From Bacteroidales bacterium (GTDB taxonomy: Bacteria > Bacteroidota > Bacteroidia > Bacteroidales > Bacteroidaceae): a stretch of 64,000 bases of DNA. Where the stretch lies: NCBI GenBank assembly GCA_024690405.1, contig JAILCU010000109.1, forward strand, positions 1 to 64,000, read 5' to 3'. The notes below the pieces were generated by a model, which saw only the letters and a list, made by a program, of their open reading frames with translations, was not told where the DNA came from and searched no databases. This document shows, in pieces, positions 1 to 64,000 of this stretch. The translations under genes and the position numbers were made by a program. Numbering within the stretch: position 1 is the first letter of the stretch; each line of letters opens with the position of its first letter.

Positions 1-804
1 CACCACATAGGTCCACATATAGAGCAGGGCCGCCCAGCAGAAGAACTGCACGAGACCCACCTTCCAGAACGTAGCGGGGGCATTTTTGAGCAACTTAAAC
101 CAGGAAGCACTATCCTCCTGACCGTCCCCGGCCGGACCGCCATTGTACTGAGCATACTCAGCAGGCGGCCATTCCCTGACCTTGATCACCGTATAAATCA
201 CACATACCACCAAGATGGCTGCACCGATGTAGAACGACCAGATGACGGAGTCGGGAACAACGCCTTCGGGAGCGACATTCTTCAAGCCAATCCATGTGAA
301 AAAGAACGGGAAGACAAAACCCACGACGGACCCGGCATTGCAGAGGAACGACTGGATAGAATAAGCCTTGGCCTTCTGCTGCTCGTTGACCATATCCCCC
401 ACCAACATCTTGAAGGGCTGCATCGCCATGTTCAGGCTCGTGTCAAGCAACATCAGCATGATCAGGCCGAAGATCATCACCGCGGAGAGCGACAGACCGA
501 GCGACCCCGAATTGGGTAACAGGCACATCACCGCCACGGCCACCGACGCACCTATAAATAAATAAGGTATACGGCGCCCGAAACGCGTCCAAGTGCGGTC
601 GCTGAGCGTGCCGACGATAGGCTGAACGATAATGCCCATGAGGGGCGGCAAGATCCAGAAATAACTTAAATCGTGCGGGTCGGCACCGAGGGTGCGGAAG
701 ATGCGCGAAATGTTGGCGCTCTGCAAGGCGTAGGCGATTTGAACGCCAAAGAAGCCAAAACTTAAGTTAAAAAGTTTCCAATAGGATAAATTAGGTTTTT
801 GCAT
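1..804 (-). CDS. MFS sugar transporter, GPH/SLC45-like (partial, C-terminus beyond window)
   Basis: Inner-membrane sugar porter; 268 N-terminal residues are visible and the gene runs off the left edge, still open. The protein begins MQKPNLSYWKLFN and shows alternating hydrophobic segments with the charged loop SDRTWTRFGRRIPY between helices 2 and 3, a hallmark of GPH/SLC45-type sugar:cation symporters (family knowledge). It lies 107 bases downstream of the LacI gene on the same strand, probably in one transcript. Its likely job (inference) is to carry maltose or maltooligosaccharides, released by the Sus proteins and the amylase, from periplasm to cytoplasm. It has no match in the classical B. 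thetaiotaomicron sus order, but such a porter beside a LacI regulator is common in related loci. Confidence 0.85.
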   Translation of the reverse strand, partial: MQKPNLSYWKLFNLSFGFFGVQIAYALQSANISRIFRTLGADPHDLSYFWILPPLMGIIVQPIVGTLSDRTWTRFGRRIPYLFIGASVAVAVMCLLPNSGSLGLSLSAVMIFGLIMLMLLDTSLNMAMQPFKMLVGDMVNEQQKAKAYSIQSFLCNAGSVVGFVFPFFFTWIGLKNVAPEGVVPDSVIWSFYIGAAILVVCVIYTVIKVREWPPAEYAQYNGGPAGDGQEDSASWFKLLKNAPATFWKVGLVQFFCWAALLYMWTYVV

Positions 805-857
805 AAAAGGAGAAGATTGAGAATTAACTGACAAATGAAAGATTGAAGGATGGAAGT

Positions 858-867
858 ATCTATAGAT
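858..867. other. 10-bp perfect palindrome between lacI and the MFS gene
   Basis: ATCTATAGAT lies in the 107-base gap between the LacI stop and the transporter start. It could be part of a binding site or processing hairpin, but it is too short to assign. Confidence 0.25.
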
Positions 868-911
868 TCCATGACTCGACAGAGATTGCGGAGACGGAAG
901 AGGGGGTACGG

Positions 912-1955
912 TTATGTGGATGACGGAAGAGGACGTGTAGTACCCCGAACGATTAGACGAGTGCGGACAACCCGTTTCTCGACTTTGTCAATGGGAATGC
1001 GCCCCTCGACATGATCAAGAAGGATCTTGACGGCTTCAGCACCGACACGGTGCCCGCGTTGTTCGATGGTCGTAAGCATGGGGTCGCATGCGACAGCACG
1101 TTCGCCGTTGGTGAAACCACAGATGCCCAAGTCATCCGGTACGTGCAGCCCCATGCGTTTAGCCGTATAGAGGACCCCGATAGCAGTATCGTCGTTAACC
1201 GCAAACACGCCATCGGGACGATCTTCACGCATGAGCAGTGCCGGCGTTAAAGCCTCTGCACCCGAACGGTTATCGCAATCGAGCACCAGAGAATCATCGA
1301 CGTTCAATCCCGCTTGTAGCAGCGCATCGCGATATCCGTTGTAGCGGTTCTTGCTAATCTCCAAATGCATATCCGAACCGTAGAAGGCAATGCGGCGGCA
1401 CCCCGTCTGGATGAGATGCGCCACGGCTGTCTGCGCCCCCGTATAGTCGTCAACCACGACCCTGCTCGTATTCAGTCCCGTGCAGATGCGGTCGTAGAAG
1501 ACAAGGGGCAGTCCGGCCTCCAGCAGATGACGGAAATGATCGTATTTCAGCGTATCCTTCGCTTGAGAGACAATGACCCCGCATACGCGATGAAGGAGAT
1601 ACGACTCACAGATGGCCACCTCGCGCTCATATTGTTCAGCACTCTGCGCCACCAAGATATTGTAGCCACGGAGCGTAGCCTCCTCCTCGATGCCTGCCAG
1701 GATGGTAGAGAAATAATAGTGAGCGAACTGAGGGACAATGACACCAATGATTTTAGGCTTGGCCACTCGGCTAAGGCGAAGCGACTCAGCCAACGCGTTG
1801 GGGAGAAAATGATGATCACGGGCAAAAGCCTGAATACGCTCACGCTGCTCCTGGCTGATGCTCGGATTATTCTTCAGCGCTCGCGAAACCGTAGCCACGG
1901 AAACACCAAGTTCCCGCGCGATATCTTTCATTGTGATAGTTGTTTTATCGCTCAT
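912..1955 (-). CDS. LacI-family transcriptional regulator
   Basis: 347-residue DNA-binding sugar sensor. An N-terminal helix-turn-helix (residues about 8-27, MKDIARELGVSVATVSRALK) is followed by the hinge and a periplasmic-binding-protein-like effector domain (KIIGVIVPQFAHYYFSTI from about residue 68, then DGVFAVNDDTAIGVL and the DDLGICGFTNGE stretch), which is complete LacI/GalR architecture and normal length. It is divergent from the susC operon and upstream of the sugar porter, so it probably controls both. The first in-frame ATG at 1955 fits the TACATTTG promoter box just upstream. In B. thetaiotaomicron the sus genes are controlled by the membrane regulator SusR, so a LacI protein here marks a different regulatory design. 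The effector sugar cannot be read from sequence. Confidence 0.93.
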   Translation of the reverse strand: MSDKTTITMKDIARELGVSVATVSRALKNNPSISQEQRERIQAFARDHHFLPNALAESLRLSRVAKPKIIGVIVPQFAHYYFSTILAGIEEEATLRGYNILVAQSAEQYEREVAICESYLLHRVCGVIVSQAKDTLKYDHFRHLLEAGLPLVFYDRICTGLNTSRVVVDDYTGAQTAVAHLIQTGCRRIAFYGSDMHLEISKNRYNGYRDALLQAGLNVDDSLVLDCDNRSGAEALTPALLMREDRPDGVFAVNDDTAIGVLYTAKRMGLHVPDDLGICGFTNGERAVACDPMLTTIEQRGHRVGAEAVKILLDHVEGRIPIDKVEKRVVRTRLIVRGTTRPLPSST

Positions 1956-1974
1956 GGTCAGTCACTTTCGGTTG

Positions 1975-2008
1975 CAAATGTAGATAAAACGGGCAGACAT
2001 GCAACAAA
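1975..2008 (-). promoter_or_regulatory. Promoter of lacI-MFS
   Basis: On the minus strand TACATTTG (1975-1982) matches the Bacteroidetes -7 box TAnnTTTG exactly. A TTTG (2005-2008) sits 22 bases further upstream as a possible -33 element. The lacI start is 20 bases downstream of the -7 box. Confidence 0.55.
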
Positions 2009-2022
2009 TTGTTATTTTGAAA

Positions 2023-2052
2023 TCGTACGAAAGCGTACGCAAACGATTGCAC
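2023..2052. promoter_or_regulatory. Candidate LacI-family operator cluster
   Basis: Three overlapping symmetric elements sit between the divergent promoters: TCGTACGA (2023-2030, perfect palindrome), GCGTACGC (2033-2040, perfect palindrome) and GCAAACGATTGC (2039-2050, half-sites matching at five of six positions around a central CG). The last has the usual form of LacI-family operators, with a central CG flanked by GCAA/TTGC. A weaker inverted repeat GTTGA-N6-TCAAC lies at 2063-2078. Binding is inferred. Confidence 0.5.
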
Positions 2053-2106
2053 GACTCTTTTAGTTGATTTATGTCAACAAAGATAGTACTTTTTCTTGTA
2101 ACAAAT

Positions 2107-2114
2107 TACTTTTG
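2107..2114 (+). promoter_or_regulatory. -7 box of the sus-like operon
   Basis: TACTTTTG matches TAnnTTTG exactly, about 100 bases before the susC start. No good TTTG stands 19-21 bases upstream, which would suit a promoter needing an activator or one under operator control. The leader of about 90 bases is AT-rich. Confidence 0.6.
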
Positions 2115-2213
2115 CACCAACAAATTGAAAGCAAAAGACTATCCATGTACCTGAATGGACTTTTCAATGAATTTTTAAACACCTTAATTAATATTAACTA
2201 AACTCAAACAAGC

Positions 2214-5200
2214 ATGATGAAGCAGGTAAACATCAGGATTCCTGTGCGAATCCTTGCCCTCATCTGTGGGCTTTTCATCTCACTTGGCGCCTTTGCACAG
2301 ATTCAGGTCAAAGGCCACGTCAAGGATGACACCGGCGAACCTGTCATGGGAGCTACCATCCGTGTGATTGGACAGGAAGGCGGCACTACGTCGGATTTCG
2401 ACGGTAATTTCACCATTGAAGCTCCGCAAGGGAGCCAACTCACCATCTCCTTCATGGGCTTTGCCACGCAGACCGTGGCGGCACGTCCGGTTGTGAACGT
2501 GACCATGAGCGAAGACACCAAGCTGCTCGACGACGTGGTTGTCATCGGTTACGGTACGGTGAAGAAAAACGACCTGACGGGTTCCGTCACAGCAATTAAG
2601 CCTGACGAGAAGAACCACGGTCTGATTGTCAACGCCCAGGACATGATCCAAGGTAAGATCGCTGGTGTGAACGTCACCTCGGGCGGCGGTACACCTGGCG
2701 GCGGTGCCGACATCCTCATCCGAGGCGGTTCGTCGCTGCACGCAAGCAACAAGCCCCTCATTGTGATCGATGGTCTGGCCATGGACGACACAGGCGTCAA
2801 AGGTCTGGCCAACCCTCTGTCCATGGTCAATCCCCAGGACATCGAGAGTTTCACCGTATTGAAAGACGCTTCGGCCACGGCCATTTACGGTAGCCGCGGT
2901 TCAAACGGCGTCATCATCATCACCACGAAGAAAGGCAACAAAGGCCAGAAGGCCCATGTGAGCTACAACGGTAATGTATCTTTCTCCACGCGTACTAAGT
3001 CACTCGACGTGCTCGGAGCCAATGAGTATCGCGACTTCATCAACTCATACTATGGCGAGGGTTCGGCAGCAGCCGCACTGATGGGCACTGCCGATACCGA
3101 CTGGCAGGACCAGATCTACCGTCCGGCCTTCAGCACCGACCATAACGTGACCGTAGCGGGCGGCTTAAAGAACATGCCTTACCGCTTCACCGCTGGCTAC
3201 ACCGACCAGAACGGTATCCTGAAGACCTCCAATTTCCAGCGCACCACGGCCAGCTTGTCATTGAACCCCTCGTTCCTCGACGACCACCTGACCTTCAACA
3301 TCAACGGCAAGTTCATGTACGCCTACAACCAGTATGCCAACACCGACGCCATCAATGATGCCGTGCGTATGGATCCGACCCAGCCCGTTCGCTCCAGCGC
3401 CTTCGACGGCAACTACCATGGTTACTTCGCATGGACAGCCGACGGTTCGTCGTACAAAGACCCGAGCTATCCCACGATCATGAATACCTACGCCGGCTCC
3501 AACCCGCTGGCCCGCCTCAACGAGAAATACGACCGCGCCAATTCCTTCGACTATATGGGTAATGTCGAGGTCGACTACAAGGTCCACGGCTTTGAAGACC
3601 TGCGCCTGCACATGAACTTCTCCGGCGACTGGGGACGCGGCAAGCAGAACACCACTTACCAGCCCTGGGGTCCGAGCAACTTCTACTACGGCAACGACGG
3701 CTACACGAAGGAACGCAAGTACAACCTCATCTATACCGCTTATGCCCAGTACTACAAGGACTTCAATGACAAGCACCACTTCGACATCATGGGTGGTTAC
3801 GAATGGAGCCACAAGAAGTACAAAGGACACTACAACTACGCAGGCTACTATCCCCTCACCAGCCAACTCACCGACGAGACCACCGGCGAGAGTCTGGCCG
3901 GCACGGAGTACAAGCCTAGTTTCAGCGAATGGTGCCAGGAGAGTTATCTCGTGAGTTTCTACGGCCGCGCCAACTACACGCTGCTCGACCGCTACATGCT
4001 CACAGGTACCGTGCGTTACGACGGTTCGAGCCGTTTCAAGGACCACTGGGCCCTCTTCCCCTCCGCCGCGTTCGCATGGCGTATCAGCGAGGAAGGATTC
4101 CTGAAGAACGCCACATGGCTCGACGACCTCAAGCTCCGCCTCGGATGGGGTAAGACCGGTCAGCAGGACGGCATCGGCAACTACAACTACTTTGCCTCGT
4201 ACAACGTCAACACCAACAACACCGACGGACGCTATCCCATCACGGGCGTCAACGACAGCGGTATCCTCTACCGTCCCGATGCCTACAACCAGGATCTGAA
4301 GTGGGAGACCACCACCACCTACAACGCCGGTCTGGACTTCAGTTTCTTCAAGAACCGCCTCTCCGGTAGCGTGGATGCTTACTACCGCAAGACCACGGAC
4401 CTGATCAACACGGCCTACGTCTCTGCAGGTTCCAACTTCCGCAACCAGGTGCTCTCCAACATCGGTTCTCTTGAGAACAAGGGTGTAGAAGTGATGCTTA
4501 CCGTACGCCCCATCGTGACCAAAGACTGGCTCTGGGAAATCACCGGCAACTTCACCTACAACCACAACGAGATCACCGAGCTCACCGGCGAATCGTCCAT
4601 CGTGATGACCGGCGGCATCTCTTCGGGTACCGGTAACCAAGTGCAGGCACAGGCCGTGGGTCATCCCGCCAACTCGTTCTACGTCTATCAGCAGGTGTAT
4701 GACCAGAACGGACTGCCCCTGGAAGGTGTCTTCGTAGACCGCAACGGAGACGGCAAGATCAGCGAGGACGACCGCTACTTCTACAAGAGCCCCAACGCAC
4801 CCTACTACGCAGGTCTGAGCACCCGCTTGCAGTACAAGAGTTGGGACCTCGGCATCGGTTTGCGCGCCAGTTTCAACAACTATATCTATTGGGACAAGCA
4901 GGCCGGCTATGCCAACACAGCCAAGCGTTACGACAGTTCGTTCAACTACCTGCAGACCAGCATTCCGTCGGCCATCGCCAACAACTGGTCAACCTACGAC
5001 TATGTCGTTTCAGACTACTTCGTACACAATGCCACGTTCCTCAAGTGTGACAACATCACTTTGGGTTACACCTTCGAGACCGCTGACAACTTCCTGCGCG
5101 GACGTGCTTATCTGGCTGCTACCAATGTCTTCACCGTCACGAAATACAAGGGTATCGACCCTGAAGTTTCCGGCGGTATCGACAACTCCATCTACCCCCG

Positions 5201-5240
5201 CCCACTCACCATTCAGGCAGGCGTAGCCCTTGACTTCTAA
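2214..5240 (+). CDS. susC: SusC-like TonB-dependent outer-membrane transporter
   Basis: 1008-residue outer-membrane barrel that imports alpha-glucan oligosaccharides with SusD, driven by TonB. Visible parts in order: signal peptide 1-28 (cut after GAFA); carboxypeptidase-regulatory-like domain about 31-105 (GHVKDDTGEPVMGATI ... SDFDGNFTIEAP); TonB box/plug entry DDVVVIGYGTVKK; plug with VNAQDMIQGKIAGVNV, PLIVIDG and TAIYGSRGSNGVIIITTKKG; then the long barrel ending in an aromatic strand (AGVALDF). The length is close to B. thetaiotaomicron SusC (about 1000 residues). First gene of a five-gene same-strand cluster, with susD starting 34 bases after its stop. The starch assignment rests on the neighbouring SusE/F-type proteins and GH13 amylase. 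ATG 2214 is directly followed by a second ATG at 2217, and either may be used. Confidence 0.95.
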   Translation: MMKQVNIRIPVRILALICGLFISLGAFAQIQVKGHVKDDTGEPVMGATIRVIGQEGGTTSDFDGNFTIEAPQGSQLTISFMGFATQTVAARPVVNVTMSEDTKLLDDVVVIGYGTVKKNDLTGSVTAIKPDEKNHGLIVNAQDMIQGKIAGVNVTSGGGTPGGGADILIRGGSSLHASNKPLIVIDGLAMDDTGVKGLANPLSMVNPQDIESFTVLKDASATAIYGSRGSNGVIIITTKKGNKGQKAHVSYNGNVSFSTRTKSLDVLGANEYRDFINSYYGEGSAAAALMGTADTDWQDQIYRPAFSTDHNVTVAGGLKNMPYRFTAGYTDQNGILKTSNFQRTTASLSLNPSFLDDHLTFNINGKFMYAYNQYANTDAINDAVRMDPTQPVRSSAFDGNYHGYFAWTADGSSYKDPSYPTIMNTYAGSNPLARLNEKYDRANSFDYMGNVEVDYKVHGFEDLRLHMNFSGDWGRGKQNTTYQPWGPSNFYYGNDGYTKERKYNLIYTAYAQYYKDFNDKHHFDIMGGYEWSHKKYKGHYNYAGYYPLTSQLTDETTGESLAGTEYKPSFSEWCQESYLVSFYGRANYTLLDRYMLTGTVRYDGSSRFKDHWALFPSAAFAWRISEEGFLKNATWLDDLKLRLGWGKTGQQDGIGNYNYFASYNVNTNNTDGRYPITGVNDSGILYRPDAYNQDLKWETTTTYNAGLDFSFFKNRLSGSVDAYYRKTTDLINTAYVSAGSNFRNQVLSNIGSLENKGVEVMLTVRPIVTKDWLWEITGNFTYNHNEITELTGESSIVMTGGISSGTGNQVQAQAVGHPANSFYVYQQVYDQNGLPLEGVFVDRNGDGKISEDDRYFYKSPNAPYYAGLSTRLQYKSWDLGIGLRASFNNYIYWDKQAGYANTAKRYDSSFNYLQTSIPSAIANNWSTYDYVVSDYFVHNATFLKCDNITLGYTFETADNFLRGRAYLAATNVFTVTKYKGIDPEVSGGIDNSIYPRPLTIQAGVALDF

Positions 5241-5274
5241 AAGATGTGTAACCATTTCTTAAAGACTATCATCT

Positions 5275-6894
5275 ATGAACCTCAATAAATTCAAATACAT
5301 ACTCCCTGTGGCAGCCGTGACGCTGACCGCAGGTCTGAGCTCGTGTGTCGGGGATCTGGACGTCGAGCCTATCGACCCCAGCACAACGATGACCGTCGAC
5401 GAGGCTGGTCTGTACACCAAGTGCTATGCAAATATGGCCTTGGCAGGTAACACCGGTGCCAACGGCGACTGCGATATCGATGGCCTTGACGGCGGTACCA
5501 CTGGTTTTGTCCGCCAGTTGTGGAATGCCAATGAACTCGTCACCGATGAAGCCATTTGCGGATGGGGCGACCCCGGAATACCCCAGTTCAACTACAACAC
5601 GTGGGATTCTTCTCACCCGATGCTGCAAGGTTTCTACTACCGCCTGTATGCAGGCATCACTTACTGCAACCATTATCTGGATGTCTGCGACGGCGTTGAC
5701 GCCACCCGCACGGCAGAGATTCATTTCCTCCGTGCCCTCTATTATTACTACCTGATGGATTGCTACGGCAATGTGCCTTTCGCTACGGTTCTGTCGGCCT
5801 CCAGTCCCGAGCAGATCCAGCGCGCCGACCTCTTTGCCTGGATTGAGAAGGAACTCAAGGAGAATGTGGGCAATATGCTCGAGCCCGCCGTCCGCACCAG
5901 TTCTACCACAGGTTATGGCCGCGCCGACCAGGATGCTGCCAACCTGCTGCTGGCCCGTATGTACCTCAATGCAGAAGTCTACACTGGCACCGCCCGTTGG
6001 AGCGAGGCCAAGGAATATGCAGAGAAGGTCATCAACGGTCCCCACAAACTCTGGACCTCGAGCAAGAACGGATGGAGCGCCTATCAGATGCTCTTCATGG
6101 GTGACAATGGTGAAAACGGTGCTTCGCAGGAAGCCATCCTGCCCCTGCTGCAAGACGGTGCCACCACCACCTCGTGGGGTACAAGCCTCTTCCTGATGGC
6201 TTCGTGCTGGAAGAGCGACATGGACACCAACGGCGACTACGGCACCAAGGAATTCTGGGCTGGTAACCGCGCACGCAGCCAGTTCATCAAGAAGTTCTTC
6301 CCCAACGTCACCGACGCCAAGGACCTGGCTTACACCATTAACGATATGGCAGCGGCCGCCGGCGACAGCCGTGCCCTCTTCTACGGCATCGACCGCGAAC
6401 TCGTCGTGAGCAATCCCAGCGAGTTCACCTCCGGCATTTCCGTAGGCAAGTATCGCAACACTTACTCCACGGGAGCCAGCGGACACAACTCTCAGTTCAT
6501 CGATACCGACTTCTTCCTCATGCGTGCTGCCGAAGCATACCTTATCGCTGCTGAAGCAGATGCCCGCTTGAATGGCGGCAGTATCAGTACAACAGGTCTG
6601 GGTTACATCAACGCCCTGCGCAGCCGTGCCGGTGCCAAGGCAACGACCCAATCCGCCTGCACCCTCGACTATATCCTCGACGAGCGCGCTCGTGAACTCT
6701 ACCACGAAGGTTTCCGCCGTACTGACCTCATCCGCTATGGCTACTTCGGTGGCGAGAACAGCGGCAAATATCTCTGGGATTGGAAAGGTGGCGTACAGAA
6801 CGGACAGGCCTTCGAAGCCTATCGCAATATCTACGCATTACCGGCAGAAGACATCAATGCGAATCCCAACTTGGAACAGAACCCCGGTTACTAA
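5275..6894 (+). CDS. susD: SusD-like glycan-binding lipoprotein
   Basis: 539-residue surface lipoprotein that lids the SusC channel and binds starch helices. The signal peptide ends in a lipobox, LSSC, with Cys24 as the lipid-anchored residue. The body has the SusD/RagB pattern: an N-terminal helical TPR-like part (AEIHFLRALYYYYLMDCYGNVPF) and a C-terminal part with LMRAAEAYLIAAEADARLNGG and the family ending RARELYHEGFRRTDLIRYG. It sits between susC and susE with short gaps, as in the classical sus operon. The aromatic starch platform cannot be confirmed without alignment. Confidence 0.95.
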   Translation: MNLNKFKYILPVAAVTLTAGLSSCVGDLDVEPIDPSTTMTVDEAGLYTKCYANMALAGNTGANGDCDIDGLDGGTTGFVRQLWNANELVTDEAICGWGDPGIPQFNYNTWDSSHPMLQGFYYRLYAGITYCNHYLDVCDGVDATRTAEIHFLRALYYYYLMDCYGNVPFATVLSASSPEQIQRADLFAWIEKELKENVGNMLEPAVRTSSTTGYGRADQDAANLLLARMYLNAEVYTGTARWSEAKEYAEKVINGPHKLWTSSKNGWSAYQMLFMGDNGENGASQEAILPLLQDGATTTSWGTSLFLMASCWKSDMDTNGDYGTKEFWAGNRARSQFIKKFFPNVTDAKDLAYTINDMAAAAGDSRALFYGIDRELVVSNPSEFTSGISVGKYRNTYSTGASGHNSQFIDTDFFLMRAAEAYLIAAEADARLNGGSISTTGLGYINALRSRAGAKATTQSACTLDYILDERARELYHEGFRRTDLIRYGYFGGENSGKYLWDWKGGVQNGQAFEAYRNIYALPAEDINANPNLEQNPGY

Positions 6895-6915
6895 TCTCTA
6901 GAAAACGCTAACGAC

Positions 6916-8139
6916 ATGAAAAAGATATTTTCATACGCGATGCTGCTGCTATGCGGCACCTTCGCATTCACTGCCTGCAGCGACGACAACGAGTCTAACC
7001 CGACGCTCGTACAGCCTACTTCGTTCAGCCTCTTCGAACCGGCTGTCGGCGATGCCAGCGTAGACCTCCAACGCTCGCAGACCGTGCAACTCACTTGGAC
7101 CATTCCCACATTTACGGATTTCGGTGCTCCCGTCGTACCTACCTATGTCGTGCAACTCTCGCCGACAGGCAAGTTCACCAAGGAATACGACAGCGAGCAG
7201 AAGGACAACTCGGGCGCCGACTATATCACCCTCGAACAGACTTTCAGCGGTACCTCAGCAGACATCAGCACCGAGACCATCGACCAGATCCTGCAGACGA
7301 TGCTCGCATGGGATGACGCCACCGATGTGCCAGCCGTGCAGCCCGTCACCTTCCGCGCCATCGCCTCCATCCGCGATGCCAGTTTCCGTGACTACTACCC
7401 CATCACTTCCAGCAACACGGTCACCATCAACACCGTGCCCTACTTCATCCTGAATGTTCCGCCACTCGTATGGTACATGGTGGGCAACAATATCGGTAGC
7501 GCTTCGTGGAGCAACGATGCCACCGGAGTTGGTCTCGGTTTGATTCCTTTACTGCCCAGCGGTGATGAGGAATACGACACGGCAACGGGTACTGGCGTTA
7601 TCTCCTATACTGGTTACATGATTGCCGGCACTCAGTTCAAGTTCATCCTTACTCCGGGCAGTTGGGACAGTCAACTCAACTACACCAACGTGAAGGATCC
7701 GGATACCAACCTGATTTCCGATGAAGACGGTGACAACCACAATATCGGTATCAAGGCCGACGGCTACTACACCATTAAGATTAATACCAAGAGCCAGGAA
7801 GTGACCGTGGAGGCTTACGACAAGACCCCGAAGACCTTCTCTTCGATGAGCATGCCTGGCGGTTACAACGAATGGAGCATGGACAACCACATGACAGCAT
7901 GTGAAGTCACCAGCGGCGTCAACCACATCTGGATGGCACAGTTCGCACCTGCCGAAGACGGCGAGATGAAGTTCGCGGCCAACGATGCATGGGACGACAA
8001 CTGGGGCGCAGAGGCCTTCCCCTACGGCACCGGCGTCGGCGGTGGAGCCAACATTCCTTACGTAGCAGGCTCCTACACGGTGTTCCTCAACGACATCACC
8101 GGTCAGTATTATTTCATTGCTAACCCTACTGAAGAATAA
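6916..8139 (+). CDS. susE: SusE-like starch-binding surface lipoprotein
   Basis: 407-residue lipoprotein (Cys21 in FTAC, followed by SDDNES, the acidic run linked to surface export in Bacteroidetes). An N-terminal Ig-like SusE domain (about 35-170, PTSFSLFEPAVGDASVDL ... VQLTWTIPTF) is followed by two beta-sandwich starch-binding modules (about 180-300, VWYMVGNNIGSASWSN; about 305-405, SMPGGYNEWSMDNHM). B. thetaiotaomicron SusE has the same plan at 387 residues. It is placed 21 bases after susD and 5 bases before the SusF-like gene, so it is surely co-transcribed. It helps hold starch at the cell surface and has no catalytic residues of its own. Confidence 0.88.
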   Translation: MKKIFSYAMLLLCGTFAFTACSDDNESNPTLVQPTSFSLFEPAVGDASVDLQRSQTVQLTWTIPTFTDFGAPVVPTYVVQLSPTGKFTKEYDSEQKDNSGADYITLEQTFSGTSADISTETIDQILQTMLAWDDATDVPAVQPVTFRAIASIRDASFRDYYPITSSNTVTINTVPYFILNVPPLVWYMVGNNIGSASWSNDATGVGLGLIPLLPSGDEEYDTATGTGVISYTGYMIAGTQFKFILTPGSWDSQLNYTNVKDPDTNLISDEDGDNHNIGIKADGYYTIKINTKSQEVTVEAYDKTPKTFSSMSMPGGYNEWSMDNHMTACEVTSGVNHIWMAQFAPAEDGEMKFAANDAWDDNWGAEAFPYGTGVGGGANIPYVAGSYTVFLNDITGQYYFIANPTEE

Positions 8140-8144
8140 GCACT

Positions 8145-10064
8145 ATGAAAAAGTTTATGTATATCGCAGCGGCAGCCCTACTCGGGCTGACCGCCTGCAC
8201 CGAAGACTATAAAGACTGGACGCCCCAAGAGCAGCCCACGCAGCCCGCTACCGTCACATTCGGCAACGGAAGCGTGACCGAAGTGGGGGTCATCGACCTC
8301 AACGCTCTCGCCGAGGGGCAGGAGACTGTGCAGGTGGCTTCCATCAAGGCTCCGACCGCTTCTGATGAGAGTTATGCCCCCGTTTACACGCTGAACATCG
8401 GTGAAGAGACCTATGCGATTGACGCAGAAGGTAATATGTCGGCTGCCGAGTTACAGGACATCATCGCCAATCTCTACGGACGCAAACCTGTAGCACGCGA
8501 CGTCACGGCGACCATCAGCATGTGGGTGAGCGACGGAGCAACAGCAGTCAAGACCGCAACGTCTGACGCCTTCATCATCAACGCCATACCTCAGGCACCG
8601 ACCATCGAGGCCGCCTACTACCTCACTGGCTCTATCAATGGATGGGACAATTCCGACACGACCTACAAACTCACCAACGACGGCAGCGACCCGTACACCA
8701 ACCAGACCTTCAAACTGCGCATCCCCGCTCCCGAGGACGGCAGCAACGTCGAGTTCAAGATGACTCCCGAAAGCGGCTTGGGTGGCGACTGGAGCGGTTG
8801 TCTGGCAGCAGGCAGCGAAGAAGGTAAGTTCGTCTACAACAACGCCGGTGGCAATTTCGTCATCACGGCCGACCCCGACGCTCTCTTCTACGACATCACC
8901 TTCAACATGCTCGACCAGACTTGGAAGGCCACACCCGTTGGCTTCAACGAGTTCATCTATGAGATTGGCAATGAGAGCGGTTGGAGCGAGCCTCATCCGC
9001 TCTATGGCAATGGCCAGGGCCAATACGAGGCCGTCATCTACCTCAACGGCGAATTCAAGTTCAAGCCCAACAAGGACAACTGGGACGGCGATTGGGAAAA
9101 GGCCAGCGGTGATGCCACTGCAGGTACCCTCACCACCGACGGCGGTCCCAACGTGGATGCTGTGGAGGCTGGTTCCTACTATGTTCAGGTCGACCTGAAG
9201 GAGATGACCTATAAACTCACTCCCATCACGTCCATCGGCATTATCGGCAACGGTGGCGACTGGAACAACGATATCGAGATGACCTACAACGAGAACCTCA
9301 AGTGCTGGGAAGCCCGCACGGCATTGGCTGGCGGCGAGTTCAAGTTCCGTGCCAACCACGACTGGGCCATCAACTGGGGCGGTTCCTTCGACAACCTCAC
9401 CCAGGGCGGCAGCAATCTGAGCGTTGCTGAGGCCGGCGACTATGTTGTACGTCTCTACCTCTGCGACGAGGCTCCCGCACACTGCACCGTTAAGGCCGAC
9501 AGCGGTTATCCCGACTTCATCTACGAGATTGGCAACGAGAGCGGCTGGAGCACCAGTCATGCCCTGCTGGGCAACGGTGCCGGACTCTACACGGGTATCT
9601 ACTACCTCAACGGCGAGTTCAAGTTCAAGCCCAATGCCGACAACTGGGACGATGACTACGAGAAAGCCAGCGGCGATGCCTATGCAGGCACCCTGAAGCA
9701 GGATGGCGGCCCCAACGTCGACGCACCCGAAACCGGCCTCTACCTCATCGAGGTCGACCTCTCCGCCATGACCTATCAACTGACGGCCCTCACCGTGGGT
9801 ATCATCGGTAACGGCGGCGACTGGAACAACGACATCGAGATGACCTATAACACGGATGCAGGTTGCATGGAAGTGACCACCGAACTGGCTGCCGGCGAGT
9901 TCAAGTTCCGTGCCAACCACGACTGGGCCATCAACTGGGGCGGTTCCTTCGACAACCTCACACAAGACGGCGGCAACCTCAGCGTAGCCGAGGCCGGCAC
10001 CTACAAGGTACAACTCTTCCTCAGTTATGCCGGAAAGCACCACTGCACGCTGACCAAGCAATAA
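8145..10064 (+). CDS. susF: SusF-like multi-module starch-binding lipoprotein, internally duplicated
   Basis: 639-residue surface lipoprotein (Cys18 in LTAC, then TEDYKD). After an N-terminal Ig-like region (about 30-150) come five beta-sandwich modules: one SusE/F-type module from about 155 (YYLTGSINGWDN), then A-B-A-B, where A starts FIYEIGNESGWS (about 269 and 457) and B starts GIIGNGGDWNNDIEMTYN (about 364 and 551). The A-B unit repeats at an offset of 187 residues. The duplication looks recent, since 68 bases are identical at 9333-9400 and 9894-9961. Classical SusF is about 485 residues with three modules, so this is an expanded version, probably giving more binding sites on one stalk. 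Starch binding is inferred from location and family. Confidence 0.85.
   Translation: MKKFMYIAAAALLGLTACTEDYKDWTPQEQPTQPATVTFGNGSVTEVGVIDLNALAEGQETVQVASIKAPTASDESYAPVYTLNIGEETYAIDAEGNMSAAELQDIIANLYGRKPVARDVTATISMWVSDGATAVKTATSDAFIINAIPQAPTIEAAYYLTGSINGWDNSDTTYKLTNDGSDPYTNQTFKLRIPAPEDGSNVEFKMTPESGLGGDWSGCLAAGSEEGKFVYNNAGGNFVITADPDALFYDITFNMLDQTWKATPVGFNEFIYEIGNESGWSEPHPLYGNGQGQYEAVIYLNGEFKFKPNKDNWDGDWEKASGDATAGTLTTDGGPNVDAVEAGSYYVQVDLKEMTYKLTPITSIGIIGNGGDWNNDIEMTYNENLKCWEARTALAGGEFKFRANHDWAINWGGSFDNLTQGGSNLSVAEAGDYVVRLYLCDEAPAHCTVKADSGYPDFIYEIGNESGWSTSHALLGNGAGLYTGIYYLNGEFKFKPNADNWDDDYEKASGDAYAGTLKQDGGPNVDAPETGLYLIEVDLSAMTYQLTALTVGIIGNGGDWNNDIEMTYNTDAGCMEVTTELAAGEFKFRANHDWAINWGGSFDNLTQDGGNLSVAEAGTYKVQLFLSYAGKHHCTLTKQ
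9333..9961 (+). repeat. In-gene 561-bp direct duplication of the starch-binding module pair
   Basis: The 68 bases at 9333-9400 recur exactly at 9894-9961, and the surrounding A and B modules are alike throughout at the same 561-base offset (187 codons). The units could expand or contract by slippage or recombination, changing the module number. Confidence 0.85.
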
Positions 10065-10114
10065 TCTCATGAGTCAGGGGCTTCACGACGAAACCCTTGA
10101 CGCCATAGAATAAG

Positions 10115-10146
10115 CCCTTGAGGGTTCTCCACTGAACTCTCAAGGG
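10115..10146 (+). other. Hairpin between susF-like gene and amylase
   Basis: CCCTTGAGGGTTC and GAACTCTCAAGGG pair over 13 positions with one mismatch around a 6-base loop, in the 111-base gap. There is no T-run after it, so it is more likely an RNA-stability or processing hairpin that tunes amylase expression than a full terminator. Confidence 0.5.
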
Positions 10147-10175
10147 TCATTGTTACCACGAACACTTATCTCCTT

Positions 10176-11948
10176 ATGAAGAAGCAAACTCTCTTTCTCC
10201 TCCCATCGCTCCTGGTGCTGGCGCTGACCATCGGATGCGGAAAAGACGATCCTACACCGACACCGTCATCAGACCCGACGCCAACCGATACCGTAACCAC
10301 CGACACGACAGAAGTGGACCCGATGCCCACCCCTGTGGCCACCGTAGAAGGCTGGCCTGCCAGTTATGGCGGCGTGATGCTGCAAGGCTTCTACTGGGAC
10401 GGCTTCGGCGACACACAATGGACACGTCTGGAGGCTCAGGCAGAAGAACTGGCCCCCTACTTCTCGCTCGTGTGGATCCCACAAAGCGGCAACTGCGGCG
10501 GCACCTCCATGGGATACGACGACCTGTACTGGTTCAACGACTACAACAGTTCGTTTGGTACAGAGGAACAACTACGTTCGCTCATTCAGACCTTCAAGAA
10601 CGCAGGCATCGGCACCATCGCCGACGTGGTCATCAACCACCGCAAGAATGTCTCCAACTGGGTTGATTTCCCGAAAGAGACATATAACGGAGTGACCTAC
10701 GAGATGGCAAGCACCGACATCTGTGCCGACGACGACGGAGGTGAAACCAAGAAGTGGGCCACACAGAACGGCTACAGCCTCAGCGCCAACTACGACACCG
10801 GCGAGGGATGGGGCGGCATGCGTGACCTCGACCACCGGAGCGAGAATGTGCAGACCATCGTCAAAGCCTACCTCGGTTTCCTGCTCAACGACCTAGGCTA
10901 CACCGGCTTCCGCTACGACATGGTGAAGGGCTACTCGGGCTCTTATACCAAACTCTACAACGAGAGCGCCCAACCCAAATTCTCGGTAGGCGAATGCTGG
11001 GACGGCACCTCCACCATCCGCAACTGGATTGACGCCACCAGCAAGACCAGCGCCGCGTTCGACTTCCAGTTCCGCTATACCGTGCGCAACGCCGTCAACT
11101 CGGGCAACTGGTCGCGCCTGGCCCAGCAGAACGACGGCAACTGGCCATTGGTCTCCAACAACTACAACAACGGAGCCTACCGCCAGTGGGCCGTGACCTT
11201 TGTGGAGAACCACGACACGGAGTACCGCTCCTCTTCGTCGCCGCAAGACCCCATCAAGAAGGACACCCTGGCCGCCAATGCCTATCTGCTGGCCATGCCG
11301 GGAACGCCCTGCGTGTTCCTCAAGCACTGGAAAGCGTACAAATATGAGATTGCACGTATGATTCAGGCCCGTCAGGTAGCAGGCATCCAGAACACCAGCA
11401 GCACCTCCATGCTGCGCTCCAATGCCCAATACTACGCCGCCACCACGACCGGTGAGAAGGGCAGGCTCATCGTCTGGCTCGGCGACCAAAGCGAGGCCGG
11501 CAGCGTCATCAGCGGCTGCACCAAGATCCTCGAAGGACCCAACTACAGTTACTGGCTCGACGATGCCCTCGTGAGTGCGTGGGAAGCCGTTCCTGAACCT
11601 ACCTTCGCCAGTACGCAGGTCACGAAGAAAGACATCACCGTTTACCTGAAGGATCCGGGATGGAACGAGGTCTATTTCTACGCATGGGACGGCAACCTCT
11701 ATATCGAGGACGCCTGGCCCGGGGTGAAGGTCACGGCCACCAAGGACATCAACGGCACGAAGTTCTACTACCGTACCTTCAACGTCGCCGACGAAGCCGG
11801 CTACTCCATGAACATCATCTTCGACCAGGGAAGCAACGAGGCACAGACCGTGGACATCACCGGCATCACCTCCGACCGCTATTACGAAATCGCCTCGGAG
11901 ACCAACAAATTCACCGTCAACGATATCACCTCATCGGTGAATCCGTAG
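10176..11948 (+). CDS. GH13 alpha-amylase, surface lipoprotein (SusG-like role)
   Basis: 590-residue extracellular amylase. The signal peptide ends at Cys21, followed by GKDD, a K-D-D pattern typical of Bacteroidetes surface-export signals; a Pro/Thr linker spans to about residue 55. The GH13 catalytic barrel covers about 60-460 with the usual motifs: ADVVINH (about 149-155), GFRYDMV with nucleophile Asp248, GECWDG with acid/base Glu273, and FVENHDTE with Asp347. A C-terminal starch-binding beta-domain (about 505-590, DITVYLKDPGWNEVYFYAWDG, CBM26-like) ends the protein. The compact single-domain type (GYDDLYW, WKAYKYEI) resembles plant and Bacillus alpha-amylases rather than SusG, whose CBM58 is inserted mid-chain. 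It cuts surface starch for SusC/D import. Confidence 0.93.
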   Translation: MKKQTLFLLPSLLVLALTIGCGKDDPTPTPSSDPTPTDTVTTDTTEVDPMPTPVATVEGWPASYGGVMLQGFYWDGFGDTQWTRLEAQAEELAPYFSLVWIPQSGNCGGTSMGYDDLYWFNDYNSSFGTEEQLRSLIQTFKNAGIGTIADVVINHRKNVSNWVDFPKETYNGVTYEMASTDICADDDGGETKKWATQNGYSLSANYDTGEGWGGMRDLDHRSENVQTIVKAYLGFLLNDLGYTGFRYDMVKGYSGSYTKLYNESAQPKFSVGECWDGTSTIRNWIDATSKTSAAFDFQFRYTVRNAVNSGNWSRLAQQNDGNWPLVSNNYNNGAYRQWAVTFVENHDTEYRSSSSPQDPIKKDTLAANAYLLAMPGTPCVFLKHWKAYKYEIARMIQARQVAGIQNTSSTSMLRSNAQYYAATTTGEKGRLIVWLGDQSEAGSVISGCTKILEGPNYSYWLDDALVSAWEAVPEPTFASTQVTKKDITVYLKDPGWNEVYFYAWDGNLYIEDAWPGVKVTATKDINGTKFYYRTFNVADEAGYSMNIIFDQGSNEAQTVDITGITSDRYYEIASETNKFTVNDITSSVNP

Positions 11949-12021
11949 CGAAAAAGACCTCCTGAAGGGGACAGGTGTGAGCAGAGTCTCGCCCGATTCC
12001 TCCCCAAAACTACAATTCTGA

Positions 12022-12073
12022 ACGTAAAGAGACGAAGTAAAGGACAAAAAAACTTCGCCTCTTTACGTTTTTT
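12022..12073 (+). terminator. Rho-independent terminator of the sus-like operon
   Basis: 17-base arms (12022-12038 and 12052-12068, ACGTAAAGAGACGAAGT against its complement) have a single mismatch, and a T6 run (12068-12073) follows. It closes the susC-to-amylase transcript. Confidence 0.9.
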
Positions 12074-12088
12074 CGTAAGTAAATTTTG

Positions 12089-12096
12089 TACCTTTG
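12089..12096 (+). promoter_or_regulatory. -7 box before the GH53 gene
   Basis: TACCTTTG matches TAnnTTTG and follows the sus terminator directly, so the galactanase is a separate transcription unit. The leader is about 100 bases, with a pyrimidine-rich stretch before the ATG. Confidence 0.65.
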
Positions 12097-12206
12097 CACC
12101 GTCAAAACAAACAAGGGTATTCTTTTCGCCCTATTTTTTCCTTACTGGGAGCGTACGACCGTGCGCTTTTATCCCTTCAACCAAGCGCTTTTCGCGCCTT
12201 TCATTT

Positions 12207-13451
12207 ATGATACGTAAACACCTCCTCGCTTTCCTTCTCATCCTCGGAACAGCCCATACTTATGCCGTAGCCCAGACGCGTGTTCTCGGTGCCGACCTCT
12301 CCATGTTACCTGCTTACGAACAGGCTCAAGTTCCTTATATGGACAGCGATGGCGTGGCACAATCCGACCCGTTGCTTTTCTTCCGCGACGAAGCAGGCAT
12401 CCGTTGTGTGCGCGTGCGTCTCTTTGTGAATCCCACCAAAGAGACCGGTGTCATACAGGACCTTGATTATGTCAAGACCTTCGGCGCACGCATCAAAGCA
12501 GCGGGTATGAAGTTCATGCTCGACTTCCATTACAGCGACACGTGGGCCGACCCTGCCCAGCAGAAACTCCCCGCAGGATGGCCTACCACCGTCCAAGAGG
12601 TGACGGCCAAGCTTTACGAATACACCTCCGAGTGCCTTGCCGCCCTGAAAGCCGAAGGTGCCACGCCCGACTATATCCAACTGGGCAACGAGATCAGTTA
12701 TGGCATGTGCGGAATCAAGGTCCATGTCAATAGCGACAATAACTGGGACACGTTCAGAGCGTACCTCAACGCGGCTGCCAAGGCCTGTCGCGAACAATGT
12801 CCCGAAGCCAAACTGATCATCCACACCGAGCGCACCGGACAGTGGAGCGTGGCCAAGGCGACCTACGAGCGCCTGGCATCAGTCGATTACGACATCATCG
12901 GCCTCTCCTACTACCCCATCTGGCACAACAGCCTCAGCGTACTCGGCACCACACTGAACGGCTTTGCATCTTCTTTCCCCACGAAAAATGTCATGATCGT
13001 GGAAACGGGCTACAACAATGCCTGGTATCCTGCGGATGCCACCTATAATGTCAGTTCCACTTATCCGGCCACGCCTGCGGGACAACAAAAATTCGTGGAG
13101 GCCCTCATCACCGAACTCCTCAAGCACAGCAACGTTACTGGCCTCTTCTACTGGTTCCCCGAGGAAAATCCGTACGAGAACCATGTCTACGAGCCATGGG
13201 TCAACCGCGGCCTCTTCAACAACGGCTATGGCGACGAATGGCCTAACGGTCATCATGCTCTGCCCGCCTTCTATTCGCTCAAGAAATACACTGAAGGCCA
13301 GCCCGATGAAATCTCCTTGCCCACGACCGATGCCGCCCCATCGTCTTCCACCAGCAAAGCATATGACCTCAGCGGACGTCCCGTCGGCACCCGCCATCAA
13401 GGCATCGTCATTCAAGATGGCAAGAAACGCTTTCAGGAGCGTAGAGAGTGA
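12207..13451 (+). CDS. GH53 endo-beta-1,4-galactanase with a T9SS-like C-terminus
   Basis: 414-residue secreted enzyme that cleaves beta-1,4-galactan side chains of pectin (family knowledge). Signal peptide 1-22 (YAVAQ). The GH53 barrel runs from about 25 (VLGADLSMLPAYE) with the family signatures RLFVNP, FMLDFHYSDTWADPAQQ, acid/base Glu162 in QLGNEISYG, and nucleophile Glu266 in MIVETGYN. The last 35 residues contain AYDLSGRPVGTRHQGIVIQD, resembling the C-terminal sorting tail of Prevotella proteins, but end in KKRFQERRE rather than the usual GKK(V/I)xxx, so the tail may be degenerate. There is no SusC/D pair of its own nearby. It has its own promoter behind the sus terminator, so it is not simply part of starch use. 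Confidence 0.93.
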   Translation: MIRKHLLAFLLILGTAHTYAVAQTRVLGADLSMLPAYEQAQVPYMDSDGVAQSDPLLFFRDEAGIRCVRVRLFVNPTKETGVIQDLDYVKTFGARIKAAGMKFMLDFHYSDTWADPAQQKLPAGWPTTVQEVTAKLYEYTSECLAALKAEGATPDYIQLGNEISYGMCGIKVHVNSDNNWDTFRAYLNAAAKACREQCPEAKLIIHTERTGQWSVAKATYERLASVDYDIIGLSYYPIWHNSLSVLGTTLNGFASSFPTKNVMIVETGYNNAWYPADATYNVSSTYPATPAGQQKFVEALITELLKHSNVTGLFYWFPEENPYENHVYEPWVNRGLFNNGYGDEWPNGHHALPAFYSLKKYTEGQPDEISLPTTDAAPSSSTSKAYDLSGRPVGTRHQGIVIQDGKKRFQERRE

Positions 13452-13589
13452 GGCTTGGACACACAAGCGTCTTCCACTCCTGCCTGACACCGCCCGCTTC
13501 CATACTGACGAAAGCGCACCAAGATGAGATCGATGCGCACAACCATGACCGCCTCCACAAACACCGCTTTAAATTATCCCTGAATACAG

Positions 13590-15095
13590 ATGTCTGATCG
13601 CACAAAAGAACTGGGAACCAAGCCCATCGGCGCACTCCTCATGCAATATGCTGTTCCAGCTATCATTGCCATGACGGCCTCCTCTTTGTACAATATGGTG
13701 GACAGCATCTTCATCGGACAGGGTGTCGGAGCCATGGCCATTGCGGGCTTAGCCATTACCTTCCCCCTAATGAACCTCAGCGCCGCTTTCGGTGCGATGG
13801 TAGGCGTGGGCACCGCCACGATGATCAGCGTTCGTCTGGGACAAAAGAACCATGAGGAGGCCCAGCAATTCTTCGGCAACTCCCTCACTTTGAACGTGCT
13901 CATGGGTGTCTTGTTCATGGCTGTCGTACTTGCGGGTCTCGACCCTATCCTACGTTTCTTTGGAGCTTCAGAGCAGACCTTGCCTTATGCACGTGAATAC
14001 ATGGAATGGATCCTCTATGGCAATGTCTTCACGCACCTCTACTTCGGACTGAATGCCGTGCTGCGCTCAGCAGGTCATCCCCGCACCGCCATGATGGCCA
14101 CCATCCTCACCGTGATGCTCAACACCGCCCTCGATCCCCTGTTTATCTATGCTTTCGGTTTAGGCATCAAGGGCGCAGCCATCGCCACGGTCATCTCGCA
14201 ATGCGTCTCACTCGTCTGGCAACTGTGGATCTTCACACGTCCGACGGAGGTCGTTTACATCCGGCGCGACACGCTGGCCCTACGGCGCCGTATTGTCGGC
14301 GGCATTCTCTCCATCGGCCTGTCGCCCTTCCTAATGAACGCTTGCTCATGTCTGGTCGTTCTGCTGATCAACAAGGGGATGGTGGAGCACGGAGGTGACC
14401 TGGCAGTGGGGGCCTACGGCATCGACAACCGCGTACTCTTTCTCTTTGCCATGATCGTGATGGGGTTCAACCAAGGCATGCAACCCATCGCAGGCTATAA
14501 CTTCGGTGCCCAACTCCACCATCGTGTTCAAGAAGTGCTGTGGCGTACGATTTCTTATGCCACCATTGTCATGACGATCGGGTTTATCGTTTGTGAGCTC
14601 TTTGCCGAGACCATCGTCAGTGCCTTTACTACCGACCCCGACCTCATCGCCATCGCGGCCCATGGCATGCGCATCGACGTGGCACTGTTCCCCATCATCG
14701 GTTTTCAGATGGTCACCAGCAACTTCTTCCAAAGCATCGGGCAGGCTGGCAAGAGTATCTATCTCTCCCTAACCCGCCAACTCATCTTCCTGGTGCCCTG
14801 CCTTCTGCTATTGCCCTCTCTTATGCCTTCCCTCGGTCTTCCCCCGCTCGACGGCATCTGGCTCTCCCTTCCGGTCAGCGATGGACTGGCGTCGCTCAAT
14901 GCGGCCCTGCTGCTCTATCTTCAGATTCTCGAATTCCGGGGCAAACCCGTCCGTTTCTCCTTCCCGCGAATCAGCCTCATGCGCCTTCCCCGTCGCATCC
15001 GGTATTTTGCGGTCAACCGTGTAGCGCCCTACATTCCGCTCTTCTCCCTGTATCTAGCCGAGAGCAAGCAGGAGAAGGAGGACGGCAATGCCTGA
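13590..15095 (+). CDS. MATE-family efflux transporter
   Basis: 501-residue inner-membrane exporter with about 12 hydrophobic segments. The start (ELGTKPIGALLMQYAVPAII, MTASSLYNMVDSIFIG) and the second half (GFNQGMQPIAGYNFGA) are typical MATE/NorM/DinF signatures. These carriers expel drugs or metabolites in exchange for Na+ or H+. The C-terminal 40 residues are polar and basic, longer than usual. The start at 13590 follows a 138-base gap after the galactanase in which no clear promoter was seen, so read-through from 12089 is possible. A role for it in the polysaccharide locus is not evident. Confidence 0.92.
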   Translation: MSDRTKELGTKPIGALLMQYAVPAIIAMTASSLYNMVDSIFIGQGVGAMAIAGLAITFPLMNLSAAFGAMVGVGTATMISVRLGQKNHEEAQQFFGNSLTLNVLMGVLFMAVVLAGLDPILRFFGASEQTLPYAREYMEWILYGNVFTHLYFGLNAVLRSAGHPRTAMMATILTVMLNTALDPLFIYAFGLGIKGAAIATVISQCVSLVWQLWIFTRPTEVVYIRRDTLALRRRIVGGILSIGLSPFLMNACSCLVVLLINKGMVEHGGDLAVGAYGIDNRVLFLFAMIVMGFNQGMQPIAGYNFGAQLHHRVQEVLWRTISYATIVMTIGFIVCELFAETIVSAFTTDPDLIAIAAHGMRIDVALFPIIGFQMVTSNFFQSIGQAGKSIYLSLTRQLIFLVPCLLLLPSLMPSLGLPPLDGIWLSLPVSDGLASLNAALLLYLQILEFRGKPVRFSFPRISLMRLPRRIRYFAVNRVAPYIPLFSLYLAESKQEKEDGNA

Positions 15096-15245
15096 GTCAC
15101 CGGCATCTGCCTGTTCACTCCCCCTGCCAACCTCCACTTATACTCATCATTCATCAAAACGCATGCCAACGTGTCATTTACTAAGAAATAAAGGTCATTT
15201 TTTGTTAATTTAACGCTTTTCTTAGAAAACATAGAAACTTTCATG

Positions 15246-15253
15246 TATATTTG
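15246..15253 (+). promoter_or_regulatory. -7 box of the PCMD operon (decides start of the first gene)
   Basis: TATATTTG matches TAnnTTTG. Transcription would begin about 15260, after the in-frame TTG at 15251. That rules out the longest open frame and favours the ATG at 15290 (or 15266). Confidence 0.65.
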
Positions 15254-15289
15254 CACTCGACACTCATGAATATTCCTTCCATAACACTC

Positions 15290-16483
15290 ATGAAACAATC
15301 TTTGATTCTATCCCTGCTTCTCGCCACTACGCTCTTTGCAGCTTGCACCGGCGATGAGCCAGCCAATGCAGAATGCGACATTGAACAATGTTGGGTACAT
15401 TTCGATAACCCATCGGATATTTTCTTCCACGATTACGACACCCTGCAGGTCGTGCCATCCTCCGAGAGCGCGATCCAGTTCCTCACACGCTATGATGTTG
15501 AAGTACACGAGGTAGTCGTATTTTTCACCATCACGCCTGGGGCAACCATCTGCCAAACAGACGAGCACGGCAACGAAACCGTCATGAAGCAGAATGCAAT
15601 GGGTTCCTACAGCATCACCACCGACCTCTCCAACCAGCAGGTACGTCTGTTCAAGGTGATTAGCGAGGATGGAAACTATAGCCGTACCTACCAGCTCTGC
15701 ATCTCTCCAAAAGCGCTCACCCAAGGCGATCTGTTCTTCGATTTCGAGTCTTTTGATCTCGACCCGACAGGCTACTATTATGAATGGAAAGAGCCGACCA
15801 TCCCGAGTGGTGAATGGTGGGCGACGGCAAACACAGGCTTCCGCATCAGCGTCAGCTCGGCGAAACCCGAAGAATACCCGTCGTTACCCGCTGAAGGAGG
15901 AGTTGACGGAGGACACTGTGTCAAACTCACCACCCGCAGCACGCAGGGCTTTGGAGCAATGGTCAATATGCGTCTGGCCGCAGGCAACTTCTTCGTGGGC
16001 ACCTTCGATGTCACCTACGCCATGGTCGAGACCTTGAAAACCACGAAAATGGGACGTCCCTATGCCCACAAGCCTTCCAAGATCAGTGGCTACTACAAAT
16101 ACACCCCCGGCGAGACATTCCAGAACCGCAACGGAACGCCTCAAGAAGGCGTCACCGACTCGTGTGATATCTATCTGATCTACTACCGAAACATCGATGA
16201 ACTGGGCGAGAAAGTGCAACTCGACGGCACCAATGTCTACTCCAGCCCGCATATTGCAGGACGTGCCGCCATTGACAAGCAGAGTCTCGACTGCACTGGC
16301 AAGGAATGGGTTCACTTTGAACTCCCCGTCATCTATTCCAAAGAGGTGGAGCGTGCCGACGTCGAAAACGAGCTCTACAACCTTGCCATCGTATTCTCAA
16401 GCAGCTACAAGGGAGACTATTTCCAAGGAGCCATCGGTTCCACACTTTGGATTGACAACGTCACCTTGGAATGCGAATACTAA
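15290..16483 (+). CDS. PCMD-domain surface lipoprotein
   Basis: 397-residue lipoprotein. Start chosen at 15290 because MKQSLILSLLLATTLFAAC is a clean lipoprotein signal (Cys19) and the promoter box lies just upstream; ATG 15266 would add eight residues. The N-terminal part (about 25-150) is Ig-like. The C-terminal part (about 155-397) matches the putative carbohydrate metabolism domain (PCMD): FFDFESFDLD, WWATANTGF, GHCVKLTTRSTQGFGAMVN, AGNFFVGTF, GRPYAHKPSKISGYYKYTPG and the ending GSTLWIDNVTLECEY. PCMD proteins are Bacteroidetes surface or secreted proteins of unproven function, thought to bind glycans. First of three genes, 82 bases before the outer-membrane barrel gene. Confidence 0.75.
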   Translation: MKQSLILSLLLATTLFAACTGDEPANAECDIEQCWVHFDNPSDIFFHDYDTLQVVPSSESAIQFLTRYDVEVHEVVVFFTITPGATICQTDEHGNETVMKQNAMGSYSITTDLSNQQVRLFKVISEDGNYSRTYQLCISPKALTQGDLFFDFESFDLDPTGYYYEWKEPTIPSGEWWATANTGFRISVSSAKPEEYPSLPAEGGVDGGHCVKLTTRSTQGFGAMVNMRLAAGNFFVGTFDVTYAMVETLKTTKMGRPYAHKPSKISGYYKYTPGETFQNRNGTPQEGVTDSCDIYLIYYRNIDELGEKVQLDGTNVYSSPHIAGRAAIDKQSLDCTGKEWVHFELPVIYSKEVERADVENELYNLAIVFSSSYKGDYFQGAIGSTLWIDNVTLECEY

Positions 16484-16489
16484 AAAGAA

Positions 16490-16565
16490 CTTAAGAACTC
16501 ACAAACTTAAGAACTCACAAACTTAAGAACCCACAAACTTAAGAACTCACAAACTTAAGAACTCC
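16490..16565 (+). repeat. 16-bp tandem repeat between two genes
   Basis: CTTAAGAACTCACAAA is repeated four times with one base change, plus a partial fifth copy ending right before the ATG at 16566. It fills the whole intercistronic gap, so it forms part of the translation initiation region of the barrel gene. Copy number could change by slippage. Confidence 0.95.
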
Positions 16566-17345
16566 ATGAGAACAAACATCACAATACTCCTTTTTGTCCT
16601 AATCGGATACTGCACCACCTCAATGGCACAAACCAAGGAAGAAAAATTCCAGGCTTGGGGCCCCACCGCCCTCAACCAGGCTGGATGGATTGTTCGTGCC
16701 AGTTATGTCATCGGAGGCACCAGCCCTATTCCGCTTCCCAATGAAATACGCAGTATTGACGGATTCAAGCCTCTTGGAGGTTTCAGTCTCGGGGCAGACT
16801 ACTATCAGATGTTCAGCCGTCGTTGGGGCTTGCAAGCGGGCGTGCACTTCTTCCTGGAAGGCTTCCATACCAAGGCGACCGTCAAGAACTACCGCATGGG
16901 CATCACCCAAGGCGAGAACTACCTCGAAGGCAATTTCACGGGCGTAGACGAGACCGACACACAGATGACGGGCGTCACCATACCCCTCACGGCCACCTTC
17001 CGTGCTTCCCCACGGTGGAATATCAGCGTGGGACCCTTCTTCACCTTCCTCTCCAGCGGCACCTTCGAGGGTACTGTCTACGATGGCTACCTGCGCGAGG
17101 GCGACCCCACAGGTCAGAAGATCCATATCACCGACGAGAATCCCGCCACCTACGATTTCGCCGACGACATGAGGCAGTTCTACTGGGGACTGCAATTCAT
17201 GTTCGACTACAAAGTACTGGCTCACATGAATGTCTTCGGGGGCTTGGATTGGTCGATGCAAAGCATCTTCCCAAGCGATTTTGAGACCATAGAATTTAAT
17301 ATGTACCCCATCTATGCCAAAATTGGCGTAGCCTACAGATATTAA
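16566..17345 (+). CDS. Outer-membrane beta-barrel protein
   Basis: 259-residue protein with signal peptide 1-21 (TTSMAQ) and alternating-residue strands with aromatic girdles: WGLQAGVHFFLEGFHTKA, WNISVGPFFTFLSSG, FYWGLQFMFDYKV, and a last strand YAKIGVAYRY ending in an aromatic residue, as barrels inserted by BamA require. It resembles the PorT/OmpA-like 8-10 strand barrel families common in Bacteroidetes. It lies between two PCMD-type genes and is probably co-transcribed. It may anchor or export its neighbours, but nothing in the sequence proves this. Confidence 0.8.
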   Translation: MRTNITILLFVLIGYCTTSMAQTKEEKFQAWGPTALNQAGWIVRASYVIGGTSPIPLPNEIRSIDGFKPLGGFSLGADYYQMFSRRWGLQAGVHFFLEGFHTKATVKNYRMGITQGENYLEGNFTGVDETDTQMTGVTIPLTATFRASPRWNISVGPFFTFLSSGTFEGTVYDGYLREGDPTGQKIHITDENPATYDFADDMRQFYWGLQFMFDYKVLAHMNVFGGLDWSMQSIFPSDFETIEFNMYPIYAKIGVAYRY

Positions 17346-17411
17346 AGAGGCCCCTACAGAAACCGTTAATCCTCAATAAAAAAAGACAACCCCTATAAAA
17401 ATAGTACGATA

Positions 17412-20400
17412 ATGAAAAAATGGACTACACTCCTGCTCGCATTCGCTTGCACAACAGTGACCCACGCTCAACTGCAGGTGCAAAACGGCGGGTTTGAGCT
17501 ATGGGAAAACGAAGATCAGGCCACGATTGAGCCGGCCCACTGGAACTCATTCAAGACCGCTTCGGGTGCACTCAACCGAATGGGTAGCCAACAGGTAGAA
17601 AAAAGCACCGACGCCCATAGTGGCTCTTATGCAGTGCGCATTTTCTCGCGCTCTGTCTTTGGCGTAGTGGCCCAAGGCAACCTCACCACAGGCCGCATCA
17701 ACATGGGCACCACCAATGCCACCGATGCCACCGGCAACTACAACTACACCGACACCTCCGACGACAATTTCAACCAACCTATCACAGGATTCCCGGACGC
17801 CATGAGCGTATGGGTGAAAGCCTCGTGCCAGTACAACGGCGCTGTCAACTGCACCCTTCACACCGAGGGCTATTTCCAGGACCCTGCCGCCAACGATATC
17901 ACAGCCAAGGTGGTCGCCAAGGCCGACAACAGCGCAGTGCCTTCCACCGATACCTGGCAACAGATCACGATTCCGTTCCTCTATAATCTCACTGACGGCA
18001 CCCGTCCCGCTTATGCCCTCATCACCCTCTCCACCAGTGGCGAACCGGGCAAGGGTAGCAGCGGAGACTGGCTCATTGCCGACGACCTCGAATTCCTCTA
18101 CTATAGCGAACTCGAGAGTGCGCTCTGGAACGGTACGGCAGTGACTTTCAACGGCACCAATGCCACCATTGACGGCAGCTATGACGATGCCTCCAGACTG
18201 CGCATCAGGAGCAACGGTCACGGTGCAGCAGTGGACACCACCTACAATGCAGCCGACAAAACCCTTACCATCCTAATTCAAGGCGAAGACATTGCCGACA
18301 ACCCCCAAAACAAGCACACTTACACCATCACCTTCACAGGCAAGGAAAATGGCGAAGAAGGGTCAGGTACCGTCGTAGACCCCGATGACCCCACCGTTGC
18401 CACCAGTCCCTTGATTCCTAACGGGACCTTCGAAGAGTGGAAAGAGGCTTGCGGCTCAACACTTGTTGTGGGCTCTGCCGAGCTTCAACGCCCTGGCACA
18501 GAACCCACAGGATGGAACGGTAGCAGCCTCCATTTCAAGAAAATCCTCTCTACGGTAAAAGAAGTACTGGTGGAGAAAACCGACGGATTCTCCGGCAGCG
18601 GAGTACGGATGTCCAATTTCGAGACAAGCCCCACATGGGCTGCCTGGGACCGCTATATTCGCCCGGGATACATCACCCTCGGCACGCCATGGATCTATCA
18701 CAGCACCGGAGGCATGAGCGACTATGACGGAGGCACCTACGGCGGCATCGGTTTCACCCTCAGACCCGATGCAATCCGCGGACATTTCAAGCGCGACAAC
18801 AACATCACCGAGAATGCCCATATCATCGCCTACATCTGGCGAGGCACCTTCACCAGCAAGATTGGAGCTCTCTCCAACCCCAACTCCGTGGTAGAGAATG
18901 CCGACCGCGCAATTTTGGGCAAAGACGCCAAAGCTGAAGGCAACGGACAACTCATCGCCTCCTGCGACTATAGTTTTGCCTCCACCACCAACGACGACTG
19001 GCAGCAGATTACCGTTCCTCTTCAATATGTCAGCGGACAAGAGGAGGCCACACCCGAGAAGATGAATATCATTATCTCCGCTGCAGACTATTGGACGCAC
19101 GACAACCAACAAGCCAGCAGTTCACTCATCGTGGATAACCTTGAATTCCTCTACTATAGCGAACTGGCTTCCGCTACCTATGACGGTACTGACATCGAAT
19201 TCGAGGACGGCCAAGGCCGCATTCTTGCAGAATACGATCCCGCCCTGCTGCAGCTCAAGTCCAACGGTCAGGGCGCCACCATCACCACGGAATACGACGC
19301 AAACTACAAGGTGCTCACCATCATCGTACGCGGCGCTGACATCAGCGAGAACCCCAGCAACGTACACCGCTACTCCGTACAGTTCGGACCGCAGATCGTC
19401 AACTCCACCAGCTATACCGACCTCATCAAGGTCACCGTCAACGACTATGCCACGACGACCAAGCGAGCCACGATCACCCTTGATGAGATGAGCAATGGCA
19501 TCACCAACTTCACCTTGAAGAACTTCACCATGGGTGATGTGGACAATCCCACTTACGTGGGCACGATTATCGTTGAGGACATTGACATCAGTGGCAACAC
19601 CATCTACGCCAACCGCAACATCACCATCCAAAATGGCGATATGCCTGCCGACGCCAGATGGATGGGTCCCAGCCTCGGTAATGTGCCCATTGTGCTCGAC
19701 GGCGCTATTCGCAACGACTCGTTGCACATCCACATCACCATTGACATGACGCAGCAGCTCAACCAGCAAATTGACGTCCTCTTCGGCCAGTCGCTCATCG
19801 AAGATATCGAGCGTGAGAACCAACCCGAAGAACCTGAAGACCCTGAGGATCCCGAGGATCCCCAGGAAGGTCAGACAGGCATTACCCTCGAAGGCACGCA
19901 CGTTTATGAGGACGACCTCGTTGTCACCCTCAATGGCTCGGCCAACGCCCCGCAACAGACCAGCATCAAAGTGGTTTTCCATGATGACAACACCCTCGAC
20001 CTGTCCCTTGAGGACTTCGTGATGTACGATGGAGGAGATGTCATGGGCGTAGGAAACGTAGTACTGAAGAACGTCCCGTTCTCCCTGCGCAGCGGCACGG
20101 CTTATGCCACCTTCAAGACCTCCGAGGATATTGTCATCACCGAAGGCAGCAATCCCGAGATCTTCTGGACCGGTCCACTCTTGGGCAGTATACCTGTCAC
20201 CCTCAGCGGTAAGGTCGGCGAGGACAAGCTCTACTGCACCATCGACATCAAGATGGCTGGCGTGGGCGATATCCACGTCGTCTTCGGCGCCGATAGCGGA
20301 TGGCCTAAGGTTGACGAAGGCGGTCAAGGCGGAGAGCAAGGCGGCGAAGAAGGCGGCGAGCAAGAACCTCAAGCCGATCCCATCCTGCGCGATTACACCT

Positions 20401-20948
20401 TCGACGAGATGCTCACCGTCACTGTCAACGGCGAAACCAGCAAACCAGAGAATGCCAAGATTACCTTGTCTGTCAATGACGACGGCACCATTAATCTGGC
20501 CCTCAACGATTTCTGGCTGGCCACAGAGGATGGAGTGCGCACAGCCATCGGCACCATTCGTCTCCAAAACATTCTGCCCGTGCTCGTTGCCGACAAGGAT
20601 TACTATATGTTCATGGTGTCCAACAGCATTCAGATTCAGAATGGCAGCGACACCAATGAGTTCTGGATCGGCCCGCTGTTAGGCGATATCCCTGTGTCCA
20701 TGTCCGGCAAGATCAGCATGTGGAACTTCTACACTTCCATCAGTATCTTCATGCCGCAGATGGGCGAACATGGCGAGAATATCCTTGTCCTCGCCGGCGA
20801 CGATTTCAGCGATGCCATCCAGGCTGTCACACAGAGCCGACAGCTCGAAGCCACACAGGGCATCTACACCCTTTCGGGTCAACGTATCACCAAACTGACC
20901 CAGCCAGGTATCTATATCGTCAACGGTAAGAAGGTGGCTGTCCGGTAA
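17412..20948 (+). CDS. Large secreted protein: two PCMD-type modules, three calycin-like barrels, T9SS-like C-terminus
   Basis: 1178 residues with signal peptide 1-19. Residues about 20-235 and 335-585 are two PCMD-like modules (NGGFELWEN, WQQITIPFLYN, DDLEFLYYSELES; NGTFEEWKEA, WQQITVPLQYV, DNLEFLYYSELAS), each followed by a small beta-domain with YxITF or YSVQF endings. Residues about 668-800, 835-965 and 995-1130 are three calycin-like barrels, seen from the repeated pattern xTVTVNx ... GxIxLxx(I/V) ... WxGPxLGxxPVxLxGKI. Pro/Glu/Asp- and Gly/Glu-rich linkers separate them. The tail (GIYTLSGQRI ... GIYIVNGKKVAVR) is the C-terminal signal form widespread in Prevotella secreted proteins, linked to type IX secretion. 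Function unknown; probably a surface or secreted glycan- or ligand-binding protein. Confidence 0.75.
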   Translation: MKKWTTLLLAFACTTVTHAQLQVQNGGFELWENEDQATIEPAHWNSFKTASGALNRMGSQQVEKSTDAHSGSYAVRIFSRSVFGVVAQGNLTTGRINMGTTNATDATGNYNYTDTSDDNFNQPITGFPDAMSVWVKASCQYNGAVNCTLHTEGYFQDPAANDITAKVVAKADNSAVPSTDTWQQITIPFLYNLTDGTRPAYALITLSTSGEPGKGSSGDWLIADDLEFLYYSELESALWNGTAVTFNGTNATIDGSYDDASRLRIRSNGHGAAVDTTYNAADKTLTILIQGEDIADNPQNKHTYTITFTGKENGEEGSGTVVDPDDPTVATSPLIPNGTFEEWKEACGSTLVVGSAELQRPGTEPTGWNGSSLHFKKILSTVKEVLVEKTDGFSGSGVRMSNFETSPTWAAWDRYIRPGYITLGTPWIYHSTGGMSDYDGGTYGGIGFTLRPDAIRGHFKRDNNITENAHIIAYIWRGTFTSKIGALSNPNSVVENADRAILGKDAKAEGNGQLIASCDYSFASTTNDDWQQITVPLQYVSGQEEATPEKMNIIISAADYWTHDNQQASSSLIVDNLEFLYYSELASATYDGTDIEFEDGQGRILAEYDPALLQLKSNGQGATITTEYDANYKVLTIIVRGADISENPSNVHRYSVQFGPQIVNSTSYTDLIKVTVNDYATTTKRATITLDEMSNGITNFTLKNFTMGDVDNPTYVGTIIVEDIDISGNTIYANRNITIQNGDMPADARWMGPSLGNVPIVLDGAIRNDSLHIHITIDMTQQLNQQIDVLFGQSLIEDIERENQPEEPEDPEDPEDPQEGQTGITLEGTHVYEDDLVVTLNGSANAPQQTSIKVVFHDDNTLDLSLEDFVMYDGGDVMGVGNVVLKNVPFSLRSGTAYATFKTSEDIVITEGSNPEIFWTGPLLGSIPVTLSGKVGEDKLYCTIDIKMAGVGDIHVVFGADSGWPKVDEGGQGGEQGGEEGGEQEPQADPILRDYTFDEMLTVTVNGETSKPENAKITLSVNDDGTINLALNDFWLATEDGVRTAIGTIRLQNILPVLVADKDYYMFMVSNSIQIQNGSDTNEFWIGPLLGDIPVSMSGKISMWNFYTSISIFMPQMGEHGENILVLAGDDFSDAIQAVTQSRQLEATQGIYTLSGQRITKLTQPGIYIVNGKKVAVR

Positions 20949-20978
20949 CTCATCAATCCCCTCTCTTCTCCATATCAG

Positions 20979-21019
20979 GTAGGAAAGAAACAACCCGTTT
21001 CTTTCCTACTTTCTTTTTA
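20979..21019 (+). terminator. Rho-independent terminator after the PCMD/calycin gene
   Basis: GTAGGAAAGAAAC (20979-20991) and GTTTCTTTCCTAC (20997-21009) form a perfect 13-bp stem with a 5-base loop, followed by TTTCTTTTTAT. Confidence 0.92.
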
Positions 21020-21194
21020 TCCGATCTCGGGGTTGCCTCGAATGACTTTTCCCACTAATTGCCACGAATATCTTTTCCAGTAATGACCACGAATGACTTT
21101 TCCCACTCATCGTTAGCCAAATGGTAAACGGTAGTTGGTCAAATGATAAATGTGAGGGTTCTAGGGGCGAGCAAAGCTTTCGTGGTAATTAGTG
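21020..21194. repeat. Convergent gap with about 25-26-bp degenerate repeats
   Basis: CGAATGACTTTTCCCACT occurs at 21039-21056 and 21090-21107, with a diverged copy (CGAATATCTTTTCCAG) between them. No open frame or RNA gene is apparent in the rest of this convergent gap. Confidence 0.6.
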
Positions 21195-21228
21195 AAAAAA
21201 AACACATACCACTGGAAGTAGTATGTGT
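21195..21228 (-). terminator. Rho-independent terminator of the DUF349 gene
   Basis: Read on the minus strand: ACACATAC, an 11-base loop, GTATGTGT, then T8. The 8-bp stem is perfect (21202-21209 with 21221-21228), 41 bases after the stop. Its plus-strand text AGTGAAAAAAAACACATAC resembles the 38-bp repeats at 44081-44268. Confidence 0.9.
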
Positions 21229-21268
21229 CATACGTATGATCAGGGATGCACAGAGCACCCTCAAGTAT

Positions 21269-23308
21269 TTACTCTGTCTCTGCCTTGGGTGCTTCCTCTG
21301 CAGCCTCTGCCTTAGGAGCCTCCTCTGCCTCCTCTGCCTTGGGTGCTTCCTCTGCAGCCTCTGCCACGGGAGCCTCAGGTTTCGGTGCGCGCATTTCAGC
21401 CTCGATGGTCTTTATCTTACTGGCGAGCAGTTCGAGTTCTTCGCGCAGTTTCTCCACCTTACGATTCATCTCTGCCACGAGGGTATTACCGCTCTTGGAT
21501 TTGGCATTGAGGAAGTTGAGGTTGTTCTCGTAGGTTTGGATTTCAGCTTTACGGCTCTCAAAGATACGCAGGAGGCGTTCACGCTCACGTGACAGGGTAC
21601 TTTCGCCCTTGGCCACTGCCTGACGTACGCTCTTCTGGAAACCCTCTAAACGACGGCGGGTCTGTGAAGCGCCGAATTGTTTGTAGAGCTCATCGGCCGC
21701 AGCACGATATTCCTTATACAGACGATCCTTGTCGCGGAAGGGTACATGTCCTACCTCATTCCACTGAGCCTGCAGCTCGCGAACCTTGTCAATCGTAGCC
21801 CCGGCAGCATCCTCAGCGAGGGCTTTCAACTGTTCTATGATGCCCTTCTTGGCTTCGAGGTTCTCCTTCTCCTCGGCGCGCTGACCGGCTGTAGCCTCAT
21901 TCTTAGCTTCGAAGAACTTATCGCAAGCCGTAGTGAAGCGTTTCCACAGTTGCTCGCTGTACTTGCGTGGCACGGCTCCGATATTCTTCCATTGTTTCTG
22001 CAACTCAATGAGTTTATCGGTAGTTTTGCGCCATTCGGTGCTTTCCTGCAGAGCCTCAGCTTCTTCTACAAGACGGCGCTTCTGCTCCAGGTTTTCGTTC
22101 TGTTCGTCCTTAACGGAGCGGTAATACTCTGCCTTGGCAGAGAAGAACTGATCGCAGGCAGCACGGAAACGCTCAAAGATAATTGTGTTCTGCTTGTGGC
22201 TGGCATAACCTATGGTCTTCCATTCCGCTTGCAGCGCAATCACCTCCTTCGTCTTCTCCTCCCAGTCGTTGTAGGTCTTGATGTCCTCAACCTTAATCTC
22301 CTCCACGCGTTCGCAAAGGGCAGTTTTCTTCTGGAGGTTCTCTTCTTCGCGCGCCTTAATGGCTTCGAAGTGCTCTTGATGACGTTTGTTGATGACCGTG
22401 CTGGCCGCCTTGAAACGATCCCAGATGCTGTCTCTCAATTCCTTTGCTACAGGACCGATCTCCTTGTATTCAGCATGCAGTCCCTGCAACTTGTTGAAGG
22501 CCACGATCACATCCTCCTCGTCGGCGAGTTTCTCCGCCAGTTCAATGAGATGCTCCTTGGCCGTCAGGTTCTTTTTGAAATCATACTCACGTGCTTCGCT
22601 GTTGAGTTTCAGCAAGTCATAGAACTGCTCCACATAGAGCTGGTAGTTCTTCCACGTCTCGGTGGCTTTCTCAGCAGGAACGGCACCGAGTTCGCGCCAT
22701 TCAGCCTGGAGTTTTTTGAACTCATCAAAGTGGGCATTGGCCTCTTCGGGCGAAGTGGCCATCTCCTTAATCTGGTCGATGATGGCCAGTTTGCGCTGGA
22801 GGTTGTCGGCCTTCTGCTTCTCCACCTCCTCGGCCATCTCGGCGCGGCGCTGACGGATAGAGGCCATAATGGCCTTGAAGTTCTCCTCAGCCCCATCTAT
22901 CTCAGCACGCCAGTCCTCCGGCGCTCCGCCTTGCTCAATAAAGGCATTGCGGGCGGCCAGTTGAGCGGCGCGATGCAATTTGTAAAAGACTTGTTTCAAG
23001 AGGTCCAGCTCGTTCTTGTCTCCTCCTTTATTCTCATCCTGAATCTCCTTGAGGCGTTCGACCACCTGTTCTTTGGATTCATACACAGGACGAGCGGGAT
23101 CTTGTTCGGGAGCATTCTCAGCCTCGGGCGCAGCTGTGCTGTCCTCTGTGGGTTCGGGAGCTGCCTCCGGAGCGGTTTCGGCCACATCGGCCACGGTCTC
23201 TTGTTGAACACTCTCTACGGCCTGCGTCTCGGTAGCGGGCGCCGGCGTTTCTTGCACTTCTGCGGCTTCCACTTCGGGCTTCGGCTGCAGTTCGTTGGTT
23301 TCAGTCAT
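21269..23308 (-). CDS. DUF349-repeat coiled-coil protein
   Basis: 679-residue cytoplasmic protein. An acidic, Ala/Glu/Pro-rich N-terminus (1-95) is followed by at least five DUF349-type helical repeats, each with a W-x-x-I/L/V-G/P core (AEWRELGAVPAEK, AEYKEIGPVAKEL, AEWKTIGYASHKQ, KQWKNIGAVPRKY, AQWNEVGHVPFRD), a coiled coil about 600-640, and a low-complexity tail where APKAEEAEE-type units repeat. DUF349 proteins are widespread in Bacteroidetes and unexplained; a link to nucleoid or ribosome factors is suggested only by analogy. It lies 97 bases downstream of the corA-type gene on the same strand and has its own terminator. The tail repeats at DNA level and could vary in length between strains. 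Confidence 0.9.
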   Translation of the reverse strand: MTETNELQPKPEVEAAEVQETPAPATETQAVESVQQETVADVAETAPEAAPEPTEDSTAAPEAENAPEQDPARPVYESKEQVVERLKEIQDENKGGDKNELDLLKQVFYKLHRAAQLAARNAFIEQGGAPEDWRAEIDGAEENFKAIMASIRQRRAEMAEEVEKQKADNLQRKLAIIDQIKEMATSPEEANAHFDEFKKLQAEWRELGAVPAEKATETWKNYQLYVEQFYDLLKLNSEAREYDFKKNLTAKEHLIELAEKLADEEDVIVAFNKLQGLHAEYKEIGPVAKELRDSIWDRFKAASTVINKRHQEHFEAIKAREEENLQKKTALCERVEEIKVEDIKTYNDWEEKTKEVIALQAEWKTIGYASHKQNTIIFERFRAACDQFFSAKAEYYRSVKDEQNENLEQKRRLVEEAEALQESTEWRKTTDKLIELQKQWKNIGAVPRKYSEQLWKRFTTACDKFFEAKNEATAGQRAEEKENLEAKKGIIEQLKALAEDAAGATIDKVRELQAQWNEVGHVPFRDKDRLYKEYRAAADELYKQFGASQTRRRLEGFQKSVRQAVAKGESTLSRERERLLRIFESRKAEIQTYENNLNFLNAKSKSGNTLVAEMNRKVEKLREELELLASKIKTIEAEMRAPKPEAPVAEAAEEAPKAEEAEEAPKAEAAEEAPKAETE

Positions 23309-23405
23309 GTTGTTTGCGAAAGTTGAATAAGATATTATTTAGGCCTAAAGGCTTGCAAATTAAGGCAAAATATTCGAATTGGCCAAAAAAAGCGGAAAGA
23401 AAATA

Positions 23406-24332
23406 CTAAATCCACGACATTCGGCGTGCATACCACCAGAAAATGAGCGTAAGAACGACAGAGATGACAATGGCGAGGGGGAAGCCCCACACCTGGGTCT
23501 CCATCCCATTGACAAGATTCATGCCGAAGAAACTGGCGACCAGCGTAGGCACCATCAGGAACATGGAAACGAGCGTCAGGGTCTTCATCACCGTTGACAT
23601 ATTGTTGTTGATGAGGTTGGCGTAGGTCGTCATGGTAGACTCAAGGATATTGGAGTAGATACCCGTCATCTCGCGCGCCTGATTGATTTCAATGCTGACG
23701 TCTTCGATGAGGTCGGCATCCAACTCGTCCACAGGAAGTTTGAACTTCAGTTTGGACAGCAACGTCTCATTGCCGCGAATAGAGGTGGCAAAATAGGTGA
23801 GCGAATCCTGCAGTCGCGAGAGGGCAATGAGGTCGGCATTGTTGACCTTGCGGTCGAGATGCTGTTTGGCGGCTTCGATGCGTGCATTGATCTGCTTCAG
23901 TCGCTTCAGATACCAAACTGCCGAGCTGAGGAACAGACGGAAGACCATATCCACGGAATCGGTGAAACCTACGCCGCGTTTCTGCTGATAGGTTACGAAG
24001 TCGATCATCAGGTTGGTCTCGTAATAGCACACCGTGATGCAGACGTCGCCCTTAAGGATGATGCCAAGCGGGATCGTGGTATAAGGCGTTCGCGATTTCA
24101 CCTCCTTTACATAAGGGATACGTTGGATGATGAGGATCCAGCCGTCATCGTAATCGTAACGGGCACGTTCTTCCGTATCGGCGATATCGTCGAGGAAATA
24201 GTCGGGGATGCCTAAAGTCTGTTGGAGAAAAGCTGCGTCGTCTTCTGTGGGACAGGTCACCTGTACCCAGCAGTTGGGCTGCCACTGGTCCAGAGTGTGC
24301 AGGCCGTGATGTGTGTTCCAATAGGTTCGCAT
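23406..24332 (-). CDS. corA: CorA-family divalent metal transporter
   Basis: 308-residue inner-membrane Mg2+/Co2+ channel. A cytoplasmic N-domain (1-230) is rich in helices (VWYLKRLKQINARIEAAKQH; AREMTGIYSNILESTMTTY). Two membrane helices lie at the C-terminus, with the family's filter motif GMN at about 270-272 (in FFGMN, where YGMN is more usual) and the second helix WGFPLAIVISVVLTLIFWWY before a basic end. Length and layout are normal for CorA. The start at 24332 follows a leader of about 165 bases behind a recognisable promoter, which invites regulation at the RNA level. DUF349 lies downstream. Confidence 0.92.
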   Translation of the reverse strand: MRTYWNTHHGLHTLDQWQPNCWVQVTCPTEDDAAFLQQTLGIPDYFLDDIADTEERARYDYDDGWILIIQRIPYVKEVKSRTPYTTIPLGIILKGDVCITVCYYETNLMIDFVTYQQKRGVGFTDSVDMVFRLFLSSAVWYLKRLKQINARIEAAKQHLDRKVNNADLIALSRLQDSLTYFATSIRGNETLLSKLKFKLPVDELDADLIEDVSIEINQAREMTGIYSNILESTMTTYANLINNNMSTVMKTLTLVSMFLMVPTLVASFFGMNLVNGMETQVWGFPLAIVISVVLTLIFWWYARRMSWI

Positions 24333-24503
24333 AATCTTACCTTTCTTTGGGCACCGTCAGCGAAAAAGGGCGCTGCGATGTGGGTGTTGTAGAATGTAGG
24401 GGCGGGCGAGAGGCCCGCAAGACTATGCAAACCTCCGTCCTTTAATCACTGTTACGTTGATGATAATCGTCCATTTAGGGGATAAAGGATGGTTTAACGG
24501 CGG
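24333..24503 (-). promoter_or_regulatory. Long structured 5' leader of the corA-type gene
   Basis: Transcription from the 24504-24511 box would give a leader of about 165 bases. On the minus strand it holds GCGGGC-CTCTC-GCCCGC (24402-24418, perfect 6-bp stem) and a CAGCG/CGCTG pair (24358-24375). It encodes no convincing peptide. Mg2+ transporter genes in other bacteria are sometimes controlled through such leaders, but this one does not match a riboswitch class recognisable by eye. Confidence 0.4.
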
Positions 24504-24537
24504 CAAAGGTACGCTTTTCTTGCGAAAGTTGTGCAAA
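24504..24537 (-). promoter_or_regulatory. Promoter of the corA-type gene
   Basis: Minus-strand TACCTTTG (24504-24511) with TTTG (24534-24537) 22 bases upstream. It lies inside the 315-base gap between the cyclophilin and corA genes. Confidence 0.65.
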
Positions 24538-24570
24538 AAATATTGTTTTTTTGTTGTAAAAGGTGCTTTT

Positions 24571-24637
24571 TTAGTTGACGAGTTGATTCTTTAGTTGACA
24601 AGTTGATTCTTTAGTTGACAAGTTGACGAGTTGACAA
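24571..24637. repeat. 20-bp tandem repeat
   Basis: TTAGTTGACAAGTTGATTCT-like units start at 24571, 24591 and 24611, with a short GTTGACGAGTTGACAA tail. It lies between the cyclophilin stop and the corA promoter. Confidence 0.9.
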
Positions 24638-24647
24638 ATAAAAGACT

Positions 24648-25535
24648 TCACCTTATCGTGATGCGCTTCACGTAGACCTGACGTCTCGGACGTTCCTTGG
24701 CATCCACGGGGGTGCGTCCGATGCGCAAAGCGATGGGCATGCCGTCGACCACTTCTCCAAAGACGGTGTATTCGCCATCGAGATGCGGGGCGCCACCGAT
24801 GCGGGTATAGGTTTGGCGCTGAATGTCGTTGAAGGGTTTAGGGGGATTGGCGGCGATGGTTTCCTCTGCCTCCACTTGCAGATGGTTGAGCAGCTCCTGC
24901 CAGGCAGCACGGTTGGTAGTGCGCAGCTGCTCCAGTTCATCGGCATGCTGGCGTTGCAGCCCTTCGAAAAGGGCGACCACCTTACCTTCGTAGAGCAAGG
25001 CTTGCAGTTCCGAGAGTTCGGCTGACGTCTGTTTCTTACCCGTCACAATATACCACTGCAGCGGGCTGGAGTAGCGCCCCGGATTGATGGAATCGGGCTC
25101 ACGCGCGGCAGCCAGGGCGCCTTGTTTGTGGAAATGGCGGGGATAGATGATTTCAGGGGCGATGCCGTCGCCGGGACGAACCGCCCTCGAATTGGCGGCA
25201 GAGTCTGCTGTGCCGGTTGTCGATGCGAGCGAAGCCCGGCTGCCGTCGGCCTTACGGGCCTTACCGCCAGTCTGTGCATGCAACGTGGTGTCGCCCGTCT
25301 GGATGACCATGTCCGGAACGATTCTGTTGAAGAGCAGGCCGTCATACACTCCTGCCTCCACGTTCTTGATGAAATGATCGCGGTGGAGGGGCGTATCGTC
25401 ATAGAGCCGCACGACGATATCACCTTCCGAGGTTTCTATGAGTACTTCGGTAGAACCGATGGCATCGCGCTTTGAATCGTTGCACGCCATACAAAGCAGG
25501 GCGGAAAAAAGCAAGAGAGAAGCTGTTTTTTTCAT
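24648..25535 (-). CDS. Cyclophilin-type peptidyl-prolyl isomerase lipoprotein
   Basis: 295-residue periplasmic or outer-membrane foldase. The start is set at 25535 because MKKTASLLLFSALLCMAC is a lipoprotein signal (Cys18) and the promoter box at 25556-25563 excludes the longer frame from 25607. Cyclophilin core: VLIETSEGDIVVRLYDDTPLHRD, HFIKNVEAGVYDGLLFNRIVPDMVIQTGD, and the last part YTVFGEVVDGMPIALRIG. Between them (about 90-230) lies a long insertion with a Ser/Ala/Gly stretch and two helices (VVALFEGLQRQHADELEQL), as often found in Bacteroidetes cyclophilins. Normal single-domain cyclophilins are about 165 residues. It is divergent from tamB, another envelope-biogenesis gene. Confidence 0.88.
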   Translation of the reverse strand: MKKTASLLLFSALLCMACNDSKRDAIGSTEVLIETSEGDIVVRLYDDTPLHRDHFIKNVEAGVYDGLLFNRIVPDMVIQTGDTTLHAQTGGKARKADGSRASLASTTGTADSAANSRAVRPGDGIAPEIIYPRHFHKQGALAAAREPDSINPGRYSSPLQWYIVTGKKQTSAELSELQALLYEGKVVALFEGLQRQHADELEQLRTTNRAAWQELLNHLQVEAEETIAANPPKPFNDIQRQTYTRIGGAPHLDGEYTVFGEVVDGMPIALRIGRTPVDAKERPRRQVYVKRITIR

Positions 25536-25555
25536 TGAAAAATACCTTTTGGCTA

Positions 25556-25563
25556 CAAAAGTA
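25556..25563 (-). promoter_or_regulatory. -7 box of the cyclophilin gene
   Basis: Minus-strand TACTTTTG, 20 bases before the chosen ATG; it decides the start codon. Confidence 0.6.
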
Positions 25564-25637
25564 GTGAAAAGTTCAAAAAAAAGATGCCGAATCGCGATAA
25601 TTTTCATGCTTTCAATCCCCTTTTTTCAATTTATCAT

Positions 25638-25645
25638 TAACTTTG
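25638..25645 (+). promoter_or_regulatory. -7 box of tamB
   Basis: TAACTTTG matches TAnnTTTG, 28 bases before the ATG at 25674. It argues for ATG 25674 rather than the upstream TTG at 25656. Confidence 0.6.
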
Positions 25646-25673
25646 CACTGAAAATTTGAATAAAGGCATCTTC

Positions 25674-28600
25674 ATGAAACGTCTGTTGAAGTGGATGACG
25701 ATCATCGTGCTGACCCCTCTCCTGCTCATCGCGCTGCTCATCCTCCTGTTTTATCTTCCCCCTGTACAGGATTGGGCTGTGCAGCGGGCGGCGGCTTATG
25801 CCTCCGGGCAGACGGGCTACGAGATCCGTCTCCAGCGTCTGCGCATCACGCCGCTGCTGGACGTCAGTCTGCAAGGACTGACGGTGTGCGATGCCGAAGG
25901 CGACACGCTGGTGGCGGCCAAAGAGGCCCTCGTAGACTTAGACCTGCACCAACTGTTTAACCAGCGCATCGTGCTCGAGGGCGTAGCGCTTCATGAGGCC
26001 AAGGTTAATACGAAAGAGATGATGGCATCGGCTGCAGTCAAAGGGGAGTTGAATTCCTTGGAATTGCACGATGACATTGATTTGCTCCAACGTCAAGTCA
26101 ACATCAGCAAAGTGACGGCCAAGGAGCTAGATGTCGAAGTCACTTTGCGCGACACCACTGTCGCGGACACCACAACCTCTGCCCCGCTCGACTGGACCAT
26201 TGCCATCGCACGCGCAGACATTCGCGAGGCCGACGTCCGTCTGACACTGGCCGACAGCACCCGTTTCGACCTGGACTCCCTCAACCTCACGGCCGACAGC
26301 ATCCATCTCGATTTGGGACGTGAACACCTGCGGGTGCCCCGTGTGCTCCTTGCCACGCCCTCGTCACGTATTGATGCCTCGGTAGCCATGGACTTCAAGT
26401 CGCTGGAATCAGGTGCCGGCGGCACTATGGACATCGGGCTCCGCACCTCGTTCTCCAAATCGGACATCCTGAGTTTAGGTGAGCCCTGGCTACCCGAAGG
26501 ATTCGGTGATGCCTACCCCGACCTTCCTTTGGCCGTGACGCTGGCGTTATCAGGCAATATCGATTCCTTGTCATTGCAGCGCATCGAGGCTACCTTGCCG
26601 GGAAGCATCAGCCTGGACGCTCGCGGAGACCTTGTCGCACTCACCGACAGTTCGACACGGCGCGGCACTTTGGACTTCAATGTACTAACCCAGGACCTTG
26701 ACTGGATACGGCCCCTCACGGGTTCCGGACTCGAGGGCATACTGCTTCCCAAGATGCAGTTGGACGGCACCGCCCACGCCAACGGGCCGGTGTATGCGCT
26801 CAAGGCCAATCTCCGCGAGGGCGAAGGCATGACGACGCTCGAAGGCACGCTCGACACCCGCGGAGCGCTCACTTACAATGCCGATATCTCAGCCCACCGC
26901 CTCCACATACGCCATTTCATACCCTCCCTCGAGGTGAGCCCGCTCACGGCCAAAGCCTCACTGTCAGGCTCCGGCACCGATTTCCTCAACCACGCTTCAC
27001 GCCTCGACGCACACGCCGACCTCCAGTCGTTCTCCTACGACAAGCTGGATCTCAGCAACACCCGGCTGACGGCTAAGATCGCCCATGGCCACGGCAATGC
27101 CCACGTGGTCACCGACGGGCCGCTCCTTGCCATGGATGCCGAGGTGGAGGCTGCGCTCGACCGCATCACCGAACTCGCCTTCTCTGCCGATGTGAGCCGT
27201 GCCGACCTCCACGCGCTCGGCATCGTTGACCATCCGTTGCGCACCGCCATGCGTATGCACCTCGACGGGGCCACCGACCTCAAGGCCAGCCACCGTCTCG
27301 AAGGCACCGTCACCGAGATTCAGCTCATGCCCGGCGACACCCTCTTCCGCCCCGAGGACGTCACGCTGGCGGCTTTGCTCCGCCCCGACACCACCTATGC
27401 CCATGTCACCAGCGGCGATCTCGAACTTACTTTACGCGGCCACACCGGCTACGAACGCTTGCTCAGCCAGTTCGACCATTTCACCCAGGAACTCCAGCGG
27501 CAGCTCAACCTCCGCCACATCGACCAGCAGGCACTCACGCGCCGCCTGCCGCAGGTGGACCTGCGCATCATTTCCGGGCAGAACAATCCGCTCCACGACA
27601 TCGCGGCCTCGATGGGCTATGAATTCGAGAACCTACGCATCGGCATGCGCCTCGATCCCGTCACGGGCATCAACGGCGGGGGACGCATCCTGGCCCTCAA
27701 CACCGGTGCCATCCTGCTCGATACCATCGGGATGCACATCTATCAGGACTCCACCGACGTCCGCCTCGATGCCCGGGTCCACAACAACCGCCGCAACCCG
27801 CAGTTCTCCTTCGACGCACGGATGAATGCCTTTCTCAACGCCGAGGGCCTCGCGGGCGCGAACCTTATTTATTACGACGATCGCGGAAAGAAGGGCGTAG
27901 ACCTGGGCATGAGGGCATCGATGACCGACGACGGATACCTCGTCAGCCTCGACCCCTTCGACCCCATCATTGCCTACCGCACCTTCCATCTCAACAAGGA
28001 TAATTTTGTAATGCTGGGCAGGGACCATCGCGTCGAAGCCAACGTTGACTTGCTGGCCGACGACGGCACGGGCCTGCATCTCTATTCCACGCCCAATGCA
28101 GAGGCCCTCCAGGACCTCACCGTGAGTATCAACCAGCTCAACTTAGGCGAACTCACCACCGTGATTCCTTACATCCCCCGCCTCGCTGGCTACCTGCATG
28201 GCGACGCTCACCTCATCCAGACGAGCGAGCACCTGAGCATCGCTGCCGACATGAATGTCAACGACCTGGTTTACGAGGGTTCACGCCTGGGTCAGGTCGG
28301 ACTGCAAGCCGTTTATCTGCCCAATGCCGACGGCAGCCATTTTATCGACGGGATCCTCTTGCATACGGGTATGCCCGTGGCGACGTATACAGGTTCCTAC
28401 ACGCCTAAGGGCGAACAGGGGCTCCTCGATATCGATGCCACCCTCGACCGTCTGCCCTTCGCGCTCCTCAACGGTTTCATCCCCGATGGCATGGCACGGC
28501 TCGAAGGCGTCGCCGTGGGAGGCGTGCACGTCGGCGGCACCACCGCGAAGCCCGATATCACCGGCGAAATCGGCACCGTAGGACTCAAATGCATCTCCGA

Positions 28601-29993
28601 GCCTTACAGCCTCAACCTCGCCTTTGCCGACGACACCCTGCACATTGCCGACAGCAACCTCCGCTTCGACAGCTTCAGCGTCTACTCCACCGGCAAGAAT
28701 CCCTTCGTGCTCAACGGACAGGTGAACTTCGCCGACCTCAGCCGCATCACCCTCGACGCCAACATGTCGGCAAAAGACTTCGAACTTATCAATGCCAAGA
28801 AAACGGCCAAGGCACTGGCCTATGGCAAGGCATTTGTTGATTTCAATGCCTACCTCCGAGGCACATTGGACCATCTGCGGATGATGGGACGGCTGAAGGT
28901 CTTGGGCAATACCGACCTCACCTACGTACTGGCCGACTCGCCGCTGACGGTGGAGGACCAGCTCGACGGACTCGTGGAGTTCGTGGACTTCACCGATTCC
29001 ACCTACGTAGCCACCGAGGAACGCGCCAAGCCGCAGCATCTCGACCTGACGATGAGCATCGAAATCGATGACGCCGCCATGCTCCACTGCCTCCTGAGCC
29101 CCGATGCCTCCAGTTATGTCGACCTCGAGGGCGGCGGCGACCTGATGATGACTTATTCGCCCGAGAAAGACCTTCAGCTCAACGGACGCTACACCATCAA
29201 CAGCGGCACGATCAAATACACCATGATGGTGATACCGCTCAAGGAGTTCAGCATCAAGAGCGGCAGTTATGTGGAGTTCCGCGGGCCGCTCATGAATCCT
29301 ACCCTCAACCTGAGCGCCTCCGAGCGCGTGCGCACCACCGTCACCGAGAACGACCACCCGCGCAGCGTCACCTTCAACGTGGGCCTCAACATCACGCAGA
29401 CGCTCGAGAACATGGGCCTCGAATTCACCCTCGAGGCGCCCGAGGACATGGCCATACAAAACGACCTCAGCACGATGAGCACAGAACAGCGCGGACGCCT
29501 GGCGGTGACGATGCTGGCCACGGGCATGTACATCAACGATGCCGGTGCCGGCACCAGCGGCGGCTTCACGGGGCAGAACGCCCTCAATGCCTTCCTGCAG
29601 GGACAGATCTCCAACATCACCAGCAAGGCCCTGAAGAGCGTTGACCTCTCCGTGGGCATGGAACAGGGCACCAGTGCCTCGGGTTCCACTACGACCGACT
29701 ACAGTTTCCGTTTCGCCAAACGTTTCTGGGGCAACCGCATCAGCATTATCGTGGGCGGCAAAGTCAGCACGGGCGATGATGCCCAGAACACAGGCCAGTC
29801 GCTCATCGACAATGTCAGCATCGAATACCGCCTTGACAAGAGTGCTACGCGCTACGTCAACCTTTTCTACGACAAGAACTACGAATCGATGCTCGACGGC
29901 GAAGTCACAGAAATGGGTGCCGGTCTGGTGCTCCGGCGCAAGACCAACAAACTCGGCGAACTGTTCCTGTTCAGGAATAAGAGCGAAGAGTGA
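25674..29993 (+). CDS. tamB: Translocation and assembly module TamB (AsmA-like, DUF490)
   Basis: 1439 residues. An N-terminal signal anchor (RLLKWMTIIVLTPLLLIALLILLFY) is followed by AsmA-like sequence (VQDWAVQRAAAYASGQTGYEIRLQRLRITPLL) and very long repetitive beta-structure typical of TamB/AsmA lipid-transfer proteins spanning the periplasm. The C-terminal TamB (DUF490) domain shows LNGRYTINSGTIKYTMMVIPLKEFSIKSGSYVEFRGPLMNPTLNL-type features and the ending EVTEMGAGLVLRRKTNKL. In Bacteroidetes TamB works with the BamA-like lipoprotein TamL, and tamL follows here by 67 bases. The role is outer-membrane protein assembly and/or phospholipid transport to the outer membrane. Confidence 0.93.
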   Translation: MKRLLKWMTIIVLTPLLLIALLILLFYLPPVQDWAVQRAAAYASGQTGYEIRLQRLRITPLLDVSLQGLTVCDAEGDTLVAAKEALVDLDLHQLFNQRIVLEGVALHEAKVNTKEMMASAAVKGELNSLELHDDIDLLQRQVNISKVTAKELDVEVTLRDTTVADTTTSAPLDWTIAIARADIREADVRLTLADSTRFDLDSLNLTADSIHLDLGREHLRVPRVLLATPSSRIDASVAMDFKSLESGAGGTMDIGLRTSFSKSDILSLGEPWLPEGFGDAYPDLPLAVTLALSGNIDSLSLQRIEATLPGSISLDARGDLVALTDSSTRRGTLDFNVLTQDLDWIRPLTGSGLEGILLPKMQLDGTAHANGPVYALKANLREGEGMTTLEGTLDTRGALTYNADISAHRLHIRHFIPSLEVSPLTAKASLSGSGTDFLNHASRLDAHADLQSFSYDKLDLSNTRLTAKIAHGHGNAHVVTDGPLLAMDAEVEAALDRITELAFSADVSRADLHALGIVDHPLRTAMRMHLDGATDLKASHRLEGTVTEIQLMPGDTLFRPEDVTLAALLRPDTTYAHVTSGDLELTLRGHTGYERLLSQFDHFTQELQRQLNLRHIDQQALTRRLPQVDLRIISGQNNPLHDIAASMGYEFENLRIGMRLDPVTGINGGGRILALNTGAILLDTIGMHIYQDSTDVRLDARVHNNRRNPQFSFDARMNAFLNAEGLAGANLIYYDDRGKKGVDLGMRASMTDDGYLVSLDPFDPIIAYRTFHLNKDNFVMLGRDHRVEANVDLLADDGTGLHLYSTPNAEALQDLTVSINQLNLGELTTVIPYIPRLAGYLHGDAHLIQTSEHLSIAADMNVNDLVYEGSRLGQVGLQAVYLPNADGSHFIDGILLHTGMPVATYTGSYTPKGEQGLLDIDATLDRLPFALLNGFIPDGMARLEGVAVGGVHVGGTTAKPDITGEIGTVGLKCISEPYSLNLAFADDTLHIADSNLRFDSFSVYSTGKNPFVLNGQVNFADLSRITLDANMSAKDFELINAKKTAKALAYGKAFVDFNAYLRGTLDHLRMMGRLKVLGNTDLTYVLADSPLTVEDQLDGLVEFVDFTDSTYVATEERAKPQHLDLTMSIEIDDAAMLHCLLSPDASSYVDLEGGGDLMMTYSPEKDLQLNGRYTINSGTIKYTMMVIPLKEFSIKSGSYVEFRGPLMNPTLNLSASERVRTTVTENDHPRSVTFNVGLNITQTLENMGLEFTLEAPEDMAIQNDLSTMSTEQRGRLAVTMLATGMYINDAGAGTSGGFTGQNALNAFLQGQISNITSKALKSVDLSVGMEQGTSASGSTTTDYSFRFAKRFWGNRISIIVGGKVSTGDDAQNTGQSLIDNVSIEYRLDKSATRYVNLFYDKNYESMLDGEVTEMGAGLVLRRKTNKLGELFLFRNKSEE

Positions 29994-30060
29994 GACAGCC
30001 GGGGAGTGAAAGATACGCCCGTCCCCCAGACCGTAAATGCCGCCAAACAAAGCATTTGAC

Positions 30061-32751
30061 ATGAAGACAGAAGTGAAAAACAGTTCCCGCACAAAGCAGT
30101 TCCCCGACGTACGCGCCGGGCACGCTTCCCGTCTCCGTAGCGCATCAGGCCGGGTGGAATCTCCCCGTCTCCACAGCGCATCAGCTTCAGCGGTTGCCTT
30201 CCGTCTCCGTAGCACATGCTGGGCGGTCTCCATCCTCTCACTCGCCGCCCTCTGCCTCTTCACTGCCTGTTCCACCACAGCGCGCCTGCCGGAGGACGAG
30301 GTGCTCTATACCGGCATCTCCGAAATCGCCTACGGCCACAAGGCCAGCGACCCCAAGGCCAGCAAACAGGCACGCCGCGACACCACAGGCGTCATCACCG
30401 CCGTGGCACGTGCCTACAATACCATCGAGGACCTGCTCTCCGGCAACGTCGACGCACGCACCAAGCTGCAGCGTCTGAGCCAGGCCGACAGTCTCTTCAC
30501 GCCCCGTCAGCTCGATTCCCTCCGCCGCGAGATTGCCCTCGTGGACAGCACGACGCAAGCCGTACGCACCGAGGTGAATGCCGCCCTCGAATATACTCCC
30601 AACGGCAGCCTCTTCGGCAGTTCTTCGGCGCGCTGGCCCTTCTCCTTCGGACTATGGTTCTACAACCGTTTCGAGGGCTCCCGTTCGGCTGTCGGACGCT
30701 GGCTCTTCAACAGCTTTGCCGCCCAGCCGCGTACCGTCAGCATGGCCAACCCACAGCTGCGTGTGCAGGTGGCCCGTCAGGCTCTGCGTGCCAACGGCTT
30801 CTTCCACGGCTCTGCCGACTTCGACGTCTATCCCTACGGCAAGGACCAGCGCAAAGCCAAAATCGCCTATAGCATCTACCCCGGGCCGCTCTTCCGCCTG
30901 GGCACCATCGACTACCAGCGTTTCGGTGCCGTCACCGACAGCCTCATCCGCGCCAACGACGCCAAGCGGCTGATCCACGAGGGCGACCCCTTCAGTGCCG
31001 CCAACCTCGCCGCCGAACGTACCCGTCTCAGCGAACTCTTCCGCAACAATGGCTTCTACTATTACCGGCCCGAGTTCATCACCTTCCGCGCCGACACCCT
31101 GCAAACGCCCTTCACGGCCCACCTCCAGGTGCGCCCCGCCCCTGATATGCCTCCGCAGGCCGACAACCGTTTCTATATCGGCCGCACGCGCATCACCATC
31201 CTGCCCCACGAGGCACGCAGCATCACCGACAGTCTGGGCTATCGCACCTTCAAGCTGCGCTGGGGCGGTGCCACCGAGAAGCCACCGCTCCGCTTCGGGG
31301 CCATCCGCCACAACCTCTTCTACGAGACCGGTTCGCTCTATCGCCAGCGCCTGCACGAATTCATCCAGAACAAACTCTCCGGCATGGGCGTGTTCTCCAA
31401 TATTCAGATGAACTACACCCCACGCGATACATCGGCCACCTGCGATACACTCGACGTGGACATCTTTGCCATCCTCGACAAGCCCTGGGACAGTGAATTC
31501 GAAGCCAAAGTCACCAACAAGAGCAACGGCCTCCTCGGGCCGGGTGTCGCCTGGGGCATGAACAAGCGTAATGCCTTCCGCGGCGCCGAGACCGTCAACT
31601 TCAAGGTCTATGGCAGCTACGAATGGCAGACAGGGTCCTCCGTCACCGAGGGCAACCGCGACCGCAACCTCCTCAACTCCTTCGAACTCGGTGCCTCCAC
31701 TACCCTCACCTACCCGCGCATCCGCTTCTTCGGCCTGGCCAGTAAGCTCAACCGGCGTGCCGAGGGCAGCACCAGCTACCGCATCGAAGCCGACTGGATG
31801 AACCGCTCGGGCTATTTCCGTATGGTGAACTTCAGCGGACGCCTCACCTACACCTACCGCCGACAGCGTCGCTTCCAGCATGAGCTCACGCCGCTGCGTC
31901 TGGATTACACCATGCTCACCCACCGCTCCGAGCGTTTCGACTCCATCATCAATGCCAACCAGGCGCTCTACGTCTCCATGCGCAACCAGCTCGTGCCCTC
32001 CATGGGCTACACCCTCACCTACCACCGCCGTTGGCGCGAGAGCAAGCGCGAGCGCACCGTCATCGCTGGCACCAAGGAAGCCGGGAACATCACCAGCGGC
32101 ATCTACGCCCTCGCAGGACGCAGTACCTCGCAGAACGACAAGAAGCTCCTCGGTGTGCCCTTTGCACAGTTCTTCAAACTTACGGGCGAGTGGCGCGAAA
32201 CCATCCCTCTCACTGCCCGTTCCTCCATCGCCACCCGCCTCTTTGCCGGCGCCGTATGGAGCTATGGCAACAGCACCATGGCCCCCTATGCCGACCTCTT
32301 CAACGTAGGCGGTGCCAACAGCATCCGTGCCTTCGCCGTACGCAGCATCGGACCAGGCTGCTACCACCCCGCCAATTCCAGCTGGAGCTACGTCGATCAG
32401 GTGGGCAACCTCAAACTCGAAGCCAATGTCGAATATCGTTTTCCCCTCGTCGGCGACCTCGAAGGAGCCCTCTTCCTCGATGCCGGCAACGTTTGGCTCA
32501 TGCACCCCGACGAGGCGCGTCCGGGCGGTGCCATCGAGGCCCGGCGCTTCGGCGAGGACATCGCCCTCGGCACGGGTGCAGGCTTCCGTTACGACCTCGA
32601 TTTCCTCGTCCTGCGCTTCGACATCGGCGTGGGTCTCCATGCCCCCTACGACACTGGCCGCCGCACTGCCTCGGGCCGACGTCCTTACTACAATATGCGC
32701 CGCTTTTGGGACTCTCTCGGCTTCCACATCGCCGTGGGCTATCCCTTCTGA
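30061..32751 (+). CDS. tamL: TamL: BamA/Omp85-family outer-membrane lipoprotein
   Basis: 896-residue partner of TamB. The start at 30061 (MKTEVKNSSRTK) is the first plausible one; ATG 30037 is also in frame. The lipobox comes only at Cys70 (LAALCLFTAC), preceded by a polar, Arg/Ser-rich stretch (residues 20-52) encoded by a 36-bp DNA repeat, so the signal peptide has an abnormally long N-region. After it come POTRA-like domains (about 240-460; YPGPLFRLGTIDYQRFG, GDPFSAANLAAERTRLSELFRNNGFYYY) and the Omp85 barrel (about 500-896) with GGANSIRAF and an aromatic C-terminal strand, FHIAVGYPF. The lipoprotein form of an Omp85 protein is the mark of Bacteroidetes TamL. Confidence 0.88.
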   Translation: MKTEVKNSSRTKQFPDVRAGHASRLRSASGRVESPRLHSASASAVAFRLRSTCWAVSILSLAALCLFTACSTTARLPEDEVLYTGISEIAYGHKASDPKASKQARRDTTGVITAVARAYNTIEDLLSGNVDARTKLQRLSQADSLFTPRQLDSLRREIALVDSTTQAVRTEVNAALEYTPNGSLFGSSSARWPFSFGLWFYNRFEGSRSAVGRWLFNSFAAQPRTVSMANPQLRVQVARQALRANGFFHGSADFDVYPYGKDQRKAKIAYSIYPGPLFRLGTIDYQRFGAVTDSLIRANDAKRLIHEGDPFSAANLAAERTRLSELFRNNGFYYYRPEFITFRADTLQTPFTAHLQVRPAPDMPPQADNRFYIGRTRITILPHEARSITDSLGYRTFKLRWGGATEKPPLRFGAIRHNLFYETGSLYRQRLHEFIQNKLSGMGVFSNIQMNYTPRDTSATCDTLDVDIFAILDKPWDSEFEAKVTNKSNGLLGPGVAWGMNKRNAFRGAETVNFKVYGSYEWQTGSSVTEGNRDRNLLNSFELGASTTLTYPRIRFFGLASKLNRRAEGSTSYRIEADWMNRSGYFRMVNFSGRLTYTYRRQRRFQHELTPLRLDYTMLTHRSERFDSIINANQALYVSMRNQLVPSMGYTLTYHRRWRESKRERTVIAGTKEAGNITSGIYALAGRSTSQNDKKLLGVPFAQFFKLTGEWRETIPLTARSSIATRLFAGAVWSYGNSTMAPYADLFNVGGANSIRAFAVRSIGPGCYHPANSSWSYVDQVGNLKLEANVEYRFPLVGDLEGALFLDAGNVWLMHPDEARPGGAIEARRFGEDIALGTGAGFRYDLDFLVLRFDIGVGLHAPYDTGRRTASGRRPYYNMRRFWDSLGFHIAVGYPF
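30131..30220 (+). repeat. 36-bp in-frame direct repeat in the tamL N-region
   Basis: GTCTCCGTAGCGCATCAG at 30131 recurs as GTCTCCACAGCGCATCAG at 30167 and GTCTCCGTAGCACATGCTG at 30203, spaced exactly 36 bases (12 codons). It encodes RLRSAS / RLHSAS / RLRSTC before the hydrophobic core of the lipoprotein signal. Confidence 0.85.
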
Positions 32752-32794
32752 CCTCTCCGACACCCGAAAGGCCTTAAACACACCGCAGAAACAA

Positions 32795-34513
32795 ATGAAT
32801 AGAACGACACCTGCTACAACATCTCTGAGGGTTTTCATCCCTGTACTGCTCTTCCTGCTCTGCACGTTCGCGACGACCCGCACCGCGGCTCAAGCGCAAT
32901 GCCCCGTGGTGCGCATCGTGCCCGAACAGCTACCGTCTCTGAACAGCCCCCGAAGCGGCCATTGTATCTTTTACGCCCATGGTGAACTGACCGTGGCGGG
33001 TGGCCACACCATGGGTTTTGTGCCTGTCAAGACGGCCGAATACCTCTCCGACGGAGCATGGCATACGATGACCATGACCTATACCCACGACAACGGTTTC
33101 GCGTTCTGCCACAACGGCACAGACATCCTCCTTGGCGGAGGTCACAGCGAGGAGCTGGGCGTAGGTCATTCCTACACGCTGGAGCGCTACGACCCCACGA
33201 CGCACTCTTTCGAGGGTTTCGGCTGTCTCGACAGACGGCGCGTGCTGTCCAATACCGCACGTCTGGCCGACGGGCGCATCGTTATCAGCGGCAACCACTA
33301 CGCCCCCGATGCCATCGCCTGCTACGACGGCAGGGCGCAGGTGGTAAAAGTCGAGGACGTCAGGCAAAGCCGCAACAACCCCTACATCCTCCCTATTGCT
33401 GAGGACAATGCCCTTATTATAGGACAAAACGACCCGTATCAGCGATGCCACGACACCATCTGGGCCGACCGCCTTCAGGGCGACGCCTTCAGGGTGCCGC
33501 TTTTGGAGCAGTGGCGACCCATATATACCGACCAGCCCTTCAACACCGGTGCGTGTGCCATAGGCGACACCGGGAAGGGCGAATATGCCTACCTGCTGGC
33601 TGGCCTTGACAAGAGCGGACAGATGGCCCTCATCCTGCTGCGCGACACCGTCTTCTCACTGCTGCCTACCGCCTGCGACATCCCTATGACCAGTCCCTGC
33701 GGACCTGTCCTATACAGGGGGCCGATCGTGGTCGACAAGGCAAGGGAACGAGGGTATATCGTGGGAGTGGACAGCCTCTGCAGACGCCAGTTTGTGCTCG
33801 CCATCGACTACGGACTCAAACCCGCAGCACTGACCCTCTACCACACCGACACATTAGAACATGCAACTATGGTCACCCCCATCCTGAGCCCTGAAGGTGA
33901 CCTGATTCTTGCGGGTGGCAACCCCGATAACAACTTCAAGCCCCTCTCCTCCGTGTGGCTCTACCGCTTCGGCAGTGCCGGCAAACAGAGTGCTGCAGAG
34001 CATGTTGCATCGGCTGGGAAACGACCCGTATGGCTATGGATACTGCTCCCGGCAGGCCTTCTTGCGGTCGTGGCTGTTTACATGATCTCCAAACGCCGAA
34101 GAACGAAGCCTGCCACGACCGGCGAAGACCTTACAGAGAGCGGAAAGCAAATCCAGGACGAGGAACTGATGCAGCGCCTATGCGAGGCGATAGAGCACGA
34201 ACGGCTATTCATCAGGCAACACCTCCGCCTCACAGACATCGCAGTGGATCTCGGAGTCAGCACGACCACCCTTTCCAACTGCATCTCCAGACAACGTCAT
34301 TGCACCTTTACACAGCTCATCACAGAATATCGTGTGCGCCATGCCCAGCAGCTGCTCCGCCAGAACCCGGAAATGAAGATCTACAGCATCTATAACGAAT
34401 CAGGCTTCACCAGCGAATCCACCTTCTTCCGTTGCTTCAAATCTGTCACAGGACTTTCGCCCAAAGAATGGGTTGCCAACAACGCCCCAAATAAAGCCGC
34501 CCCAACCCCCTAA
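32795..34513 (+). CDS. Transmembrane one-component regulator: kelch-like periplasmic sensor plus AraC-type DNA-binding domain
   Basis: 572 residues. The start at ATG 32795 gives a signal peptide (RVFIPVLLFLLCTFATTRTAAQAQ), 44 bases after tamL. Residues about 40-405 form a kelch-like beta-propeller: repeated blades such as GELTVAGGHTMGF, DILLGGGHSEELGVGHSYTLERYDPTTHSF, GRIVISGNHYAPDAIACYDG and DLILAGGNPDNNFKPLSSVWLYRF. One membrane helix (about 411-430, VWLWILLPAGLLAVVAVYMI) and a basic stop-transfer (SKRRRTK) lead to a cytoplasmic AraC-type HTH (about 460-560; LRLTDIAVDLGVSTTTLSNCI, MKIYSIYNESGFTSESTFFRCFKSVTGLSPKEW). Unlike hybrid two-component sensors there is no kinase or receiver, so a periplasmic signal would have to act through the membrane directly. 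It is convergent with the GH2 gene. Target genes unknown. Confidence 0.85.
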   Translation: MNRTTPATTSLRVFIPVLLFLLCTFATTRTAAQAQCPVVRIVPEQLPSLNSPRSGHCIFYAHGELTVAGGHTMGFVPVKTAEYLSDGAWHTMTMTYTHDNGFAFCHNGTDILLGGGHSEELGVGHSYTLERYDPTTHSFEGFGCLDRRRVLSNTARLADGRIVISGNHYAPDAIACYDGRAQVVKVEDVRQSRNNPYILPIAEDNALIIGQNDPYQRCHDTIWADRLQGDAFRVPLLEQWRPIYTDQPFNTGACAIGDTGKGEYAYLLAGLDKSGQMALILLRDTVFSLLPTACDIPMTSPCGPVLYRGPIVVDKARERGYIVGVDSLCRRQFVLAIDYGLKPAALTLYHTDTLEHATMVTPILSPEGDLILAGGNPDNNFKPLSSVWLYRFGSAGKQSAAEHVASAGKRPVWLWILLPAGLLAVVAVYMISKRRRTKPATTGEDLTESGKQIQDEELMQRLCEAIEHERLFIRQHLRLTDIAVDLGVSTTTLSNCISRQRHCTFTQLITEYRVRHAQQLLRQNPEMKIYSIYNESGFTSESTFFRCFKSVTGLSPKEWVANNAPNKAAPTP

Positions 34514-34567
34514 CCTCTAACCCCTAACTAACCCCTAACCTCACCCTAACCTTTCACTCGAGCTCCG

Positions 34568-34590
34568 CTCGCTCATTCGAACGAAGCGAG
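34568..34590. terminator. Hairpin in convergent gap
   Basis: CTCGCT (34568-34573) pairs with AGCGAG (34585-34590), with further partial pairing inside. There is no T-run, but it sits 55 bases after the regulator's stop, between convergent genes. Confidence 0.4.
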
Positions 34591-34605
34591 TCATGTGACT
34601 CCCTA

Positions 34606-34750
34606 CCCCCTAAAAAAGCCCCCTAAAAAAGCCTCCTAAAAAAGCCCCCTAAAAAAGCCCCCCTGCGCCAGCCTCTCCCCCTCCACGGGGGAGATGTCCG
34701 AAGGACAGAGGGGGTCTTTAGGGGGTCCTTAGGGGGTCTTGAGGGGGTCT
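34606..34750. repeat. Repeat-rich junction: 13-bp C5TA6-type array, dispersed double-hairpin element, mirrored T3AG5 array
   Basis: Four copies of CCCCCTAAAAAAG-like 13-mers (34606-34660) are followed by CTGCGCCAGCCTCTCCCCCT, a perfect 8-bp hairpin TCTCCCCC/GGGGGAGA (34674-34694), a GTCC-gaa-GGAC mini-hairpin and GGACAGAGGGGG, then several TTAGGGGGTC units (34717-34750). The last repeats are roughly the reverse complement of the first ones. The array runs into the GH2 stop codon, so the final residues (DPLKTP) are repeat-derived. A second copy of the core element starts at 54390. Confidence 0.85.
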
Positions 34751-37700
34751 ATTGTAATCTCCGCATCCTTTCCGCCCTCTTCCCACCAGACCCTGATCTC
34801 ACGCTGTTCCCCGGGCATGAGGGTGATGTAATTGTCGCTGTAGACGACGGGAAGAACCTGTTCTCCTGCGGCATTCTTGAGGTTCAGACGGAGGAAGGGT
34901 GCGGGCACCTGACTGCGGTTATGCAGACGCACGACGGCCGATCGGCGCCCCTGTTCATCGGGACTGCAGAGGGTGGTGGTGAGGTGTACGTCGGCCTGCG
35001 GCAGGGTGTTGAGGGCCTGGTAGTTGCCTTCCTCGCGACCCATGATATAGGTGTTCTCCGAGACGAGGGTCTTAGCGCCGTCGCGGGTTTCGTGCAGCGT
35101 CAGCCGCAGGAAATAGACATCGGAGGGCACCTCGGGAAGCAACCCCGCAAGGGTGAGCCAAGCGAGGGTGGTGTCGTTGCCACTGTCGAGCGTAGCGCGC
35201 TGGCGGCAGACGCGGCGTCCGTAGAGGTCATAGACCTCGGCGGTAGCCCTGACGCAGGGATGTGCTCCGGCATAGCGGTTGACAATCTCTATGCTGTCGG
35301 TGAGGGCGTTGTATTGGATATGGAGGGGTTCACAGGCTTTCTTGGTGCCGAAATAGGCAGCGGTGGGGTCGAAATAGTAGTCGTAGGTCTGCCACACCAT
35401 CGAGGGCCAGCAGGGATGACTCATCCAGATAAGCAGGCCGGCACGGTGGCGGCTGGTGGACTCGAACATGGCGCGGTAGCCGTTGTAGTTGATGAGTTGG
35501 GCGCGGCGTGTAAAGCTCCGTGCCGAGACAGGCCGTTCGCCGAAGGCCCTGTTCACGAGGCTGTTGAATTCGCGGGCGCGCTGGGCGCCGTCGAGGGTGT
35601 AGTCGTGCTGTCCCCATTGTTTGGACTGCGGCCACAGGGCACCGGGGTAGAGGGTGCGTTCAAGGCTTTCAATGTTCATCACGGCGGGCATGCCCCGCTC
35701 CGTATGGATCTTGCCTGACTGCCGCTGGAAATAGACGCGGGCGGGTTGGGCGCTGTAGGGCCCGTGGCCCGTGACACCGCCGTCGGCCGAACTGGAGAGA
35801 TAGGCGAGGCCCGGGGCATAGTGCGCCACCATGTCGCGGAGGGCCTTGTCGAGCGTAGGGGACGGGAAGCCCTCGTTGCGGCCGCAGTAGATGGCGATGC
35901 TGGGATGGCGCCGCATGCGCAAGAGATAATCGCGGGCATTGTCGGTGAAAAGGGTCTCGTCGTAGGGGTCAGGACCGTCGGCGGGGTTGGCGAGCCAGAA
36001 GTCCTGCCAGATCATCAGGCCGAGGCTGTCGCAGGCTTCGTAGAAATCTTCGTCGCCGATCATGCCCACCCAGTTGCGGATCATGGTGCAATGCATGTCG
36101 CGGTGGTAGCCCACGGCGATGTCATACTCGCGGCGGCGGTAGCAGAGGTTGTGCTCGTCCATGCCCCAGTTGCCGCCCATAGGCACGAAGTGGCGCCCGT
36201 TGATGCGGATGAGCAGACTGTCGGCGGGGCGCTCGTAGCTCATCTCGCGAAGGCCGGCTTTGTAGGTGAGGGAGTGAGTGCTGGAGGTATTGAACGAGAA
36301 GCCGGCATCGTAGCGGTAGGGTTCGCCATAGCCGTTGGGCCACCAGAGGCGGAAGTCGGGCGAGACCAGCTGGGGGTAGTCGGCAGGCAGGAAGGTGAAT
36401 TCTTCGGTGGCATGGGGGGCGAGGGTCACTTCGCGCTCGAAGTGTACGGTGCCGATCCATCCGTGGAGGATGCCGTGGAGGGGCTCTGCAGTGAGGTTGC
36501 GGGCCACGACAGAGGGTGTTACTTCAATATTGGGGGCAGCAGAGGCGGCGGTGCCTACGGGGGCGGCGTCCGCGATATGGGTGCGCACGTAGGGGTCGCT
36601 GAGCTGTATGCCGTCGTGGGTGGTGAGATACACTTCGTTCCAGATGCCCGCATTGCGCCCGCGCACGGTGGTGATCCAGTCCCATCCGATGGAGGCGTGG
36701 AAGGTGGGATTGTCGGCGCCGAGGATGCCTCCGTTGAACTGTGTGGTGTTGGCGTCTTTCTCCTTCACAACGCCGAAATGCTCGTTGCAGATGATTTCCA
36801 CGGCCAGCACGTTGCGCCCCGGCCGCAGATGGTCCGTGACGTCGAAATCGCCGCGCATGAAGGCGCCCTCCACGCGGCCCAGGCGTTGTCCGTTGATGAA
36901 GACGTTGGCTTTCCAGTTGATGCCGTCGAAGTGCAGGCGCTGCTGTGCCCCGCTGCGGAGCAGGTCGTCGGTGACGTCGAATTCACGGCGGTACCAGAAG
37001 TTGGAGCGGAAAAACGATTCGGAGATCTGTTCGGCATTGTCGCCATAGTTGGGATGGGGCACGGCGCCGATGTTGACATAGGACATCAGTGCGGTGGCGG
37101 GTACGGTGGCCCATATCCAACCTGTGGTGTCGAAGCCTTGTGTGGCTACGGTCTCGCCCGTGGCATGCACCTCCGAGGCGCGTTGCAGCTGCCAGGGGCC
37201 TCCGTTGAGCGGCAGGAGGTTGTCGGCGACCGGACGCTCTGCCTCGCGTGGGGTGATCACAGTGCCTCCGGTGCCCCACACCTCCAACTCGCGCAGGGCA
37301 TAGCAACCTGCAGCGCCGGCTTCCTGCATCACCAGGGTGACGTAGCGCCCGTCGGCCGAGACGATGGGGTGCCACCGGCGCGGCTCATGGTACCAGTGGG
37401 GCACGATGCGTTCTACGCAGGCGGGTGCACCGAGGTCCACGCAGAGCCACTGCGGTCCTCCGCCATTGCTCATCCACATGCTGCAGAACTGCTGAGAGGG
37501 CTGCGCCCACACTTCCCGCCCGGCGGCATCGAAGAAATGCAGGTCGTGGATGTCCCAATGCACGGCGCCTTCCATCCTGAGACAGAGACGCAGATGCCCG
37601 AAGGCCTCGGGGCTGACGCTGTCGAGGGGCAGGGTGAGGTCCAGGTTGCGGGCAGGCAGGTAGTCGTTGCCGGTCTGCTTGTTGGGGTCGGCATGCAGTT

Positions 37701-38325
37701 TGTAGGTCATGGCCTTGCCGGGGAGGCCGTCGCCCGATGCCGCAGCGATGGTGGTCCAGTGGGTGCCGTCGGCCGAGACCTGTGCTTCGATGTTGTAGCC
37801 ATGGCGGGCGGCATCGCTGCGGTAGGCCACGCGGGCGTCGAGGCGGATGGAGCGCGCGGGCAGGGCAAAGGGGCCGCTCCAGTCATAGCGCAGCCACGTC
37901 GTGTCGCCCATTAGGATCTGACGGGAATAGGGACCGCCGTCAAGCGTCCACTCTGCCTCGCGACGGGGAAGGGCACCGGCAGGAGTGGACACGGTGAGCA
38001 CCGAGGGACGCGTGGCATCGCAGATGCCGTCGGTGACCAGGTGCGCCGTGAGGTTGTAGTCGATGGCGGAAGAGGCTGTAGCGGTACGGTGGAGGGCAAG
38101 ATTATGATAGAGGACGTATGGGGATGGCCCGCAGGGCCCCCCTTTCGTCTCCCGAGGGGGACACGGTTGTGTGGAGGACGGGACGGAATAGGCTGGAGTG
38201 GGGAGGGAAAGAAATAGACAGAGGAGGGAGAAGAGGAGAATAGAGAAGGGACGGTATGGATGCGAAAGAAGAAAATGAAGGGTAAGAGTTCGGAGGATGG
38301 TTGGGGGTATGGCGGTACGGTTCAT
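34729..38325 (-). CDS. GH2 family exo-glycosidase (exo-beta-glucosaminidase-like) with discoidin-like modules
   Basis: 1198 residues from ATG 38325 (ATG 38328 equally possible); the promoter box at 38365-38372 excludes the longer frame. After a hydrophobic signal (PFSILLFSLLCLFLSLPTPAYS) come two discoidin/F5-8-like modules (about 75-265 and 275-355), the GH2 sugar-binding domain (from about 375; WYRREFDV, WKANVFINGQRLG), an Ig-like domain and the GH2 barrel. Glu818 in IAIYCGRNEGFPSP is the expected acid/base and Glu876 in GKIHTERGMPAV the expected nucleophile. The HASIGWDWITTVRGRNAGIWNEV stretch resembles GH2 exo-beta-D-glucosaminidases/mannosidases more than LacZ-type enzymes (family knowledge; needs alignment). 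It is divergent from the GH29-GH3 fusion with a matching promoter. Signal peptide suggests periplasm. Confidence 0.85.
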   Translation of the reverse strand: MNRTAIPPTILRTLTLHFLLSHPYRPFSILLFSLLCLFLSLPTPAYSVPSSTQPCPPRETKGGPCGPSPYVLYHNLALHRTATASSAIDYNLTAHLVTDGICDATRPSVLTVSTPAGALPRREAEWTLDGGPYSRQILMGDTTWLRYDWSGPFALPARSIRLDARVAYRSDAARHGYNIEAQVSADGTHWTTIAAASGDGLPGKAMTYKLHADPNKQTGNDYLPARNLDLTLPLDSVSPEAFGHLRLCLRMEGAVHWDIHDLHFFDAAGREVWAQPSQQFCSMWMSNGGGPQWLCVDLGAPACVERIVPHWYHEPRRWHPIVSADGRYVTLVMQEAGAAGCYALRELEVWGTGGTVITPREAERPVADNLLPLNGGPWQLQRASEVHATGETVATQGFDTTGWIWATVPATALMSYVNIGAVPHPNYGDNAEQISESFFRSNFWYRREFDVTDDLLRSGAQQRLHFDGINWKANVFINGQRLGRVEGAFMRGDFDVTDHLRPGRNVLAVEIICNEHFGVVKEKDANTTQFNGGILGADNPTFHASIGWDWITTVRGRNAGIWNEVYLTTHDGIQLSDPYVRTHIADAAPVGTAASAAPNIEVTPSVVARNLTAEPLHGILHGWIGTVHFEREVTLAPHATEEFTFLPADYPQLVSPDFRLWWPNGYGEPYRYDAGFSFNTSSTHSLTYKAGLREMSYERPADSLLIRINGRHFVPMGGNWGMDEHNLCYRRREYDIAVGYHRDMHCTMIRNWVGMIGDEDFYEACDSLGLMIWQDFWLANPADGPDPYDETLFTDNARDYLLRMRRHPSIAIYCGRNEGFPSPTLDKALRDMVAHYAPGLAYLSSSADGGVTGHGPYSAQPARVYFQRQSGKIHTERGMPAVMNIESLERTLYPGALWPQSKQWGQHDYTLDGAQRAREFNSLVNRAFGERPVSARSFTRRAQLINYNGYRAMFESTSRHRAGLLIWMSHPCWPSMVWQTYDYYFDPTAAYFGTKKACEPLHIQYNALTDSIEIVNRYAGAHPCVRATAEVYDLYGRRVCRQRATLDSGNDTTLAWLTLAGLLPEVPSDVYFLRLTLHETRDGAKTLVSENTYIMGREEGNYQALNTLPQADVHLTTTLCSPDEQGRRSAVVRLHNRSQVPAPFLRLNLKNAAGEQVLPVVYSDNYITLMPGEQREIRVWWEEGGKDAEITIDPLKTP

Positions 38326-38349
38326 CATGAAAGGAGGGGGAGGATAAGG

Positions 38350-38458
38350 GGTGAAACGATGGGGCAAAAGTAACATTTTTTTCTGGGTGCAACGCTTTTT
38401 ATGGCAGAAAATTTCTGAGGGTCGGCAGAAAATGCTACTTTTGGGGCATCGTTTCATC
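38350..38458. promoter_or_regulatory. Mirror-image divergent promoters of the GH2 and GH29-GH3 genes
   Basis: Minus-strand TACTTTTG (38365-38372) and plus-strand TACTTTTG (38436-38443) are both exact -7 boxes. The sequence around them is a 25-base inverted repeat (38350-38374 against 38434-38458, 20 matches), including the early leader ATCGTTTCA on both sides; the spacer is 59 bases. The three central mismatches exchange GGG for CCC. Both genes should share one regulator. Confidence 0.75.
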
Positions 38459-38477
38459 ATTTACCCTACTCCACGTT

Positions 38478-41400
38478 ATGCGAAAGTGTGCTCTCCTGCG
38501 TTCTCTCTGTATGCTGCTGGCGGCCGGTGCCGTGTGCCTCCAGGCTACGGCCCGCACCGCGCCGTCCGACAGTCTCCTTCCTGCTCCCCTCCCGCCGCTG
38601 CCTACGCCGCAACAGGTGACGTGGCAGCAGATGGAGACGTATGCCTTCATTCATTTCGGGCCCAACACCTTCGGCGACCGCGAATGGGGCTACGGCGATG
38701 CGCCAGCCTCCACGTTCAATCCCGCCCGACTCGACTGCGACCAGTGGGTGCGGGTGCTCAAGGCTGCAGGCATGAAGGGCGTCATCATCACTGCCAAGCA
38801 CCACGACGGCTTCTGCCTCTGGCCCACGCGCTACACCGACTACAACGTACGCAACAGTCCCTGGCGCCAGGGCAAGGGCGACGTGGTGGGCGAGCTGGCT
38901 GCGGCGTGCCGTCGCCACGGACTGCGCATGGGGGTCTATCTCTCGCCGTGGGACCGCCACCAGGCCACCTACGGCACGCCGCTGTATGTGGAGTATTTCC
39001 ATGCCCAGCTCGAGGAACTGCTCACGGGCTACGGTCCTCTGTTCGAGGTGTGGTTCGACGGGGCCAACGGCGGCGACGGGTGGTATGGCGGGGCCTGCGA
39101 GACGCGGCAGATCGACCGGCGCAGCTACTATGACCTGCCGCGGGCTTTCGAGCGCGTGGCGGCACTGCAGCCCGGGGCCGTGATATTCAGCGACGGAGGG
39201 CCTGGCTGCCGGTGGGTGGGCAACGAACGCGGACATGCCAGTGCCACCAACTGGTCGTTCCTGCGCCGCGGCGAGGTTTACCCCGGCTACCCGCACTTCA
39301 GTGAGCTCACCGAGGGCCATGCCGACGGCGATATGTGGGTGGCGGCAGAGTGCGATGTCTCGATCCGTCCGGGATGGTTCTACCACCGCAGCGAAGACAC
39401 CCTGGTGAAGAGTGCCGACGAGCTGTGCGAGCTCTACTATCAGAGCGTGGGCCACAACGCTACGCTGCTGCTGAATTTCCCCGTCAACGACGAGGGCCTC
39501 ATCTCGCCCGCCGACTCGGCCCATGCCGTGGATTTCCACCGGCGCATCCTCGCTGAGCTGAGCAACAACCTGCTGCAGCGGGCCAGGGTGACGGCCTCAC
39601 CGGCTTCCAATGCCTCTTCCAAAACCTCTTCCAACGCCCTCACGAAAGCCCTCACAGGCGCCCTCACAGACGACGACTACTCCACCTTCTGGTCGGCCCC
39701 CGAGGGCAGCACGGCGGCCACGCTCACCTTCACGTTCCGGCGCCCGCAGGAGGTCAACCGCCTGCGCCTGCAGGAATATATTCCGCTAGGACAGCGCGTG
39801 CGGGCCTTTAAGTTGGAATATCTGTCTGACGAGGGGTGGCGCGACGTGCCCGTCGGCGAACCCACCACCACCATCGGCTACAAACGCCTGTTGCGCTTCT
39901 CCACTCTCCGCACACGGGCATTGCGCCTGACCGTCACCGACGCCCGCGGACCGGTGTGCCTCAGCGGAATAGGGGCCTACCGCGCTCCCGACAAGGTTTT
40001 CGATAAGGCTGGCGCAGAGGCTTCCGATAAGGCTGGCGCAGAGGCCCCCGCACCCTCCGACCCCGAGGAGCGCGTGGCGGCGATGCTGAAGGCGATGACG
40101 CTTCGCGAGAAGGTGGGACAGCTGCGCTGCGCCATGGCGTGGGACTACTACACCATCGATGCCCAGGGCCGCATCGCTCCCTCCGAGCGTTTCAAACGCG
40201 ACGTCGCCGACGGCAGCATCGGCATGCTCTGGGCCACCTTCAGGGCCGACCCGTGGACGCGCAAGACCATCGCCAACGGACTCTCTCCGCGCCAGGCGGC
40301 CGAGGCGGCCAACGTGCTGCAGCGCTATACCATCGAACACTCGCGGATGGGCATCCCGCTGCTCCTGGCCGAGGAAGCGCCGCACGGCCACATGGCCATC
40401 GGCACCACCGTCTTCCCCACCGGACTGGGCATGGCCGCCACGTGGTCTGAAGAGCTGATGGAACGGGCCGGGGAGGTCATTGCCAAGGAGATACGCCTGC
40501 AGGGCGCACACATCAGCTACGGACCCGTGCTCGACCTGGCTACAGACCCTCGGTGGTCGCGGGTGGAGGAGACGTTCGGCGAGGATCCTGTGCTCACCGC
40601 CGCACTGGGCGCTGCCATGGTGCGCGGACTGGGCAGCCGCGGGGCTTCGGCGCAGGGCGGCACACTGGCCACGCTGAAGCATTTCGTGGCGTACGGAAGC
40701 AGCGAGGGGGGACAGAACGGGGGACATACACAAATGGGCCCGCGCCAGCTGGCACAGCGCTTTCTGCCGCCTTTCAGGGAGGCGATAGAAGCGGGCGCCG
40801 CGGGGGTGATGACGGCGTATAATGCGGTCGATGCCGTGCCGTGTACGGCCAACGCTTCGCTGCTCACCGACGTGCTGCGCCGTGAGTGGGGCTTCAGCGG
40901 ACTCGTCGTGAGCGACCTCTATGCCATCGACGGACTGGCGGGCACGCACCACGTGGCCTCCGACCGCACCGGTGCCGCGGCTAAAGCGCTGCAGGCCGGC
41001 GTGGATATCGACCTTGGCGCCTCGGCCTATGCCCGCCTCGAGGAGGCCGTGGAGCAGGGGCTCGTGGGTCAGGCACAGCTCGACAGTGCCGTGGCGCGCG
41101 TACTGCGCCAGAAAATCGCTATGGGGCTCTTTGAACAGCCTTATGTGGACCCCGATTCCACGCGGCAGGTGCACAGCGCGGCCCACCGCCAGGTGGCGCT
41201 CGACGTGGCACGGGCCTCCGTCACGCTGCTGAAAAACGAACACGGCGTACTGCCGCTGCAGCCGTCCTCGCGCGTGCTGGTGTGCGGTCCCAATGCCGAC
41301 AACGTTTACAACCAACTCGGCGACTACACGGCACCGCAGCCCGAGGGCGCCGTCACAACGGTTCTCGCGGCCCTGCGGCAGAAGATGCCGACGCAGCAGG

Positions 41401-42293
41401 TAACGTATGTCAAAGGCTGCAGCGTGCGCGACACCGCCAGCAACCACATCGCTGAGGCCGTGGCGGCAGCACAGCAGGCCGATGTCATCGTGGCTTGCGT
41501 GGGGGGCTCCAGCGCACGGGATTTCCGCACCTCCTACGCCTCCACGGGCGCCGCTGCCACCACGTCAGCGCCCTCCGACATGGAGTGCGGCGAAGGCTTC
41601 GACCGCGCCTCGCTCGAACTCATGGGGCTGCAGCTGCCTCTGCTGCAAGCCTTGAAGGCCACAGGCAAACCGCTCGTGGTGGTCTATATCGAGGGACGTC
41701 CGCTCGACAAGCGATGGGCTGCAGAGCACGCCGACGCCCTCCTCACGGCCTACTATCCCGGCGAGGCCGGAGGCACCGCCGTTGCCGACGTGCTCCTGGG
41801 CGACTACAACCCCGCCGGACGCTTACCCGTGAGCACGCCCGCCACGGTGGGACAGCTGCCCGTGTACTACAACCGCATCGGCGTCCCCCACGACTATGTC
41901 GAAAGCTCCGCTCAGCCGCTGTATCCCTTCGGCTACGGCCTGAGCTACACCACCTTTGCCTACAGCCGTCTGCAGGCCGAGCCCGCCCCCGACGGTACCT
42001 ACAGCGTGAGCATCGATGTCACCAACACCGGCCAGCGCGACGGTGAGGAAGTGGTGCAGCTCTACCTGCGCCACGAAACGGCATCGGTGGCCATGCCCAG
42101 GAAACAGCTCAAAGCTTTCCGCCGAATCGCCGTTCCACGCGGCCAGACGCGCACCGTCTCGTTCGCCCTCCGTCCCGACGACTTCGCCATCGTCAACGAA
42201 CGCCTCCAGCGGGTGGTGGAGCCGGGCCTCTGCACCCTCTTCGTCGGAGACCAGAAAGTGCAGATACCTCTCCCCTCCCCCACTGACGAATGA
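38478..42293 (+). CDS. GH29 alpha-L-fucosidase fused to GH3 beta-glycosidase
   Basis: 1271-residue exported enzyme with two catalytic units. Signal peptide about 1-26. GH29 barrel 45-360: AFIHFGPNTFGDREWGYG, ITAKHHDGFCLWPT, YLSPWDR, and FEVWFDGANGG with nucleophile Asp194. Residues about 365-502 are a discoidin-like beta-sandwich (STFWSAPEGSTAATLTFTF, LQEYIPLGQRV). A linker with DKAGAEA repeated twice (about 509-523) leads to a complete GH3 enzyme (528-1271): PRWSRVEETFGEDP, LKHFVAYGSSEGGQNGG, VVSDLYAIDG with nucleophile Asp813, GEGFDRASLEL (candidate acid/base region), YPFGYGLSYTTF and a C-terminal fibronectin-III-like domain. GH29 and GH3 are usually separate genes. The fusion implies one substrate with fucose and a beta-linked sugar; which one is unknown. 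Confidence 0.9.
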   Translation: MRKCALLRSLCMLLAAGAVCLQATARTAPSDSLLPAPLPPLPTPQQVTWQQMETYAFIHFGPNTFGDREWGYGDAPASTFNPARLDCDQWVRVLKAAGMKGVIITAKHHDGFCLWPTRYTDYNVRNSPWRQGKGDVVGELAAACRRHGLRMGVYLSPWDRHQATYGTPLYVEYFHAQLEELLTGYGPLFEVWFDGANGGDGWYGGACETRQIDRRSYYDLPRAFERVAALQPGAVIFSDGGPGCRWVGNERGHASATNWSFLRRGEVYPGYPHFSELTEGHADGDMWVAAECDVSIRPGWFYHRSEDTLVKSADELCELYYQSVGHNATLLLNFPVNDEGLISPADSAHAVDFHRRILAELSNNLLQRARVTASPASNASSKTSSNALTKALTGALTDDDYSTFWSAPEGSTAATLTFTFRRPQEVNRLRLQEYIPLGQRVRAFKLEYLSDEGWRDVPVGEPTTTIGYKRLLRFSTLRTRALRLTVTDARGPVCLSGIGAYRAPDKVFDKAGAEASDKAGAEAPAPSDPEERVAAMLKAMTLREKVGQLRCAMAWDYYTIDAQGRIAPSERFKRDVADGSIGMLWATFRADPWTRKTIANGLSPRQAAEAANVLQRYTIEHSRMGIPLLLAEEAPHGHMAIGTTVFPTGLGMAATWSEELMERAGEVIAKEIRLQGAHISYGPVLDLATDPRWSRVEETFGEDPVLTAALGAAMVRGLGSRGASAQGGTLATLKHFVAYGSSEGGQNGGHTQMGPRQLAQRFLPPFREAIEAGAAGVMTAYNAVDAVPCTANASLLTDVLRREWGFSGLVVSDLYAIDGLAGTHHVASDRTGAAAKALQAGVDIDLGASAYARLEEAVEQGLVGQAQLDSAVARVLRQKIAMGLFEQPYVDPDSTRQVHSAAHRQVALDVARASVTLLKNEHGVLPLQPSSRVLVCGPNADNVYNQLGDYTAPQPEGAVTTVLAALRQKMPTQQVTYVKGCSVRDTASNHIAEAVAAAQQADVIVACVGGSSARDFRTSYASTGAAATTSAPSDMECGEGFDRASLELMGLQLPLLQALKATGKPLVVVYIEGRPLDKRWAAEHADALLTAYYPGEAGGTAVADVLLGDYNPAGRLPVSTPATVGQLPVYYNRIGVPHDYVESSAQPLYPFGYGLSYTTFAYSRLQAEPAPDGTYSVSIDVTNTGQRDGEEVVQLYLRHETASVAMPRKQLKAFRRIAVPRGQTRTVSFALRPDDFAIVNERLQRVVEPGLCTLFVGDQKVQIPLPSPTDE
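40002..40049 (+). repeat. 24-bp in-frame duplication in the GH29-GH3 linker
   Basis: GATAAGGCTGGCGCAGAGG occurs at 40002-40020 and 40026-40044. Its complement contains CTGCGCCAGCCT, the first 12 bases of the dispersed element seen at 34663 and 54390. Confidence 0.85.
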
Positions 42294-42316
42294 ACCGCGC
42301 CTGGGGGCGGCATACG

Positions 42317-42352
42317 AAAAAAGGAGGACTGACGGCCTGTCAATCCTCCTTT
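42317..42352. terminator. Bidirectional terminator between convergent genes
   Basis: AGGAGGACTGAC and GTCAATCCTCCT pair over 12 positions (one G-T) around a 5-base loop. On the minus strand a T6 run follows, ending the PAP2 transcript; on the plus strand there are three Ts after GH29-GH3. Confidence 0.85.
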
Positions 42353-42394
42353 CATGCTTTTCCTCTTTCCCGTTCTCCCCGCTTGCTGCAAGGG

Positions 42395-43123
42395 TCAGAA
42401 GGCGGCAAGGACGGCTACCGTCAGGAGCGTGACGAAGAAAGTGATCGGAAGGAGCCACACCTCCGCCGGGGCAAAGCCCTGGGGATGGGGTTGACTGCCG
42501 AAGGCAAGGGGCGAAGTGGCCTCGGGCGTAACGGGACGATGGAATAAGCGTTCCGCAAGAAAGCACATCAAACGATAAGACAGGTACCCGAAGAGCAGAC
42601 CCGCCACGGCGCCCGCCAGAATGTCGCCCGGATAGTGGAGTCCCAGATAAATGCGGGAGTAGCTGCTCAGACTCGCCCACAAAAAGATGGTGAGGACCGT
42701 GGGGAGGATGAGGTTCCAACGGAACGCCACGCGCCGCAGATAGAACGCGATGAAGGCAAAGGCCCCGAACGTGTTTGCGGCATGACTCGAGATGAAGCCA
42801 AACCTGCCGCCACGCCGCCCCTCAACGAGATCTACCAGACCTTCCAACACGGGCTCGTGGCTCGGACGGAAACGCTGGAAGAGGGGCTTGCAAAGGCTGC
42901 TGGCGAATTGGTCGCAGACGAGTATCACAAGCGCCAGGCACACCGCAAACAGGATGACCTCGCGCCAAGGCCGGGTGCGGAGCAAACAGACAAGCAGAAC
43001 TACAGTAATAGGGATCCAGGTGGAGGTACGCGTGACGTACGCCATCACCTGATCCAGCCACAGGCTGTCACTGCCGTTCAGCGCAAGCAGCAGACGCTGG
43101 TCGATATCGATAAGGAAGTCCAT
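42395..43123 (-). CDS. PAP2-family membrane phosphatase
   Basis: 242-residue inner-membrane lipid phosphatase. The three PAP2 motifs are present: KPLFQRFRP (KxxxxxxRP), SSHAAN (PSGH-like motif with SSH), and SRIYLGLHYPGD (SRxxxxxHxxxD), lying between about five to six membrane helices. Such enzymes act on undecaprenyl pyrophosphate, phosphatidylglycerophosphate or lipid A (substrate not decidable here). The start at 43123 follows a leader of about 160 bases made partly of 21-bp repeats, with a promoter box at 43290-43297. It is convergent with the fusion glycosidase. Confidence 0.92.
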   Translation of the reverse strand: MDFLIDIDQRLLLALNGSDSLWLDQVMAYVTRTSTWIPITVVLLVCLLRTRPWREVILFAVCLALVILVCDQFASSLCKPLFQRFRPSHEPVLEGLVDLVEGRRGGRFGFISSHAANTFGAFAFIAFYLRRVAFRWNLILPTVLTIFLWASLSSYSRIYLGLHYPGDILAGAVAGLLFGYLSYRLMCFLAERLFHRPVTPEATSPLAFGSQPHPQGFAPAEVWLLPITFFVTLLTVAVLAAF

Positions 43124-43165
43124 TGAGTGATGGGTTGTGGGCTAAGAGACGCAGGCCGTCATCGG

Positions 43166-43260
43166 TTCATCATCGGTGGTCATCAATTCATCATCGGTGG
43201 TCATCAATTCATCATCGGTGTTCATCAATTCATCATCGGCTCATCATTATTTCATCATTA
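43166..43260. repeat. 21-bp tandem repeat in the PAP2 leader
   Basis: Units beginning TTCATCATCGGTGGTCATCA start at 43166, 43187, 43208 and 43229 (last one diverging). The repeats lie between the PAP2 promoter and its start, so they are part of the mRNA leader. Confidence 0.93.
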
Positions 43261-43289
43261 TTTTGTCCGATTTCCCCTCAAATATGTCG

Positions 43290-43297
43290 CAAAGGTA
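43290..43297 (-). promoter_or_regulatory. -7 box of the PAP2 gene
   Basis: Minus-strand TACCTTTG; predicts a transcript leader of about 160 bases. Confidence 0.55.
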
Positions 43298-43419
43298 CAC
43301 ATTTATTTTATAATGTGATGCAAGAGGGGCAAAAAATGAGAGAAAAATGTGTGGGAGGAGGGGGCACGAAGCACGCGGAGGCTACGACGACCACGGATTG
43401 CACGGATGCCACGGATTTC

Positions 43420-43572
43420 TTTTTCACATATAATGGCCATGAATGGGCACATGGAATGGTCATGAATGCCTTTTTCACATGGAATGGCCGTCAATGGGCA
43501 CATGCAATGGTCATGAATGCCTTTTTCACATGGAATGGCCGTCAATGGGCACATGTAATGGTCATGAATAGC
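43420..43572. repeat. 51-bp tandem repeat, three copies
   Basis: Units start with TTTTTCACAT at 43420, 43471 and 43522. Each holds ATGG-CC/GT-AATGG half-repeats, giving an inner periodicity of about 20-25 bases (AATGGCC ... AATGGTCATGAATG). Confidence 0.93.
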
Positions 43573-43689
43573 AAAGAGGGTTCCCGCAGGGGAGCCCCCT
43601 CTTCTGCTGTTGTGTCCGGTGGGGACAAGGGTCTGTTTTCGGCGATGAACCGCCTCACGTGCCACACACATGCATTTTTATTCCTGTCC

Positions 43690-43736
43690 ACATGTGTGTT
43701 AGTGTGTTGGTGTGTTTGTGTGTTGGTGTGTGAAGA
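43690..43736. repeat. TG-rich microsatellite-like tract
   Basis: TGTGTGTTAGTGTGTTGG-type sequence, low complexity; no further function seen. Confidence 0.7.
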
Positions 43737-43755
43737 TGCAGCATCTTACGGCCTT

Positions 43756-43815
43756 AAGATGCTGATCTTATGCCCCGAAGATGCTGATCTTACGCCCCGA
43801 AGATGCTGATCTTAC
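43756..43815. repeat. 22-bp repeat of small hairpins
   Basis: AAGATGCTGATCTTAYGCCCCG occurs at 43756, 43778 and 43800 (last partial). Each unit contains AAGAT-gctg-ATCTT, a perfect 5-bp stem with a 4-base loop. A diverged unit (GATGCAGCATC) precedes. Confidence 0.9.
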
Positions 43816-43998
43816 ATAACCGACATGCTGAGCCCAGCATGGCCTCAAAATGTTGTTTTGCCGAGAAAGGTCTTTGGAAAAAGTGTAACTTTTGCAGGGA
43901 AAGTGCGGTGGAAAAGAGTTATACAATCATTGAAAAAAAAGGATTATACAATCATTGGGAAAAGGATTATAAAAAAAGACAAATAAACAACGGGAATA

Positions 43999-44029
43999 TT
44001 TGCGCACTTCGCGTTTTTTGCTATCTTTG
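43999..44029 (+). promoter_or_regulatory. Strong consensus promoter without an evident gene
   Basis: TTTG (43999-44002), 19 bases, TATCTTTG (44022-44029): an exact -33/-7 pair. Transcription would start about 44036 and enter a GC-rich hairpin and five 38-bp repeats. The nearest plausible gene (aspC) is over 900 bases away and has its own box. Confidence 0.75.
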
Positions 44030-44052
44030 TAGCGTTAAAGGAAGGGTTGAGG

Positions 44053-44070
44053 GGGCGCCGGCGGGCGCCC
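44053..44070 (+). other. GC-rich hairpin at the start of the orphan transcript
   Basis: GGGCGCC-GGCG-GGCGCCC, a perfect 7-bp stem with a 4-base loop, about 17 bases after the predicted start of transcription. Confidence 0.55.
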
Positions 44071-44080
44071 GGAACAGGGC

Positions 44081-44268
44081 CCGGTTAACATAGTGAAAAA
44101 CACATACAAAGAAAGGGGCCGGTTAACATAGTGAAAAACACATACAAAGAAAGAGCCCGATTAACATAGTGAAAAACACATACTAAGAAAGAGCTCGGTT
44201 AACATAGTGAAAAACACATACAAAGAAAGAGCCCGGTTAACATAGTGAAAAACACATACAACGAGCAG
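44081..44268 (+). repeat. Five 38-bp direct tandem repeats
   Basis: Units start at 44081, 44119, 44157, 44195 and 44233, with few substitutions; the last diverges at its end. Each begins CCGGTTAACATAGTGAAAAA and continues CACATACAAAGAAAGAG. There are no spacers, so this is not CRISPR. Each unit has the palindrome GTTAAC (ATTAAC in the third). The AGTGAAAAACACATAC core resembles the DUF349 terminator strand at 21191-21209. Confidence 0.97.
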
Positions 44269-44279
44269 AAAAGAAAAAG

Positions 44280-44293
44280 CATCCGGCCGGATG
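44280..44293. other. 14-bp perfect palindrome after the 38-bp array
   Basis: CATCCGGCCGGATG, 11 bases after the end of the last repeat unit. It could be a protein-binding site or a hairpin; unlikely to be a terminator, as no T-run follows. Confidence 0.55.
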
Positions 44294-44340
44294 TCAGGTT
44301 TATACCGACTATTTATTAACTTTTAAATCTATTTTTATTA

Positions 44341-44397
44341 TGAACAACACATTGAAATATTCCCTGCACATGATGCAGAACAACGCGCCCCCGTGAC
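44341..44397 (+). pseudogene. Possible 18-codon peptide or beheaded gene remnant
   Basis: After an AT-rich tract typical of Bacteroidetes translation starts (TTTAAATCTATTTTTATT) comes ATG and an 18-codon frame, MNNTLKYSLHMMQNNAPP, then TGA. The first nine residues look like the start of an exported protein's signal peptide, and the frame then turns into GC-rich unrelated sequence. It may be the remains of a gene once served by the 43999 promoter and 38-bp repeats, a leader peptide, or chance. Confidence 0.25.
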
Positions 44398-44585
44398 GGG
44401 CTCAACGCGCCGCGCCAGCGAAAAAGCTCACCGCCCACGCCCCCCTTTCGTACAGGGACAGACGATAGCCACCCACGGCTCCCTCGTCTGTCCCTGGTTT
44501 GGTTCAAGGCGCCGATGGCGCGGTTCAAGGGTTCAAGGCACAGTGGCGCGGTTCAAAAGGCTCAAGAACCAAGAGACAAAAGGCA
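44398..44585. other. GC-rich intergenic tract, no gene seen
   Basis: Contains two near-copies of a GGCGC(A/C)G-TGGCGCGGTTCAAG-like phrase (GATGGCGCGGTTCAAGG and CAGTGGCGCGGTTCAAAAGG). No coding signature. Confidence 0.5.
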
Positions 44586-44753
44586 AGCGCCAAGGGCCAA
44601 ATGGCCAAGAGCCAAGAGCCAAATGGCCAAGGGCCAATGGCCAACAGCCAAGAGCCAAGGGCCAAATGGCCAAGGGCCAAGAGCCAACAGCCAATGGCCA
44701 ACAGCCAACAGCCAATGGCCAACTGCCAATGGCCAACTGCTAAGGGCCAACAG
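44586..44753. repeat. GCCAA-rich degenerate tandem repeat
   Basis: About 168 bases built from GCCAAGAGCCAA, ATGGCCAAGG and GGCCAACAGCCAAT phrases (period about 7, higher-order about 14 and 21). All frames are open because of the composition, giving false proteins rich in AKGQ or WPLA. A short CCAACACCCAACAGCCAGCACCC run follows at 44804-44835. Confidence 0.9.
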
Positions 44754-44933
44754 TCAGTGTCCATCCCGGAGGCCTGTCCTATTCCTGGGCGTCGTCGCCC
44801 AGGCCAACACCCAACACCCAACAGCCAGCACCCACCCCCCATTTTTCCCCTCTTCTGCGCCAAATCATCAAAAAACTTTGTTGCAGACCGAAAATTATAC
44901 GGGATTTAGTATGGCAAATCCAAGTTTTTGCTG

Positions 44934-44941
44934 TATCTTTG
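44934..44941 (+). promoter_or_regulatory. -7 box of aspC
   Basis: TATCTTTG, 24 bases before the ATG at 44966. The preceding GTTTTTGCTG resembles the sequence before the 44022 box. It rules out the TTG at 44939 as start. Confidence 0.65.
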
Positions 44942-44965
44942 CAGCCAAAATTACTACCACGCAAT

Positions 44966-46159
44966 ATGAATACATTATCTGACCGCCTCAATCGTCTTGC
45001 ACCGTCGGCAACGCTGGCCATGAGTCAGCGCAGCGGCGAGCTGAAGGCACAGGGCGTCGACGTCATCAATATGAGCGTCGGCGAGCCTGATTTCAACACC
45101 CCCGACCACATCAAAGCCGCTGCCATCCGCGCCGTGGAAGAGAACTATTCGCGCTACTCGCCCGTGCCGGGCTATCCCTCGCTCAAGCAGGCCATCGTGG
45201 AGAAGCTGCGCAAGGAGAACGGCCTGGAGTACGCACCCTCGCAGATCCTGTGCTCCAACGGCGCCAAGCAGAGCGTGTGCAACGCGGTGATGGCCCTGGT
45301 GAACGCCGGCGACGAGGTGATTATCCCCGCGCCCTACTGGGTGAGCTACCCGCAGATGGTGCTCCTGGCTGAGGGAACGCCCGTGTACATCGACGCGCCC
45401 ATCGAGCAGGACTTCAAGATCACGCCCGAGCAGCTCGAGGCCGCCATCACGCCGCGCACTCGCGCCCTCATCCTGTGCTCGCCCTCGAATCCTACGGGTT
45501 CGGTTTACACCAAGGCTGAGCTGCAGGCGCTGGCCGCCGTTGTGGCCCGCCATGAGCGCATCATCGTGCTGGCCGACGAGATCTACGAGCACATCAATTA
45601 CGTGGGGCGCCACGAGAGCATCGCGCAGTTCGAAGAGATCCGCAACCGCGTGGTGATTATCAACGGCGTGTCGAAGGCTTACGCCATGACGGGCTGGCGC
45701 ATCGGTTTCATCGCCGCTCCCGAGTGGGTGGTGAAGGGCTGCAACAAGCTGCAAGGACAGTACACGAGCGGTCCGTGCTCGGTGAGCCAAAAAGCCGCCG
45801 AAGCCGCCTACACCGGCTCGCAGCAGTGCGTGGAAGACATGCGCAAGGCCTTTGAGCGCCGCCGCGACCTCATCGTCAGCCTGGCCAAGGACATCCCGGG
45901 TCTGGAGGTGAACGTGCCGCAGGGCGCCTTCTACCTCTTCCCCAAGTGCAGCAGCTACTTCGGCAAGCGCGACGGCGACCGCGTGATCGCCAACAGCACC
46001 GACCTGGCGATGTATCTGCTCGAAGTGGGGCACGTGGCCACCGTCGGCGGCGACGCTTTCGGTTCGCCCGAGTGCTTCCGCATGAGCTATGCCACGAGCG
46101 ACGAGAACATCGTGGAGGCCATGCGCCGTATCAAGGAGACATTAGCAAAACTGAAATAA
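44966..46159 (+). CDS. aspC: Aspartate aminotransferase (class I, PLP-dependent)
   Basis: 397-residue cytoplasmic enzyme exchanging the amino group between aspartate and 2-oxoglutarate. PLP site: Lys237 in NGVSKAYAMTGWRIGF; Asn175 in CSPSNPTGS; Asp204 and Tyr207 in VLADEIYEHI. The opening MSVGEPDFNTPDHIK and the GYPSLKQAI stretch place it in the subgroup found in Thermus and many Bacteroidetes (prephenate-accepting activity possible). The start ATG 44966 is set by the promoter box and by the family's N-terminus (LSDRLNRLAPSATLAMSQ). The purH-type gene starts 14 bases after its stop, so the two are likely co-transcribed. Confidence 0.94.
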   Translation: MNTLSDRLNRLAPSATLAMSQRSGELKAQGVDVINMSVGEPDFNTPDHIKAAAIRAVEENYSRYSPVPGYPSLKQAIVEKLRKENGLEYAPSQILCSNGAKQSVCNAVMALVNAGDEVIIPAPYWVSYPQMVLLAEGTPVYIDAPIEQDFKITPEQLEAAITPRTRALILCSPSNPTGSVYTKAELQALAAVVARHERIIVLADEIYEHINYVGRHESIAQFEEIRNRVVIINGVSKAYAMTGWRIGFIAAPEWVVKGCNKLQGQYTSGPCSVSQKAAEAAYTGSQQCVEDMRKAFERRRDLIVSLAKDIPGLEVNVPQGAFYLFPKCSSYFGKRDGDRVIANSTDLAMYLLEVGHVATVGGDAFGSPECFRMSYATSDENIVEAMRRIKETLAKLK

Positions 46160-46173
46160 TTCTGAAATCATCT

Positions 46174-46764
46174 ATGGATAAGAAAACAATAAAAACGGCC
46201 CTCATCTCCGTTTTCCACAAAGACGGTCTCGACCAGCTCCTCGAGAAGCTCCATGCCGAAGGCGTGGAGTTCCTCTCCACGGGAGGCACACAGGCTTTCA
46301 TCGAGAGTCTCGGTTACCCCTGCCGCAAGGTGGAGGAAGTCACCACCTACCCCAGCATCCTCGGCGGGCGCGTGAAGACGCTGCACCCCAAGATCTTCGG
46401 CGGCATCCTCGGCCGCCGCGAGCTGGACTCCGACCGCCAGCAGATGGCCCAATACGAGATTCCCGAGATCGACCTCGTGATCGTGGACCTCTACCCCTTC
46501 GAGCAGACCGTGGCCAGCGGTGCTTCAGCCGAAGATATCATCGAGAAGATTGATATCGGCGGCATCTCGCTCATCCGTGCCGGCGCCAAGAACTTCAACG
46601 ACGTCGTCATCATCCCCTCGAAGGAACAGTATCGTCCGCTCCTCGACATCCTCAACGCCCAGGGCGCCGTCACTACGCTTGAGCAGCGCCGCCGCTTCGC
46701 CACAGAGGCTTTCGGCGTGAGCAGCCACTACGACACGGCCATTCATGGCTGGTTTGTAGGATAA
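46174..46764 (+). CDS. purH: PurH N-terminal half: IMP cyclohydrolase (MGS-like) domain only
   Basis: 196 residues matching the first domain of PurH, which closes FAICAR to IMP in purine synthesis: KTALISVFHKDGLDQLLEKLHAEG, LSTGGTQAFIESLGYPCRKVEEVT, GRVKTLHPKIFGGIL, DLVIVDLYPFEQTV, KIDIGGISLIRAGAKNF. It stops at the domain end (FGVSSHYDTAIHGWFVG), where ordinary PurH (about 500 residues) continues into AICAR transformylase. No transformylase sequence follows: repeats fill the gap to mreB. Either the two activities are separate genes in this organism, or the gene was cut short. The start at ATG 46174 suits the family. It precedes the mre genes, an order I recall from other Bacteroidetes. Confidence 0.85.
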   Translation: MDKKTIKTALISVFHKDGLDQLLEKLHAEGVEFLSTGGTQAFIESLGYPCRKVEEVTTYPSILGGRVKTLHPKIFGGILGRRELDSDRQQMAQYEIPEIDLVIVDLYPFEQTVASGASAEDIIEKIDIGGISLIRAGAKNFNDVVIIPSKEQYRPLLDILNAQGAVTTLEQRRRFATEAFGVSSHYDTAIHGWFVG

Positions 46765-46772
46765 GACAGGCG

Positions 46773-46840
46773 GCAGGTTCCAGATTTCAAGTTCCAAGGT
46801 TCCAAGGTTACAGGATTCCAGGTTACAGGTTTCAAACCCG
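46773..46840. repeat. GGTTCCAAG/GGTTACAGG degenerate repeat after purH
   Basis: A run of CAGGTTCCAGATTTCAAG, GTTCCAAGGTTCCAAGG and TTACAGGATTCCAGG phrases. It is the same family as the clean 14-bp array at 48870-48960, so one repeat family occurs on both sides of mreB-mreC. Confidence 0.85.
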
Positions 46841-46870
46841 CCTCCACCGAATAGCCCGCTGCAGCCTTTA

Positions 46871-46892
46871 CAGCACGGACACGCCTGTGCTG
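46871..46892 (+). other. Hairpin before mreB
   Basis: CAGCAC (46871-46876) pairs with GTGCTG (46887-46892) around a 10-base loop. No T-run; may separate purH from mreB messages. Confidence 0.3.
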
Positions 46893-46940
46893 AGGCACCA
46901 TTCACACATAAAACAAAAAAAAACAACACATAAAAAGAAT

Positions 46941-47960
46941 ATGGGATTTTTCTCTTTCACCAAAGAAATAGCCATGGACCTCGGCACGGCCAACACCATC
47001 ATCATCAGCGATGACAAGATCGTGGTGGACGAGCCCTCCGTGGTCGCTTTGGACCGCCACAGCGAGAAGATGATTGCCGTAGGCGAGAAAGCCAAGCTGA
47101 TGCACGAGAAAGTGCACGCCGGCATCAAGACCATCCGTCCGCTGCGCGACGGCGTCATCGCCGACTTCAACGCCTGCGAGCAGATGATTCGCGGCCTCAT
47201 AAAAATGGTACACACTGGCAGCCGCCTCTTCACGCCCTCGCTGCGCATGGTCATCGGCGTGCCCTCTGGCTCCACCGAAGTGGAACTGCGCGCCGTGCGC
47301 GACTCCGCCGAACATGCCGGAGGCCGCGAAGTGTACCTCATCTACGAACCCATGGCAGCGGCCATCGGCGTGGGACTCGACGTCCTGGGCTCCGAGGGCA
47401 ACATGATCGTGGACATAGGCGGCGGCTCCACCGAGATTGCCGTGATCAACCTGGGAGGTATCGTGGCGGACCAGAGCCTGCGCATCGCCGGCGACGAGTT
47501 CACACACGACATCCAGGACTACATGAGCCGCCAGCACAACGTGAAGGTGAGCGAACGCATGGCAGAGCGCATCAAAATCAACGTGGGCTCCGCCCTCACC
47601 GACCTGGGCGAGCAGGCACCCGAGGACTATGTCATCCACGGACCGAACCGCATCACCGCACTGCCCATGGAGGTGCCCGTATGCTACCAGGAAATCGCAC
47701 ACTGCCTCGAAAAGACCATCGCCAAAATTGAGACCGCCGTGCTCGCAGCGCTCGAAGAGACACCGCCAGAGCTCTATGCCGACATCGTCAAGAACGGCAT
47801 CTATCTCACCGGAGGCGGAGCCCTGTTGAGAGGTCTGGACAAGCGCCTCACCGACAAGATCAACATCCCGTTCCACATCGCCGAGGATCCCCTGCACTGC
47901 GTGGCCAAGGGAACGGGTCTGGCACTGAAGAACATACACCGCTTCTCGTTCCTCATGTAA
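46941..47960 (+). CDS. mreB: Rod-shape-determining actin homologue MreB
   Basis: 339-residue cytoplasmic ATPase that guides peptidoglycan synthesis along the side wall. Actin-fold motifs: MDLGTANTIIISDD (phosphate 1), PSVVALD, the connector VIGVPSGSTEVELRAV, phosphate 2 VDIGGGSTEIAVI, and adenosine motif IYLTGGGALLRGLDKRL. Length is normal. The start ATG 46941 (MGFFSFTKEIAMDLG) fits the family's amphipathic N-terminus; in-frame codons upstream lie in A-rich leader. First gene of mreB-mreC-mreD-pbp2-rodA, all on one strand. Confidence 0.97.
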   Translation: MGFFSFTKEIAMDLGTANTIIISDDKIVVDEPSVVALDRHSEKMIAVGEKAKLMHEKVHAGIKTIRPLRDGVIADFNACEQMIRGLIKMVHTGSRLFTPSLRMVIGVPSGSTEVELRAVRDSAEHAGGREVYLIYEPMAAAIGVGLDVLGSEGNMIVDIGGGSTEIAVINLGGIVADQSLRIAGDEFTHDIQDYMSRQHNVKVSERMAERIKINVGSALTDLGEQAPEDYVIHGPNRITALPMEVPVCYQEIAHCLEKTIAKIETAVLAALEETPPELYADIVKNGIYLTGGGALLRGLDKRLTDKINIPFHIAEDPLHCVAKGTGLALKNIHRFSFLM

Positions 47961-48002
47961 AAGACCTTACGAAACGAAAAGAAGTTAACAACCGTCTGAA
48001 AA

Positions 48003-48857
48003 GTGAACGCGCTATACCAATTCTTAGCGAAATATTACCACTGGCTGTTATTCGTTGCACTGGAAGGGATCAGTATCACGCTGCTCTTCCAGTTCAATTA
48101 TTATCAGAACAGCATCTGGCTGACAACGGCGAACAGCGCGGTAGGGCGCGCCATCGACTGGCAACAGCAGGCACTGCGCTACATCCATCTGGGCGACGTC
48201 AACAAAGCCCTCATGCAGCGCAACATCCTGCTGCAGCAGAACAACCGCATCCTGGCTGAGGAAATCGCGCAGCTCACCCACGACAGCACCCTCTCCGAGC
48301 GACGGCAGAAAGCGCAGCTCGAGGGCATACGCCTCATCCCCGCACGCGTGACCACCAACAGCGTCATGCACCGCGACAACCTCATGACCATCAACGTGGG
48401 CTCGCTCGACGGCGTGGAACCTGAGATGGGCGTGATCAGCGGCACTGGCGTCGTGGGCATCGTGTACATGACGTCGAGCCACTACTCCATCGTGCTGCCG
48501 CTGCTCAACAGCCGCTCCAACATCAGCTGCCGCCTGCGCGGCACCGACTATCCGGGCTCGCTCAAGTGGGACGGCAGCAATCCGCTCTACGCCACCCTCG
48601 ACAACATTCCCCGCCACGCCCGCTTCAAGATCGGCGACATCGTCGAGACCAGCGGCTACAGCGTTGTCTTCCCCCCGGGCCTCTTCATGGGCAAGATCGA
48701 CAAGGTGGAAAACAGCGACGACGGCCTCAGCTACAAACTGCGCGTGCACCTGAGCATCGACTTCGCCCGCCTGCAGGACGTCTGCGTCGTGGCCCAGGAT
48801 TTCCAGGCCGAAGTCAGGGAACTCGAGCAGCGCGCCGACTCGTTGCTGGAAAGATAG
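48003..48857 (+). CDS. mreC: Rod-shape-determining protein MreC (GTG start)
   Basis: 284 residues. A short cytoplasmic N-terminus and one membrane helix (YYHWLLFVALEGISITLLFQF) precede a coiled coil (about 60-100, LMQRNILLQQNNRILAEEIAQL) and two periplasmic beta-domains (IPARVTTNSVMHRDNLMTINVG, GVISGTGVVGIVYMTSSHYSIVLPLLN, FKIGDIVETSGYSVVFPPGLFMGKI). MreC links MreB to PBP2 and MreD. No ATG fits the expected N-terminus, and GTG 48003 gives the normal start NALYQFLAKYYHW. Confidence 0.95.
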   Translation: MNALYQFLAKYYHWLLFVALEGISITLLFQFNYYQNSIWLTTANSAVGRAIDWQQQALRYIHLGDVNKALMQRNILLQQNNRILAEEIAQLTHDSTLSERRQKAQLEGIRLIPARVTTNSVMHRDNLMTINVGSLDGVEPEMGVISGTGVVGIVYMTSSHYSIVLPLLNSRSNISCRLRGTDYPGSLKWDGSNPLYATLDNIPRHARFKIGDIVETSGYSVVFPPGLFMGKIDKVENSDDGLSYKLRVHLSIDFARLQDVCVVAQDFQAEVRELEQRADSLLER

Positions 48858-48869
48858 TGGCTGAAAGCA

Positions 48870-48960
48870 GGTTTCAGGTTCCAAGTTCCAGGTTCCAAGT
48901 TCCAGGTTCCAAGTTCCAGGTTCCAAGTCCCAGGTTCCAAGTCCCAGGTTCCAAGTTTCA
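48870..48960. repeat. 14-bp tandem repeat between mreC and mreD
   Basis: Six or so copies of AGGTTCCAAGTTCC with small changes (GTCCC for GTTCC in later copies). It lies inside the mre operon, within the 200-base mreC-mreD gap. Similar phrases follow purH at 46773. Confidence 0.95.
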
Positions 48961-49057
48961 TCTGCGCCTCCCCTCCGTGGGTCGAGTGTATGGCGGTTCG
49001 TCCGCCATATCATCCCCCTCCCACCCTCACAAACTCACAACCTCAAAAACATCCCCG

Positions 49058-49576
49058 ATGTTTCCACAATTCCTACGACGACTCTTTTGGCTGGTGCTGC
49101 TGGTAGTGGCACAGATGGTGATTTTCAACTACATCCACCTCTTCGGCTACGCCACGCCACTGGTCTATGTCTATTTCCTGCTGCTGTTCCCGCTGGGCAC
49201 TTCCCGCTGGAGCATCCTTCTGTGGGGTTTTGTGTGCGGGTTCCTGTGCGACGTGGTGTCGCTCAGTCTGGGCATGGGCGCGGCCTCCATGACGCTCGTA
49301 GCGTTTGTCCAGCCCCTTCTGCTCAAGATCATGGTTCAGAAAGATGCCCCCGAGGACCTGCAGCCCGGCTTACGCACCATGGGATTCTGGTCCTACACCA
49401 ACTATACGGCAATCCTCACCGCCCTCTTCTGCCTCTGCTACTTCCTGCTGCAGGCCTTCACCTTCAACCATGCCAAAGACCTCGCCATTGCCTGCGGCAG
49501 CAGCTGGCTGCTGACCTTCGTGCTGTGCATGGTCTTCGAAGGCCTGCGCGACCACAAGACCTCCGAACTGACCTAA
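49058..49576 (+). CDS. mreD: Rod-shape-determining protein MreD
   Basis: 172-residue inner-membrane protein with five to six hydrophobic helices (RLFWLVLLVVAQMVIFNYIHLFG, VYFLLLFPLGTSRWSILLWGFVCGFLCDVVS). The position between mreC and pbp2 and the size are standard. ATG 49058 is the first start with a sensible N-terminus (MFPQFLRRLFW); the frame is open further upstream only across the repeat. Confidence 0.92.
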   Translation: MFPQFLRRLFWLVLLVVAQMVIFNYIHLFGYATPLVYVYFLLLFPLGTSRWSILLWGFVCGFLCDVVSLSLGMGAASMTLVAFVQPLLLKIMVQKDAPEDLQPGLRTMGFWSYTNYTAILTALFCLCYFLLQAFTFNHAKDLAIACGSSWLLTFVLCMVFEGLRDHKTSELT

Positions 49577-49589
49577 CCGCTCCCGTGCC

Positions 49590-51437
49590 ATGGCTAACAA
49601 CACGTATGTCAATCGCAAATATGTCCTCGGAGCCTCGGCGGTGCTGATTATCGTGGTCTTTATCATACGACTCTTCACCCTGCAGCTGCTCTCCGACGAC
49701 TATAAACAGCGCGCCGACTCCATCGCACTGATGCGCCGCATCCAGTTCCCCGCACGCGGAGCCATCACAGACCGCAACGGCAAACTGCTCGTGTACAACC
49801 AGCCCGCCTACGACATCATGGTGGTGATGCAGGAGCAGGTGGGCGTGGACACCCTCGCACTGTGCGAGAGCCTGGGCATCGACACCGCTTGGTACCAACG
49901 CCGCATGGCCGAGATCAAGAACCGCAGCCGCAACCCGGGCTACTCGCCCTACACCCAGCAGCTCTTCATGAACCAGCTCTCCGTGGAGGAGTTCAGCGTC
50001 TTCCAGGAGAAGCTGTTCCACTTCCCGGGCTTCTACATACAAAAACGCAGCATACGGCAATACACCCATCCCTATGCCGCACATGTCCTCGGCGACGTGG
50101 GCGAGGTGAACCCCGACGAGATCAAGGCCGACGACTACTACCGCTCGGGCGACTACATCGGCAAGCAAGGCGTGGAACGGAGCTACGAGCAGCAGCTGCG
50201 CGGCATCAAAGGCTCCGAGATCCTCCTGCGCGACGTTCACGGACGCATCAAGGGACGCTATCAGAACGGCAAATACGACGTCAAACCCATCCCCGGCAAG
50301 AACCTCACGCTGAGCATCGACCTGGAGCTGCAGAAACTCGGCGAACGCCTCATGCAGGGCAAACTGGGCAGCATCGTTGCCATAGAACCCTCGACGGGAG
50401 AGATCCTGTGCATGGTCACCGCTCCGACCTACGACCCCCGCACCATGGTAGGACGCCAGCGCGGCAAGAAACACCGCGAGCTCGCGGCTGACCCCATGAA
50501 ACCGCTCCTCAACCGCGCCATCATGGGCACCTATCCCCCAGGCTCCACCTTCAAGACATCGCAGGCCCTCACCTTCCTCGAAGAGGGCATCATCACGCCT
50601 CAGACGGCTTACCCCTGCTCCCACGGCTTCCACTACGGACGCCTCAAGGTGGGATGCCACGGACATGGCTCGCCGCTGCCCCTCGTGCCCGCCATAGCCA
50701 CCTCGTGCAACGGCTATTTCTGCTGGGGACTGTTCCACATGTTCAACAACCGCGTCAAATACCACTCCACACAGGAGGCCATGACGACGTGGAAAGACTA
50801 CATGGTCTCCATGGGCTTCGGCTACAAACTCGGCGTGGACCTGCCCAACGAGAAACGCGGCATGATTCCCAACGCCGACTACTACGACAAGGCCTACAAG
50901 GGCTCGTGGAGCGGACTCACCGTCATCTCCATCTCCATCGGGCAGGGCGAAGTCACCCTCACGCCCCTGCAAATCGCCAACTTAGGCGCTACCATTGCCA
51001 ACCGCGGGTGGTACATCACCCCGCACGTCGTGCGCGAAGTGCAGAACGACACCCTCGCATCGCAGTATCAGAAACGCCACTACACCAAGGTCTCGCGCTT
51101 TCACTACGAGACCGTCTGCGAAGGCATGGAGCGCGCCGTGAGAGGAGGCACCTGCCGTTCGGCCTACACACCCGAATACGTCACGTGCGGTAAGACGGGC
51201 ACCGCACAGAACCGCGGGCACGACCACTCGGTGTTCATGGGCTTCGCACCGCGCCAGAATCCAAAAATCGCCATCGCCGTATATGTCGAGAACGGAGGAT
51301 GGGGAGCCACCTACGGCGTGCCCATCGGAGCGCTGATGATGGAACAGTACATCAACGGACACCTCTCCGCAGCCAGCCAGCAGAAGACGGAAGTCTTCGC
51401 CGCCAGGCACATCGACTACGGAGGTTACATCAGATAA
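49590..51437 (+). CDS. mrdA: Penicillin-binding protein 2, elongation transpeptidase
   Basis: 615 residues. N-terminal membrane anchor (VLGASAVLIIVVFIIRLFTLQLL), PBP dimerisation domain (IQFPARGAITDRNGKLLVYNQPAYDI) and class B transpeptidase domain with nucleophile Ser319 in PGSTFKT (SxxK), Ser372-Cys-Asn374 (SxN) and Lys535-Thr-Gly (KTG). It crosslinks side-wall peptidoglycan together with RodA, whose gene follows by 49 bases. It starts 13 bases after mreD. Confidence 0.96.
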   Translation: MANNTYVNRKYVLGASAVLIIVVFIIRLFTLQLLSDDYKQRADSIALMRRIQFPARGAITDRNGKLLVYNQPAYDIMVVMQEQVGVDTLALCESLGIDTAWYQRRMAEIKNRSRNPGYSPYTQQLFMNQLSVEEFSVFQEKLFHFPGFYIQKRSIRQYTHPYAAHVLGDVGEVNPDEIKADDYYRSGDYIGKQGVERSYEQQLRGIKGSEILLRDVHGRIKGRYQNGKYDVKPIPGKNLTLSIDLELQKLGERLMQGKLGSIVAIEPSTGEILCMVTAPTYDPRTMVGRQRGKKHRELAADPMKPLLNRAIMGTYPPGSTFKTSQALTFLEEGIITPQTAYPCSHGFHYGRLKVGCHGHGSPLPLVPAIATSCNGYFCWGLFHMFNNRVKYHSTQEAMTTWKDYMVSMGFGYKLGVDLPNEKRGMIPNADYYDKAYKGSWSGLTVISISIGQGEVTLTPLQIANLGATIANRGWYITPHVVREVQNDTLASQYQKRHYTKVSRFHYETVCEGMERAVRGGTCRSAYTPEYVTCGKTGTAQNRGHDHSVFMGFAPRQNPKIAIAVYVENGGWGATYGVPIGALMMEQYINGHLSAASQQKTEVFAARHIDYGGYIR

Positions 51438-51486
51438 CAACAAACAGGTTACATCAGATAACAAAACAACAGATTACAGCACTATC

Positions 51487-53010
51487 GTGGAAAAGCAGAG
51501 AAGCGTCTTCGCCAGCATCGACTGGGTCACCATCATGATTTATATCCTCCTCCTCGGGATGGGGTGGATGAGCATCTGCGGAGCCTGCTACGAATACGGA
51601 CAGCCGCGCGACTTCCTCTCGCTGGCCTCCTTCGACACCCGCACTGGCATGCAGCTGGTGTGGATCGGCTCCTCCATTCTCCTGGGCTCCGTCATCCTGC
51701 TGCTAGACGACCGCATCTTCGACACCTTCGCCTATCTCATCTACGGAGTCCTCGTCATCCTGCTCTTCATCACGCCTTTTCTGGCGCACGACATCAAGGG
51801 CTCCATGTCGTGGATCAAGATAGGCCCCTTCAGCTTCCAGAGCGCCGAATTTGCCAAGTTTGCCACGGCGCTGGCCCTGGCCAAGTTCATGGGCAGCTAC
51901 GGTTTCAAGCTCGAAGGCTCGTGGAAGAACATGGCCGTATGCCTCGCCCTGATGCTGCTGCCCATGGCGCTCATCGTGATGCAGAAAGAGACGGGTTCGG
52001 CACTGGTCTATCTCAGCCTCTTCCTCATGCTCTACCGCGAAGGCATGCCCGGCAGCGTGCTCTTCCTCGGACTCTCCGCAGTGGCCTACGTCGTGGTCGG
52101 ACTACGCTTTGCCGACGAAATGGTGCTGGAGGGCACCACCAGTCTGGGTTTGCTGCTGGTGATGGCGATGATCGTGGTCTTCACCGCCGGTCTGCTCTTC
52201 TCCTACGCGCGTCCCTCGGCACTGTTCGGTTCCGTGCTGGGCGAGCAGCGCAAGACGTACGACAGCTACCGCCGCGCCATGACCGACACCCTCGGTTTAG
52301 GCCTCGGCACGATGGTCGCCGCGGTGCTCTTCGCACGCTTCATCCATGCCTTCAACATCGGTCCGATCTTTGTCGCCGTCTGCGTACTGCTGATCCTGCG
52401 CCTCGCATGGATAGGCCTGCACACGCACATCTACCGATACATCACCATCGCCCTCTTCGGCATCACCTCCATAGGCCTTTTCTACTCCTCCAACTACCTC
52501 CTCGACCACCTGCAGCCCCACCAGCGCGCCCGTGTGCAGGAGCTGCTGGGCCTGAGCGAGGACCCCGACGGCGTGGGCTATAACGTCATCCAGGCCAAGA
52601 TCGCCATCGGCTCCGGCGGTCTCGAAGGCAAAGGTTTCCTCAAGGGAACGCAGACCAAGCTGCGCTACGTGCCGGAGCAGGAGACGGACTTCATCTTCTG
52701 CACCATGGGCGAGGAACAGGGCTTCATCGGGTCCTCCGTCGTTCTGATTCTCTTCCTGGCTCTGCTCCTGCGGCTCATCTATCTCTCCGAGCGGCAGCCC
52801 TACACCTTCGGCCGTGTCTACGGCTATTGTGTCTTCTCCATTTTCCTCTTCCATGTCCTCATCAACATCGGCATGGTCTTAGGTCTGATGCCCGTCATCG
52901 GCATTCCCCTGCCCTTTTTCAGTTACGGCGGCTCCTCCCTCTGGGGCTTCACCCTCCTCCTCTTCATCTTCCTTCGTATCGATGCGGGTCGCGTTAGGTT
53001 GCAGCGCTAA
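51487..53010 (+). CDS. rodA: RodA peptidoglycan glycosyltransferase (SEDS family, GTG start)
   Basis: 507-residue polytopic membrane protein that polymerises lipid II in side-wall growth with PBP2. SEDS signatures: AHDIKGSMSWIKIGPFSFQSAEFAKFATALALAKF, MQKETGSALVYLSLF, NVIQAKIAIGSGGLEGKGFLKGTQTKLRYVPEQETDFIFC, and the C-terminal MPVIGIPLPFFSYGGSSLW. It is about 100 residues longer than enterobacterial RodA because of extra helices in the middle (about 190-320), usual in Bacteroidetes. GTG 51487 gives the expected EKQRSVFASIDWVT N-terminus; the next ATG would cut into the first helix. Confidence 0.95.
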   Translation: MEKQRSVFASIDWVTIMIYILLLGMGWMSICGACYEYGQPRDFLSLASFDTRTGMQLVWIGSSILLGSVILLLDDRIFDTFAYLIYGVLVILLFITPFLAHDIKGSMSWIKIGPFSFQSAEFAKFATALALAKFMGSYGFKLEGSWKNMAVCLALMLLPMALIVMQKETGSALVYLSLFLMLYREGMPGSVLFLGLSAVAYVVVGLRFADEMVLEGTTSLGLLLVMAMIVVFTAGLLFSYARPSALFGSVLGEQRKTYDSYRRAMTDTLGLGLGTMVAAVLFARFIHAFNIGPIFVAVCVLLILRLAWIGLHTHIYRYITIALFGITSIGLFYSSNYLLDHLQPHQRARVQELLGLSEDPDGVGYNVIQAKIAIGSGGLEGKGFLKGTQTKLRYVPEQETDFIFCTMGEEQGFIGSSVVLILFLALLLRLIYLSERQPYTFGRVYGYCVFSIFLFHVLINIGMVLGLMPVIGIPLPFFSYGGSSLWGFTLLLFIFLRIDAGRVRLQR

Positions 53011-53027
53011 ATAATGCCAATACCGGT

Positions 53028-53046
53028 TCCCTCTCTTTGAGAGGGA
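53028..53046 (+). terminator. Hairpin after rodA
   Basis: TCCCTCTC-ttt-GAGAGGGA, perfect 8-bp stem, 17 bases after the rodA stop. No strong T-run follows, so the terminator call is tentative. Confidence 0.5.
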
Positions 53047-53112
53047 CAGTTGTACAATCTTCCTCCTTTCAATAAAAAAATGCATTCATGCTAAAAAATA
53101 TTTGCAAAATAA

Positions 53113-53144
53113 TTTGGTTTATATTATAAACTTATTTACCTTTG
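53113..53144 (+). promoter_or_regulatory. Promoter of the membrane protein/winged-helix pair
   Basis: TTTG (53113-53116), 20 bases, TACCTTTG (53137-53144), a full consensus pair. The leader of about 100 bases contains a GCAGGAGCAGGGC stretch. Confidence 0.7.
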
Positions 53145-53252
53145 CGCCGTGATTCGAACACAAAAGGCCTAAAACCTTGCTTTCTGCAGGAGCAGGGCAG
53201 CGGCCAAAAGCGTTAAAAAACTATTGTTAAACCAAAGCAAATAGAGAAAACA

Positions 53253-53879
53253 ATGGAAGAAAACAACAATATGACTGCAGAACGCAGTCTGGAAATCATT
53301 CGTGAATCGATAGAACGCAGCCAGCGTACTATTACTAAGAACTCGTCAGTCCCTATGATCTGGTGGGGTGTCTGCGTCGTCATGTTCGCTTTGCTCATAG
53401 CCTATTTATGGAAGAATTATGGTGGCCCTGTCTGGAATTGGTTGTGGGCTGTCATGTGGGTCGTGGGATATGCCGGCAATTGGCTCATTGACAAGAAAAA
53501 GGAAACTATTCCAACGACCTTTGTGGGTAAAGCCATCGGCTATGTGTGGAGCACTTTTGGTGTCTTCTGTGGAGGCTTTGGCATTTTGTTAGGCTTAATT
53601 GGCGGCAAAATATTGCCTTTTGAACTGATCATGCCTGGTATGTATGTCTTCGGTTGCATTACAAGCATTATTTCGTTATGCTTTGGGATGGGTACGACCA
53701 TCACAGGACTCATCATCCAAAACCGCATTATACAGGTTTGTGGGATTATAGCCGGTCTGGGTGGATTCTTCTACGCTCTGCATTTTCCCGATTACAGGCA
53801 ACTTTTCGTAATGGCTAGCGTGGCAATCATTGGTCTGATCATTCCAGGCTTGATCATCCATTTGCAAAATAAAAAATAA
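53253..53879 (+). CDS. Six-helix membrane protein of unknown function
   Basis: 208 residues. A charged N-terminal helix (AERSLEIIRESIERSQRTITK) is followed by about six membrane helices (VPMIWWGVCVVMFALLIAYLW, WNWLWAVMWVVGYAGNWLI, YVWSTFGVFCGGFGILLGLIGG and others). I do not recognise a named family. It is paired with a winged-helix regulator 12 bases downstream, an arrangement seen in Bacteroidetes where the two are thought to act together (inference). Codon use is more A/T-rich than in neighbouring genes, which may mean a different origin. Confidence 0.8.
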   Translation: MEENNNMTAERSLEIIRESIERSQRTITKNSSVPMIWWGVCVVMFALLIAYLWKNYGGPVWNWLWAVMWVVGYAGNWLIDKKKETIPTTFVGKAIGYVWSTFGVFCGGFGILLGLIGGKILPFELIMPGMYVFGCITSIISLCFGMGTTITGLIIQNRIIQVCGIIAGLGGFFYALHFPDYRQLFVMASVAIIGLIIPGLIIHLQNKK

Positions 53880-53891
53880 GGAGGAGAGTAC

Positions 53892-54179
53892 ATGTTCCAA
53901 CCATTAGATCCACTTCTGCATTCCGAGTTGCGACTAGCGATTATTTCGTTGCTTATCAGCGCTGAAGAAGCGGAGTTTCCCTATATTAAAGAACAGACAG
54001 GCGCCACTGCCGGCAATCTGAGCGTGCAGGTAGACAAACTGTCGGTTGCTGGATATATAGAGGTAGAGAAGACCTTCAAGGGCAAGCGGCCATGTACCAT
54101 CTGTCGAATTACACCCACAGGGATTACAGCCTTTAAGGCCTACGTGGAGGCTTTGAAAACCTATCTCAACGTGAAATAA
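53892..54179 (+). CDS. Small winged-helix transcriptional regulator
   Basis: 95 residues, one winged-helix domain: LHSELRLAIISLLISAEEAEFPYIKEQTGATAGNLSVQVDKLSVAGYIEVEKTFKGKRPCTICRITPTGITAFKAYVEAL. It matches the short MarR/ArsR-like type often annotated as winged helix DNA-binding domain. It follows the membrane protein by 12 bases, with a GGAGGAGAG stretch before the ATG that looks like a true ribosome-binding site. It probably controls its own operon. Confidence 0.88.
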   Translation: MFQPLDPLLHSELRLAIISLLISAEEAEFPYIKEQTGATAGNLSVQVDKLSVAGYIEVEKTFKGKRPCTICRITPTGITAFKAYVEALKTYLNVK

Positions 54180-54257
54180 GCCTCCCTCTCACCATCCCCC
54201 TTTTCATGTGGAAAAGGTACCGCAACTAAGTCAAATTTAGAAACTGCTATAAAGTGA

Positions 54258-54301
54258 GTCCCGAAAGAAGTAACGATCACTTTCGGGGCTTTCTCTTTTT
54301 A
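54258..54301 (+). terminator. Rho-independent terminator after the winged-helix gene
   Basis: AGTCCCGAAAG (54258-54268) and CTTTCGGGGCT (54281-54291) pair over 11 positions (one G-U), with a 12-base loop and the tail TTCTCTTTTTA. Confidence 0.88.
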
Positions 54302-54389
54302 TTCTTCTTATAAATCAGTCAAACTCCAGCCCCCCTTCCCGGCAGTTTTCATCTTCCTAACGACAGAAAAATGATAGGCCTCCTCCTCC

Positions 54390-54420
54390 CTGCGCCAGCC
54401 TCTCCCCCTTCACGGGGGTA
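54390..54420. repeat. Second copy of the dispersed CTGCGCCAGCC element
   Basis: CTGCGCCAGCCTCTCCCCCT followed by TCACGGGGG, as at 34663-34691 with one base changed. Part of a 436-base convergent gap that otherwise holds only a terminator and repeats. Confidence 0.85.
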
Positions 54421-54496
54421 GCGAGGGAAAAGAGGATTGACTGAATGTCAATCATCCCCGAGCGACCGACGCTTATCTCCTAAGCGGAGGACGACC

Positions 54497-54612
54497 ATGT
54501 CCGAAGGACACAGAGGGTCTGCTGCAAGATGTCCGAAGGACAGAGGGGGCTGCTGTAAGACGTCCGAAGGATAGAGGGGGCTGCTGTAAGATGTCCGAAG
54601 GACAGAGGGGGC
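54497..54612. repeat. 31-bp tandem repeat of the TGTCCGAAGGACAGAGGGGG type
   Basis: ATGTCCGAAGG begins units at 54497, 54529, 54560 and 54591. Each has the mini-hairpin GTCC-gaa-GGAC and then CAGAGGGGGCTGCTGTAAG. The single copy of the same phrase at 34694-34711 shows this is a dispersed element that has been amplified here. It stops just before the stop codon of the PL/GH28 gene. Confidence 0.93.
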
Positions 54613-54615
54613 TTT

Positions 54616-57069
54616 TCACTTTATAAACCTCAATCCCTTCACGTGGTTTCCCACGTACATCGGCACGAAATCTGCCGTGGTATACCATCGCGGTTTTTCC
54701 GGCATGTCGTCGTAGAGTTTGCGGCCATTGATTTTCAGGCCTTCAAAGGTGATATTTTCCACGCAACGCTCTTCGTTGTAACCATTGAGGATGGAGAGAT
54801 AAGGTTGGGGGCCGTTGTAGCGGACGTTGCGGAAGGTGACGTCCCTGACACCTCGTCCCGGTGCCGTGCAGTATTTCTCGTTCCATGCCACTTTCACCTG
54901 CAGGATGCTTCCGCGGTGGAGGCTCTCGATGCGGATGTTGTCAAAAAGCACGTTGCGCACGAGATTATCGTCGCCGCAGTTGATGGCTAAGCAGCCCTGA
55001 TAGTCCACCTGTGCCTCGCTCTGGCAAAGGATATCGATGTTCTCGTACACGAGGTCGCAGATGCTGTCGGGTGCCGAGGGATTGCCGTGGATGCCGATGA
55101 AGATGGGATGGGCGACATCGGCCCATAAAGTGGAGTTGCGCATACGCACATTGCGCACCGAACCCGTGAAGCCCTTGCGCGTGGCATAAGCCGTGGTGCA
55201 GTCATCGGAGTTGCGGCAGAATACGCGGTCGTAGAGCACATTGCTGCTGGCAAACACGTTGAGTCCGTCGCCCCACCCGGGGTGCGAGATGCTGCGCACA
55301 TCGTGCAGCACTACGCCATCCGAACCGCCCACGGGACAGGTGTTCAGCACGAGCCCGTCGATGTTCACGTTACGGCTGCGGTGCACGTGGCAACCCTCGT
55401 AGCCGTCGGCGGGACGAGCGATGCCGCGTCCCACGATGCTCACGTCGTGCGCATCCTCAATGGCAAACGTTCCCGTGAAATAAGCACCTCCGGCCAGATA
55501 GACCGTGGTGTTGGAGGCGAGACTGACGGTCTTCTCATCATACAGCCCCGGTGCGAAATAGCGGAAGGTGCGCCCTTGCTTGCGGGCCTGTTTCTCCGCT
55601 TCTTCGCGTGAGACGGGCGGACGCGAGGTGAACACGAGGAGGTTGTCGGTGATGTCGCCGTCGAATTCCACGCTGACGTTCTCGGGCTGGAAAAGCACGA
55701 ACTGCACGGTGCTGTCGTTCAACTGGTTGGCGATGACGCCACGGTAGTCGGGTCGCACGCGCGCGATCTTATATTTCTTGGTCTTGCACACCACACGCAC
55801 GAAGACGTCGCCGGTGAAGTCAAACATGGCATACGAGATCTCGCTCACGGCGTGCCCCGTGCCTCTGAGGGCCGACACCGAGGCGTCGGCGGGTTGGACG
55901 GAAGAGGCGGGAGCCGCAGCCACAGGGGCGTTGACCTTGGCCATGTAGGTGTCGATGCGCGTCCATTCCTTGGCACCGCGCGGTTGGATGAAAACGTCGT
56001 AGTCGTGTTTCAGCGGTGCTCCTTCTGGAGCGGGATAAGTGAATACCTCATGCAGTTTCTTGCCTTCGGTGACGCCCGGTGCCCGCGTGATGGTGGTCTC
56101 CTGTCCCACTTGTGCCTGTCCGTTTTTCAGGGCTTTGCGCTGAATGGCGAGCACTTTCTTGGCATAGGGCATCTTCAGTCCCTTCACCTTCACATAATGT
56201 TCGTAGGGCTTGCGGTAGATGTCCCACAGGCGGCCGCGTCCCATTGCTCCGGGCTCGTTCCATTTGCAGTAGAGCCCAGTACAGTCCGACCACGTCTCGA
56301 AAGGTACGTCGTAGCCTAAGTTGTAGCAGGCGGTGTATTCTATGCCTTTCATCAGGCGGTTGTCGAAGGCTCCCCAGAGGTCATCTCCCTGCTCCCACGC
56401 CAGTTCGCAGATGTCGCACAGCATGCCCAAGCCTAATTGCACATGCCCCTGGTCGCGTCCCGTCTCCTGGCATTGACCCGTGACGCCCACGTAGTTTGGC
56501 AAGGCTCCGTTGTCCTTGGCGTGTAGGAAGTAGTCGACGGAAGCCCGGTAGAGCGTGCTGTCCTCCAGGAAAAGGGCACATGCCATGCGGCAGCGGTTGA
56601 CCACGGCACCCCAGTTGCCGTTGGCATAGGGACTGTCTTCCTCAAACTTGTCGATGGCAGGCAGTATGGCCCTGCGCACCATCGCCGCCCACTCGGGCGT
56701 AGCATGCCGGCGCAGGAGCGTCATCGCCCTGACGAGGTCAAAGCCCTGGATGCAGCACAACGGAGCGTCGTGACCGTCAAAGCGCTGCAGCGTCCGGGCA
56801 TAGGCGTTGATGATCTCGAGTGCTTTCGCCTGATGGGCTTCGCGCGCAGCCGTCACTCCGCTACCCTTCTCCGTGCACACCCGGGCACATTCGAGCGCCG
56901 CACGCATATCGCGTTCGCTGCCGACCTTCGAGCGGCGGAACTCGCCGTCGCGGGCCACCACCTCGTAGGGCCCTGCTATTTTATACCCGGAGTAATCTGT
57001 TTGTGCCCGTACGACGGTTACCGGCAACGACAGCAGGAAAAGGGCGAAAATGACGCATCGTTCTCTCAT
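54616..57069 (-). CDS. Alginate-lyase-like domain fused to a GH28-type beta-helix
   Basis: 817-residue exported protein with signal peptide 1-22. Residues about 40-300 form an alpha/alpha-toroid with the alginate-lyase family pattern (NGNWGAVVNRCRMACALFLED, GQCQETGRDQGHVQLGLGMLCDICELAWEQGDDLWG, IEYTACYNLGYDVPF). About 340-500 is a beta-rich connecting domain. Residues about 505-817 are a right-handed beta-helix like GH28/GH49 enzymes (YFAPGLYDEKTVSLASNTTVYLAGGAYFTG), with GDGLNV (Asp601), NSDDC (Asp622-Asp623) and GIHGNP as candidate catalytic positions. Acidic polysaccharide (pectin-like or uronate-rich) is a reasonable guess for the substrate. No SusC/D pair nearby. Convergent with the winged-helix gene. 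Confidence 0.82.
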   Translation of the reverse strand: MRERCVIFALFLLSLPVTVVRAQTDYSGYKIAGPYEVVARDGEFRRSKVGSERDMRAALECARVCTEKGSGVTAAREAHQAKALEIINAYARTLQRFDGHDAPLCCIQGFDLVRAMTLLRRHATPEWAAMVRRAILPAIDKFEEDSPYANGNWGAVVNRCRMACALFLEDSTLYRASVDYFLHAKDNGALPNYVGVTGQCQETGRDQGHVQLGLGMLCDICELAWEQGDDLWGAFDNRLMKGIEYTACYNLGYDVPFETWSDCTGLYCKWNEPGAMGRGRLWDIYRKPYEHYVKVKGLKMPYAKKVLAIQRKALKNGQAQVGQETTITRAPGVTEGKKLHEVFTYPAPEGAPLKHDYDVFIQPRGAKEWTRIDTYMAKVNAPVAAAPASSVQPADASVSALRGTGHAVSEISYAMFDFTGDVFVRVVCKTKKYKIARVRPDYRGVIANQLNDSTVQFVLFQPENVSVEFDGDITDNLLVFTSRPPVSREEAEKQARKQGRTFRYFAPGLYDEKTVSLASNTTVYLAGGAYFTGTFAIEDAHDVSIVGRGIARPADGYEGCHVHRSRNVNIDGLVLNTCPVGGSDGVVLHDVRSISHPGWGDGLNVFASSNVLYDRVFCRNSDDCTTAYATRKGFTGSVRNVRMRNSTLWADVAHPIFIGIHGNPSAPDSICDLVYENIDILCQSEAQVDYQGCLAINCGDDNLVRNVLFDNIRIESLHRGSILQVKVAWNEKYCTAPGRGVRDVTFRNVRYNGPQPYLSILNGYNEERCVENITFEGLKINGRKLYDDMPEKPRWYTTADFVPMYVGNHVKGLRFIK

Positions 57070-57110
57070 CGGTGTATTGATTTTGTGTTATTTACAAGTC
57101 TATTGCGCTG

Positions 57111-57118
57111 CAAAGATA
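57111..57118 (-). promoter_or_regulatory. -7 box of the PL/GH28 gene
   Basis: Minus-strand TATCTTTG, 41 bases before the ATG. Confidence 0.6.
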
Positions 57119-57194
57119 ACACTTTTAATCATACGATTCCCGTTTTGGGGCAAAAAAGTAAATGATGCATCTTGTTTAGGCCGGCATTGGTTGG

Positions 57195-57318
57195 GGTTTA
57201 AAGGGATTAAAAGGGTTTAAGGGTTTAAGAGTTTAAAGGGTTTAAGAGTTTAAGAGTTTAAGAGTTTAAGGGGTTTAAGGGTTTAAGGGTTTAAGGGTTT
57301 AAGAGTTTAAGGGTTTAA
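57195..57318. repeat. 9-bp tandem repeat GGGTTTAAG
   Basis: About 13 copies of GGGTTTAAG/AGTTTAAGA units between the efflux operon's end and the PL/GH28 promoter. Non-coding. Confidence 0.93.
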
Positions 57319-57337
57319 TGGCTTCTATAGCCAACAG

Positions 57338-58948
57338 CTAAGGTTTAAGGTTTCTCCTCCTCTTCCTCCTCGCTCTCAGCGCCCTGGCCCCCACGATGGG
57401 CCAACTGGGAAAACGGCGGGCCTGGCGGCGTACCATGGGAATATCCCAGAGAAGGAAGGCGATGGCAAGGAAGGCACTGATGTAAAGCACCCAGCCATAG
57501 AGTTGCTTGATGCTCACGGCCATCATGTCTGGAATGAAATGCTCCATCCACAGGCCAACGTCGAAGGGCTCCGACGTGAACGCAGGCATGTCAAGATAAG
57601 CCGTATAGCGGAGGATGTTGTCCGCCATGTAATAGCGTAAGCCCCATGCATACAATGCACAGCCGATGACGCCACCGATGTACATATGCATGAAGTTGAA
57701 CACCGACAACGACTGAAAGAAATGCTCGAAGGTCATGATCTCATGCAGACTCCACATGAAAGAAATGCTCAGTACGGCATAACTGAAGCCGCGGAAGGCG
57801 ATGGGCAGGCGCAACACCTCTATGTTGATGTGCGCGGCCACAAGGAAATAGAAACCGGCGGCGTAAAGCGTCACACCAATTAAGCCGATGGCGATGAGTT
57901 TATAGACATTGAAATGCCACACCTTCAGCCATAGCCACGAGAGCAGACAGCCGAGCCAGATGCCAGGCAAAGCCCACAGCGTGAGGCCTCGCGAACGCAG
58001 CATCTCGTAGTCCATCACCTCCTCGAAGAACACTTCTTCCAGCACGTGCTCCGTAGCCAGCATGCCCTCCACAACCACTATGAGCAGCAAGATAGGCACC
58101 AAATGGCGATACGTCCACATCTTCGGTTCGTAATAGGGCTGCTGCTTGGTCCACATGCGATGCAGACATCCGCCCAGGGTGATGAGCGACGAGCCCGTGA
58201 GCATGCGGATCGTGGGCGAATGCCACCAGTCGAGCCAGTCGCCGTAGTTGAAAATATAGGCGATCTGCAGACCTAGCAGACTCCAGAAACCCGCCCCCAG
58301 CCAGTCAATACCCTTCAAAGGGACGCGCTGGGGCATCGGGCACCACGGACGGGTCAGAAAGAACTGAACGCACACCACCAGCAGCATCAGGATGATAACG
58401 AACCAATAGGAGACGTACCAGTGCATCTCGTGGGCAAAGAAAGCACTGTACCAGGCCTGCACCTCGATGCTCGTGAGCAGGATGATGTGCAGGCACCGGA
58501 AAAACACCCCCATGTCGCGTGTCGGGGTCATCCACAGCTGGATGTTTGACATATTCTCAAAGGTGCCCTGTATTTTGGCCATGCCTGCCACGAAGCACAA
58601 GACCCACATCAGCGGAAGAAAAGTGGTATGCATGAAGAGCCAGTTGCAAAGCGCTAACACCAACGCTGAGGTGATCAGCAAAGAACGGTTGGTGAAGCGG
58701 AATTTCATGCGGAAGAGAATGGGGAAATAGATGGCCATGCCCGCCAGGTTGGAGTAGAGGCACATCGTCACGTCCTCGCGCATGATGGAGCGCCCCCCGA
58801 TCATCTCGTTCAGCGCACCCAGGTACACGCAACCGGCCAGTTGGAAGCAGAAAGCCTGCACTACATAAATCCACGGCCGCAGCCAACGCGGCACGAAGTC
58901 GCGGAACATGGGCATGGCAAAGGGGGGAGGAGTAGGATGGGAGGTCAT
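57338..58948 (-). CDS. MFS efflux pump inner-membrane component (EmrB-like)
   Basis: 536 residues with about 14 hydrophobic segments (PWIYVVQAFCFQLAGCVYLGALNEM, LVLALCNWLFMHTTFLPLMWVLCFVAG and others) and a basic C-terminal tail (RRQARRFPSWP ... RARRKRRRNLKP). With the adjoining HlyD/EmrA-type and TolC-type genes it makes a tripartite exporter. Start set at ATG 58948, one base after the stop of the EmrA-like gene; an ATG at 58966 in the same frame would overlap that gene by 17 bases. The drug-exporter DHA2 signature is not clear by eye, so the exact MFS branch is open. Confidence 0.83.
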   Translation of the reverse strand: MTSHPTPPPFAMPMFRDFVPRWLRPWIYVVQAFCFQLAGCVYLGALNEMIGGRSIMREDVTMCLYSNLAGMAIYFPILFRMKFRFTNRSLLITSALVLALCNWLFMHTTFLPLMWVLCFVAGMAKIQGTFENMSNIQLWMTPTRDMGVFFRCLHIILLTSIEVQAWYSAFFAHEMHWYVSYWFVIILMLLVVCVQFFLTRPWCPMPQRVPLKGIDWLGAGFWSLLGLQIAYIFNYGDWLDWWHSPTIRMLTGSSLITLGGCLHRMWTKQQPYYEPKMWTYRHLVPILLLIVVVEGMLATEHVLEEVFFEEVMDYEMLRSRGLTLWALPGIWLGCLLSWLWLKVWHFNVYKLIAIGLIGVTLYAAGFYFLVAAHINIEVLRLPIAFRGFSYAVLSISFMWSLHEIMTFEHFFQSLSVFNFMHMYIGGVIGCALYAWGLRYYMADNILRYTAYLDMPAFTSEPFDVGLWMEHFIPDMMAVSIKQLYGWVLYISAFLAIAFLLWDIPMVRRQARRFPSWPIVGARALRARRKRRRNLKP

Positions 58949-58949
58949 C

Positions 58950-59984
58950 TCAGTATTCCACTTCACATTCTACGTTCAGCCCGGCGCGCAGACGGACCAG
59001 GTCTTCAGCATGGTTTCCTTCGAGGCTGATGCGCACGGGCACGCGCTGCTCCACTTTCACGAAGTTACCGGTGGCGTTGTCCTGCGGAATCAGGCTATAG
59101 GCGCTGCCCGTGGCATCGGAGATGCGTTCTACGATGCCTGTGTACACTATGTCCGGCACGGCATCGGCTTTCACACGCACCTTGGCACCCACACAGATGT
59201 TTGGCAGTTGCGTCTCGCGGTAGTTAGCCACAACCCACATCTCTTCGCTGTCAACGATATCCACCAGCGTCTGTCCCGGTTGCACCAGCTGCCCCTCATG
59301 GATTTCCTTCCTACCGAGCACGCCGTCGGCAGTAGCCACGACGACGGTATAGGAGAGGTTCAGCCGTGCGAGGTCAAGGCGGGCACGCGCCACTTCTATG
59401 GCGGCTTCGCTCTGCTGCAGATGATGACCTTGTTCGCTGCGCAGCAGCGTCATCGAACGCCGCTGACGGTTGACGGCTTCGTAGCGTGCAGCGGCAGCCT
59501 GATAGGCGGTATGCACGTTGTCGGCCTGCTGCTGCGTCACGCTCTGCTCCGCCAGCAGTTTCTCGAAGCGCGCATCTTCACGACGCGCATGTTCCATCTG
59601 CGCACGCAGTTCCTCGATGGTGGCCTCCGTCACGCCGATATTGCTACTTGTCGTGGCCATTCCCGTGGTCGTGGCACGGCTCCCGGCTTCGGCATTGGCC
59701 AGTTCGGCTTCGGCCTGTGCTACAGCCAGACGGTATTCCGTATCCTCGATTACCGCCAGCGTATCGCCTTTCCTGACGGACTGGAACTCCTCGAAGCGGA
59801 TTTCCTTGATGAAACCCGCCACGCGCGTGTTCACGGGGGTGATATGCTGCCTCACGTGGGCATTATCCGTCCACTCTACCCGACCAAAATGGGCGAAGTT
59901 CAGAATGACGATGGCGGCACCGGCTACGAGCAGCACCATCACGATGATATTGTACGTCCAACGATAGATGATTTTCTTTTCCAT
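58950..59984 (-). CDS. EmrA/HlyD-type periplasmic adaptor
   Basis: 344-residue membrane-fusion protein. An N-terminal anchor helix (RWTYNIIVMVLLVAGAAIVIL) is followed by a lipoyl/barrel-sandwich half (VEWTDNAHVRQHITPVNTRVAGFIKEIRFEEFQSVRKGDTLAVIED), a long coiled coil (about 85-195) and the second half (VVATADGVLGRKEIHEGQLVQPGQTLVDIVDSEEMWVVANYRETQL). TDNAHV is the EmrA signature. Starts 2 bases after the tolC-like stop; middle gene of the operon. Confidence 0.94.
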   Translation of the reverse strand: MEKKIIYRWTYNIIVMVLLVAGAAIVILNFAHFGRVEWTDNAHVRQHITPVNTRVAGFIKEIRFEEFQSVRKGDTLAVIEDTEYRLAVAQAEAELANAEAGSRATTTGMATTSSNIGVTEATIEELRAQMEHARREDARFEKLLAEQSVTQQQADNVHTAYQAAAARYEAVNRQRRSMTLLRSEQGHHLQQSEAAIEVARARLDLARLNLSYTVVVATADGVLGRKEIHEGQLVQPGQTLVDIVDSEEMWVVANYRETQLPNICVGAKVRVKADAVPDIVYTGIVERISDATGSAYSLIPQDNATGNFVKVEQRVPVRISLEGNHAEDLVRLRAGLNVECEVEY

Positions 59985-59986
59985 AA

Positions 59987-61300
59987 TTATAATGTGTTGC
60001 TGATATACTTGAGTTGGTAATAGTTGTAAATCACATTGATGCGCGCGCTCACCAGGGCGAGTTCCGCATCGAGTTTCACGTTGGCGGCATCCACCATGTC
60101 GGTGATCAGCGCCAGGCCGTTCTCGTAGCGGTTCTGGATAATACGGTAGTTCTGCTCAGCCAGTTCCACGCTTTTCTGCTGCGTCTCGAGTTCGGAGAAG
60201 GCCGTGAGATAGTTGGTGTAGGCGGCTTGCATGGCATTCTCCACGCCCTCGGCGGCTTCGCGTTGCTGCTGCTGACTGCGGCGTACAGCGGTGCGGGCCT
60301 GACGCAGCCGTTTGTTGTTTTTCCATAGCGAGGAGAAAGAATAGTTCACGCCTACGCCCACATACCAGTAGTTGATGTTCTTGTCCAGCGTAGGAATCTC
60401 GAACGTCACGGGACCGTCGAAGTGGTCTTCTGCCACCAAGGCTACTTTCGGCAGACGCTCCGCACGTTCCAGCCGCACTTTTTGCTGAGCCATGCGCAGA
60501 CCTATAGCCGCTTTCTTCAGGTCGGCATTGTGCTCGGTGGAGAGTTGCTGCCACCTGTTTTCGCCTTCCTGAGGGCAGAGTGCTTCAGCGAAATCGTCTT
60601 TGGGGAGAATGGTTACCACGGTGTCGATGCCTAAAGCCGTCGCCAACTGATGGCTGATGATGCGCCTGGCATCTTGCACGCGTGTGCGTCCCAGTTTCAG
60701 GCTCTCCAACTGCAGTTCATGCCTCGTGATGTCGTTCTCCAGAGCCACGCCCTGTTCCATGCGCCGCCGCGTCTGTGCGATCAAAGTCTCTGCCAGCGCG
60801 ATGTTCTGCTCGAACACCGCCTCTTGGTTGTGCAGGTTGTGCAGTTGCAAATAGTGCCCTGCGAGCAGGAAACGTACGCGCTGACGGTTCTCCCCGGCTT
60901 CGGCTTCGGCCTGTTCGCGCATCAGTTCGGCCAAACGGATGCCGCTGCTGACGGCTCCTCCGCTATACACGGTCTGCCGCGCCATCAGTGCGAAGTTGTT
61001 GCCGAAATGAGGCGTCTTGGCCGTGAACCTGTTACGCAGTGGACGGTCCCATATCTTCACGTTTCCCATATAGCTCACGGAAGCTGTCGCCTCGACATCG
61101 GGGCGCCGGGCCGAACGCGCCGCGGCCACACCTTCTTCGGCCTCGGCGATGGCTGTCGTGTGCGACTGGATGGAAGCGTTATGCGCTTCGGCCGTCATGA
61201 AAAGTTGCTCCAATGTCATCCCGAGCGGCTCCTGTGCCGGGGCGCAGAGCACGCCGGCTGCAGCACAAACTGCCGTCAGCCACTTTCTTTTTTCCTTCAT
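59987..61300 (-). CDS. TolC-type outer-membrane efflux protein
   Basis: 437 residues with signal peptide 1-22 (TAVCAAAGVLCAPAQ) and two OEP repeats of long periplasmic helices (NASIQSHTTAIAEAEEGVAAARSARRPDVEATASVSY; LRQARTAVRRSQQQQREAAEGVENAMQAAYTNYLTA) with barrel strands between (FWYVGVGVNYSFSSL-like). First gene of the three-gene efflux operon; the regulator is not adjacent. Its leader is about 100 bases from the 61410 box. Confidence 0.93.
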   Translation of the reverse strand: MKEKRKWLTAVCAAAGVLCAPAQEPLGMTLEQLFMTAEAHNASIQSHTTAIAEAEEGVAAARSARRPDVEATASVSYMGNVKIWDRPLRNRFTAKTPHFGNNFALMARQTVYSGGAVSSGIRLAELMREQAEAEAGENRQRVRFLLAGHYLQLHNLHNQEAVFEQNIALAETLIAQTRRRMEQGVALENDITRHELQLESLKLGRTRVQDARRIISHQLATALGIDTVVTILPKDDFAEALCPQEGENRWQQLSTEHNADLKKAAIGLRMAQQKVRLERAERLPKVALVAEDHFDGPVTFEIPTLDKNINYWYVGVGVNYSFSSLWKNNKRLRQARTAVRRSQQQQREAAEGVENAMQAAYTNYLTAFSELETQQKSVELAEQNYRIIQNRYENGLALITDMVDAANVKLDAELALVSARINVIYNYYQLKYISNTL

Positions 61301-61409
61301 AAAATAACTGATTATACGATGGTTTCTGAAATGTTTTAGCCAGCATTTGCCCTGGCCTTTGTCCTTTCAAAAACTACAACCCTGCAGGCATTCTTGCTTT
61401 TTGCGGCTG

Positions 61410-61417
61410 CAAAGGTA
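61410..61417 (-). promoter_or_regulatory. -7 box of the efflux operon
   Basis: Minus-strand TACCTTTG, 110 bases before the tolC-like ATG. The leader shows no clear operator. Confidence 0.55.
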
Positions 61418-61517
61418 GGCAAAAACAACAACAGTTGTAACCTTACGGATTCTTGCATACGGCCGATTCTTAACAATCTTTAGCATTCCTGCCTCCCTTC
61501 CACACACCAAAAATACG

Positions 61518-61525
61518 TACCTTTG
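61518..61525 (+). promoter_or_regulatory. -7 box of rnhB (decides start)
   Basis: TACCTTTG ends two bases before an in-frame ATG at 61528; transcription would begin at about 61532, so that ATG cannot be used and translation should begin at 61558. Confidence 0.65.
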
Positions 61526-61557
61526 CCATGAATTGTAAGTGTTTTGCCGTAAGTTCC

Positions 61558-62157
61558 ATGCTGAAATCATTCCATACACCCCACGTCATCGAGGCGGGCT
61601 GCGACGAAGCTGGCCGCGGATGTCTGGCCGGACCTGTCTTTGCCGCGGCCGTCATCCTTCCGGCTGATTTCCGCAACGAGCTGCTCAACGACTCCAAGCA
61701 GCTCACCGAGCGCCAGCGCTACAGCCTGAGGGAGGTGATTGAGCGTGAGGCCGTGGCCTGGGCCGTAGCGGAATGCTCACCGCAGGAGATTGACAAGTTC
61801 AACATCCTGCGCTGCTCCATCCTCGCCATGCAGCGTGCCGTGGAGCAACTCTCCGTGCAACCCCAGCACCTCATCATCGATGGCAACCGGTGGATGGCTT
61901 TTCACATCCCTGCCGACACCGTCGTCAAGGGCGACGCCATCTACATGAGCATCGCCGCCGCCAGCGTCCTTGCCAAGACGTACCGCGATGATTGCATGAA
62001 AGCCCTCGCCAAAGACTACCCTCAGTACGGATGGGACAAAAATATGGGTTATCCTGCCAAGGCTCACCGCGAGGCGATACGCCAGTTCGGTCCCACGCCC
62101 CACCACCGCATGACCTTCCGCCTTCTCCCCGAACAGCAGCTGATGCTGGATCTGTAG
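61558..62157 (+). CDS. rnhB: Ribonuclease HII
   Basis: 199-residue enzyme removing ribonucleotides from DNA and RNA from RNA-DNA hybrids. Catalytic Asp16-Glu17 in [15 protein letters not shown], Asp108 in HLIIDGN, and the later stretch [18 protein letters not shown]-terminal HRMTFRLLP is typical. The start ATG 61558 ([17 protein letters not shown]) is preferred to ATG 61528 because of the promoter position. It is divergent from the efflux operon. Confidence 0.95.
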
Positions 62158-62227
62158 CTGCCGCCGGCGGACACCTACGCATCATTCATCCTATTTATAT
62201 ATAGAACCCGAAAACCAAACACACGCC

Positions 62228-64000
62228 ATGCGCTTTCCCTCGAAACTCCCCCTGTTTCTCTTCCTGCTCACGACAGCCACGCTGAACGCTGCGGCAGATT
62301 ATACGTCCTTTCTCACCCCGGAACGCGGATTCACCGAGGTCACCGACATGGATCAGATCATCGGTGGTCCCGACTATTGCTATATCCTTTGCGCGGCAGA
62401 GGATCCTGCGCTCATCGTGGGCGTAGGCACCTACGAGGCAAAGCCCGATTGGGCCGGCGACGACACCAAGGCCTTGCGCTACGACTCGGCTGCCACGGAC
62501 CCCGTGCTCAACCTCAGCAACTTCTTCACCATCGAGAAAAACGACCATTTCATCGGGCTGAAGAACGTTTTCTACAACAGCCATTTCTTCCAGACGCACG
62601 AGAATGCGGGCTTCATGTATGTGCTCACCTACACCGAACCGACGCTCTCGGAATGGTGCTATCTGCAGCCCACCTTCAACGATGGATACTGGCTCTTCGA
62701 GAGCGGCAAATACCCCGTCGCGAGCAACGACTGGGCCTGCGGATACCTGGGGCCGTGGAACCTGAAGGTGGCCCAAGGCGAGGCTTTGGCGCTGAACCGG
62801 CGCAACACCGATGACGATCCCGCAGGACATTTCCGGATGTTCCGCATCAGACGTAAGGACCTGCAGCTGGCATGGAGCCAACGGTGGAAAGAGGCTTCTG
62901 TCATCAACAAGATGGAGATGTCCTGGCTGATCTGCAATCCGTCCTTCGAGACGGGCGACGAACGGGGATGGACCCTCGTGGGCAAGGATGCAAACGGCAA
63001 TGAGGAGTTCCGCGCCCATAGCGACTATCCCATGACGGAACAGGACGGGACCTATCTGCTGAATGCCTATCAGTGGTGGGCCCAGACGCTCGGCGCTACG
63101 CAGACCGTGGAGAACATCCCCTGCGGGAAATATGAGCTGTCGGCGGTCGTGGCCACCTGGGAGGGACGCACCGTCACCTTCAGCGCCAACGACAAATCCA
63201 TCACCAAGAAAGGTGGCGGCGACGACAAAGGCATCAAGGTTTCGCTCAACGTGGACATCGGGCCTGAAGGCAAACTGACCATCGGCGCACAAAGCACTGC
63301 ACAGTGGTGGGAAGAAGGCCACGAGAGCGAGACGCAGACGTTCTTCAAGCTGGACCACGTGCAGCTCAAATGCCGCAGTATGTTTATCCAGGCATTGGCC
63401 GTACCCCTGCCCAACGACGGGAGCACGACGCTCCTGCCGGAACAGTGGTATTACTACGATGCACCGCTCTTTGCCGACTACAGCCTCCAGGGCCGGATCA
63501 GCGACATCGTCTATACCACCAACGGACAAGTGACGCAACTCGGCGCCACGACCAAGGCCACCCGTGCCAAAATGACCTTCGAGCCCGGACGTCTGTTCTT
63601 CAAGACTGAGGCCGGGGATGCCACGCTGAGTATTCAGCCCCTGCAGGGCCCCACCACAGGACTCTTCACCGTAACAGCACTCAACGTCGACGGCTTACCG
63701 AATTCCATCGCCGGCATCAATCTGAACCCCGACGGCCCGGGCAGCGACGGCACCAAGAAAATCAGCCGCTACCTGGCCTCCAAGAGCTACGACCTCATCG
63801 GCTGCAGCGAGGACTTCAACTACCACGGTTCGCTGATGTCGGCCCTGCTCGACGACTACAGCAGCGGCACCGTGCGCAGCACGCTGAGCGTGGGCAACCT
63901 GCCGCTGGGACAGCTCTTCCAGGGCAGTTTCCGCTTCGACACCGACGGACTGAACATCATCTGGAAAAACGACGCCCTGCAGATCAGCAACGAGAGCTGG
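62228..64000 (+). CDS. Secreted protein with endonuclease/exonuclease/phosphatase domain (partial, 3' end beyond window)
   Basis: 591 codons are visible and still open at the right edge. Signal peptide 1-22 (LFLFLLTTATLNAAA). About 25-220 has no fold I can name (SFLTPERGFTEVTDMDQI); about 235-380 looks like a carbohydrate-binding beta-sandwich (WLICNPSFETGDERGWTL, FFKLDHVQLKC). From about 480 the DNase I-like superfamily begins: FTVTALNVDGLP, INLNPDGPGSDGTKKISRYLA, YDLIGCSEDFNYHGSLM. The SED acidic pair corresponds to the metal-binding Glu of that fold. Substrate (nucleic acid, sphingolipid or other phosphoester) cannot be told. It starts 70 bases after rnhB. Confidence 0.8.
   Translation, partial: MRFPSKLPLFLFLLTTATLNAAADYTSFLTPERGFTEVTDMDQIIGGPDYCYILCAAEDPALIVGVGTYEAKPDWAGDDTKALRYDSAATDPVLNLSNFFTIEKNDHFIGLKNVFYNSHFFQTHENAGFMYVLTYTEPTLSEWCYLQPTFNDGYWLFESGKYPVASNDWACGYLGPWNLKVAQGEALALNRRNTDDDPAGHFRMFRIRRKDLQLAWSQRWKEASVINKMEMSWLICNPSFETGDERGWTLVGKDANGNEEFRAHSDYPMTEQDGTYLLNAYQWWAQTLGATQTVENIPCGKYELSAVVATWEGRTVTFSANDKSITKKGGGDDKGIKVSLNVDIGPEGKLTIGAQSTAQWWEEGHESETQTFFKLDHVQLKCRSMFIQALAVPLPNDGSTTLLPEQWYYYDAPLFADYSLQGRISDIVYTTNGQVTQLGATTKATRAKMTFEPGRLFFKTEAGDATLSIQPLQGPTTGLFTVTALNVDGLPNSIAGINLNPDGPGSDGTKKISRYLASKSYDLIGCSEDFNYHGSLMSALLDDYSSGTVRSTLSVGNLPLGQLFQGSFRFDTDGLNIIWKNDALQISNESW

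Follow-up and report, generated by a model that had tools for sequence, protein, structure and literature searches.

A 64,000-nucleotide stretch of Bacteroidales DNA (hereafter the window) encodes a putative membrane-spanning regulator with a kelch-like sensor and an AraC-type output, in the neighborhood of tamBL and of GH2 and GH29-GH3 genes. This raises the question of what such a protein senses and which genes it controls. The original prediction described a ToxR-like logic that departs from the systems usual for glycan sensing in Bacteroidetes, with either neighboring gene group as a possible target.

Architecture and predicted topology of the regulator

The regulator gene and its parts are as follows:

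32795–34513, plus strand: kelch-AraC membrane-spanning transcription regulator of 572 amino acids (open reading frame, Pfam, AlphaFold2, Foldseek)
32795–32896, plus strand: signal peptide, residues 1–34 (hydrophobic helix 9–27 in model and sequence; presumably cleaved)
32900–33979, plus strand: predicted periplasmic kelch propeller, residues 36–395 (phmmer, AlphaFold2, Foldseek, conservation)
Residues 69–79, 115–125, and 166–172, plus strand: conserved strand 2–3 loops of the propeller
34031–34102, plus strand: membrane helix, residues 413–436, followed by KRRRTK (sequence and model)
34157–34483, plus strand: predicted cytoplasmic AraC DNA-binding domain, residues 455–563 (PF12833, model)
34409–34450, plus strand: second recognition helix region, residues 539–552, TSESTFFRCFKSVT (its residues 540, 542, and 547 show covariation with half-site letters)

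The domain order, the predicted topology, and the one-component, propeller-sensing logic first proposed were borne out by sequence, Pfam, AlphaFold2, and Foldseek. An AraC-type HTH (PF12833) was detected above the Pfam cut-off at residues 483–560 (E = 2.7e-18). Kelch_1 was sub-threshold (E = 0.19), and residues 88–175 matched designed kelch propellers in a phmmer search of the PDB (8pju, E = 1.2e-5). An AlphaFold2 model built from a family alignment of 75 sequences had a mean pLDDT of 88 and comprised a helix at residues 9–27, strands across 38–390, a helix at 413–436, and the AraC helices at 455–563, with low confidence in the linker at 436–452. When compared with the PDB using Foldseek, the model matched kelch propellers (E about 1e-11); galactose oxidase was also among the matches, with a TM-score to the query of 0.42. 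The prediction of kelch-like blades agrees with this model, in which the sensor fold is a kelch propeller despite the sub-threshold Pfam motif, its strands, as we read them, forming six four-strand modules and probably a seventh. As first noticed, kinase and receiver domains are absent: Pfam detected none in the regulator at E-values up to 10, and the model leaves no room for either between the membrane helix and the HTH. Judged by sequence, the C-terminal domain with its two HTH motifs places the protein among AraC/XylS regulators. The signal peptide and the positive-inside rule predict that its sensor lies outside and its DNA-binding domain inside, the arrangement of the general class of one-component membrane-integrated regulators, which work without phosphotransfer; the protein falls in that class as well.

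The likeness to ToxR and CadC holds for the one-component logic through a single membrane helix (PMC9214523), but not for domain order or HTH class; in those proteins a winged HTH stands at the N-terminus and the periplasmic domain at the C-terminus, whereas this regulator has the reverse arrangement and an AraC-type HTH, which sets it outside that group. AraC-output HTCS share with it a periplasmic sensor (often a beta propeller in HTCS), a membrane helix, a C-terminal AraC domain, and 21 bp repeats, as the tandem sites of their motifs in Bacteroides are on average 21 bp apart (PMC3878776). The regulator resembles the output half of an HTCS in this way, but it lacks a histidine kinase and receiver and is thus not a member; its sensor is kelch rather than reg-prop/Y_Y_Y or SBP, and its candidate targets encode exported and surface proteins, in contrast to the sugar-utilization loci controlled by HTCS. 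The contrast drawn with SusR (BT3705) did not hold, as SusR is itself a membrane protein, a single chain that senses in the periplasm and binds DNA in the cytoplasm (PMC3878776). The two differ in site spacing and predicted role: tandem SusR sites are spaced by 67 or 77 bp (PMC3878776) and SusR serves starch use, while here the spacing is 21 bp and the candidate targets are surface proteins. Nor is the logic singular within this genome, which encodes several other kinase-less sensor-TM-AraC proteins, with helical TPR-like sensors (L010, L013, and L014 on contigs C143, C46, and C27), a sugar-binding-protein-like sensor (L015, C70), or, in L018 (C97), an HTCS-like propeller that has neither kinase nor receiver.

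The unusual part of the regulator is the kelch sensor, not the logic. Its propeller fold is shared with KLHL/Keap1, galactose oxidase, and designed SAKe proteins, and its conserved strand 2–3 loops lie on the face with which Keap1 binds peptides; fusion to a transmembrane AraC output distinguishes it from other kelch propellers. In the open-access literature, we found no paper joining kelch, the AraC family, and Bacteroidetes, and matches to kelch, AraC, and Prevotella appear to be unrelated reviews.

Distribution of the family and its export-like neighbors

The architecture recurs well beyond this genome. A sensor-alignment scan of a species-genome collection recovered 377 relatives, and the 80 that were kept come mostly from MAGs assigned to Prevotella, Prevotellaceae, or Bacteroidales, many being of ruminant origin; a survey of the open-access literature found no paper on this kelch-AraC family. 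Within the same genus, 24 of 101 genomes encode relatives, sometimes several per genome and mostly about 40% identical, and every member inspected retains the architecture; the genome of the window regulator encodes one paralogue, on contig C66. The closest relatives (L044–L046) are 61% identical. The family is rare at the level of the order, with matches in 9 of 295 sampled genomes; apart from the genome under study, three of these have strong matches. An HTH was present in 84 of the 88 sensor-bearing relatives scanned; three of those without one are cut or N-masked sequences, and the last is a different protein. Sequence comparison thereby confirmed that sensor and HTH are paired far beyond chance.

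Sensor and AraC domain are equally conserved (mean 0.61 each), compared with 0.16 for the linker, and the best conserved part of the propeller is the strand 2–3 loops of blades A to C (0.74–0.84). This conservation of the sensor, and of these loops especially, suggests that the whole family recognizes a ligand of a common type.

Family genes usually lie directly upstream of a same-strand gene for a predicted exported protein, be it T9SS cargo, a BspA-type LRR protein, a C10 protease, or a lipoprotein. By a crude signal-peptide rule, the next same-strand gene was export-like for 58 of 72 family genes, compared with 173 of 411 control gene pairs drawn from those loci (p = 1.2e-9), and the median gap to that gene was 132 bp (38 bp in controls). 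TIGR04183 (T9SS type A sorting) was found on 11 of the 72 adjacent genes, and a list of the 25 commonest families in 72 control genes did not include it. A C-terminal sorting-signal rule gave 23 of 72 versus 12 of 411, most of the 12 positive controls being second genes of the same cassettes. Pfam domains in example neighbors included BspA-type LRR, cleaved adhesin, C10 protease with Spi inhibitor, BACON, laminin-G with BNR repeats, and Por_Secre_tail, and two BACON-domain proteins with lipoprotein-like starts follow the C66 paralogue. These family-wide neighbors encode predicted exported and surface proteins, not sugar-utilization loci, and lend no support to the glycan sensing that had been supposed.

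Several loci differ in ways worth recording. Two tandem family genes, each followed by its own operator-like site (see below), are present in L096, L101, and L102. An arginine-biosynthesis run is a recurrent insertion site of family genes (L057, L059, L067, L071, L074, L096, L102, L103, and L109), in the order argR-like, acetyltransferase, argG, argC, family gene and cargo, and in some cases argD. One match (L030, G066:C12) has a TAA in the matched frame and keeps an operator-like site downstream, and is possibly a decaying copy, and a sensor-query match lacking the HTH and bearing a T9SS-like C-terminus (L089:5963–7693, minus strand) is perhaps a secreted kelch protein.

A direct-repeat element and its match to the recognition helix

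Downstream of family stop codons, we identified a recurring element of the form GACTnnCAA-loop-TTGnnAGTCG(A/T)TTTT-n-TTGnnAGTC, followed by TAnnTTTG and then ATG. It consists of direct repeats of TTGnnAGTC 21 bp apart and lies between the family gene and the exported-protein gene. An AGTC-to-AGTC spacing of 21 bp occurred in 19 of 83 regions, while no spacing exceeded 4 across 200 shuffles. A PWM trained on 38 sites (scores 23–44) identified 81 distinct sites above the threshold of 20 in the fetched loci; TAnnTTTG lay within 70 bp of 76 of these, and 20 or 21 bp past the third (near) repeat in 73, compared with 4% of shuffled sequence containing any such box. Because TAnnTTTG is not part of the PWM, its fixed offset constitutes independent support. 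Candidate AraC/XylS-type direct repeats, about two helical turns apart and near a promoter, are thus found family-wide.

Sites also occur in other positions. One precedes the family gene itself in L057, L061, L065, L067, L071, L074, L096, and L101, which suggests autoregulation; in L096 and L101 the gene preceded is the second of the tandem pair. Sites lacking a family gene directly upstream (L125, L129, L134, L137, and L143) each precede an export-like protein. Two further matches (G065:C42 and G080:C16) were set aside as chance, having no hairpin and a next frame that is not export-like.

Presence of the element tracks presence of the family. The pattern TGNNAGTCNNTTTN8TGNNAGT was found in 13 of the 101 genus genomes, and 12 of these 13 belong to the 24 family-bearing genomes (Fisher p = 2.6e-8); the reversed pattern gave 3 matches in all. 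Half-site letters covary with residues 547, 540, and 542 of the second HTH (HTH2; z = 7.0, 6.5, and 4.1 against shuffles, uncorrected for relatedness), and the HTH2 helix predicted the half-site letters for 20 of 32 held-out members, versus 11–16 for other parts of the domain. For example, GC occurs with FTSERSFFR, TT with FANETSFFR, and GG with FTSESTFFR. The half-site therefore appears to be partly readable from the protein.

We consider it likely, with good though incomplete confidence, that the regulator is a one-component membrane-integrated activator whose AraC domains bind the TTGnnAGTC repeats and drive a gene for an exported or surface protein. The periplasm-facing propeller would bind a ligand, probably through the conserved face of strand 2–3 loops, and the single helix would pass the signal through the membrane to two AraC domains seated on the direct repeat, with half-sites 21 bp apart. 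At a Bacteroidetes TAnnTTTG promoter, the near half-site would adjoin the upstream side of the −33 region, where the bound AraC domains would recruit RNA polymerase. The gene thus switched on would encode a protein that is exported, surface-located, or lipid-anchored, and in most relatives it would be the next one on the same strand. An additional inverted half-site forms a terminator-like hairpin 3′ of the regulator gene, and a site 5′ of that gene in several relatives may provide autoregulation.

One may postulate that the same protein acts at the same operator as a releasable repressor or a promoter roadblock, given that a site so close to a promoter can also block polymerase and that sites 5′ of the regulator gene could mean negative feedback. 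We regard this as unlikely: with the constant 20–21 bp offset, the near half-site would span roughly −41 to −31 and stay clear of the promoter core on its upstream side, and a position directly upstream of the −33 region is an activator's place. AraC/XylS and SusR/HTCS regulators are, moreover, mostly activators (PMC3878776 and general knowledge).

Predicted target of the window copy

Unlike most relatives, the window copy has no adjoining site. The best PWM score in the window was 8.5, compared with 23–44 for the training sites, and TGGGAGTC, the half-site relevant to this protein (see below), does not occur in it at all; searches with the PWM and TGGGAGTC found no operator in 38350–38478 or upstream of the regulator. 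Given this lack of an operator, neither tamBL nor GH2/GH29-GH3, the targets first suggested, is supported. A link to tamL was likewise rejected, as the 902-amino-acid neighbor in L044/L045 has no match to the tamL of the window and the linkage is not conserved. The gap between the regulator and GH2 (34513–34760) is filled by the low-complexity repeats CCCCCTAAAAAAG and AGGGGGTC, with a lone GACTCCC at 34597; this may be what is left of a cis cassette since lost, or a chance occurrence.

The recognition helix of the window regulator, FTSESTFFR, is identical to that of L045, L046, and L050, whose sites carry TGGGAGTC. The whole genome holds exactly two sites, although at a completeness of 88.5% further sites or copies may be missing. 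One, at C66:5293 (TGTTAGTC/TGTAAGT), adjoins the paralogue. The other, at C95:1806–1833 on the minus strand (genome G000), reads TGGGAGTC/TGACAGT within the fragment TGGGAGTCGTTTTTTGTAAATTGACAGT, and has a hairpin arm and a T-run; a TATATTTG box follows at 21 bp and precedes the ATG of the gene for a 232-amino-acid lipoprotein. The match of the helix to the TGGGAGTC class, a class with few examples, the near repeat being degenerate in some (L045, L055), together with the lone genomic TGGGAGTC site on C95, makes this lipoprotein the predicted target. On balance, we favor a window regulator that acts in trans on the C95 lipoprotein gene, while the C66 copy is predicted to serve its own neighbors. 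The lipoprotein has no clear relative in the 101 genus genomes; as a family-wide cargo it was discounted, being only weakly similar to the cargo of L053 and L058.

A role in sensing a glycan and controlling the adjacent GH2 and GH29-GH3 genes appears improbable. These genes are neighbors of the regulator gene, and L055, a member of the window clade, has a same-strand GH2 (48% identical) some 10 bp upstream as well as a GH3 fragment at a distance of about 7 kb. GH2 is convergent to the regulator in the window, however, and no operator is near these genes; no such GH genes were found near the 61% identical proteins of L044/L045, and the element in L055 is downstream of the regulator and ahead of a C10 protease. 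It is very improbable that the element is simply an intrinsic terminator and housekeeping promoter, with the regulator acting elsewhere: its first two arms do form a hairpin followed by a T-run 3′ of the regulator gene, a palindromic part that could by itself be a terminator, but the hairpin does not include the third copy, which keeps a fixed 21 bp spacing, sites are also present 5′ of regulator genes and remote from them, and the element co-occurs with the family and covaries with its helix.

Activation of genes for surface-displayed or released proteins, rather than of the adjacent sugar-cleaving enzymes, is the most likely role of this regulator in its gut or rumen Bacteroidales bacterium. 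What surprises, on the sequences compared, is the size of the family, the constancy of its kelch sensor, the apparently diversifying half-site code, and the consistency of the exported targets. We tentatively suggest, at somewhat less than even confidence, that several hundred or more such regulators make up a plug-in circuit for surface proteins of rumen and gut Bacteroidales, in which the sensor stays nearly constant while helix and half-site co-diversify, such that paralogues in the same cell are insulated, each with its own surface-protein target in cis or in trans, and all answer, through the periplasmic kelch face, one common host, diet, or envelope signal. Outside sugar-utilization loci, the way in which Bacteroidales select the adhesins, proteases, and T9SS cargo shown on their surface is poorly known, and a regulator family with its operator and promoter geometry would make such regulons predictable for each genome. 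These paralogues may also offer a natural set of one-component receptors with diversified DNA specificity, and thus a model for transmembrane transcription factors.
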